This document shows positions 1-35,855 of a stretch of DNA of 35,855 bases, piece by piece. Position 1 is the first letter of the stretch. Each line of letters starts with the position of its first letter. Under the pieces are notes generated by a model, which was not told where the DNA came from, did no database searches, and saw nothing but the letters and a program-made list of their open reading frames with translations. The stretch lies in assembly GCA_005885245.1 (NCBI GenBank), contig VAWR01000102.1, forward strand, positions 1 through 35,855. Reading direction: 5' to 3'. The translations under genes were made by a program, and so were the position numbers. The stretch comes from Actinomycetota bacterium (GTDB lineage: Bacteria > Actinomycetota > Thermoleophilia > Gaiellales > Gaiellaceae).

Positions 1-200
1 AAAACGCGCTGATCGTGCACGACTGGCTGATGTACATCTCCTTCTTCCTCCTGCTCGGCCACCTCTACCTCTCCTTGATCCATCCCAGCACTCGACACTC
101 GCTCAGCGCGATCACCCGCGGCTGGGTACGCGAAGACTGGGCGCTTCGCCACCACCCGAAATGGGCCGAGCAGCTGCGCGAAGACGACGTGGCCCAATAG
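1..200 (+). CDS. Formate dehydrogenase-type cytochrome b subunit, C-terminal fragment
   Basis: The window opens inside this gene; the reading frame runs from base 3 to a TAG at 198-200, giving the last 65 residues. One hydrophobic helix (MYISFFLLLGHLYLSLIHP) is followed by a basic, polar tail ending around HHPKWAEQL. This arrangement matches the C-terminus of the gamma (cytochrome b556) subunit of membrane formate dehydrogenases, which passes electrons from the iron-sulfur subunit to quinone and uses helix histidines as haem ligands. The neighbouring alpha and beta subunit genes would lie upstream, outside the window. The family call rests on a short tail, so another di-haem cytochrome b of the same fold remains possible. 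Confidence 0.65.
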   Translation, partial: NALIVHDWLMYISFFLLLGHLYLSLIHPSTRHSLSAITRGWVREDWALRHHPKWAEQLREDDVAQ

Positions 201-263
201 GCCCGACCGGCTGCCACCGGTTGCGAACTCTTCTTGCCGAATGACCCTGCACTGGACAAGCTA

Positions 264-290
264 TTGCATTTCTGCAACACTTATGTTGCA
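264..290. promoter_or_regulatory. Candidate TetR operator overlapping the start codon
   Basis: TGCAACA (273-279) and TGTTGCA (284-290) form a perfect 7-bp inverted repeat around CTTA. The last base is the A of the TetR start codon. A further inverted half-site TTGCA at 264-268 pairs with TGCAA at 273-277 across TTTC, so three alternating half-sites with equal 4-base spacers are present. The position suits autorepression by the TetR protein encoded immediately downstream. This is seen directly; binding is inferred. Confidence 0.55.
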
Positions 291-889
291 TGGACACTCC
301 AGCGGCGGTGCACCCGCCGGTCGACGAGGAACTCCGGCAGGCGACGATCGACGTGCTTCGCGAGCGCGGCTGGAAGGGACTGACGCTCGAGCGCGTCGGC
401 GAGGTTTCGGGGCGCGCCCGCTCGACGCTCTGGCGCCAGGGCCTCACCCGTGATGTTCTCATTGCTGCGCTCGTCGGCGAGTTGGCCGAGGACTTCCGCT
501 CGACGATGTATCCCGTGCTGACGTCGGGCGGCCTCGGGCGCGAGCGGCTTGTGCGCGGGCTCGAGGCGCTGTGCGAGCTCCTCGAGCGGCATCTGCCCTT
601 GATGCTCGCGACGGACGAGGCGTTCCACCAGAAGACGACGCCGGGCCAGCCGGCGGACTACCTCCACCCGTTCATCCAGTTCTTGCGCGAGGGGGCGCAG
701 GACGGGTCGCTTGCAGTGGGTGAGGACGTCATCCGGATGGCGGACATCGCCTTCAACGCGGTCGCGTGGACGTACGTGCACCTTCGCGGCCGGCACGGCT
801 GGCCGGCCGACGAGACCAGAAATCGCGTCGTCGCCCTTGTGCTCAACGGCATCGAGGGTGCCGGCGACCCACGAAAGGAGCGAACGTGA
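290..889 (+). CDS. TetR-family transcriptional regulator
   Basis: A 199-residue protein with an N-terminal helix-turn-helix at about residues 15-60 (RERGWKGLTLERVGEVSG followed by ARSTLWRQ) and an all-helical C-terminal ligand domain, the normal TetR size and layout. The start at 290 is set by the frame and by the 7-bp inverted repeat that ends on its first base. The stop TGA (887-889) overlaps the GTG start of the HIT-like gene by four bases, and that gene is in turn coupled to an APC permease, so all three probably form one transcript. The likely role is ligand-responsive control of the permease and HIT-like protein, with autoregulation. The ligand is unknown. Confidence 0.85.
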   Translation: MDTPAAVHPPVDEELRQATIDVLRERGWKGLTLERVGEVSGRARSTLWRQGLTRDVLIAALVGELAEDFRSTMYPVLTSGGLGRERLVRGLEALCELLERHLPLMLATDEAFHQKTTPGQPADYLHPFIQFLREGAQDGSLAVGEDVIRMADIAFNAVAWTYVHLRGRHGWPADETRNRVVALVLNGIEGAGDPRKERT

Positions 890-1380
890 GCACCCTTCCG
901 TATTCCGAGCCGCTCGTCGTCCGGGAGCCGGGGCCGCGCCAGATCCCCGAGCCGCCCCGCCGCGGGGAGCCAGGCGGACCGCCGTGCCGTATCTGCAGTG
1001 GCGACGTGACGGCGGCGGTGTGGTCCGACGAGAACTGGACGCTACACCCGCCCGTCGGCGGCAGTCTGCCCGGCGCCGTCTGGCTTGCAAGCCGCGTCCA
1101 CGTCGACTCGTTCTCCGATCTGCCGGAGGAACTGGCGGCCGATTTTGGGCGTATCGCCGCACGCGTCGAACGCGCGATCCTGGCGCTCAGCGATGTCGCG
1201 CGCGTTCACCTGTATCGCTGGGGCGACGGCGGTGCGCACTTCCACGTCTGGTTCCTGCCGCGGCCGCTCGGCATGCTCGAAGCGTCGGGGATGATGCTGC
1301 CGGTCTGGGAGGACGTTCTGCCGAACGCGTCTGACGACGAGCTCGCCGACGCCGCGAAGCGGGTCGCAGCCGCGATGTGA
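886..1380 (+). CDS. HIT-superfamily (histidine triad-like) protein
   Basis: 164 residues from a GTG that overlaps the preceding stop (GTGA), with AAAGGAG upstream. A CRIC pair near residue 35 recalls the Cys-x-x-Cys that opens many HIT domains. It is followed by the substrate-pocket segment (PPVGGSLPGAVWLASRVHV) and near residue 120 by GAHFHVWFLPRP. HIT enzymes carry His-x-His-x-His and hydrolyse or transfer nucleotidyl groups, the middle His being the nucleophile. Here only two of the three histidines exist: aligned to the classical motif, the first is Gly and the last two remain. Catalysis is therefore uncertain; it could be a weak nucleotide hydrolase or a binding protein. It sits between a TetR regulator and a transporter with four-base overlaps on both sides. 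Confidence 0.7.
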   Translation: MSTLPYSEPLVVREPGPRQIPEPPRRGEPGGPPCRICSGDVTAAVWSDENWTLHPPVGGSLPGAVWLASRVHVDSFSDLPEELAADFGRIAARVERAILALSDVARVHLYRWGDGGAHFHVWFLPRPLGMLEASGMMLPVWEDVLPNASDDELADAAKRVAAAM

Positions 1381-2624
1381 CGGCAACGACGTCCCTCGCG
1401 CGCCGGCTCGGGACCGGCGACGCCGTCGTCATCGGGCTCAGCTCGATGATCGGCGCCGGCGTGTTCTCAGCGTTCGGCCCCGCCGCGCGTGCCGCCGGCA
1501 ACGGACTGCTGATCGGATTGGCGCTCGCCGGTGGTGTCGCCTACTGCAACGCCGTCGCGTCGGCGCAGCTCGCCGCGCAGTACCCGACCTCCGGCGGCAC
1601 TTACGTCTACGGGCGGGAGCGCCTCGGCGAGTGGTGGGGCTTCGTCGCGGGCTGGGGCTTCGTGATCGGCAAGACTGCGTCCTGCGCTGCGATGGCGCTG
1701 ACGTTCGCCTCCTACGCAGCCGCCGGACCGATGTGGGCCAACCGGCTAGTCGCCGTAGCGGCGGTGATCGCGCTCACAGCCGCCAACTACCGCGGCATTT
1801 CGCGTACCGCCGAGCTGGCGCGCGTGCTCGTCGCAGTATCGATCCTCGCGCTCCTCGTCGTCGTGCTGGCGATCGCAACGAGCGCCCATGCCGACACGGC
1901 GAGAATTAGCTTCTCGTCTTTCGGCGCCTACGGCGTGCTGCAAGCGGCGGGGCTGCTCTTCTTCGCGTTCGCGGGCTATGCGCGCATCGCGACGCTCGGT
2001 GAAGAGGTGCGCGATCCGACACGGACGATCCCGCGGGCGGTTCCGATTGCCCTGGCGATCACGCTCGGCCTCTATCTCGCAGTCGGCGTCGCCGCACTGT
2101 CGGGCGCAGGGCCGGCCGCGCTCGCGGCGAGCTCACGTCCGCTTGCAACCGCGGCCCGCGGGGCAGGCGCCGTCTGGGCGCTCCCGGTCGTGCGGATCGG
2201 CGCGGCGGTCGCGAGCCTGGGAGCACTCCTCGCGCTGATTGCGGGCGTAGGCCGGACGACGCTCGCGATGGCGCGCAACGGTGACCTGCCGCGATCGCTC
2301 GCGTCGGTCCACCCCCGAAACCAGGTGCCTGATCACGCGGAGCTCGTCGTCGGCGTCGCCGTGATCCTGCTCGTCTTGACGACCGACCTGCGGAACGCAA
2401 TCGGCTTCTCCTCGTTCGGCGTGCTTCTCTACTACGCGATCGCCAACGCGTCGGCGTACACCCAGCCGGTCTCCCAGCGCCGCTGGCCGCGCGCGCTGAA
2501 CGTCGCCGGGCTCCTCGGCTGCGCCGTGCTCGTCGCAGCGCTGCCATTATCGGCCGTCATCGCCGGCATCGGTGTACTCGCCGTCGGCGTGCTCGGACGC
2601 GCACTTGTCTGCAGATCGCGTTAG
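1377..2624 (+). CDS. APC-family amino acid/polyamine permease
   Basis: 415 residues starting at a GTG that overlaps the previous stop by four bases. The N-terminus has the APC signature around GLSSMIGAGVFSAFGPAA in the first helix, then about 12 hydrophobic helices. The segment YPTSGGTYVYGRERLGEWWG is the conserved loop between helices 2 and 3, and GEEVRDPTRTIPRA is the conserved loop after helix 6. It is shorter than many APC members at the C-terminus, but both ends look natural. The expected role is proton-coupled uptake or exchange of an amino acid or amine at the cytoplasmic membrane. Translational coupling to the HIT-like protein and TetR regulator suggests a single ligand-controlled unit. 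The substrate cannot be assigned. Confidence 0.88.
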   Translation: MTATTSLARRLGTGDAVVIGLSSMIGAGVFSAFGPAARAAGNGLLIGLALAGGVAYCNAVASAQLAAQYPTSGGTYVYGRERLGEWWGFVAGWGFVIGKTASCAAMALTFASYAAAGPMWANRLVAVAAVIALTAANYRGISRTAELARVLVAVSILALLVVVLAIATSAHADTARISFSSFGAYGVLQAAGLLFFAFAGYARIATLGEEVRDPTRTIPRAVPIALAITLGLYLAVGVAALSGAGPAALAASSRPLATAARGAGAVWALPVVRIGAAVASLGALLALIAGVGRTTLAMARNGDLPRSLASVHPRNQVPDHAELVVGVAVILLVLTTDLRNAIGFSSFGVLLYYAIANASAYTQPVSQRRWPRALNVAGLLGCAVLVAALPLSAVIAGIGVLAVGVLGRALVCRSR

Positions 2625-2711
2625 TGGTAGTCGTTCGCCGCGGCCGTTACCCAGGGATCCATTGTTCGCTTCTTTCGCTTGCAGTCGTACAATCAGAAGC
2701 CGAATTGCCGT

Positions 2712-3473
2712 CTAAGTCACCGGTTGGACGTGCGAGGCGAGCTCTCCGCCCAGCAGCGCGTGCACGGCGAAACCGGGCGGCTCGGCAGCAGTCTCGATCT
2801 CGTCGGAGTTGAAGCTAAGACGCGTCTGCACGTACGTGCTGGGGACCGCGAGTACTGCCCGCCCGGCCAGCTCCGCTGTCATCGTGCGGTGCACATGCCC
2901 GGCAACAATTCGCCGCACCTGCGGGTGACGTTCTAGAACATCACCCAGCGCGCGTCGATCGGCCGCTGGCAGGCCGAGCTCATCCCAGGCTGCGATCCCG
3001 GTCGAGACGGGCGGATGGTGCAGAGCAAGCACCGTCAGTCGATCCGGCGCGCGTGCGAGCTCAGTATCGAGCCAACGCAGCCGACCCGTGTCCAGTTCGC
3101 CCCGATCCTCTCCTGGTCGTGTGCTGTCCAGCACCACGAGCCGCAGCGGCCCGAGATTCACCGCGTACTGCACCGGCGTGCCCACTGCTCCGGGCAAGTT
3201 GAAATGCCGCCGGAGCGTTTCACGGTCGTCATGGTTTCCGGGCAGGACGTAGACAGGCACGCCGAGTTGCGCGAGCAACTCGCGCACCAGCTCATACTCT
3301 CCGTCGGCGGCGTTGTCGGCCAGGTCGCCTGACATCAACACCGCATCCAGAACATCTGGTAAACGGCGCACCGACTCGACCGCTGCCCTCAGGCCCGCCA
3401 CAGAGTCGCCATCAGCCCAAGTCGCCCCGATGTGGGGATCGCTGAGCTGGACGAGCAGGAAGGGTTTGGTCAC
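2712..3473 (-). CDS. Calcineurin-like metallophosphoesterase, CpdA/Icc-like
   Basis: 253 residues from a GTG at 3473. All the two-metal phosphoesterase motifs are present in order: SDPHIG (D12, H14), SGDLAD (D50), PGNHDD (N80, H81), ALHHPP (H153 region) and AGHVHR (H193, H195). This matches the class III cyclic-nucleotide phosphodiesterase family (CpdA/Icc), which hydrolyses cAMP or other phosphodiesters; the actual substrate is not shown. No signal peptide is visible, so it should be cytoplasmic. The frame stays open far upstream of 3473, but conserved sequence begins at VTKPFLLVQLSD, so the GTG was chosen; it lacks a clear ribosome binding site. It converges on the APC permease and diverges from the DUF899 pair. 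Confidence 0.85.
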   Translation of the reverse strand: MTKPFLLVQLSDPHIGATWADGDSVAGLRAAVESVRRLPDVLDAVLMSGDLADNAADGEYELVRELLAQLGVPVYVLPGNHDDRETLRRHFNLPGAVGTPVQYAVNLGPLRLVVLDSTRPGEDRGELDTGRLRWLDTELARAPDRLTVLALHHPPVSTGIAAWDELGLPAADRRALGDVLERHPQVRRIVAGHVHRTMTAELAGRAVLAVPSTYVQTRLSFNSDEIETAAEPPGFAVHALLGGELASHVQPVT

Positions 3474-3650
3474 GCCTAGCCGAGTATCGCCAACACAGTT
3501 ACGAACGGAGGGAGACGACGATCTAATGACAGCAATCGAGGACCTCAACCTCCCCTCTGAGGGCAACTTGCCTTCTTCGCCGGCACTCGCGGCGATGAGT
3601 TTTCGCCGGGCGGCCGGTCTTGAGGTAGTAAGCAGGGGAAGGAGGTCAGG

Positions 3651-4364
3651 ATGACGGAGCACAAGGTCGGGACGCGCGAGGAGTGGCTGGCCGCCCGGAC
3701 AGCGCTCCTGGCAGAGGAGAAGGTGCTCACCCGCCGGAGCGACGAGCTTGCCCGGAAACGCCAGGCGTTGCCGTGGGTCCCGGTCGAGCAGGACTACGGC
3801 TTCGAGGCCGACGAGGGAACCAAAACCTTGGCTGACCTCTTCGACGGGCGCTCGCAGCTGCTCGTCTACCACTTCATGTTCGGCCCGACGGTCGAGGGCT
3901 GGCCGGATGCGGGCTGTCCGGGCTGCTCGTACACCGCGGACAGCCTCGACGGCGCGGTCGCCCATCTCCCGCCGCGGGGCGTGACGTTCGTCGCCGTCTC
4001 CAGTGCCCCTCTGGAGAACCTGCAGGCGTACAGGCGCCGAATGGGCTGGAGCTTTCCGTGGGTCTCGGCGGCGGGGAGGGACTTCAACCTCGACTTCGCT
4101 GTGTTCACGGAGGAAGGGCGAGAGACCGGCACCGGCTTCAACTTCGGGACGCCGAAGCACGCGGCGGAGATCGACCTCAGGCGTGACGAGCTTCACGGTC
4201 TGAGCGCCTTCGCGCTCGAGGACGGCGTCGTCTACCACACCTATTCGTGCTACGACCGCGGCACGGATGTCCTGAACGCGACCTGGCAACTACTAGACCG
4301 CGCTCCGAAGGGGCGCGGCGACGACCCCGAGGATTGGCCGCGCCGACACGACGAATACAAATGA
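3651..4364 (+). CDS. DUF899 thioredoxin-fold protein, first tandem copy
   Basis: 237 residues with an excellent ribosome binding site (AAGGAGGTCAGG just before the ATG). The protein has the DUF899 layout: a helical N-terminus (TREEWLAARTALLAEEK), a core with LLVYHFMFGP, a CPGC pair at residues 89-92, and the conserved YRRRMGWSFPWVSA and DFNLDF blocks. DUF899 proteins have a thioredoxin-like fold; their reactions are not established, and CPGC suggests thiol redox chemistry. The stop overlaps an in-frame ATG of the next gene. The second copy downstream is the same length and clearly homologous, so this is a tandem duplication followed by divergence. Confidence 0.88.
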   Translation: MTEHKVGTREEWLAARTALLAEEKVLTRRSDELARKRQALPWVPVEQDYGFEADEGTKTLADLFDGRSQLLVYHFMFGPTVEGWPDAGCPGCSYTADSLDGAVAHLPPRGVTFVAVSSAPLENLQAYRRRMGWSFPWVSAAGRDFNLDFAVFTEEGRETGTGFNFGTPKHAAEIDLRRDELHGLSAFALEDGVVYHTYSCYDRGTDVLNATWQLLDRAPKGRGDDPEDWPRRHDEYK

Positions 4365-4378
4365 CTGAGAGGAGCGTC

Positions 4379-5092
4379 ATGAACCTTCCCCCGATCGTCT
4401 CCGCGACGGAGTGGCAAGTAGCGCGGGACGCGCTGCTTGCCAAGGAAAAGGAGGCCGGCCGTGCACGCGACGCGCTCGCCGCCGAGCGTCGCAGGCTGCC
4501 GATGGTCCGGATCGACAAGGACTACACCTTCGACGGTCCGGACGGCAAGGCCACGTTGCTCGACCTGTTCGAAGGGCGCAGGCAACTGCTCCTCTACCAC
4601 TTCATGTTCGGACCGAACCAGGACGCGGGCTGCGACGGCTGCTCGATGTTCGTCGACCAGGTCGGCCACCTCGCCCACCTGCACGCCCGTGACACGTCCT
4701 TTGCGCTCGTGTCCCGCGCTCCGCTGGCGAAGATCACCGCATACAAGAAGCGTATGGGCTGGAAGATCCCCTGGTACTCGTCGTTCGAGAGCGACTTCAA
4801 CATCGACTTCGGTGTCTCTCCCGAGACGCCACAACCAGACGTCTATCAAGACGGCGAGACGTTCGGGCTCAGCGCCATGCTTCGCGACGGCGACAGCGTC
4901 TTTCGTACCTACTTCACGACCGCCCGCGGCGTCGAGGCGCTAGGCAGCGTGTGGACCTTCCTCGACCTGACACCGCTCGGCCGTCAGGAGGAGTGGGAGG
5001 ACTCACCTGCCGGGTACCCGCAGACCAAGCCGTACGAGTGGTGGCGCCGCCACGATGAATATGAGGACGCCCGCGCAGAGCCCGCAGCTTAG
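4379..5092 (+). CDS. DUF899 thioredoxin-fold protein, second tandem copy
   Basis: 237 residues from the ATG at 4379, which has AGGAG five bases upstream; an in-frame ATG at 4361 overlaps the previous stop and is the alternative start. The protein parallels its neighbour block by block: SATEWQVARDALLAKEKE, LLLYHFMFGP, CDGC at residues 85-88, YKKRMGWKIPWYSS and DFNIDF. With the chosen start both genes are exactly 714 bases long. The CxxC middle residues differ (DG here, PG in the first copy), which in thioredoxin-fold proteins tunes redox potential, so the paralogues may have different partners. The C-terminus ends in an EYEDARAEPAA tail. Function is not established. Confidence 0.87.
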   Translation: MNLPPIVSATEWQVARDALLAKEKEAGRARDALAAERRRLPMVRIDKDYTFDGPDGKATLLDLFEGRRQLLLYHFMFGPNQDAGCDGCSMFVDQVGHLAHLHARDTSFALVSRAPLAKITAYKKRMGWKIPWYSSFESDFNIDFGVSPETPQPDVYQDGETFGLSAMLRDGDSVFRTYFTTARGVEALGSVWTFLDLTPLGRQEEWEDSPAGYPQTKPYEWWRRHDEYEDARAEPAA

Positions 5093-5151
5093 GTGCGCCA
5101 CCCGTCGAGTCTGAGTACGGATCTCTATCTACGGTTACCACGTTTCTAGAA

Positions 5152-5853
5152 ATGATGCATCGACTTGACGCGATCGGCGATCGCGAGCTTCGCGAGACGC
5201 TCTTGTTCGCCCGCGCCCAGCCGCTGCCGGTGACGGCCGACGAGGTCGCGGCCGCCCAGCGGATTCACCGCAACGTCGCCCGCGGCCGGCTGGAGCGGCT
5301 CGCCGAAGCGGGTTTCCTGATTGCCTCGTTCGAGCGGCGGACGGGACGCACGGGCCCCGGCGCCGGGCGACCGGCGAAGACCTACCGCGTCGCTCCGGAG
5401 CTGACTGCGATCGAGTTTCCGGAGCGTCGTTATGAGCAGCTAATCGGCCTCGTCGTCGATGCCCTGCCCGGGGGTAGACGCCGCGACCGCTTGCACGAGA
5501 TCGGGATCGCGTTCGGTCGAGAACTCGCCCGCGAGACGCGACTCCGTTCCGCGAAGACCCTCCGGACTGCCCTGAGCCGTATCTGCACCGCGCTCGGGGG
5601 GCTCGGCTACCAGGCCTCCATCGCGGAGGTGGCCGGCGAGCGGGCCGTGATCACGACCGCGACCTGCCCGCTCCGTCCGCTCGTTCGCGCACACCCGGAG
5701 CTGGCGACGCTCGACCGAGGCATGTGGGCGGCCCTTGTCGCGCGGGCGGTCGAAGGCATCAACGTCGATCAGATCGTCTGCGATACACCCCGTTGCGATC
5801 GCGACGATCTGGACTGCCGCGTCCTGCTCACGCTCCGCCGCCGCCGAGGCTAG
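5152..5853 (+). CDS. Winged-helix regulator with SufR-like cysteine domain
   Basis: 233 residues. Residues 12-80 form a winged helix-turn-helix, including the wing RTGPGAGRPAKTYRV, followed by a helical region and a C-terminal domain with C172, C210, C215 and C222. The layout matches SufR-type regulators of iron-sulfur assembly, where cysteines in a similar domain ligate an Fe-S cluster: C172 in ATTATCPLRP-like context, C210 and C222 fit three of the four usual positions, while the second position (near ELA, residue 184) is not Cys. C215 is extra. Two ATGs are adjacent (5152, 5155). Just before them lies the palindrome TTTCTAGAAA (5143-5152), a possible operator, and no ribosome binding site is visible, so translation may be leaderless. 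It may sense redox or iron and control the DUF899 pair or the membrane protein downstream. Confidence 0.72.
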   Translation: MMHRLDAIGDRELRETLLFARAQPLPVTADEVAAAQRIHRNVARGRLERLAEAGFLIASFERRTGRTGPGAGRPAKTYRVAPELTAIEFPERRYEQLIGLVVDALPGGRRRDRLHEIGIAFGRELARETRLRSAKTLRTALSRICTALGGLGYQASIAEVAGERAVITTATCPLRPLVRAHPELATLDRGMWAALVARAVEGINVDQIVCDTPRCDRDDLDCRVLLTLRRRRG

Positions 5854-5867
5854 CAAGTCAGCGACGC

Positions 5868-5894
5868 TTGATAAATACAGCTTCGCGGTATAAA
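5868..5894 (+). promoter_or_regulatory. Candidate promoter for the membrane protein gene
   Basis: TTGATA (5868-5873) and TATAAA (5889-5894) resemble -35 and -10 boxes, separated by 15 bases, which is short of the usual 17. An inverted repeat GCTCG-TTCT-CGAGC (5898-5911) lies at the expected transcription start and could be an operator. The AT-rich pocket stands out in otherwise GC-rich sequence. Suggestive only. Confidence 0.4.
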
Positions 5895-5949
5895 GACGCT
5901 CGTTCTCGAGCGAGCGCGTCGCTCGTGGACGCAAACCAAAGGAGGCGTA

Positions 5950-6384
5950 ATGAAATGGGCTGCGCTGATCGCCTGGGTGATCACAGCAGGCGGTGGCTTC
6001 GTGCTGCTTTCGATCTGGCTAATGCGGGGCGGGATGCGCCAGCAACAGGAGGCGGGCAACCGGATCCGGCCGCCGCTGATCCTGAGCCACTTCCTGCTTG
6101 CCGCTGGAGGTCTCGTCGTCTGGATCATCTACCTGATCAGCGACAGAGACGCACTCGCCTGGGTTGCCTTCGCCATCCTCGCCGTCGTCGCCTCGCTCGG
6201 CTGGACGATGTTCGCGATCTGGTTTCGACGCCGGCAGGCACGGGCCGGCGGCACCGAGATCGCAGCGCCCGGCGTTCCCGCCGAGCAGCACTTCCCGGTC
6301 TCGGTCGTGGCCCTGCATGGATTGCTCGCCGTCACGACCGTCGTGCTCGTCCTGCTTACGGCGCTGAAAGTCGGCGGCTCTTAG
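5950..6384 (+). CDS. Four-helix integral membrane protein, unknown function
   Basis: 144 residues with a strong ribosome binding site (AAAGGAGGCGTA before the ATG). Hydrophobic segments lie at about residues 3-25, 43-63, 68-90 and 118-140. A basic, Gln-rich loop (GGMRQQQEAGNRIR) follows the first helix and an RRRQAR stretch follows the third, consistent with cytoplasmic loops under the positive-inside rule. I recognise no catalytic motif or family. It has its own candidate promoter and ends before a strong intergenic hairpin, so it is probably transcribed alone or by read-through from the SufR-like regulator. Confidence 0.75.
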   Translation: MKWAALIAWVITAGGGFVLLSIWLMRGGMRQQQEAGNRIRPPLILSHFLLAAGGLVVWIIYLISDRDALAWVAFAILAVVASLGWTMFAIWFRRRQARAGGTEIAAPGVPAEQHFPVSVVALHGLLAVTTVVLVLLTALKVGGS

Positions 6385-6473
6385 GGCGCGCGCACGTCGC
6401 TGAGAAGCGCGAGATCGAAAGGAGCTCCTCGTCCCTTTTGGTCTATTGGGAGACGCGGTCACTGGTGCGTTTC

Positions 6474-6509
6474 TAGGCCAGGGGCCGGTGCTCGCCGGCC
6501 CCTGGCCTA
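6474..6509. terminator. Perfect 15-bp hairpin between convergent genes
   Basis: TAGGCCAGGGGCCGG (6474-6488) and its exact complement (6495-6509) flank the loop TGCTCG. It lies between the convergent membrane protein and secreted protein genes, as expected of a bidirectional terminator. Neither strand has a U-run after the stem. Confidence 0.75.
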
Positions 6510-6536
6510 CCGTCGGCCGAGTGAATTCGGCTCAGG

Positions 6537-7034
6537 TCACTTGCCGACCTTGACGATCGGGCAGTTGAGCCTGACTGACGTCGAACGCTCACTCAGCCCG
6601 CCCTTCTTTTCGAGTTGATTGACCTGCGTGTCGCTCTTGATCAGGACGGGCTTCGCATTCGCCTTCCAGGTCAGGATCGTCTCCTTCCACACAGGCGAGT
6701 AGTCCTTCTCCCCGGGCTCCGAGCCAAAGACGGCGAGCTGTCCGGCGGCTGCCTTCCCTTGGACGAGGTAGATCTCAGGCGCCGAGTTCAACGGCACCGC
6801 CTTGAGACCGGGCGCGTAGTTGACGTGCATCATCGTCGCGTCCGCCTTGACGGAAACATCCGTGTTCAAGTACGTGACTTTGTGGCCGTCGTAGTAGCCG
6901 TGAAAGGCCGGCCGTGTGATCATGCTTTGCGGGCCCATCCTCGGGCCGCCGCTCGTCAACGAGGCGTAGGCGCCTGCAGCGACAGCGAGGACGAAAACCG
7001 TCAGCGCGCATCCTAAGAAGATCTTGCGCAGCAT
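6537..7034 (-). CDS. Secreted protein of unknown function
   Basis: 165 residues with a good ribosome binding site (GGAGGTGG) before the ATG at 7034. An N-terminal signal peptide is clear: MLRK followed by a hydrophobic run to about AAGAYA, with likely cleavage after residue 24. There is no lipobox Cys at the cleavage site, so it should be exported rather than lipid-anchored. The mature part contains FHGYYDGHKVTYLNTDVS and a single cysteine near the end (LNCPIV). I cannot name the family with certainty. It ends next to the shared 15-bp hairpin. The XRE gene upstream is co-directional but about 100 bases away. Confidence 0.75.
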   Translation of the reverse strand: MLRKIFLGCALTVFVLAVAAGAYASLTSGGPRMGPQSMITRPAFHGYYDGHKVTYLNTDVSVKADATMMHVNYAPGLKAVPLNSAPEIYLVQGKAAAGQLAVFGSEPGEKDYSPVWKETILTWKANAKPVLIKSDTQVNQLEKKGGLSERSTSVRLNCPIVKVGK

Positions 7035-7135
7035 CCAGCCACCTCCGTGATCGGGGTTACGGAGCTAGTACGAGACTCAGGGGCACTTCGGTTTCGAACT
7101 CCGCGGCCGTCGAGCCGACCTCTAGTCGATGCGGG

Positions 7136-8017
7136 TCACGCTTCGTCCGTCACGCCTGCCTGCTCCACCTCGTCGAGCGTCGCCGTCCAACTCGCGAGGA
7201 GGTTCAGCGCCTCCTCGGACTTCGAGCCGACCTCCGCCGTGTAGACGAACAGCATCAGACCCGGGTCGGCTGAGAGCTCCATCGTCTCGAACGTCAGAGT
7301 GAGGTCACCGACCACGGGGTGATGGAAGCTCTTGACGCCGGTGTCGTGGAACCGGACGTTGTGCGCGGCCCAGCGGGTGCGGAAGATCTCGCTGCGTGTC
7401 GACAGCTCCCCGACGAGGTCCGAGAGCCCCCGGTCGTACGGGTCCCGCCCGGCCTCGGAGCGCAGGATCGCGACGGCGTCAGTCGCCACCTGCTCCCAGT
7501 CGACGTAGAAGTCGGTCGCGCGCGGGTCGAGGAAGATGAAGCGCGCCGAGTTCGCAGGCCCGTGCGGGCCGTCGAAATGCTGGGAGTAGAAAGCTCGGCC
7601 GAGACGGTTTGCGGCAAGGATGTCCATTCGCCCGTTCCGCACGAACGCCGGCGCCTCGGTGATCGCATGGAGGATGCGCTGCACACTGGGCCGGACCCGC
7701 TGCTTCCCGGGGCGCCGACGAGCACGAGGCGCCGGGTGCGCCGCACGCGCGAGGTCGAAGAGATGGTCCCGCTCGGCCTCGTCGAGCTGAAGGGCACGCG
7801 CGAGCGCTGCCAGAACGGTTTCCGAGACGCCGCTCGCATTGCCGCGCTCGAGCCGGGTGTAGTAGTCGACGCTGACCCCCGCGAGGAGCGCCACTTCCTC
7901 CCGGCGGAGCCCCGGAACACGCCGATTACCGCCGAAAGTGCGCAGACCCGCCTGCTCCGGCGTGATCTTGGCCCGCCTGGAGGTCAGGAACTCACGGATT
8001 TCGTTCCTGGTGTCCAC
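7136..8017 (-). CDS. XRE-family regulator with MmyB-like ligand domain
   Basis: 293 residues from a GTG at 8017, chosen because family members begin close to the DTRNEIREFLTSRRAK block. The helix-turn-helix occupies about residues 10-70 (VPGLRREEVALLAGVSVDYY then TRLERGN). The rest (about 95-270) is the MmyB-like ligand-binding domain, with ILAANRLGRAFYS and FHHPVVGDLTL blocks typical of that family, whose members bind small hydrophobic ligands. It diverges from an alcohol dehydrogenase/aldo-keto reductase operon, and a perfect inverted repeat lies in the shared 102-base gap. The simplest reading is a ligand-responsive repressor or activator of that operon. This pairing of XRE regulator and AKR/cupin cassette is common in actinobacteria. 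Confidence 0.88.
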   Translation of the reverse strand: MDTRNEIREFLTSRRAKITPEQAGLRTFGGNRRVPGLRREEVALLAGVSVDYYTRLERGNASGVSETVLAALARALQLDEAERDHLFDLARAAHPAPRARRRPGKQRVRPSVQRILHAITEAPAFVRNGRMDILAANRLGRAFYSQHFDGPHGPANSARFIFLDPRATDFYVDWEQVATDAVAILRSEAGRDPYDRGLSDLVGELSTRSEIFRTRWAAHNVRFHDTGVKSFHHPVVGDLTLTFETMELSADPGLMLFVYTAEVGSKSEEALNLLASWTATLDEVEQAGVTDEA

Positions 8018-8086
8018 AGCGACAAGGCTACGCCGACCCGGCTCACGCTGGGAGGCCCTGCCGGTACCCGGATCAAGAGGGACCGT

Positions 8087-8105
8087 CACGCGACGCAGTC
8101 GCGTG
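8087..8105. promoter_or_regulatory. Candidate operator between XRE regulator and redox operon
   Basis: CACGCGAC-GCA-GTCGCGTG is a perfect 8-bp inverted repeat in the gap between the divergent XRE gene and the alcohol dehydrogenase gene, ending 14 bases before the ATG at 8120. Its location suits control of both directions by the XRE protein. Binding is inferred. Confidence 0.5.
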
Positions 8106-8119
8106 CTTCAGTGATGCCA

Positions 8120-10155
<2,036 letters not shown>

Positions 10156-10185
10156 GCACACGCGGATCACGGAAGGAGAAGCACT

Positions 10186-10557
10186 ATGAGCACGTGGACG
10201 AGTGACGAGCTCAGCAGGATCGGAGCCGCCGAAGAGCTGGATCTCGCGTCCGTGAGACGTAACAGCACGCTGCGCAAGCCGGTGACGATGTGGGTCGTCC
10301 GCCGCGATGACGACCTCTACGTCCGCTCCGTCAATGGACGCACGTCCTCCTGGTTCCGCGGCGCACAGGCGCGCCACGAAGCCCACATCGAAGCCGGCGG
10401 TGTCGACAAGGACGTGCTCCTCGTCGAGACGGACGACGTCAACGACGAGCTCGACGCGGCGTACCGCGCTAAGTACCACCGATACGCCGAAAGCATCGTC
10501 GGCAGCATCGTCAGCCCGCAAGCGCGCGCCGCGACGCTCAAGCTCGTGCCCCGCTGA
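10186..10557 (+). CDS. DUF2255 family protein
   Basis: 123 residues, preceded by GGAAGGAGAAGCACT before the ATG. The sequence follows the DUF2255 pattern: TWTSDELSRIGAAEELDLAS at the start, then VTMWVVRRDDDLYVRSVNG and SSWFRGAQA, and DAAYRAKYHRY near the end. The family has a split-barrel-like fold related to flavin-binding nitroreductases (deazaflavin-dependent group), but its own reaction is not established. It commonly sits beside aldo/keto reductases and cupins, as here, 30 bases after the AKR and 14 before the cupin, suggesting a joint role in the same redox pathway. Confidence 0.85.
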   Translation: MSTWTSDELSRIGAAEELDLASVRRNSTLRKPVTMWVVRRDDDLYVRSVNGRTSSWFRGAQARHEAHIEAGGVDKDVLLVETDDVNDELDAAYRAKYHRYAESIVGSIVSPQARAATLKLVPR

Positions 10558-10571
10558 ACAGGAGGACAACC

Positions 10572-10979
10572 ATGCAGACCACGAAAAACTCCGTCGAGAC
10601 CGCGGCCGGGCCGAGCGACTGGTTCACCGGCGCGGTCTACGTCGACGCGGTTGCGGCGCCATCGCACGGGTCGCAACTGAGCGCGAGCAGCGTCCACTTC
10701 ACGCCGGGCGCACGCACCGCATGGCACACCCACCCCAACGGGCAGACCATCTACGTCCTCGAAGGCATCGGCCGCGCCCAGCGCCGCGGCGGCCCGATCG
10801 AGGTCATCCGCCCCGGCGACCGCGTCTTCTTCGAGCCCGGCGAAGAGCACTGGCACGGCGCCGCGCCCAACCGCTTCATGACCCACCTCGCAATGCTCGA
10901 GGTCGACCACGAAGGCAACAGCGCCACCTGGGGCGAGCACGTCACCGACGAGGAGTACGACACGGCACCAGCCTCCTAA
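10572..10979 (+). CDS. Small cupin-domain protein
   Basis: 135 residues with AACAGGAGGACAACC before the ATG. It is a single cupin barrel: motif 1 is AWHTHPNGQTIYVLEG (metal ligands from the His, Glu pattern) and motif 2 is PGDRVFFEPGEEHWHG. The conserved metal-binding histidines are retained, so metal binding is likely. Small cupins of this type accompany aldo/keto reductases or carboxymuconolactone decarboxylases and may act as isomerases or dioxygenases; the reaction is unknown. It is the last gene of the XRE-linked operon. The next 170 bases contain nothing I can identify. Confidence 0.87.
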   Translation: MQTTKNSVETAAGPSDWFTGAVYVDAVAAPSHGSQLSASSVHFTPGARTAWHTHPNGQTIYVLEGIGRAQRRGGPIEVIRPGDRVFFEPGEEHWHGAAPNRFMTHLAMLEVDHEGNSATWGEHVTDEEYDTAPAS

Positions 10980-11147
10980 CCTCTCGCTGCGCGCAGGTCT
11001 CGACGCGCGTGGTCTATCAGCCCGAGTCCCCACGAGCTCGAGAGCCCGCAGGGACTGCGACTGCGCTCTCAACCGACTCCGAAGCTCGTCAACCGCTACT
11101 TGCTGATCGGGCGTCCCAGCCGTTCACAACGTGTGTAGGCGGGACAA

Positions 11148-11445
11148 CTAGTAGGCAGCCTCGGCTGCCGGGTCAGGCAGCCGGTGGCGAATGCGAAGCG
11201 CGCGCGTCCGCGTTGGCATCCACCAGTTGGCGTCTCCGAGCAGTCGCATCAGTGCCGGCACGAGCAGGGCGCGAATCACGGTGGCGTCGAGACGATCCCG
11301 GCGGCGAGGCCGATGACGAGGGGCTTGACCTCGTAGCTGGGCTCGTGGAGGGCACCAGGAAGGCGAACATGAGGATCAGTGCGCCGCTGGTGACGAGCTT
11401 GCCCGTCCGCGCGAGGCCGAGCTCGATGGCCTTGTCGGTTGAGCC
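11148..11445 (-). pseudogene. MMPL transporter C-terminal remnant, frameshifted
   Basis: Three reading frames on the minus strand must be joined to rebuild the end of an MMPL exporter. The first gives AIELGLARTGKLVTSGALIL and a following MFAFLV. The second gives YEVKPLVIGLAAGIV. The third gives DATVIRALLVPALMRLLGD then ANWWMP, ending at the stop at 11148. Single-base indels lie near 11330 (after STSP) and near 11290 (within the IVFDAT block, where a T seems lost). No upstream part of an MMPL protein is present, so only about the last tenth survives. The intact MMPL gene at 16113-18341 has a related ending (IDATIVRGVLLPATMKLLGD). Confidence 0.75.
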
Positions 11446-11541
11446 GGTTGCGTCGCTCGACGAACGACCGGGCCGGCGGCCGTAAGCGCGTGTTCGTTGT
11501 ACCGCCAAGAGCGCGCCGATGAGGTTCTAGGCTGGTGGGCC

Positions 11542-12972
11542 GTGACGCACAGGTCCGCAGAGAAGGCGGCGGCCGCATTCGCGGCAGGTCCTGTGCTCGT
11601 CGTCGTCGCGCTGAAGTGCGCGCTCGAAGTTGCCGTCGCCGGACGCTACGGCTGGCACCGTGACGAGCTGTACTACGCCGTCGCCGGCCTGCATCTCCAG
11701 GGCGGCTACGTCGAGTTCCCGCCGGCGACGGCGCTGCTCGCGGCGCTGGCGCGAGAGCTGTTCGGTTGGTCGCTCGTCGGCTTGCGCGCGTTCACGATCC
11801 TCGCAGCCGCGGGGACGGTTCTGGTCGGTGCCCTCGCCGCCCGCGAGCTCGGAGCGACGCGCCGTGTGCAGACGCTCGCCGCGGTGATGATCGGATTCTC
11901 GCCAGGGGTGTTGGCAACGAACCTGCTCTTCCAGCCGGTCGCGCTCGACCAGCTGACGACGATGGTCGTCCTCTGGCTGGCGCTGCGGCTCGCGCTCGGG
12001 CGCGGGTCGTGGCCGCTGCTCGCAGTCGCCGCCGGCATCGGGCTCGAGACGAAGTACACGATCGCCGTCGTCCTCGTCCTGCTGATCGCGACCTTCCTTG
12101 TCTGGCGCCGCGACGTCCTGCGCTCGTGGGGCTTGCCGCTGGCCGTGGCCATCGCGGCCGTGCTGCTCGTCCCGAACCTCGTCTGGGAGGCGGGCCACGG
12201 CTGGACGAGCGTGCACTGGTTCCTGAACCCTCCACCGAGCGGGAGCGACGAGACGCGGCCGCAGTTCCTCGTCAACCTGATCCTGCTCACGGCGGTGGCG
12301 TTTCCGGTCGCCGTCGCCGGAGTCGTGTCGCTCGTCCGCATTCGCGGGCTGCGCCCCCTTGGCTGGACGGTCGTCGGCACTGTCGTCGTGTACTTCGTGC
12401 TCGGGGGAAAGTCGTACTACGCGCTGCCGGTGGTGCTGTTCGCGCTCGCCGCCGGTGCGATCCCGCTCGATCGCTGGGCGACACGTCGTCGTCTCCGGGT
12501 GGCCAGCGCCTTGTTCGTGGCGACCGGCCTGCTGGTCCTGCCGCTCGCGCTGCCGGTGCTGCCGCTGCACACGGCCGTCCGGCTCGGAATCGTCAAGGCG
12601 CGCGGCGACTATCAGTCCGAGGTCGGCTGGCCCGCATACGTGCGCCTGGTCGAGCGGCACGCTGCGGGTGCGGACGTGATCGTGGCGGACAATTACGGCG
12701 AGGCGGGTGCGCTCGAGCTGTTCGGCCGCGGCCTCCCGCCGGTCGCGTCGGCGGACGTGACCATGCGCTACTGGCGCCCGCAGGTGGCCGGACGGCGGGC
12801 GCTCCTGGTCGGCTACTCCCGCCGCGCCGCCGGCTTCTGCAGCGGCTATCGCGTAGTCGCGCGCATCTCTGCGGCGGACGACAGCAATGAGGGCGGCCAG
12901 CCCATCGCGCGCTGCACCCTGCGCAGCACGCTCGCCCGGGTCTGGCCGAGCATCGTCGCGACGCAAGACTAG
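11542..12972 (+). CDS. Membrane glycosyltransferase, ArnT/PMT (GT-C) superfamily
   Basis: 476 residues from a GTG at 11542; an in-frame TTG at 11497 would add 15 residues. A short cytoplasmic N-terminus leads to a first helix and then GRYGWHRDELYY, where the Asp-Glu pair (D41-E42) is the catalytic acidic motif of the first periplasmic loop in ArnT/PMT-type GT-C enzymes. About ten further hydrophobic helices and a soluble C-terminal tail follow. Such enzymes transfer sugars from polyprenyl-phosphate donors to lipids or proteins on the outer face of the membrane. Donor and acceptor are unknown. Neighbours do not help: an MMPL remnant lies upstream and an APC permease downstream. Confidence 0.83.
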   Translation: MTHRSAEKAAAAFAAGPVLVVVALKCALEVAVAGRYGWHRDELYYAVAGLHLQGGYVEFPPATALLAALARELFGWSLVGLRAFTILAAAGTVLVGALAARELGATRRVQTLAAVMIGFSPGVLATNLLFQPVALDQLTTMVVLWLALRLALGRGSWPLLAVAAGIGLETKYTIAVVLVLLIATFLVWRRDVLRSWGLPLAVAIAAVLLVPNLVWEAGHGWTSVHWFLNPPPSGSDETRPQFLVNLILLTAVAFPVAVAGVVSLVRIRGLRPLGWTVVGTVVVYFVLGGKSYYALPVVLFALAAGAIPLDRWATRRRLRVASALFVATGLLVLPLALPVLPLHTAVRLGIVKARGDYQSEVGWPAYVRLVERHAAGADVIVADNYGEAGALELFGRGLPPVASADVTMRYWRPQVAGRRALLVGYSRRAAGFCSGYRVVARISAADDSNEGGQPIARCTLRSTLARVWPSIVATQD

Positions 12973-13415
12973 GCGGGCTGGGGGGCGACTTTCGAGCGCG
13001 ATGATGAGAGGACTTGTATCGGCCCGGCGACGGCGTGCCGCTCCCGAGCGATGACTTCATCGCGGGCGTTGTTCTGCGCACCGGAAGACACGAAGCCGCT
13101 CTCAGATTGTCTCTGGGCTGTTCCGATCGGCGCGCCGCCTCGCGGCTCAGGCGCCATTCCCGAAGGCCGGCCCAGCCGATCCGGCCCTCACCACGGCGTA
13201 CGTCCTTAGTTCCTCGAATCTCGATTTGGGGTCGCCGGGACCGAAGCCCGTCGCCCCCGGTTAGAGTGCGCGCAGACCGGCGGTTTTTTGTTGTCGACTC
13301 CCACGCGACCAGCGTCGCCGCCCCAAACCTGGCGTAGCGCCTGAAACCAAACTCCCGTCGACCCGCAAGGCGTGAGGGCCGTCTCCTGCAATTGTGGCCC
13401 GGGCGGAGATCGGGG
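12973..13415. other. Long intergenic region with terminator-like hairpin
   Basis: 443 bases between the glycosyltransferase and APC permease contain no convincing gene; short open frames on both strands look composition-driven. It holds an imperfect GC hairpin around 13230-13258, a terminator-like element at 13254-13289, and a 17-base segment (13327-13343) that matches 22054-22070 at 16 positions. No tRNA cloverleaf could be folded by eye. Confidence 0.5.
13254..13289 (+). terminator. Intrinsic-terminator-like hairpin with T-run
   Basis: CCCCCGGT (13254-13261) pairs with ACCGGCGG (13276-13283) with one mismatch, and TTTTTT (13284-13289) follows at once. This is the only hairpin in the window with a real U-tract on the plus strand. 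It lies about 280 bases after the glycosyltransferase stop, so it may end that transcript or an unannotated RNA. Confidence 0.45.
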
Positions 13416-15176
13416 ATGATCGGGCCGCGCCCGACTAGGCCTCGGGCGGCCATTCTCGGTAAGAGGGGTGGGGAGACGGCGGAGCTGGCTAAACCGTTGG
13501 TTGCTGCGCCCGAGCGCGCGGTGCGCAAGCTTCGACGCGATGTCGGTTTCCTCGGACTCTTGTTCGCCTCGTTGGGGTCGATCATCGGCGCCGGCTGGCT
13601 GTTTGGCGCCCTGTATGCGTCCTCGCTCGCCGGGCCGGCCGCGGTCATCTCCTGGTTGCTTGGCGGCGGCGCGGTGATGCTCCTCGCATTTACTCACGCC
13701 GAGCTCGGTGGCATGTACCCGGTGGCGGGGGGCAGCGCCCGCTTCCCGCGGTTCGCTTTCGGTGGCTTGCTCGGCTTCACGAGCGGCTGGGTCGCATTCC
13801 TCGGCGCCGTAACCGTCGGGCCGATCATGGTCGAGGCCACCCTCCTGTACGCGTCGAACTACGTCTCCTCGCTCATGACCGTCTCGAGCGGCCGGCCGGT
13901 GCTGACGGCCCAGGGCTATGTCGTCGCGGGAGCGCTGCTGCTGCTCTTCTGCACGATCAACGTCATGGGGGTGCGCTGGCTCGTCGAGACCAACAAGCTC
14001 GCCGTCTGTTGGAAGCTCCTGGTCCCGGCTGTGACGGTCGTCGCGCTCATTGCGACCTCGGCGCACGGCGAGAACTTCAGCGGGGATGGCGGGTTCATGC
14101 CCTTCGGCTGGAAAGGCGTGTTCCTTGCGTTGTCGTCCGGTGGCGTCATCTTCGCGTGTCTGGGCTTCGAGCAGGCGGTCCAGCTCGGTGGCGAGACTCG
14201 CAACCCCAGGCGGAACATCCCGCTCGCGATCATCGGCGCGATGGTGGGGGCGATCGTCCTTTACGTCGGGCTGCAGGTCGCGTTCATCCTGGCGCTCGAC
14301 CCTTCGAGCATCTCGAAGGGTTGGGGCGCGGTGTCGTTCTCCGGGAAGGCCCAGCTGTTCGGGCCGTTCGCCGGACTCGCGACGGCGCTCGGCTTGGGAT
14401 GGCTGGCAATTTTGCTCTACAGCGACGCAATCGTCTCGCCTGGGGGCACCGGCCTTCTCTATACCGGCGCGAGCGCCCGCCTCACCTTCGCGCTCGCTCG
14501 AAACGGCCACATCCCGGCGGCGTTCGCTCGCCTGACGCCGCGCGGAACGCCCCTCTTCGCCATCGCGTTCTCCTTCCTCTGCGGCCTCGTCATCTTTCTC
14601 CCCTTCCCCGGCTGGCAGCAACTCGTCGGCTTCATCTCGGCGGCGGCCGTGCTCACGTACGCGATGGTGCCGCTCGCGCTCGGAGCTCTCAGGCGTCAGG
14701 ACCCTGCGCGGCCACGCCCCTTCAGGCTCCCGGCCGCATCACTCCTGGCGCCGGGAGCGTTCGTCGTCGCGAGTGAGATCCTGCTCTTCGGCGGGTGGGC
14801 CGTGGTCTGGAAGTTGATCGCCGCGATCCTGATCGGCTTCGCGCTGCTCGGCCTGTCGACTGCCACCGATACGAGCAGGCGGAGGGCGTCGCTCGACTGG
14901 CGAAGCGCCGTGTGGCTTTGGCCGTACCTGCTCGGCATGGGTGCAATCTCGTACCTCAGTTCCTTCGACACGAGAACGCCGAGCTCGATCCCGCTGCTCG
15001 GCCTCCATGGCCCCCGCAACGAGCTCACATTTGGCTGGGACATTCTCGCCGTTGCGCTGCTTGGCCTCGCCGTCTACGCCTTCGCGATCCGGAGCCGGCT
15101 CCCCGACGCGCAGGCGCTCGAGTACGTCGGCGATCTAGCGGTGGAGGAGTCGGAAGCGGTCGACGCCCCGGGTTGA
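13416..15176 (+). CDS. APC-family permease, long form
   Basis: 586 residues from the ATG at 13416, which has GGAGATCGGGG upstream; an in-frame TTG at 13392 is less likely. After a basic 40-residue N-terminus the APC core begins at LGSIIGAGWLFGALYASSLA, with the conserved MYPVAGGSARFPRFAFGG loop and GGETRNPRRNIP loop. About 12-13 helices are visible, one more hydrophobic stretch lying near residues 535-555 after a soluble spacer (HGPRNELTFGWD). The acidic tail EESEAVDAPG ends the protein. Length and loop style fit the larger APC amino acid transporters. The substrate is unknown. It appears to stand alone, with a long gap upstream and a palindromic repeat downstream. Confidence 0.88.
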   Translation: MIGPRPTRPRAAILGKRGGETAELAKPLVAAPERAVRKLRRDVGFLGLLFASLGSIIGAGWLFGALYASSLAGPAAVISWLLGGGAVMLLAFTHAELGGMYPVAGGSARFPRFAFGGLLGFTSGWVAFLGAVTVGPIMVEATLLYASNYVSSLMTVSSGRPVLTAQGYVVAGALLLLFCTINVMGVRWLVETNKLAVCWKLLVPAVTVVALIATSAHGENFSGDGGFMPFGWKGVFLALSSGGVIFACLGFEQAVQLGGETRNPRRNIPLAIIGAMVGAIVLYVGLQVAFILALDPSSISKGWGAVSFSGKAQLFGPFAGLATALGLGWLAILLYSDAIVSPGGTGLLYTGASARLTFALARNGHIPAAFARLTPRGTPLFAIAFSFLCGLVIFLPFPGWQQLVGFISAAAVLTYAMVPLALGALRRQDPARPRPFRLPAASLLAPGAFVVASEILLFGGWAVVWKLIAAILIGFALLGLSTATDTSRRRASLDWRSAVWLWPYLLGMGAISYLSSFDTRTPSSIPLLGLHGPRNELTFGWDILAVALLGLAVYAFAIRSRLPDAQALEYVGDLAVEESEAVDAPG

Positions 15177-15281
15177 CGTCTCCGCGACGCGCTACGAGGC
15201 CGCCTCGAGACTCCGTCCGGCGAACAGAGCGGCGCGACCGCCGATGCCCCATCGCGGCGGAACGAGACTCGTCTCCTAAGA

Positions 15282-15321
15282 CGTCAAGTCCTGCGAACCC
15301 GAAGATCCGCAGGACTTGACG
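15282..15321. repeat. REP-like palindrome between convergent genes
   Basis: CGTCAAGTCCTGCG (15282-15295) and its exact complement (15308-15321) form a 14-bp stem around a 12-base loop. It lies between the APC permease and the convergent membrane protein, where it could terminate both. The left arm and loop start, CAAGTCCTGCGAAC followed by sCGAAG, recur at 22027-22046, so this looks like a dispersed palindromic repeat family rather than a unique terminator. Confidence 0.6.
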
Positions 15322-15361
15322 AGGCAACCTGTCGATTCGAAGCCGCCGGCGAGCCGGCGTC

Positions 15362-16051
15362 TCAGCTGGCGAAGGCTGCTGTCGCCCCCGCGCGACGGTA
15401 GCTCCGCGAGCGGGCAGCGAACATCAGCCCGCCGGCGGCGAGCAGCGCGCCTCCGAACAGTGTCAGCCCGATTCCGACCCACAGCAGCGCCGGGACCTTG
15501 ACGCCGACGCCGACCGTCGCGGCGACGTCCCGAGAACCGTCGGCATTCATCACGACGATCGACCAGGTGCCCGAGCGGAGCCTCCACTTCAGCGGGCTGC
15601 TGGTACCGGAGACCGCTGCTGCCCAGAAAGGTTCGCTTGCAGGCCGACCGGGGTCGACCGTCCCCCTCTGGTCGACGTAGGTGACCTTGAATGGATCGAA
15701 GCCGAGATCCGTCGCTTCCGTGTGCTCGACCCGGGCGAGGTAGGCGTCCACCGTCGCCTTCGGGGCGATGCCGACGAACAACGGCTTGTCGCCGGATACG
15801 TCGAGCCGGATGTTGCCTGCGAGCCACGTAGGAACGTAGCTACCGACCTTGATGCTCTCGGTCGCAATCGCCCGCGTCTGGGTCTGGTAACGGTGCGAGT
15901 TCGCGGAGAAGTAGCCGTTGTCGTCCCGCTTCCAGGTGTCCGCCCAGATTCCTGTTCCGCCCGCCGCGACCACGACCGCGCCGAACACGACTGCGACCCA
16001 CGCTCCAATCGTGAGACCGGTGCGCTTCTTCGGATGTGCTTCGGCTTGCAT
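15362..16051 (-). CDS. Two-helix membrane protein with extracytoplasmic domain
   Basis: 229 residues; AAGGGAG precedes the ATG at 16051. One helix lies at about residues 13-35 (LTIGAWVAVVFGAVVVAAGG) and a second at about 185-210, followed by a basic cytoplasmic tail (RSRSYRRAG). Between them is a 150-residue domain likely outside the membrane, with GYFSANSHRYQTQTRAIATE and SGTWSIVVMNADGSRDV. I do not recognise a catalytic motif or firm family name. It follows the MMPL exporter in the same direction but is separated from it by a perfect 12-bp hairpin, so it may have lower or separate expression. A role as an accessory envelope protein is a guess. Confidence 0.75.
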   Translation of the reverse strand: MQAEAHPKKRTGLTIGAWVAVVFGAVVVAAGGTGIWADTWKRDDNGYFSANSHRYQTQTRAIATESIKVGSYVPTWLAGNIRLDVSGDKPLFVGIAPKATVDAYLARVEHTEATDLGFDPFKVTYVDQRGTVDPGRPASEPFWAAAVSGTSSPLKWRLRSGTWSIVVMNADGSRDVAATVGVGVKVPALLWVGIGLTLFGGALLAAGGLMFAARSRSYRRAGATAAFAS

Positions 16052-16069
16052 TCGTACTCCCTTCGTCGT

Positions 16070-16100
16070 GACCCCCGGCCCGCGTGCAGGGCCGGGGGTC
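16070..16100 (-). terminator. Perfect 12-bp hairpin between two co-directional genes
   Basis: GACCCCCGGCCC (16070-16081) and its exact complement (16089-16100) enclose GCGTGCA. It sits 12 bases after the MMPL stop and ends just upstream of the ribosome binding site of the next minus-strand gene. It may terminate or attenuate read-through; there is no U-run. Confidence 0.65.
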
Positions 16101-16112
16101 CGAGCATGTGGT

Positions 16113-18341
16113 CTATGTGGAGACGGGCGTCGGCTTGACGTCCGGCGCCGACTCCGACTCGCGGCGCTCGAGCCTAGGAAGCCACTCGAGCCACCTGGGC
16201 AGGTACCAGTTCCAGTCGCCGAGCAGTTTCATCGTCGCCGGCAGCAGCACGCCCCGGACGATCGTGGCGTCGATCAGGATCGCCGCTGCGAGACCGACGC
16301 CGAACTGCTTGAAGAACAGCAGCGAGAGCGTCGCGAAGATCGAGAAGACGGCGACCATGACGATCGCTGCGCTCGTAACGACTCCGGCGGTGGACCTGAT
16401 CCCCTGCGCGATCGCGTCATCCATGCTCGCGCCGCGATCGAACGTCTCCCGGATCCGGCCGACGATGAAGACGTGGTAGTCCATCGAAAGCCCGAAGAGG
16501 ATCACGAACAGCAGCAACGGCACGACCGGCGCGATGCCCGCGGTCGAACTGAAGCCGAGCACGCCCTTGCCGACGCCGTGCTGGAAGACGAGCACCAGCA
16601 CGCCGTAGGCGGCGGCGACCGAGAGGAGATTGAGCACGATCGCCTTGACCGCAACCACGATCGAGCGGAACGCGACCAGCATGAGGCCGAACGCGAACAG
16701 GAGGACGAAGCCAACCACGAGCGGGAGCTTGGACTTCATCTGGTCCTGCTGGTCCTTCCATTCGGCCGTGAGCCCGGTGACACCGGCCTCCGTGTTGGGA
16801 AGCGCCCCGACCGTCTCGGGGACGATCACGTCGCGCAACACGGCGAGGGAGGCATTCGACGCGGCGTCGGTTCCCGTCCCCGCGATCGGGACGGTGATGT
16901 TCGCGATCGTGCTCTCGCGATTCGTGTCGATCGTGATGGGCTTGTGGACTCGCCCGCTCGCAATCGCCCTCCGCTCCAGCGCTGCGATCGCGTTGCGCAC
17001 GGACGGTGCGTCGACGTTCGGCGCCTTCACGACGACGTTCGCCGGTAGCGCCTTGCCGGGAAACGCCTGCTGCATGCGGTTGTAGGTCTTCACCACCGCC
17101 AGCGACCCTGGGAAGGTGTTCGGCCCCGGAGTCGCGATTCGCAGCTGAAGCGCCGGGGCGGCAAGCGCCAGCAACAACCCGCCCGCGAGCACCGCGGACA
17201 GGAGTGGCCGGCGCAGCACGCTGTCGACGATCGCTCCCCAGGCGCGGCCCTCGCCGTTGTCGCGGCGGAGCCGGCCGACGAGCGGGACGTGCAGCCGATC
17301 GACCCGGTCTCCGAGCCTCGAGAGCAGCGCGGGCAGGACGGTGAGCGAGCCGAGCATCGCGACCGCCACGACGATCATCGTCGCGTATGCGAACGACGAA
17401 AACGTGCGATCGCCTGTCAGGAACATCCCGGCCATCGCCACCATCACCGTCAGACCGGAGATGAGAACCGACCGTCCCGACGTGGCAGCGGCGGCCTCGA
17501 GCGCCGCCCGCTCGCTCCGCCCCGCGGCACGCTCCTCACGCTCGCGCCGGAGATAGAACATCGAGTAGTCCACGCCGACCGCGAGCCCGACCAGCAGCAC
17601 GACCGCGGGCGCTTCCTGCGCGAGCGGGAGCAAGTGGCTTGGCAGCGCGACCAGCCCGAACGTCGCGAAGACGGCCGTGAGCGCAAGCAGCAACGGGATG
17701 CCCGCGGCCACGAGCGCGCCGAACGCCACCACGAGGATGATCAGCGTCAGCGGGATGGAGAACACACCCGCGCTCTTGAGGTCGTTCGCGAACGCCGTAT
17801 CGGTCGCCTTCGCCGCGCTCGCATAGCCGAACTCACCGATGAAGAAACCGGTATGGGCGTCTTGCGCATCGTTGACGCTCTTGAGTACGGGGCCGAGCTT
17901 GTCGCCGGCGTTCTCCTTTTTGCCTCGGATCTCGAACTCGACGAGTGCGGCGTGTCCGTTCTTCGCGATCTGGCCTGCGTTGGCCGAGTCGAGCGGCGAC
18001 CGGACGTTCTGGACGGCCGCTAGCTTCGACACGCGCCTGACGACGTCCGCGACCGCGGAGTCGAAGGCGGGCGTGCCCGCGCGAGCGGAGCGGCTCTGGA
18101 CCAGGACGCTCTCGTCCGCGGGCAGCTTGAAGCCGGCATCCAGGATTCTGTCCATGCGGCCCGACTGGCCGGGCCCGGACGTGTTCGGATCGATGTTCTT
18201 CGTGCCGACCTGGCTGCCAACTGCGAAAGCGACGGCTACGAGTGCGAGCCAACCGAACGTCGCTGTCTTCCAGTGAGCCGCGCTCCAGCGGCCCATCCGG
18301 GCTGCCAGGTTGCCGCGACTGGTGTCCTTGCTGCGAAACAT
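16113..18341 (-). CDS. MMPL/RND-family membrane exporter
   Basis: 742 residues from the ATG at 18341, chosen over upstream in-frame ATGs because AAAGGAGAACCGTC precedes it. The protein shows the MMPL two-fold repeat: a helix at 20-45, an extracytoplasmic domain, then helices 2-6 with GLAVGVDYSMFYLRRERE. After a second large loop, helices 8-12 contain GLSMDYHVFIVGRIRE. The paired Asp-Tyr motifs are the proton-relay sites of this family. MMPL proteins export lipids or hydrophobic compounds by proton antiport, mainly in actinobacteria; the cargo here is unknown. It follows two small proteins in the same direction and is divergent from a large LAL regulator, which may control it. Confidence 0.92.
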   Translation of the reverse strand: MFRSKDTSRGNLAARMGRWSAAHWKTATFGWLALVAVAFAVGSQVGTKNIDPNTSGPGQSGRMDRILDAGFKLPADESVLVQSRSARAGTPAFDSAVADVVRRVSKLAAVQNVRSPLDSANAGQIAKNGHAALVEFEIRGKKENAGDKLGPVLKSVNDAQDAHTGFFIGEFGYASAAKATDTAFANDLKSAGVFSIPLTLIILVVAFGALVAAGIPLLLALTAVFATFGLVALPSHLLPLAQEAPAVVLLVGLAVGVDYSMFYLRREREERAAGRSERAALEAAAATSGRSVLISGLTVMVAMAGMFLTGDRTFSSFAYATMIVVAVAMLGSLTVLPALLSRLGDRVDRLHVPLVGRLRRDNGEGRAWGAIVDSVLRRPLLSAVLAGGLLLALAAPALQLRIATPGPNTFPGSLAVVKTYNRMQQAFPGKALPANVVVKAPNVDAPSVRNAIAALERRAIASGRVHKPITIDTNRESTIANITVPIAGTGTDAASNASLAVLRDVIVPETVGALPNTEAGVTGLTAEWKDQQDQMKSKLPLVVGFVLLFAFGLMLVAFRSIVVAVKAIVLNLLSVAAAYGVLVLVFQHGVGKGVLGFSSTAGIAPVVPLLLFVILFGLSMDYHVFIVGRIRETFDRGASMDDAIAQGIRSTAGVVTSAAIVMVAVFSIFATLSLLFFKQFGVGLAAAILIDATIVRGVLLPATMKLLGDWNWYLPRWLEWLPRLERRESESAPDVKPTPVST

Positions 18342-18378
18342 GACGGTTCTCCTTTCAGCGGGGCCATTTCGGCCGTCG

Positions 18379-18579
18379 TTAGGCGGCATAGGCGAATGGG
18401 TGGTAGAAGGCATCGAGGGCGCAGTCAGGCGCGACCGCGAGGTGGAAGCGATCTCCGACGCGGGTGTCCTCGACCGAGACCGTGAGTGCGTTCTCGTCTG
18501 GGTGCCAGAGCAAGGCGACGTGGATGCCGTCGCAGTCGCGGTCAGCGAGCTCGCGGGTTTGTGATGTAGCGGGGCTCAT
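18379..18579 (-). CDS. Small conserved-looking protein (66 aa), unknown function
   Basis: 66 residues from the ATG at 18579, where AGGAGGAGCC gives a strong ribosome binding site; an upstream in-frame ATG at 18594 is less likely. It contains DCDGIHVALLWHPDENALTV, then DRFHLAVAP and the tail ALDAFYHPFAYAA. I recall similar short actinobacterial hypothetical proteins with a HPFAYAA-like end, but no assigned function. There is no signal peptide or membrane helix. It lies 11 bases after the 80-residue gene and 37 bases before the MMPL exporter, so the three are probably co-transcribed. Confidence 0.72.
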   Translation of the reverse strand: MSPATSQTRELADRDCDGIHVALLWHPDENALTVSVEDTRVGDRFHLAVAPDCALDAFYHPFAYAA

Positions 18580-18590
18580 GGCTCCTCCTG

Positions 18591-18833
18591 TCATGGGATC
18601 TCGACCTCGGTAACGGTCGTGGCGCTCGTGCGCTTCGCGACGTAGGGCGGCAGCAGGCCGAGTGCGTCCTCCTCAGTTGCGGTTTCGACCGTCCACCAGA
18701 TCGCGTGCCCGCCGGAGCGGCACGACGCGAGCGTCGGTCGGTGGCGAAGCGGGCTTTCGTGCCCCTTGAAAGAGGCGAAGACGACGCCGCACTCGTGCGG
18801 CTTGTGGTGGTGGTGGAGCAAGTAACGGGCCAT
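18591..18833 (-). CDS. Small conserved-looking protein (80 aa), unknown function
   Basis: 80 residues starting MARYLLHHHHKPHECGVVFA. Further features are FKGHESPLRHRP, a CRSGGHAIWWTVE block and a C-terminal AKRTSATTVTEVEIP. The His-rich start, C15 and the later Cys could bind a metal. The middle (GGHAIWWTVEA-type, then EEDALGLLPPYVAKRT) looks like a small alpha-beta domain of the dimeric barrel kind, but that is only an impression. No ribosome binding site is visible before its ATG, so it may be leaderless. It is first in the minus-strand unit leading to the MMPL exporter and diverges from the LAL regulator across about 108 bases. Confidence 0.72.
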   Translation of the reverse strand: MARYLLHHHHKPHECGVVFASFKGHESPLRHRPTLASCRSGGHAIWWTVETATEEDALGLLPPYVAKRTSATTVTEVEIP

Positions 18834-18876
18834 GCCACGAGATTGGTGCCGCCCGGCCGCCCTGACATCGGGGCGC

Positions 18877-18922
18877 CACCCTGATCTCGCACCCTGATTT
18901 CAGGATTCGGGCACCCTGATTT
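18877..18922. promoter_or_regulatory. Three CACCCTGATyT direct repeats in a divergent gap
   Basis: CACCCTGATCT (18877-18887), CACCCTGATTT (18890-18900) and CACCCTGATTT (18912-18922) are direct repeats 13 and 22 bases apart. The second copy also belongs to CCTGA-TT-TCAGG, an inverted repeat. They occupy the gap between the LAL regulator (start 18942) and the small-protein/MMPL unit. They look like regulator binding sites, perhaps for the LAL protein itself. Confidence 0.55.
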
Positions 18923-18941
18923 ACGCTGGAGAGACGAAGAA

Positions 18942-21866
18942 ATGAGCCTGCTAACCGACCACTTCGTGGGCCGCGCCGAGGAGCTCGGTTCGTTGGATGA
19001 GGTCCTCGCCGAGGTCGATGAGGGACGCGCCGCCGCGATCGAGCTCATAGGGGAGCCGGGGATCGGCAAGACCCGTCTGCTCGCCGAGTTCGCCCGTGGC
19101 GCCGACACGCGCGGGCGGCTCGTCCTCGTCGGCTCCGCGTCTGAGCTCGAGCGAGACCTGCCGTTCTCGGTCTTCGTGGATGCGCTCGACGAGTATCTGC
19201 GCGCGCTCGATCCGAGTCGCCTGGCCCGCCTGGACGAGGACGTGCGCACGGAGCTCGCGCACGTCTTCCCTTCGCTTTCAGCGCTCGCGACTGCGCGCGA
19301 GGTGGCGCTCCAGCATGAGCGCTATCGCAGTCACCGTGCGGTGCGCGCGCTGCTCGAGGACCTTGCAAAGACAAGGCCAGTCGTCCTGGTGCTGGACGAC
19401 TTCCACTGGGCCGACTCGGCCTCCGTGGAGTTGCTGGGTGCGTTGCTGCGGCGGCCACCGGCTGCCGCCGTCCTCACGGCAGTGGCGGTCCGACCGCAAC
19501 AAATGGCGGAGCGTCTTTTCGCCGCTCTTGAACGGGCGCATCGCGCGGCAGCGCTGAAGCGAATTGAACTCGCCGCTCTGACGCCTTTCGAGGCTCGAGA
19601 GCTTCTCGGTGAGCAGGTCGCGGTTGCCGATGCGACCGTCCTCTATGACGAGAGCGGCGGAAACCCGTTCTATCTCGAGCAGCTGGCGCGGTCGCTCGGC
19701 CGCGAGGGTGCGGCCACTGCCGCTCCCGAGCTTTCGCTGGGGGGGATCGGCGTCCCCGCCGCCGTCGCCGCCTCGCTGAGCGAAGAGCTGGGCCTGCTGT
19801 CGGAGAGCGGACGTCTTGTATTCGAAGGAGCAGCTGTTGCAGGCGACCCATTCGAGCCCGAGCTGGCGGCGGCCGCCGCTGCGACGTCTGAGGTTGCGGC
19901 GATGAACGCAGTCGACGAGCTCCTGCAGCTCGATCTCGTTCGCAACACGGACGTGCCTCGACGGTTCCGCTTCCGCCACCCGCTCGTGCGACGCGCCGTC
20001 TACGACGCGACCCCCGGCGGCTGGCGGCTGGGTGCGCACGAGCGGTGCGCCAAGGCGCTTGCGGCGCGGGGAGCCACGGCGGCGGCGCGGGCCCACCACG
20101 TCGAGCGCTCGGCCCGCGGGGGCGACCTCGCCGCCGTGGCCGTCCTGCGCGAAGCGGGCGAGGAAGCCGCCCGGCTGGCGCCGGCAAGCGCCGCGCGCTG
20201 GTTCGCAGAGGCACTTCGTCTCCTTCCGCAGAACGCCCCTGCGGAGGAGCGCGTCGAGCTTCTCCTCTCTCGCTCGGCCGCGCTGACGGCAGTCGGCCGT
20301 TTCGCCGACAGTCACAGCGCCCTCCTGGAGGCCCTCGCGATGGTGCCTGACGAATCCCACGCTGTGCACGCCAACCTCGCCCGCGCCTGTGCCGGGGTAG
20401 AGAGCCTCCTCGGACAACACGAGCAAGCCGGCGGCCGCCTCGCGAGCGCGATCGAAGAGCTACCGGACCAGGGCTCTCCCGAGGGGGTGGCGCTCATGAC
20501 GGAGCTCGCCGTGAACCTGGTCTGGCGAGCGAAGTACGAGGCGATGCAGGAGTGGGCCGAGCGGGCGGTGAACGCGGCGCGACGGCTCGGAGACGCGCCG
20601 TTGACCGCGGCGGCCCTGGCCATGCTCACGCTCGCGGACTCGATGATGGGAGCGGCCGAACGAGCCGAAGCCAATCGTCGAGAGGCGACCGCCCTTGTCG
20701 ACTCGCTCCCGGACGACGACCTCGCCCGTCACCTCGAGTCGGCGACGCGGCTCGCCGGTGTGGAGCTCTATCTCGGCCGGTACGCCGACGGCGAAATGCA
20801 CGCAACTCGCGCACTTGCCGTGGCGAGGGCCACCGGCCAGGGAGAACTCTTCCTCGTCCTGGTGGCGACCCTGGGCGGGGTCTGGCGCCTGCGGGGCAAG
20901 CTGGCCGAGGCCGGCGAACTGCTCGACGGAGGGATCGAGGCGGCGCGCTTGCTGGGCAACACGCACGCGCTGGTGTGGACCCTCCTTGGCCGCTCCGCCG
21001 CAGCGCTCCAGGCGGGCAACGTGGAGCTTGCGCTCGCGGCCGCTCAGGAGGCCGTCGACCTCAGCCGGCAGCTTGACGAGGGCTTCCACTCAGCCGAGGC
21101 AGCCGTGGATCTGGCTCATGCACTTCTCGAGACGGGGGAGCCCCAACGTGCGGTCGAGTTGCTCCTTGGTTCCGCCGGAGGCGAGGAGCTAGTGCTCATC
21201 GCCGGTGGTCCGAGGGCCCATTGCCTCGAGCTGCTCACGCGCTGCTGGCTCGCGCTCGACCGCGATGCCGAGGCGGAACGTGCAGTCACCAGCGCGGAGG
21301 CTTGGGCGTCGGCGCTGCAGCTCCCGATGGCTTCGGCCTGGGCCAATCGAGCGGCGGCGGCCGTCGCCCTCTACGCCGGGAACGCCGCCGGAGCGGCCGA
21401 CCGGGCGCTCGCGGCGGCCGCTGCCGCCGACGAGGCCGGGGCGCCGATCGAGGCAGCGCTGTCGCGCACGCTCGCGGGCCGCGCCCTCGCCCAAGCCGAC
21501 GAGCGTGACCGTGCCGCCACAGAGCTGCAGAGCGCTGCCCGCGAGTTGGAGGCGCACGGCGCGCTGCGCTACCGAGACGAGGCGGAACGCGAGCTGCGAA
21601 AGCTCGGCCATCGCATCCACCGTCGCACGCGCCCGGGCAAGACCGGCGGAACCGGCATCGAGTCGTTGACTGAACGCGAGCTCCAGGTGGCACGACTCGT
21701 CGTCGACCGCAAGACCAATCCCGAGATCGCCGCGGAGCTGTTCCTCAGCCAAAAGACCGTCGAAACTCACCTGCGCAACATCTTCCGCAAGATCGACGTC
21801 TCGTCACGAGTCGCCCTAGCGCGGGCAGTTGAGCGTGCGGACCGTGTTGGTGGTGCAGTGTCGTAA
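18942..21866 (+). CDS. LAL-type ATPase regulator with LuxR DNA-binding domain
   Basis: 974 residues, preceded by GGAGAGACGAAGAA. The N-terminus is an AAA/STAND ATPase: Walker A GEPGIGKT (37-44) and Walker B VVLVLDDFHWAD (about 147-158). A middle region of about 500 residues consists of repeated Ala/Leu-rich helix pairs, like the TPR-type sensor of MalT-family proteins. A LuxR/GerE helix-turn-helix ends the protein (LTERELQVARLVVDRKTNPE, then FLSQKTVETHLRNIF). Proteins of this LAL class bind ATP and an inducer, multimerise and activate transcription. The divergent MMPL unit and the triple repeats in between are its most plausible target. The inducer is unknown. Confidence 0.92.
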   Translation: MSLLTDHFVGRAEELGSLDEVLAEVDEGRAAAIELIGEPGIGKTRLLAEFARGADTRGRLVLVGSASELERDLPFSVFVDALDEYLRALDPSRLARLDEDVRTELAHVFPSLSALATAREVALQHERYRSHRAVRALLEDLAKTRPVVLVLDDFHWADSASVELLGALLRRPPAAAVLTAVAVRPQQMAERLFAALERAHRAAALKRIELAALTPFEARELLGEQVAVADATVLYDESGGNPFYLEQLARSLGREGAATAAPELSLGGIGVPAAVAASLSEELGLLSESGRLVFEGAAVAGDPFEPELAAAAAATSEVAAMNAVDELLQLDLVRNTDVPRRFRFRHPLVRRAVYDATPGGWRLGAHERCAKALAARGATAAARAHHVERSARGGDLAAVAVLREAGEEAARLAPASAARWFAEALRLLPQNAPAEERVELLLSRSAALTAVGRFADSHSALLEALAMVPDESHAVHANLARACAGVESLLGQHEQAGGRLASAIEELPDQGSPEGVALMTELAVNLVWRAKYEAMQEWAERAVNAARRLGDAPLTAAALAMLTLADSMMGAAERAEANRREATALVDSLPDDDLARHLESATRLAGVELYLGRYADGEMHATRALAVARATGQGELFLVLVATLGGVWRLRGKLAEAGELLDGGIEAARLLGNTHALVWTLLGRSAAALQAGNVELALAAAQEAVDLSRQLDEGFHSAEAAVDLAHALLETGEPQRAVELLLGSAGGEELVLIAGGPRAHCLELLTRCWLALDRDAEAERAVTSAEAWASALQLPMASAWANRAAAAVALYAGNAAGAADRALAAAAAADEAGAPIEAALSRTLAGRALAQADERDRAATELQSAARELEAHGALRYRDEAERELRKLGHRIHRRTRPGKTGGTGIESLTERELQVARLVVDRKTNPEIAAELFLSQKTVETHLRNIFRKIDVSSRVALARAVERADRVGGAVS

Positions 21867-21950
21867 CGCCCGACCACGTCCTCGCATGCCGACCCGCGGG
21901 TGGTGTGTGAAGACAACACTCCGTGGGCCGCTCGTGGCGTAAACGTCGGT

Positions 21951-22001
21951 GATGTGGCAATTTCGCCACATCTTCGGGCAGAAGCCCGTCCGCTTCGGAC
22001 G
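21951..22001. terminator. Two short hairpins after the LAL gene
   Basis: GATGTGGC-AATTTC-GCCACATC (21951-21972) is a perfect 8-bp stem, and CGTCCG-CTT-CGGACG (21987-22001) is a perfect 6-bp stem with a tight loop. They lie between the convergent LAL regulator and cupin genes and probably serve as a terminator region. No U-run follows either. Confidence 0.5.
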
Positions 22002-22026
22002 TGCGGCCTGGCCTCCTCAGAAACGC

Positions 22027-22070
22027 CAAGTCCTGCGAACGCGAAGGCCACAGACCTGGCGAAGCGCCTG
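22027..22070. repeat. Second copy of the CAAGTCCTGCGAAC element
   Basis: CAAGTCCTGCGAAC at 22027-22040 is identical to 15285-15298, and the following GCGAAG differs from the other copy in one base. The right arm here (ACCTGGCGAAGCGCCTG, 22054-22070) is only partly complementary, but it matches a segment at 13327-13343 in 16 of 17 bases. Taken together these suggest a degenerate intergenic repeat family. Confidence 0.5.
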
Positions 22071-22108
22071 CGTGGCGTCGACGCGATGGCGCGCCTGACA
22101 TTGCCTGC

Positions 22109-22624
22109 TCATGACGTCAGCGGGTCTGCCGGAAAGCGAACGCCGAATCGCTCTACGAGGTCGGGAATGCTGCCGGGATCCATCTCTAGTGCGTAGCGCT
22201 CGCAGAGGTCGCCGAGGCTGGCAGGGTCTGCTTGTGCAACGCCGCCGAGGTCGACGAGTTCCGAGAAGAAGCGCTCGAAGCCGGCCGGCGCGATGATCTC
22301 GAGGATGCGGCAGGCATCCTCGCCCGCGTTCCAGAAGGTGTGCCACTCGCCGCGGGGCTTGAAGACGAGATCGCCGGGCCCGGCCTCGAGTACCTCGTCG
22401 CCGAGTAGCGCTCCCATGTGGCCTGCGAGCACGTAGCTGTATTCGTCTTCGCGTAGATGGCGGTGGAGCGGAGCGGCGAGCGCGCGCGCCGACATCGGAT
22501 GCTCGACGAGCGAGAAGCCTCCCCCGGTCGTCTCGCCGTCCACCATGAAGCGCACCCCGATACTGCCGAGGAACCCTGCCTTGCCCTCTTTTGGCCCCAG
22601 GACGCGGCCATAGATCGTTTGCAT
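22109..22624 (-). CDS. Cupin-domain protein
   Basis: 171 residues from the ATG at 22624, which has GAGGGA upstream; an in-frame ATG at 22636 is the alternative. Cupin motif 1 is APLHRHLREDEYSYVLAGHM and motif 2 is PGDLVFKPRGEWHTFWNAG, so the barrel and most metal-binding histidines and glutamate are retained. The C-terminal 60 residues form a helical extension (LGDLCERYALEMDPGSIPDL). This resembles larger single-domain cupins of quercetinase-like type, but the reaction cannot be assigned. It is divergent from a TetR gene with a palindrome in the gap, suggesting it is that regulator's target. Confidence 0.87.
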   Translation of the reverse strand: MQTIYGRVLGPKEGKAGFLGSIGVRFMVDGETTGGGFSLVEHPMSARALAAPLHRHLREDEYSYVLAGHMGALLGDEVLEAGPGDLVFKPRGEWHTFWNAGEDACRILEIIAPAGFERFFSELVDLGGVAQADPASLGDLCERYALEMDPGSIPDLVERFGVRFPADPLTS

Positions 22625-22685
22625 CGTGTCCCTCATTTCGTTGGACAGTAGTGTCGCAGCAACTTACAACGTGCTCTTCTGTGTG

Positions 22686-22695
22686 TCAATATTGA
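22686..22695. promoter_or_regulatory. Candidate TetR operator TCAATATTGA
   Basis: TCAATATTGA is a perfect 10-bp palindrome, AT-rich against its surroundings, lying 11 bases before the TetR start codon in the gap shared with the divergent cupin gene. It could be the regulator's binding site; it is short, so the call is tentative. Confidence 0.4.
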
Positions 22696-22705
22696 GAGGA
22701 CACCC

Positions 22706-23302
22706 ATGCCCGATAAAACACGTTCGTATCGCATGCAACGCCGAGCGGAGTCGCAGCAACAGACCCGGCTCCGCATCACCGAAAGCGCCGTAGCGCTGCA
22801 CGGAAGCGTCGGCCCATCCCGGACGACGATCAGCGCGGTCGCGGCGCACGCCGGCGTCCGTCGCTCGACGGTCTACCGCCACTTCCCCGACGAGACGGCG
22901 CTGTTCGACGCCTGCACCGCCCACTGGGCAGCAGCCAACCCGCCGCCCGAACTGGACGCCTGGTCAGCAATCGCTAACCCCGACGAACGCCTGCGCGTCG
23001 CCCTCGACGAACTCTTCGCCTTCTATCGACGAGCCGAGTCCATGCTCGACAACCTCTTCCGCGACGAGACAACCACGCCGCTCGTCCAGGAACGCTTCGC
23101 CGCCTTCCGGAGCTACCTCGAGGCAGCGCTCGACGCGCTCATGGCGGGACGCAACCTTAGAGGCACCGCTCGCCGACGCACACGAGCAGCCCTCGGGCAC
23201 GCGATTGCCTTCTCTACCTGGAAGTCACTCGTCCGAGAACAGCGACTCAGCAAGTCAGACGCCGCCACGCTCGTTCGCGCGCTCGTGGCCGCTGCAAGCT
23301 AA
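22706..23302 (+). CDS. TetR-family transcriptional regulator
   Basis: 198 residues with GAGAGGACACCC before the ATG. The helix-turn-helix is at about residues 20-65: TRLRITESAVALHG, TTISAVAAHAGVRRSTVYRH and the FPDETALFDA helix that normally follows. The C-terminal part is helical, typical of TetR ligand domains, and shorter conserved detail gives no ligand. The divergent cupin gene and the TCAATATTGA palindrome in between point to local repression of that gene and of itself. Confidence 0.9.
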   Translation: MPDKTRSYRMQRRAESQQQTRLRITESAVALHGSVGPSRTTISAVAAHAGVRRSTVYRHFPDETALFDACTAHWAAANPPPELDAWSAIANPDERLRVALDELFAFYRRAESMLDNLFRDETTTPLVQERFAAFRSYLEAALDALMAGRNLRGTARRRTRAALGHAIAFSTWKSLVREQRLSKSDAATLVRALVAAAS

Positions 23303-23384
23303 CTATCCCGCGACCAGATCAACAGCGCCGATGGAGCCCCGCGCAAACGGGCATGGTCTCCCGCTCCATCGTGCGCCAGTCGGC

Positions 23385-23855
23385 TCAGGCCGCGAAGAAA
23401 GCACAGAAGGTCGCCGTGTCGTGGTCGAGGGTGTTGTGCTGGCCTGCCTCGACGATGGGCGAGCCCGGATGGCGGACGTCGATGATGAAGTGCCCAACTT
23501 CGAGCAGGATCGGACCCTGACCCGGGAGCTCGACGCCGATCAAGTGGCCCGAGATGTCGATCAGATAGGGCCGAGTCGGATCGACGAACCGCGTGAAGTG
23601 GTCGTTGCTGGTGAGCGTCTTGCCGTTGGCGGTGAACGTGAGGATGCGGTCGATGTGGGTGATCAGCGTCCCGTCGGGCTTCGCGATCGTGGTCAGCTTG
23701 AAAACGTCGCTTCGGTAGACGGGGAAGCTGCAGTACCCGCTGTTCACCGGCGAGGTCTGCCCGACCGTCGTCATAGGCGGTTCTGCAGCGGCTGCGGACG
23801 CAATCGCGAGCAGCAACATGGTCGTACCCAGCATGAGAAGGAAGAGGCGGCGCAT
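23385..23855 (-). CDS. Secreted protein, unknown family
   Basis: 156 residues from the ATG at 23855, chosen because AAAGGAG lies 8 bases upstream and the signal peptide then begins at once (MRRLFLLMLGTTMLLLAIAS, cleavage after about ASAAAA). The mature protein is beta-rich, with HIDRILTFTANGKTLTSNDH and GHLIGVELPGQGPILLEVGH. It has two cysteines, one near the mature N-terminus (GYCSFPV) and one at the end (TFCAFFA), which could close a disulfide. Function is not known to me. Two GGGGnnAACCCTGA-type sites lie 82-124 bases upstream of its start, so it is a candidate member of the nearby two-component regulon. Confidence 0.75.
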   Translation of the reverse strand: MRRLFLLMLGTTMLLLAIASAAAAEPPMTTVGQTSPVNSGYCSFPVYRSDVFKLTTIAKPDGTLITHIDRILTFTANGKTLTSNDHFTRFVDPTRPYLIDISGHLIGVELPGQGPILLEVGHFIIDVRHPGSPIVEAGQHNTLDHDTATFCAFFAA

Positions 23856-23936
23856 GAGCTTGTCTCCTTTCGCCATCGTCGTCGTCGGGTCTGGCGACAC
23901 GGCTCGATCGAAGCATCGACTGCTGTCTCGTTCTTC

Positions 23937-23979
23937 GGGGCTAACCCTGAGGCAGCGGCAAATCGAGGGAAAACCCTGA
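23937..23979. promoter_or_regulatory. Two GGGGnnAACCCTGA-type sites
   Basis: GGGGCTAACCCTGA (23937-23950) and AGGGAAAACCCTGA (23966-23979) share the pattern of a G-run, four bases, and CCCTGA. Their starts are 29 bases apart, close to three helical turns. A third copy at 26020-26033 lies before the response-regulator operon. They stand upstream of the minus-strand secreted protein gene. Candidate binding sites for a NarL-type regulator. Confidence 0.55.
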
Positions 23980-24004
23980 ATGTCCGGCGGGACGCGGTCG
24001 ACCG

Positions 24005-25966
24005 TCAGCGCTGCGGTTGGATCCGGAGCACGCGACCGTTGTCGTCATTGACCCACACCGAGCCGAAGCCGACGGCGACCCTGACCGGCGTCCCGCCGAC
24101 ATGAAGCCTCGCGATGAGCCGCCCCGTATGCGGATCGATCTGGTCGACATTGGCTGAGTCGATGACGGCGACCCAGACCGAGCCAAAGGCGACCGCAAGA
24201 CCCACTGGGTGCGGCTCGGCCTGCCTGGCGGTGAGCTTCTTCGTATGAGGGTCGATCCGGGCGACCACGTCGGCGCAGGCCCCACCCGCCGACCAGACTG
24301 CATTCGCATCTGCGGCGAGGAACGCACACGGCGGATACGGGAGCTTCATGGTTGAGATCACGCTGTTCGTCCCTGCATCGATGCCCACGATCCTGTTTTC
24401 GTTCGGGACGCCGACCCAGACCGCGCCATGAGCAGCCATCAGGCTGAAGTGCTCGGAGCAGCAGGCGAGCTTGGGGCCCAAGCGGATCGTGGCGACAATG
24501 CGGTTCGTCACCGGATCGATGCGCGAGACGCTTGGGGCGCCGCCGTTCACCACCCAGACAGCGCCCGGCGAAACGGCGATGCCGACCGGCTGCGGCCCGA
24601 CATGGATCGTTGCGACTACCTTGTTCGTCGCAGGATCGATGCGCGAGACCTTGTCGGCCAACGGGTAGGAGAGCCAGACGCCGCCGTCGCCGGCGGCCGC
24701 CGCTTCGGGGGGAGAAACCTTGATTCGGGCGACGATTGCGTTTTGCGTCGGGTCGATCCGCATCAGCGTCGACTCGATGTCGCTCATCGCCCAGACCGCG
24801 CCCTCGCCGACCGTGAACGCGCCGCCTCCTAGCGGAGCCGGCGCACCATTTCCAAGCGGAATCCGGGCAACGACCCGTGCGCCGGGAGGCAGCACACGCG
24901 TGTTGGTTGGCGCAGACTGCGCACTGGTTGCCGTGACGGCCGGGCCCGGGTTCCCCGCCGAAGTAGCGCTGACGCGCGTGAGCGTGTTCGAGGCGAAGCT
25001 GCTGGCCCAGATGGAGCCACCCGAGGGTACGACCACTAGCGCAGATGAGTCTTTCGCCGGCGACGCGACCCTGATCGCCGGCCCCGCCTCCTTACCCGAG
25101 CGTACATCGATCCGCTGAACCGTCCCCTCGCTCGCGTCCCCGACAAAGAGATAGCCCCCGGCCCTCGCCAGCCACACCGGTTGGCCACCGATGTGCATCG
25201 TCTTACCGACCGGCTGGAGTGTCTTCGGGTCGAGACGCCCGATCTCCCCTCGATCCCGGTTGGCGAACCAGATGCTGCCGCCTGCGATTGCGATCCCTGC
25301 GGGAAAACCGCCGACATCCACCGGTCGGATCGCACGAGTCGCCGGATCGATGCGAAGAACCTCGGCTTCACTCGACGCCGTTGCCCAGACGTATCGGCCG
25401 GCTGCGGCGACCCCGAGGGTCGGTCCCGTCGATAGCGAAAGCGGAGCGGCAGTCGGTGCGAGCGTGAGCGGGTCGAGGCGCAGGAGCGCCGCGGGCTTGA
25501 CCTGTAGCGCCCACAGATCCTTTCCGCTTACGACCAGTGGGCCCACCGGCGTAAGAAACTGTCGCCGCACGAGAACGCGGCCGCTGCGCCAGTCGAGCGC
25601 AATGATCAGGCTCGGACCCGATCCGTTGCCGCCGACGTGCTCGACTGAGGCGAGAAGCCTGTGGCCCACGTGCGCCAGGTACGTCGCCTCTCCGCCGACC
25701 AGGATCCTGCGTTCGACGGCGCCGGAGGCGAGATCGAGACGGAGGAGCGGCCGATCGCGAACCGGTGTCCGCGCATCGGAGAGCGCGAGCCAGAGCGCAT
25801 CACGCCCCGCGGCCACCCAGCCAGGGTGGCTCTGCACGCGCAAGGTCGCCGTCACTCCTCGCGTCGTCACCTTCTCGCCCGAGTGATGGGTGGCCAGCAG
25901 AACGGACCCGGCTATCGCGACGCCAACCGACGCCACGACAACCGCGAGTCGGAATCGGTGGTGCAC
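24005..25966 (-). CDS. Membrane-anchored double beta-propeller protein
   Basis: About 653 residues; the start is uncertain, with in-frame GTGs at 25966, 25981 and 26002 and no clear ribosome binding site. An N-terminal anchor (FRLAVVVASVGVAIAGSVLL) places the rest outside the cell. About 13 repeats of roughly 42 residues follow, each with a pattern like GSVWV...RIDPxTxxxxA, the NHL/YVTN/Vgb-like beta-propeller repeat. An Ala/Thr/Pro-rich linker in the middle (around SAGNPGPAVTATSAQSAPTN) splits the repeats into two propellers of six to seven blades. No catalytic residues can be recognised, so it may bind a ligand or cell-wall component. It diverges from the receiver/kinase operon, suggesting a sensory partner or regulated output. 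Confidence 0.8.
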   Translation of the reverse strand: MHHRFRLAVVVASVGVAIAGSVLLATHHSGEKVTTRGVTATLRVQSHPGWVAAGRDALWLALSDARTPVRDRPLLRLDLASGAVERRILVGGEATYLAHVGHRLLASVEHVGGNGSGPSLIIALDWRSGRVLVRRQFLTPVGPLVVSGKDLWALQVKPAALLRLDPLTLAPTAAPLSLSTGPTLGVAAAGRYVWATASSEAEVLRIDPATRAIRPVDVGGFPAGIAIAGGSIWFANRDRGEIGRLDPKTLQPVGKTMHIGGQPVWLARAGGYLFVGDASEGTVQRIDVRSGKEAGPAIRVASPAKDSSALVVVPSGGSIWASSFASNTLTRVSATSAGNPGPAVTATSAQSAPTNTRVLPPGARVVARIPLGNGAPAPLGGGAFTVGEGAVWAMSDIESTLMRIDPTQNAIVARIKVSPPEAAAAGDGGVWLSYPLADKVSRIDPATNKVVATIHVGPQPVGIAVSPGAVWVVNGGAPSVSRIDPVTNRIVATIRLGPKLACCSEHFSLMAAHGAVWVGVPNENRIVGIDAGTNSVISTMKLPYPPCAFLAADANAVWSAGGACADVVARIDPHTKKLTARQAEPHPVGLAVAFGSVWVAVIDSANVDQIDPHTGRLIARLHVGGTPVRVAVGFGSVWVNDDNGRVLRIQPQR

Positions 25967-26019
25967 ACGACCATCATCCACCGAGCTGCTCGGGGATTCC
26001 ACCGAATTCCCGCGATTCC

Positions 26020-26033
26020 GGGGAAAACCCTGA
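26020..26033. promoter_or_regulatory. GGGGAAAACCCTGA site before the signalling operon
   Basis: GGGGAAAACCCTGA lies in the gap between the divergent beta-propeller and receiver genes, 35 bases before the receiver GTG at 26068. It matches AGGGAAAACCCTGA at 23966-23979 in 13 of 14 bases. The position suits autoregulation of the signalling operon. Confidence 0.55.
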
Positions 26034-26067
26034 ACCGCCGCGAGAGACGTGTGCGACGATTGCGCGT

Positions 26068-26421
26068 GTGCGCAAGCGCGTCTTGATCGTCGACGATCAC
26101 CAGCCATTTCGCGCCGTTGCGCGAGAGTTGCTGGAAGGCGCGGGCTACATCGTCGCCGGCGAAGCAGCGGATGCGGCAGGGGCGCTCGCCGCGGTCGCCG
26201 CCGACGCGCCTGACGCCGTGCTCCTCGACGTGCAACTTCCGGACGGAGACGGCTTCGAGGTTGCGACGGCGCTCGCTGCCGCCGCCGCTGGGCCTGCGGT
26301 CGTGCTCATCTCATCGCGCGAGGCGGATGACTACGGACGTCGGGTCGCGTCCTGCGGAGCGCGCGGATTCATTCCGAAATCGAAGCTCTCGGCGGCGACG
26401 TTCGCCGCCCTGCTCGAGTGA
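26068..26421 (+). CDS. Stand-alone receiver-domain response regulator
   Basis: 117 residues from a GTG at 26068. It is a complete CheY-like receiver: acidic pair D9-D10 (LIVDDH), phospho-acceptor D54 (VLLDVQLPDG), Ser of the signalling switch in VVLISSRE and the conserved Lys in GFIPKSK. The protein ends right after the domain, with no DNA-binding part. Its stop overlaps the start of the histidine kinase, so the two are translationally coupled. It may be a phosphate sink or an intermediate that competes with the full response regulator at 28133-28777, or an input to the kinase. Confidence 0.85.
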   Translation: MRKRVLIVDDHQPFRAVARELLEGAGYIVAGEAADAAGALAAVAADAPDAVLLDVQLPDGDGFEVATALAAAAAGPAVVLISSREADDYGRRVASCGARGFIPKSKLSAATFAALLE

Positions 26422-28145
26422 TGGCGTCTACCGCCGTCACAGCCTCGCCGAGCGGAGACGCGATCCGTGACCCTGTGCTGCTCGTGCCGCTCGTCGTCGC
26501 TGCCGGCCTTGCGATCGGCGGGCTCGGCGTTCACGAGCGAGTCTCAGGGACGCGAATCGCCACGGACCTCGCGCTTTCGTGGGCTCTGGTAGCGGCGTCA
26601 GTCGTCATGCTGGAGCGGCCGCGTTGGCGTCGAGCGAGGTGGCTGCTCGCCGCGACGGCGTTCGCGCTACTGGGCGCCGATCTCGAGTGGGCCAGTTCGC
26701 ACACGGTGTGGACACTCGGGTTCGTACTCGAGGGGTTGTGGGCAGCGTTCCTGGTTCACCTGGTGCTGACCTTTCCGGAAGGCCGCTCCTGGTCGCGCGT
26801 CGCCGGGGTCGCAATCGCCGGCGCCTACGCAGTGACGTTTGGCTGGCAGCTGGTCGGCGCATTCGTGGTTCCGGACGGGCGCGACGTGCTGTCCGTCGCG
26901 CCCCACGCGAGCGTCGCCCACGTAATCGACCGAAGCCAGGAGATCTCCGGCATTGCCATTGCTCTGGTCGTGCTCCTTCTCGTCGGGCAACGGTTGCGCG
27001 TCTTGCGCGGTCCGGCACGTCGAGTGCAGGGGCCGCTTCTTGTCGCGGCTGCGGTCACGGTCCCGGCGAGCCTCGTGTGGCTGGGATGGGTGATCGCGAC
27101 CGACGCGAGCACCTCAACGCTCGGCACAATCGGTCGAGCCGTCGCAGCGTCGCTTCCACTCGGCGTCGTGGCCGGGATCATGGGGTCGCGGCTGCGTCGA
27201 CCGGAAGCGTCCGAGCTGGTCGTCGAACTGCGAACAGAGGCGGCTGCCAGTATGCGCGAGCGGCTCGCACGGGCACTCGGCGACCCGACGCTCGACGTTG
27301 CATACCGACTCGGCGATGGTCGGTACGTCGATGCAACCGGCCGGCCGACCGAACTGCCGCGGGGGGCCGGCCGTGCCGTTACGGCCGTGACCGCGGGCGG
27401 CGCAGAAGTCGCGGTGCTGATTCACGACCCGGCGTTGCTCGACGAACCGGCGCTCGTGGAGTCGGTTCGTGCAACGGCCGGGCTCGTGCTCGAGAACGAG
27501 CGTCTGGCGGCAGTGGTACGTTCACAGCTGGCGGAGGTGCGGGCGTCGCGCGGCCGCATCGTCGCCGCCGCTGACGCGGAGCGACGCCGAATCGAGCGGA
27601 ACCTGCACGACGGAGCCCAGCAGCGGCTCGTGACCCTCTCCGTCGCACTCGGCCTCGAAGCCGCCCGAGCTGACGCGGCCGCAACGGCCGTCGTCGCGCG
27701 CGCACAGGACGAGGTCGAACAGGCGATCGTGGAGCTACGCGAGCTCGCCAGGGGAATCCACCCGACCCTTCTCCGGGACGAAGGCCTCCAGGCCGCGGTC
27801 GAGGCGCTCGCACGACGGACGCCGGTGCCCGTGACGGTCGAGGGCGCCGTTCCCGATCGTCTCCCCGATCCGGTCGAGCTCGCCGCCTACTTCGTCGTCT
27901 CGGAGGCGCTCACGAACGTCGTGAAACACGCCTCGGCGGCGGACGCATCGGTGCTGCTCGTGCAGGAGGTCGGGGCCCTTCGCGTCACGGTCGCCGACAA
28001 CGGAGTCGGCGGCGCAGCCATCACGGCCGATTCGGGCCTGGCCGGGCTCCGTGACCGACTCGAGGCGCTCGACGCGACGCTGGTGATCGAGAGCGAGCCG
28101 GGCCGAGGTACGACCGTCTGCACCGAAATCCCATGCGGGTGGTAA
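26421..28145 (+). CDS. NarL-type sensor histidine kinase, multi-pass membrane
   Basis: 574 residues from the ATG at 26421 (TGATG overlap); an in-frame GTG at 26418 adds one codon. The first 255 residues carry about seven hydrophobic helices, with the LTFPEGRSWSR loop typical of this kinase group. A linker domain of about 100 residues is followed by the HisKA_3 block RRIERNLHDGAQQRL, with phospho-acceptor His about residue 396. The ATPase domain has SEALTNVVKHA (N-box), VADNGVGG and SGLAGLRDRLEAL. It should autophosphorylate and pass phosphate to the NarL-type regulator just downstream, whose start lies inside its own end. The signal may come from the membrane or from the adjacent beta-propeller. 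Confidence 0.92.
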   Translation: MASTAVTASPSGDAIRDPVLLVPLVVAAGLAIGGLGVHERVSGTRIATDLALSWALVAASVVMLERPRWRRARWLLAATAFALLGADLEWASSHTVWTLGFVLEGLWAAFLVHLVLTFPEGRSWSRVAGVAIAGAYAVTFGWQLVGAFVVPDGRDVLSVAPHASVAHVIDRSQEISGIAIALVVLLLVGQRLRVLRGPARRVQGPLLVAAAVTVPASLVWLGWVIATDASTSTLGTIGRAVAASLPLGVVAGIMGSRLRRPEASELVVELRTEAAASMRERLARALGDPTLDVAYRLGDGRYVDATGRPTELPRGAGRAVTAVTAGGAEVAVLIHDPALLDEPALVESVRATAGLVLENERLAAVVRSQLAEVRASRGRIVAAADAERRRIERNLHDGAQQRLVTLSVALGLEAARADAAATAVVARAQDEVEQAIVELRELARGIHPTLLRDEGLQAAVEALARRTPVPVTVEGAVPDRLPDPVELAAYFVVSEALTNVVKHASAADASVLLVQEVGALRVTVADNGVGGAAITADSGLAGLRDRLEALDATLVIESEPGRGTTVCTEIPCGW

Positions 28146-28777
28146 TCGCCGACGACGCGCCGCTCATTCGCGAGGGAGTTGCTCGTCTGCTGACTGAGAA
28201 TGGGGTCGAAGTCGTCGACGAAGCGGGCGACGCCGAGACGCTTCTTGCGAGCGTCCGCGATCTAAGCCCGGACGTCGCTCTCGTCGACATCCGGATGCCT
28301 CCGACGCACACTGACGAAGGGCTGCGCGCGGCCCGCGAAATTCGGTCTCGCTACCCGGGTACGGCCGTCCTCGTCCTCTCACAACACCTCGAGCCCGATT
28401 ATGCGCTGCGACTCGTGGAAGAGAAGCCCGAACGAGTTGGCTACCTGATGAAGGAACGCGTCGGTCGCGTGCAACAGCTCCTCGATGCCTTGCAACGGGT
28501 GGCTGGAGGTGAGTGCGTCGTCGATAGAGCCGTTGTCGACGAACTATTGGCACAGCGCCGCCGTGCCGACCCAATCGCCGAGCTGACGTCTCGTGAGCGG
28601 GAAATCCTCGCGTTGATGGCAGAGGGCCGCTCGAACCGGGGTATCTCTCGCACACTCTGGCTCAGCCCGAAGACAGTCGAGACACACATCAGAGGCGCCT
28701 TCGCGAAGCTGGGGATCACAGAGGCCCCGGAGGACAATCGCCGCGTGCTCGCCGTCCTCGCCTACCTGCGGCGATAG
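28133..28777 (+). CDS. NarL/LuxR-family response regulator
   Basis: 214 residues; the ATG at 28133 overlaps the kinase gene by 13 bases. The receiver has the acidic pair D7-D8 (VIADDAP), phospho-acceptor D52 (VALVDIRMP) and Lys in YLMKERVG. The C-terminal LuxR helix-turn-helix is LTSREREILALMAEGRSNRG with LSPKTVETHIRGAFAKLG. It is the DNA-binding output of the receiver/kinase operon. The GGGGnnAACCCTGA-type sites upstream of this operon, and near the secreted protein, are its best candidate targets, by position only. Confidence 0.93.
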   Translation: MRVVIADDAPLIREGVARLLTENGVEVVDEAGDAETLLASVRDLSPDVALVDIRMPPTHTDEGLRAAREIRSRYPGTAVLVLSQHLEPDYALRLVEEKPERVGYLMKERVGRVQQLLDALQRVAGGECVVDRAVVDELLAQRRRADPIAELTSREREILALMAEGRSNRGISRTLWLSPKTVETHIRGAFAKLGITEAPEDNRRVLAVLAYLRR

Positions 28778-28795
28778 CGGTGGCAAGATCGGCGG

Positions 28796-29416
28796 GTGCC
28801 GCCGATCGAGATCGACACTCCCCACGGCCCGGCGCACGCCCACCTGCATGCGGCTGACGCGCCGCGCGCGGCGCTTGTCCTCGGCCACGGAGCAGGCGGA
28901 GGCGTGGAGGCGCCGGATCTCGTTGCGGTGACCGAGGCGGCCCGCGACCAGGGGATCACCGTCGCACTGGTCGAGCAGCCCTACCGCGTCGCCGGCCGGC
29001 GCTCGCCCGCCCGCGCCCCGCAGCTCGACGCAGCCTGGATCGCGGTCATCGAGCGCCTGCGAGCAGATGAGCTGGCCGGGCTGCCGGTCGCCGTTGGCGG
29101 TCGCTCGTTGGGTGCCCGCGTGGCCTGCCGGACCGCAGCGCAGACCGGCGCCGTCGCGGTGCTCTGCCTCGCCTTCCCGCTCGAGCCGCCCCGGCGCGCG
29201 GGCAAGCCGCAGCAGAGCCGTCTGGCCGAGCTCGAGGCGGTGACGGTACCGACGCTGGTCGTCCAGGGCGAGCGCGATCCATTCGGGATGCCGCCCCCTG
29301 GCCCGTCCCGACAGGTGGTGAAAGTGGCGGGCGATCACGGTCTGAAGGCGGACGTCGAGGCGGTGGCCGCGGCGGTGCGTGCGTGGCTGCCCAGCATCGG
29401 AGCCAAGCAGGCTTAG
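28796..29416 (+). CDS. Alpha/beta-hydrolase family protein
   Basis: 206 residues from a GTG at 28796. Hydrolase features are in order: the oxyanion-loop HGAGGG (31-36), nucleophile elbow GGRSLGAR (S104), acid D161 (VVQGERDPFG) and H181 (GDHGLK). It resembles the short dienelactone-hydrolase/KANL3 (TEX30)-like group, which lacks a lid. It should be a cytoplasmic esterase or related hydrolase, substrate unknown. It starts 18 bases after the response regulator and could share its transcript. A perfect hairpin ends the unit. Confidence 0.85.
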   Translation: MPPIEIDTPHGPAHAHLHAADAPRAALVLGHGAGGGVEAPDLVAVTEAARDQGITVALVEQPYRVAGRRSPARAPQLDAAWIAVIERLRADELAGLPVAVGGRSLGARVACRTAAQTGAVAVLCLAFPLEPPRRAGKPQQSRLAELEAVTVPTLVVQGERDPFGMPPPGPSRQVVKVAGDHGLKADVEAVAAAVRAWLPSIGAKQA

Positions 29417-29448
29417 CCAGCTGAGGCGGTGCCGCCACATCCTGGGCT

Positions 29449-29480
29449 TGTGGGGGGAGCCGCGCACGGCTCCCCCCACA
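29449..29480. terminator. Perfect 14-bp hairpin between convergent genes
   Basis: TGTGGGGGGAGCCG (29449-29462) and its exact complement (29467-29480) enclose the tetraloop CGCA. It lies between the convergent hydrolase and MFS exporter, four bases past the MFS stop, as a bidirectional terminator would. No U-run is present. Confidence 0.75.
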
Positions 29481-29484
29481 CTGC

Positions 29485-30984
29485 CTAGGCTGCGAGGTCG
29501 AGCGCCGGCTCTTCCTCGACGACGGACGCTGGCTGGCGAGAGTTACGCGCAAGTAGCGCGACGGCGCCGGCCGCGAGCACGAACAGGGCGCCGACCAGGA
29601 GCGCACGCTGGTACCCGTTCGTCGCCGCCTGGGCGACGCCGTCGCGGCCGGAGTGGAGCAGCGAGTTGGTGCGTGCGGTGGCGAGCGCCGAGAGGATCGC
29701 CAAGCCGAGGGCAGCGCCAAGCTGCTGGCCCGTGTTCAGGAGTCCGGCTGCGAGACCGGCCTTGTCCTCGCCGACACCGGCGTTGGCCGCGGTGGTGGCG
29801 CCGACGAAAACCGCACCGAGGCCGAAGGCGGCGACCAGGAGTCCAGGCAGGATGTCCGAGACGTAGGAGCCGTGGACCGGGATCCGTGACAACCAGTAGA
29901 GCCCGCCGGCTGCAATCAGGGTGCCGACGACGATCACCGGCTTGGTGCCGATGCGCGCGAACAGCTGCGAAGAGATGCCGGCGGCGATGATCACCCCGCC
30001 GGTCAACGGCAGATACGCGATGCCCGTCTGAATCGGCGAATAGTCGAGCACGTTCTGCATGTAGAGGGTCAGGAAGAAGAACATCGGGAAGAAGCCGGCC
30101 AGGGCCACCATCTGTGTCGCATCGGCAGCAGCGACTCCCTTGACCCGCAGAATCGACAGTGGCACGAGCGGGTTGGCCACACGCAACTCGTTGACGACGA
30201 AGGCTGCCAGGGTCACTGCCGCGACGGTGAGCTCGACGATCGTGCGCGTCGCTCCCCAACCGACGTCCGGGGCCTTCACGAGGGCGTAAACCAGGAGCAA
30301 CATTCCGCCGGTCACCAGAAAAGCCCCGAGCGCATCGAAGTTCACCAGGCGTGCGGACTTGCGCTCCCGCTTCAGCAGGACGAACGCGCCGGCGAAGGCA
30401 ATCGCGCTGAAGGGCAGGTTGACGAAAAGCACCCAACGCCAACCGGGGCCCTCCGTGAGCAGGCCGCCGAACAGGACGCCGGCAGCGCCGCCGAGACCGG
30501 AGACGGCCGCCCAGACGCCGAGCGCCGTGTGACGGTCACGGTCGGAGCGGAAAATCGTGGTCAGGGTCGACAGTGCGGCGGGCGAGAGCATGGCGGCGCC
30601 GAGTCCCTGGGCGAAGCGGGCACCGACCAGCAGTGAGCCGCTGTGCGCCAGACCGCCAACCAGCGACGAGCCGGCGAACACGATCAGGCCGGTGACGAGA
30701 ACGCGGCGGCGACCAAGGAGGTCGGCCACTCGCCCGCCGAGCAGCAGGAAGCCGCCGTAGGTGAGGATGTAGCCGTTGACGACCCATTGCAGGCTCTGCT
30801 GGCTGAAGTGGAGGTCGCGCCTGATCGACGGCAGGGCGATGTTCAGGATCGAGGCGTCGAGGACGTCCATGAACTGGACGAGGCTGAGCAGGAGGAGGAT
30901 CGCGACGCCGCGCCGTGACGCCAACGACGACGCCGCCCCCGCCTGATCGTGGGAACCAGTCGTCGGGTAGGGCTCTGCGCTCAT
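29485..30984 (-). CDS. MFS exporter, DHA2 (EmrB/QacA) 14-helix family
   Basis: 499 residues from the ATG at 30984, preceded by AAGGAAGG. The protein has 14 predicted helices, starting ASRRGVAILLLLSLVQFMDV with the DASILNIALPSI motif D1 in helix 1. Motif A is GRVADLLGRRRVLVTG between helices 2 and 3, and motif C is in helix 5 (GLGGAAGVLFGGLLTEGPGW). The family extrudes drugs or metabolites in exchange for protons. The divergent MarR gene probably represses it from shared promoter sequence. The tail ends VVEEEPALDLAA. Substrate unknown. Confidence 0.92.
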   Translation of the reverse strand: MSAEPYPTTGSHDQAGAASSLASRRGVAILLLLSLVQFMDVLDASILNIALPSIRRDLHFSQQSLQWVVNGYILTYGGFLLLGGRVADLLGRRRVLVTGLIVFAGSSLVGGLAHSGSLLVGARFAQGLGAAMLSPAALSTLTTIFRSDRDRHTALGVWAAVSGLGGAAGVLFGGLLTEGPGWRWVLFVNLPFSAIAFAGAFVLLKRERKSARLVNFDALGAFLVTGGMLLLVYALVKAPDVGWGATRTIVELTVAAVTLAAFVVNELRVANPLVPLSILRVKGVAAADATQMVALAGFFPMFFFLTLYMQNVLDYSPIQTGIAYLPLTGGVIIAAGISSQLFARIGTKPVIVVGTLIAAGGLYWLSRIPVHGSYVSDILPGLLVAAFGLGAVFVGATTAANAGVGEDKAGLAAGLLNTGQQLGAALGLAILSALATARTNSLLHSGRDGVAQAATNGYQRALLVGALFVLAAGAVALLARNSRQPASVVEEEPALDLAA

Positions 30985-31029
30985 AGTGGCTTCCTTCCTT
31001 GGTTCGAGGTATGATTTCTCAGGATGCCA

Positions 31030-31056
31030 TATAATACGATACCCGTACAATATGTA
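31030..31056. promoter_or_regulatory. Shared divergent promoter and candidate MarR operator
   Basis: TATAAT (31030-31035) is a perfect -10 box for the MarR gene on the plus strand, and the same bases read TATTAT on the minus strand toward the MFS gene. Downstream, TACG-ATACC-CGTA (31035-31047) and TACA-ATA-TGTA (31046-31056) are inverted repeats, the second covering the MarR start codon. A start near 31042 leaves about 10 bases of leader without a ribosome binding site. Confidence 0.6.
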
Positions 31057-31597
31057 TTCCCGATCATCTGACCCCGAGGGCACACCTGGCCGTCGATCGC
31101 CCGCGGAGACCGGAACCGACGCGGGTGTGGAGGCGGCGCGGAGGCGGCGGCGATTGGCGGCTGCGATCGGGAAGTCACTACGCGAGCTGGCCATCCAGCT
31201 GTCGCTGCTCAACCATCAGATCGGCGCGAGACTCGAGTTGCAGGACGTCGACATCGATTGCCTCGACCTCATCGACCGCCTCGGCCCGCTCAGTCCCAGC
31301 GGGCTCGCACGTCAGGCCGGGCTACATCCCGCCACCATCACCGGCATCCTCGACAGGCTCGAAAGCGGCGGCTGGGTAGTGCGCGAGCGCGACCAATCCG
31401 ACCGCCGCGCGGTGCTCGTCCGCGCCCAACGCGACCGCTACCCGGACCTCATGCGGCTCTATGCGGGAATGAACCGGTCGATGAACGAGATTTACGCGGG
31501 ATACGAGGAGAGCGAACTCGAGGTGATCGCCGACTTTCTCCAGCGCACCGCGAACGCCGGCAGAGGCGCGACCGACGCGCTCTCCGATAACCGATAG
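31052..31597 (+). CDS. MarR-family transcriptional regulator
   Basis: 181 residues from the ATG at 31052, which lies about 17 bases after a perfect -10 box and has no ribosome binding site, so a nearly leaderless transcript is likely. The winged helix spans about residues 75-125: LIDRLGPLSPSGLARQAGLH (recognition helix ATITGILDRLE) and the wing SGGWVVRERDQSDRRAVLV. N- and C-terminal helices for dimerisation are present. It is divergent from the MFS exporter; by family precedent it should repress both until it binds a ligand exported by the pump. Confidence 0.9.
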   Translation: MYSRSSDPEGTPGRRSPAETGTDAGVEAARRRRRLAAAIGKSLRELAIQLSLLNHQIGARLELQDVDIDCLDLIDRLGPLSPSGLARQAGLHPATITGILDRLESGGWVVRERDQSDRRAVLVRAQRDRYPDLMRLYAGMNRSMNEIYAGYEESELEVIADFLQRTANAGRGATDALSDNR

Positions 31598-31617
31598 CAG
31601 CGCAGTCGCTCAGCCGC

Positions 31618-31962
31618 TCACGGGCTCCGCTTGGGTCGTGCGAAATCGGCGAACATGCCGTGCACGGCCGCGATGGATTCCCCGCTCGCTCCGCTGATCT
31701 CGAGCACGATCTCTCCGTCTGTCGGGCGCACCGACCAGTCGGCGAACGAGCAACACTCGCGCTCGAGTGCCGCGAGTTCGCTCAGTTCCTCCTCGACGCC
31801 GCGCTCGGCGCGGAAAATCAGGCGCAGCCCCCGCTCGTTCGCGGCGATGTCGAGCGCCGCGCGCGCGGCAAGCGCCTGCCAGCGTTGCCGGCGCTCAACC
31901 AGCTGCCGTTGCTGGAGAGAGCACGCAACCATGGCCGGGTCAAGAACCTTCTTCACGGTCAT
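31618..31962 (-). CDS. Hypothetical protein at the end of the arsenic locus
   Basis: 114 residues from the ATG at 31962; an upstream in-frame TTG at 32013 and a downstream ATG at 31932 are alternatives. The chosen ATG lies four bases after the stop of the arsC stub and has no ribosome binding site of its own, which suggests re-initiation. The protein has ACSLQQRQLVERRQRWQALA at its start, a GLRLIFRAERGVEEEL strand-helix, and ECCSFADW, a Cys-Cys pair that could bind a thiophilic metal. I have an impression of similar short proteins beside metal-resistance genes, but no function is established. It is the last gene of the minus-strand arsenic unit. Confidence 0.7.
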   Translation of the reverse strand: MTVKKVLDPAMVACSLQQRQLVERRQRWQALAARAALDIAANERGLRLIFRAERGVEEELSELAALERECCSFADWSVRPTDGEIVLEISGASGESIAAVHGMFADFARPKRSP

Positions 31963-31966
31963 CGGG

Positions 31967-32029
31967 TCAGACCATGCCCGCGCAACGTCCTTCGGGCAGA
32001 CGCGTGCAGACAAAGAGCACGTACCTCAT
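31967..32029 (-). pseudogene. Truncated second arsC (20-codon stub)
   Basis: A strong ribosome binding site (AGAGGAGGACACG) precedes an ATG at 32029 that encodes MRYVLFVCT, the exact opening expected of a low-molecular-weight arsenate reductase up to its catalytic Cys. The following residues (RLPEGRCAGMV) do not match the HNxGRS loop, and the frame stops at 31967. The rest of the domain is missing. It starts 14 bases after the intact arsC stop, so a tandem arsC pair with the second copy deleted is the likely history. It may now serve as a leader for the gene that starts four bases later. Confidence 0.6.
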
Positions 32030-32042
32030 CGTGTCCTCCTCT

Positions 32043-32450
32043 TTAGGCGGCGACACCCGACTGGTCGAGCTCGGCAACGAGTTGGTCGACGAGCTGCGCG
32101 ACCTCGTCGCGGATCTCGCGGACCCGCTCGAGCGGCTCCTGTTTTGGGTCCGGCAACTGCCAGCTGACGTAGCGCTTGTCCGGAATCACAGGACAGCTGT
32201 CGTCACAGGTTGCAACGATGACGTCCGCCCACTCGACGACCTCGTCATCGAGCTTGCGCGGCACGTGGTCGTCGCTCACGTCGATGCCGATCTCGGCGAG
32301 CGCCGCCAACACCTGCGCGTGGACGGCGGCGCCGGGGTTGGAGCCGGCTGACCGGGCTTCGTGCCGTCCGGCCGCCGCACGGCGGAACAGCCGCTCGGCG
32401 ATTACCGAGCGGCCTTGATTCCCGACGCAGACAAACAGCACCTTGCTCAC
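32043..32450 (-). CDS. arsC: Arsenate reductase, thioredoxin-coupled type
   Basis: 135 residues from a GTG at 32450, preceded by GGGAGGAGG and overlapping the stop of the aquaporin remnant (GTGA). The protein tyrosine phosphatase loop is CVGNQGRS with C8 and R14. The two redox cysteines of the resolving segment are C82 and C86 (TCDDSC), followed by YVSWQLPDP, which supplies the catalytic Asp. This fits ArsC enzymes that reduce arsenate to arsenite through a three-cysteine relay recycled by thioredoxin. In this locus arsenite can be methylated by ArsM; no arsenite pump gene is visible in the window. Confidence 0.87.
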   Translation of the reverse strand: MSKVLFVCVGNQGRSVIAERLFRRAAAGRHEARSAGSNPGAAVHAQVLAALAEIGIDVSDDHVPRKLDDEVVEWADVIVATCDDSCPVIPDKRYVSWQLPDPKQEPLERVREIRDEVAQLVDQLVAELDQSGVAA

Positions 32451-32721
32451 GCGGCCTCCTCCCTGGACGCCACTGTGTGACCGACGAGTTCGGTCGGGAA
32501 AGGCTGCTCGCCACGCACGAACTGGTACGCGAGCCCGCCGAGCGAGGCGCCCACAAGTGGGGCGATGATGTAGAGCCAGAGCGCGTGCAGGTCGCCAGAG
32601 ACGAGCGCCGGGCCGAGCGAGCGCATCGCGACCATCACGCGGCCCCTGCACCGGCAATCACCAGGGCGAAGGTGCCAATCGCCTCGGCGACCAGGGCTCG
32701 CGCGAGCGGCTTTGCTGCCAT
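32447..32721 (-). pseudogene. Aquaporin (MIP family) with internal deletions
   Basis: The ATG at 32721 overlaps the arsM stop (TGATG) and encodes AKPLARALVAEAIGTFALVI, the first helix of an aquaporin, but a TGA follows after about 28 codons. In another frame the C-terminal end continues: RSLGPALVSGDLHALWLYII and PLVGASLGGLAYQFVRGEQP, up to a stop that overlaps the arsC start. Everything between, about 150 or more codons including both Asn-Pro-Ala pore motifs, is gone. Aquaglyceroporins in ars operons let arsenite leave the cell beside ArsC, so this route is lost here. Confidence 0.85.
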
Positions 32722-33539
32722 CAGCAGCAGCCGGCGCCGGCCGCAAGCTGAACGAGCGGCAGTCCTTTGCTCGCCGGCTCGCTCGTTTTGACGGCCTTCA
32801 CGATCGCCCCGTGCATCCCGTCTGCAACCTCGTGCGTGAACTCGACCGACACGTCTTCGAAACCCACCGCCTCGAGGCCCGCCATGTACTCCGACCTCGA
32901 GAGTGCGCCGGCGATGCAACCGACGTAACTGCCGCGCTCGGCCCGCTCGTGTGCGCCGAGGTGGTCCTCGGCGACGACGTCGCTGACGCCGACCCGGCCG
33001 CCCGGCTTCAAGACCCGCGCAATCTCCATCAGCACCGCAGGCTTGTCGACCGAGAGATTGATCACACAGTTCGAGATCACCACGTCCACCGATTCCGCGG
33101 GCAGCGGCACCTGTTCGATCACACCCTTGAGGAAGTGCACGTTCGCGACGCCCGCCTCGGCTGCGTTCTTGCGGGCGAGTGCGAGCATCTCGTCGGTCAT
33201 GTCGAGCCCGTACGCAACACCCGTTGGACCGACCCGCTTCGCCGAGAGGATCACGTCGATACCGCCGCCGGATCCGAGATCGAGCACTTTCTCACCCTCG
33301 TGCAGCTCGGCGACGGCGGTCGGATTGCCACACCCAAGCGAGGCGAGCACCGCCGCATCCGGCAGCTCCCCGCGCTGCTCGACGCTGTACAGCGCCTCGC
33401 CGAAATCGCCGGCGACCTCGCCCTCGCAGCAGGAGCCGCCGCCACATCCGCAACCGTCGCCGCCGTCTGCGGCGCGCGCGGCCTCGGCGTAGCGCTGCCG
33501 CACCTGCTCGCGCAGCGATTCAGCAGTCTCGGTGCTCAT
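32721..33539 (-). CDS. arsM: Arsenite S-adenosylmethionine methyltransferase
   Basis: 272 residues; the ATG at 33539 overlaps the arsR stop by one base. The SAM-binding motif is VLDLGSGGGIDVILSAKRVG (85-104). The three conserved arsenite-binding cysteines fit C70 (SLGCGNP), C158 (SNCVINL) and C208 (YVGCIAG). An extra Cys-rich patch near residues 30-38 (GCGCGGGSCC) and a terminal Cys-Cys (271-272) could add thiol sites. ArsM converts arsenite to mono-, di- and trimethyl forms, some volatile. Its stop overlaps the aquaporin remnant start. With the channel lost, methylation is the only arsenite-handling step left in the operon. Confidence 0.92.
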   Translation of the reverse strand: MSTETAESLREQVRQRYAEAARAADGGDGCGCGGGSCCEGEVAGDFGEALYSVEQRGELPDAAVLASLGCGNPTAVAELHEGEKVLDLGSGGGIDVILSAKRVGPTGVAYGLDMTDEMLALARKNAAEAGVANVHFLKGVIEQVPLPAESVDVVISNCVINLSVDKPAVLMEIARVLKPGGRVGVSDVVAEDHLGAHERAERGSYVGCIAGALSRSEYMAGLEAVGFEDVSVEFTHEVADGMHGAIVKAVKTSEPASKGLPLVQLAAGAGCC

Positions 33540-33892
33540 CAAACAACCTCCGATATTCGTACGAGGCGCTCGAGCTGCGAGCTCGCCTCCGGGTTGAGCG
33601 AGAAATAGGCCCACTTGCCGCGCTGCTCACGCTCGAGCAGACCCGCTTCGGTCAGCTTCTTCAAGTGGTGGCTCACGGTCGGTTGCGAAAGGTGAAGCGC
33701 CGGCTCGAACTCGCACGCGCACACCGGCACGGCCGCCGTCGCGAGCAGATTGACGATCTTCACCCGCGCCGGATCAGCCAGCGTCCGAAACAGCGCCGCC
33801 GTCGCGTCGGCCTCCTCGTCGGACAGCGCAGCCGCTCCGAGCGGCCGGCAGCAATCGATCAGCTCCAGAGACCTCATCAGCTTCTCTCGCAT
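33539..33892 (-). CDS. arsR: ArsR-family arsenite-responsive repressor
   Basis: 117 residues from the ATG at 33892; an in-frame ATG at 33877 with GAGAAG upstream is the alternative. The predicted transcription start (about 33894) would make the first start leaderless. The winged helix is at about residues 32-100 (FRTLADPARVKIVNLL, LSQPTVSHHLKKLTEAG). Cysteines C14-C15 near the N-terminus and C58/C60 (VCACEF) resemble the arsenite site of Corynebacterium glutamicum ArsR (two adjacent N-terminal Cys plus one near residue 55), unlike the E. coli site in the recognition helix. It should bind the inverted repeat at 33905-33922 and release on arsenite. Confidence 0.92.
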   Translation of the reverse strand: MREKLMRSLELIDCCRPLGAAALSDEEADATAALFRTLADPARVKIVNLLATAAVPVCACEFEPALHLSQPTVSHHLKKLTEAGLLEREQRGKWAYFSLNPEASSQLERLVRISEVV

Positions 33893-33900
33893 CGACGCTC

Positions 33901-33930
33901 AATATATCGACGAGTGTCGATACGAGTCAA
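33901..33930 (-). promoter_or_regulatory. ars promoter with ArsR operator in the spacer
   Basis: Read on the minus strand, TTGACT (33930-33925) and TATATT (33906-33901) are near-consensus -35 and -10 boxes 18 bases apart. Between and over them lies TATCGAC-GAGT-GTCGATA (33905-33922), a perfect 7-bp inverted repeat of the type bound by ArsR proteins. Bound repressor would block polymerase. The -10 box lies 9 bases from the ATG at 33892. Confidence 0.8.
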
Positions 33931-33955
33931 GAGGACGAACCCTGCTGGTGCGCTT

Positions 33956-34258
33956 GACGACGCCGGCGAAGCCGATGGCACCCAGCGAGCGGGAGGCACT
34001 TCGGCCGAGCAGGTAGGCAGGCGCGGCGACCGTACTCGCCCAGCTGATCCCACCGAGCGCGTTCCAAAGCAGAAACCGCCGCCACGCATCCGGTTGACGC
34101 CGGCAAGCCAAGAGGCGACCGGCCCTCCGCGGCAAGAGCTGCTGCGACGATCAGGCTCGTCTCGCCGGGCACGAGCGCCCCCGCGACTCGGCAGCGACAA
34201 GGCCAAAGAGCAGCGGCTAACCAACGTTCGCCGGCACGTTGAGGAGCGCGGCCAGCAT
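33956..34258 (-). pseudogene. DedA-family membrane protein, nonsense and frameshift
   Basis: The ATG at 34258 overlaps the upstream stop (TGATG) and gives MLAALLNVPANVG, then TAG, with PLLFGLVAAES continuing in frame. A frameshift then moves the reading to LVPGETSLIVAAALAAEGR, the DedA signature, and a deletion joins this to DAWRRFLLWNALGGISWAST and LGRSASRSLGAIGFAGVV in a third frame. Homology stops near 33956, just before the ars promoter. DedA proteins are lipid scramblase-type membrane proteins. At least one nonsense codon, two frame changes and an internal loss show it is dead. Confidence 0.8.
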
Positions 34259-34797
34259 CAGGCGCTGAGCCGGTCACCGCCGCCGGCGGGTTCGGCCGGC
34301 CGCTGCACGGGGATGAGCCGCAGACGTGGCCGAGCCGATGACGAACGCTTGAGGGACATGACACGCAGCATGCGCTCGGCATCGCGGGCGAGTAGCAGGC
34401 AGAGCACTGCGAGCGGTAACTCGACGAACGCCGCTTCGGCGATCGAGACGAAGAGCTCAGCCCGAGTCGAAGCGGTGAGGACATCGAACCAGGCATCGAC
34501 GAACAAGAGCGTTGCGGTCGCGGTCGCGGCGCCTTCGAGCCAGGGCGAGCGCCGCCAGGCCGCGACCGCGACCGTGAGCAGAAGCAGCGCCAGCGCGACG
34601 TCGAAGCCCGCCCACGCGATGTCCCAATGCGCCGCCTGGTGGGTAGACGGCAACGCGACAACCAGTAGGACAACCCACGGCACGAGCAGCAACGCCGCCA
34701 GTCCAAAGAGCGGCACAACCCAGCGCGGCAGACCGCCGGCCGGCCCTAACACCCTCGCGGCAGCCCGCGTGGCTCGAGCACTAGCCGTCGCGCTCAA
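34258..34797 (-). CDS. Four-helix integral membrane protein
   Basis: 179 residues if it begins at the TTG at 34797, which overlaps the universal stress protein gene by 17 bases; an in-frame GTG at 34752 is the alternative. Helices lie at about residues 24-48, 58-80, 86-112 and 117-140 (WVVPLFGLAALLLVPWVVLL, AWAGFDVALALLLLTVAVAA and others). WFDVLTASTRAEL is a short amphipathic loop. A basic tail (LKRSSSARPRLRLIPVQRP) should be cytoplasmic. I recognise no named family. Its stop overlaps the start of the dead dedA gene, so the two were coupled. Likely co-transcribed with the stress protein. Confidence 0.72.
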   Translation of the reverse strand: MSATASARATRAAARVLGPAGGLPRWVVPLFGLAALLLVPWVVLLVVALPSTHQAAHWDIAWAGFDVALALLLLTVAVAAWRRSPWLEGAATATATLLFVDAWFDVLTASTRAELFVSIAEAAFVELPLAVLCLLLARDAERMLRVMSLKRSSSARPRLRLIPVQRPAEPAGGGDRLSA

Positions 34798-35239
34798 CGC
34801 CGGAGACCTCGGGCTCCCTGTCGCCGTCGTGAACGATGAGGACTGGAACCGTCGTGTGGTTGAGCACGAAATGCGAAACGGAGCCGAGGACGGCCGACCG
34901 GACCGCGCCGCGCCCGCGGGAGCCCATCACGATCAGATCGTGGTTCGCGGCTGCCGCGCGCTGCACGAGCTCGATGCCCGGGTCTCCGGCGGCCGTACGC
35001 CCCGATACGGGGATGCCCTCGGGAACGATCGCCTCTCCCTCGGCGAGTGTCTTCTCCGCAGCGCTGATCAGATCGGCCTCGGTGACCGGCGGGACGTAGC
35101 CCGGCCAGACGCGGAGCGGCGCAGCGACCGTCTGCAATGTCAGCCTCGCTGCCTGCGTTCGTGCAAGGTCGATCGCTTCGCCGAGCGCGCGCGTAGCGTG
35201 CTCGGACCCATCCCAGGCAACAAGGATGCTCTTGAACAT
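34781..35239 (-). CDS. Universal stress protein (UspA family)
   Basis: 152 residues from the ATG at 35239, chosen because GGAG lies six bases upstream; an ATG at 35245 abuts the same site too closely. The N-terminal strand is FKSILVAWDGSEHATRA with the Asp that contacts adenine. The ATP-binding signature G-x2-G-x9-G-S is visible in GSRGRGAVRSAVLGSVSHF, so it is probably an ATP-binding member. Single-domain proteins of this type act as dimers under stress or low energy. It is followed at once by the four-helix membrane protein and preceded by an MFS gene in the same direction. Confidence 0.9.
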   Translation of the reverse strand: MFKSILVAWDGSEHATRALGEAIDLARTQAARLTLQTVAAPLRVWPGYVPPVTEADLISAAEKTLAEGEAIVPEGIPVSGRTAAGDPGIELVQRAAAANHDLIVMGSRGRGAVRSAVLGSVSHFVLNHTTVPVLIVHDGDREPEVSGVERDG

Positions 35240-35295
35240 CGACATCTCCTTTCTCCCTACCGGCCATGGAGTGGCGCTGACTTCAGCGGTGTGGG

Positions 35296-35855
35296 TCACG
35301 CCGCCTCTTCGAATGCGGGAACGGGTACCTCCTCGGTCGTCTGAGCGTGACTGCGCGACTCGACGAGCAGCGTCCCGAGGGCGCCTCCGGCCACCGCGAT
35401 GCCCGCGAGGACCCAGAAGGCGATCGCAAAGCCGTGTGTCAGCGCGACCCCGGAAACAGCGGTGCTGCCGGGATGCGCGTGGACGTAGTGGTTCGTGTAG
35501 GTCGCCGCGATTGTGCTGGCGACGGCGACACCGATGGCTCCGCCGATCTGCTGGCTGGTGTTGATGAGCCCGGAGGCGATGCCGGCCTCATCGGCGCGGA
35601 CACCGGTGAGTGCACCGATCGACATAGGCACGAATACGAGCGCCATGCCGACGCCGCCGATCAAGAATGCCGGGAACAGATCCGTGAAGTAGTGCCCGTG
35701 CACCGGCAGACGCGCGTACAGCACGAGTGCGACCGCGGCAAGGGCCATCCCGATCGGCAGCAGCGGGCGCACGCCGATGCGGGTGACAAGCGCCTGCGCG
35801 ACGGCGGAGACGATGATGATCGTCAGGGTGATCCCGACGTAGGCGACGCCGGTCT
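35296..35855 (-). CDS. MFS exporter (DHA2 type), C-terminal fragment
   Basis: The gene enters from beyond the window end; 186 residues up to the stop at 35296 are seen. The visible part carries the last helices: TGVAYVGITLTIIIVSAVAQ, LPIGMALAAVALVLYARL, GGVGMALVFVPMSIGALTGV, then INTSQQIGGAIGVAVASTIA and AFWVLAGIAVAGGALGTLLV. The GLINTSQQIGGAIG segment is typical of 14-helix EmrB/QacA-like exporters, and the order parallels the complete MFS gene at 29485-30984 (GLLNTGQQLGAALG). The tail is acidic (TTEEVPVPAFEEAA). It is probably a proton-driven drug or metabolite exporter. Its start and regulator lie outside. Confidence 0.88.
   Translation of the reverse strand, partial: TGVAYVGITLTIIIVSAVAQALVTRIGVRPLLPIGMALAAVALVLYARLPVHGHYFTDLFPAFLIGGVGMALVFVPMSIGALTGVRADEAGIASGLINTSQQIGGAIGVAVASTIAATYTNHYVHAHPGSTAVSGVALTHGFAIAFWVLAGIAVAGGALGTLLVESRSHAQTTEEVPVPAFEEAA

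Follow-up and report, generated by a model that had tools for sequence, protein, structure and literature searches.

The question raised by this locus is whether three copies of a short motif, RGGGNNAACCCTGA, are the switch sites of a local regulon, and which protein would read them. By the window we mean the whole stretch of DNA that was analysed, 35.9 kb in length. The sequence-only reading had placed three matching sites at 23937, 23966, and 26020, confined to two intergenic gaps, and had named the neighbouring NarL-type regulator as the candidate binder. The three coordinates are exact, both gaps are indeed intergenic, and no further exact match to RGGGNNAACCCTGA occurs in the window. When up to two mismatches are allowed, the window contains 10 matches against 3.56 expected from shuffled sequences, a count reached by 1 of 100 shuffles. 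From the sequence comparisons described below, we propose that at the three sites a two-component regulator very probably switches its own operon, the neighbouring gene for an outer beta-propeller, and a secreted-protein gene.

Sites and genes at the locus

Each of the three sites is enclosed in a larger near-palindrome, YCRGGG-N4-CCCYGR (operators 1 to 3 in Table 1). A fourth, weaker site, operator 3b, had been overlooked; as it lies 28 bp from operator 3, both gaps contain a pair. The 29-bp spacing of the two sites at the secreted-protein gene is as first described, and it corresponds to about 2.8 helical turns, so that the three turns originally suggested hold only approximately. Since the propeller and receiver genes start from GTG codons on either side of it, the pair formed by operators 3 and 3b is flanked by two divergent genes and could act on both of them.

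Table 1. Genes, candidate operators, and putative promoter elements at the locus, in window coordinates.
Feature	Position	Strand	Remarks
Secreted protein, 156 aa	23385..23855	-	Signal-peptide-like N terminus; two cysteines (42, 151)
Putative extended -10, TGC-TTCGAT, secreted-protein promoter	23907..23915	-	19 nt beyond operator 1; counterparts in G029:C70 and G100:C95
Operator 1, TCGGGGCTAACCCTGA	23935..23950	.	Proximal, secreted-protein promoter; predicted centre about -42.5
Operator 2, CGAGGGAAAACCCTGA	23964..23979	.	Distal; 29 bp from operator 1
Beta-propeller protein, 653 aa	24005..25966	-	N-terminal membrane anchor; Vgb-lyase/DUF6923-like repeats; putative leaderless GTG start
Putative -10, TGGATGAT, propeller gene	25973..25980	-	6 nt before GTG 25966; TGGATGAT also in G038
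Operator 3b, weak, TCGGGGATTCCACCGA	25990..26005	.	11/12, core 5/6; 28 bp from operator 3
Operator 3, CCGGGGAAAACCCTGA	26018..26033	.	Control region common to the divergent genes; centred at about -42 relative to receiver start
Putative extended -10, TGTGC-GACGAT	26050..26060	+	7 nt before receiver start codon
Stand-alone receiver domain protein, 117 aa	26068..26421	+	GTG start; PF00072
Membrane histidine kinase, 575 aa	26418..28145	+	HisKA_3 (PF07730) and HATPase_c (PF02518); about 7 hydrophobic segments
NarL/LuxR-type response regulator, 214 aa	28133..28777	+	Recognition helix LSPKTVETH; proposed operator binder

The regulator matches PF00072 (E = 6.5e-18) and PF00196 (E = 1e-14) and is of the NarL/FixJ type; its best solved relatives are VraR and DevR. 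The kinase belongs to the HisKA_3 (HPK7) group, with the H-box RNLHDGAQQR found in alignment. Its only cysteines are residues 568 and 573, and in its sensor region no Pfam match and no PAS domain were detected. No Pfam family was found for the secreted protein. Its model, built with five sequences (pLDDT 80.5), has a mostly beta fold and a C-terminal helix, and a PDB fold search with this model, which is of fair quality, gave no confident match. The 5′ end of the propeller gene (25966-25980) is shorter than in the related genome G038, and there the conserved ATGATG makes better sense within a -10 element than as a start codon.

The palindrome and the recognition helix

The motif is rare in its own genome. 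The 13-mer GGGNNAACCCTGA has five copies in the whole 3.2 Mb, three of them at the window locus, and a backwards control pattern has none. The remaining two copies lie in the pyrC-carA gap (C60) and at the 3′ end of lysA (C210), the gene names being a reading of the translations. The full YCRGGG-N4-CCCYGR pattern is found at only eight places, two of which are at the window locus. A paralogous operon of the same genome (C149), whose regulator has a KTVxxH helix, carries a near-site, AGGGCTAACCCCGA, 56 nt upstream of its receiver gene. Matches with one mismatch elsewhere in the genome, GGGGGAAACCGTGA, were rejected as operators, for they resemble a separate hairpin repeat. That repeat-like element, intergenic and similar to GGGGGAAACCGTGAGGTTTCCCC, follows gcgagggaaggggcg in most copies and has the look of a REP-type sequence (L015, L016, L019, L024, L032, and L033).

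A search of 129 genomes from the order gave 13 occurrences of the perfect palindrome TCAGGGN4CCCTGA, 8 of them at five receiver-kinase-regulator operons. Orthologs of the kinase in two genomes of the same family, G038 (84% identity) and G029 (68%), carry exact motifs in corresponding positions, with sites on both sides of the propeller gene and pairs at 28-29 bp. The comparison lends good support, within family and order, to the local regulon that had been suggested, the same operon carrying sites in these relatives. Across the phylum (397 genomes), perfect palindromes lie mostly away from such regulators and operons, so that beyond the order the motif does not by itself identify them. Only two of the phylum loci checked by homology fit well, namely L383, where the receiver gene begins 56 bp after the start of the palindrome, and L373, where the palindrome is directly behind a KTLETH regulator.

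Some other occurrences may be recorded here. Six genomes from another family of the class (G133, G138, G148, G153, G158, and G163; loci L385-L397) each have several copies of TCAGGGAATTCCCTGA or close to it, mostly without a related regulator nearby, and these are possibly the operator of a different regulator. Genome G228 has 10 palindromes. In G096 (L349:2847-2905), two palindromes 43 bp apart precede what is probably a kinase gene, together with a NarL-type regulator from another subfamily.

Alignment of related regulators shows that those with the motif upstream have a KTVExH helix, and those without it have RAVEK[HY] or similar. About 75 further loci were collected from the order and 80 from named genomes, and the correspondence was counted on 34 receiver-first receiver-kinase-regulator operons with readable upstream DNA. 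A site lies upstream of 13 of 13 KTVxxH operons (class A) and of 0 of 21 operons with the other, RAVEKH-class helix (class B), with a Fisher value of 1e-9 that overstates independence, since each class is largely one clade and the rows are not independent. The background at the same loci is a site of similar quality in 13 of 965 control windows (1.3%). The GGG and CCC letters are invariant in all 13 class A sites, without covariation. A second palindrome, GTGYGG-N4-CCGTAY (motif B), occupies the same upstream region, with the same N4 spacer, in 20 of the 21 RAVEKH-class operons and in 0 of the 13 KTVxxH operons; this evidence is strong but not fully independent, for the operons in which motif B was counted are also those that served to define it, and each class is mostly one clade. 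Examples within 150 bp upstream of the receiver gene are L213, L215, L219, L223, L225, L228, L230, L232, L233, L235, L239, L240, L249-L251, L263, and L273. In first-order Markov resampled sequence, the expectation is 2.2% and 0.5% per region.

Both classes occur in the window's own genome, KTVxxH at C149 and RAVEKH at C110. On the tree, the site-bearing regulators mostly form one clade (17 of 20 rows), with a Nocardioidaceae locus (L114) placed separately. The tree has six changes, too few pairs for an independent-pair test to have any power. With L114 and a Kribbella locus (L112), the pattern reaches beyond the window's order. Five KTVxxH loci with no detected receiver gene are without a site (L126, L162, L254, L275, and L102, the last on a truncated contig).

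In DosR, residues Lys179, Lys182, and Asn183 contact DNA bases (PMC4082495). Here, the motif tracks the recognition helix, which argues for the neighbouring NarL-type regulator as the probable binder, as had been proposed. The three DosR residues are presumably the lysine and the two residues after TV in the KTVKN motif, positions that differ between the classes here. The DNA-reading helix and the operator appear, from these alignments, to have switched together between the regulator paralog classes. It is tempting, if rather speculative, to extend this to an operator code in which KTVxxH would specify CCCTGA half-sites and RAVEKH would specify CCGTAY, at the same promoter position, in one operon type, and sometimes in one genome, with the KTVxxH branch being a self-reporting surface circuit whose induced propeller and secreted protein would feed back on the kinase. 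We hold this combined proposal to be doubtful.

Promoter architecture and candidate targets

The spacing is 28 or 29 bp in 15 of 20 site pairs (pairs within 60 bp), counted with a relaxed threshold for the partner and at loci chosen for having a site. A composite pair pattern is found in the class above its reversed control, though the matches clearly include chance hits beside true pairs. The promoter elements were picked out by eye in the aligned sequences, which have a common order: the site pair, an extended -10 (TGnnnCGAT), and, in most, the start codon. In the window, G038, G029, and G094, the proximal site is followed after 21 nt by GACGAT or CACGAT preceded by TGTGC, and the distance to the -10 is 12 nt in G112 and G119 and 23 nt in G101. 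The start codon then comes after 6-7 nt in most and after 9 nt in G112. At the promoters of the secreted-protein genes in the window, in G029:C70, and in G100, 19 nt separate the site from TGCTTCGAT (TGG in G029), and the leader that follows contains a purine-rich ribosome site.

A start codon 6-7 nt past the -10 suggests leaderless mRNAs, with the centre of the proximal operator near -41.5, as in class II activation. By the same reading, the proximal centre would be near -32.5 in G112 and G119, and the propeller-side pair would be at about -31.5/-59.5. A leaderless -10 of this sort is also present in several class B promoters and so is not specific to this regulon, and the geometry varies, as the best site is 56-68 nt from the start at class A loci L091, L094, L096, L098, and L212. 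A sigma-70 consensus scan at the sites found no promoter and no sigma-70-like -35, and a terminator scan there found no terminator and no T-run.

We suggest the following mechanism. The membrane kinase would phosphorylate the regulator at 28133-28777, which would then bind YCRGGG-N4-CCCYGR palindromes as a dimer, two dimers to a promoter and 28-29 bp apart. The proximal dimer, near -41.5 and over the -35 position, would help RNA polymerase at an extended -10 that is without a good -35. The secreted-protein gene would be activated together with the regulator's own receiver-kinase-regulator operon, and so, perhaps, would the divergent propeller gene. We regard it as quite likely that the sites are operators of this regulator and act in this manner.

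The genes found behind paired sites differ between genomes. A pair precedes the window's secreted-protein gene, and in G038 a second propeller gene has the second pair in front of it. G029 has one pair on C66, ahead of a gene for a small protein, and another on C70. The gene behind the C70 pair encodes a protein that matches the window's secreted protein at 61% identity over its first 46 residues and diverges thereafter. At this last locus (L107:5694-6224), the promoter, signal peptide, and first cysteine are kept and are followed by unrelated sequence, as if the gene body had been replaced or broken. Paired sites are also found before the gene for a secreted 133-aa protein in G100, before that for a dirigent/AOC-like secreted protein in G112 (PF03018 and PF18678, neither reaching the Pfam cut-off), and before propeller genes in G038, G094, and G093 (PD40 in G093). 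In Kribbella, a PD40 propeller gene is two genes away from the site and follows a hydrolase gene whose product has a signal-like N terminus. In G080 and G264, proteins with signal-like N termini are encoded behind sites or pairs to which no regulator operon is linked. Full-length homologs of the window's secreted protein elsewhere are without sites; therefore, the site does not track that protein family. Secreted or surface proteins, often beta-rich, recur under paired sites, and gene identity is not fixed. The kinase, propeller, and secreted protein had been envisaged as one sensory system: their co-regulation is likely, and their working as a single system is only partly supported.

Alternative readings and known systems

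The operators may be real and the regulator may mainly repress, or a same-class paralog encoded elsewhere in the genome may be the main binder. The second KTVxxH operon, C149, has a near-site, and its regulator could bind too; moreover, the -31.5 site of the propeller pair would overlap polymerase contacts. However, the pairs adjoin this operon and its close orthologs, and at the receiver and secreted-protein promoters, proximal sites near -41.5 without a sigma-70-like -35 fit activation better. We consider it unlikely that the regulator mainly represses or that a paralog elsewhere in the genome is the main binder.

There is very little to recommend the view that the palindromes act as hairpins in RNA or DNA, whether as terminators, attenuators, or REP-like repeats, and not as protein sites. 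TCAGGG-N4-CCCTGA can form a 6-bp stem, and the genome does have a separate intergenic hairpin family around GGGGGAAACCGTGAGGTTTCCCC, but the sites have no T-run terminator, lie upstream of the putative -10, and are phased at 28-29 bp, their fixed GGG/CCC letters do not covary among the 13 class A sites, and their sequence changes with the regulator's helix. Chance could be invoked, as the genome is rich in G+C, no more than 11 bases of the 13-mer are fixed, sites of similar quality turn up in 1.3% of control windows, and many phylum palindromes are unlinked. Clustering, conservation at orthologous positions, fixed spacing, and the 13 of 13 against 0 of 21 count already contradict chance within the family and order, and we give it next to no credence.

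Reading the palindromes as operators of the linked regulator would make a testable regulon of a motif picked out by eye, in an actinobacterial lineage for which most of the genomes here are incomplete, and would tie poorly understood propeller and secreted beta proteins to one specific regulator. NarL-type regulators are a very large family, and the natural pair of paralog classes makes their half-site specificity testable by helix swaps.

By domain content, the system is a NarL-type two-component system, and it is neither NreABC nor MtrAB-LpqB. In the NreBC/NreABC systems of staphylococci and Bacillus licheniformis, a NarL-type regulator binds a GC-rich palindrome (PMC8139620, PMC9918477). 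NreB senses oxygen by way of a PAS domain and an Fe-S cluster, and its system acts on nitrate genes, whereas the kinase here has about seven hydrophobic segments with no PAS domain detected, and the candidate targets seen include no nitrate genes. The operon partner is a receiver and not the GAF protein NreA; with no PAS or Fe-S kinase and no NreA, the system is not NreABC. The NreC box, TAGGGN4CCCTA, would have the GGG-N4-CCC core in common with the sites here; a literature search for that string found no match, the papers saying just "GC rich palindromic". MtrAB-LpqB is an actinobacterial kinase/regulator pair with an adjacent external lipoprotein gene (PMC10714768). MtrA is of the OmpR type, whereas the regulator here has a GerE HTH, so the system is not MtrAB-LpqB. 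LpqB contains a propeller domain; that of the present locus resembles Vgb/DUF6923 and is encoded by a divergent gene.

VraR, DosR/DevR, and NarL belong to autoregulated NarL/FixJ-type two-component systems, and the likeness to them lies in a HisKA_3 kinase with a NarL-type regulator and in palindromes at the system's own promoter and at targets. A literature search for the motif string gave no match, and in the DosR box at target promoters, GGG and CCC are further apart. In contrast to these systems, the operon here begins with a stand-alone receiver gene, the palindrome is N4-spaced with pairs at 28-29 bp, and the candidate targets are secreted beta proteins and propellers.
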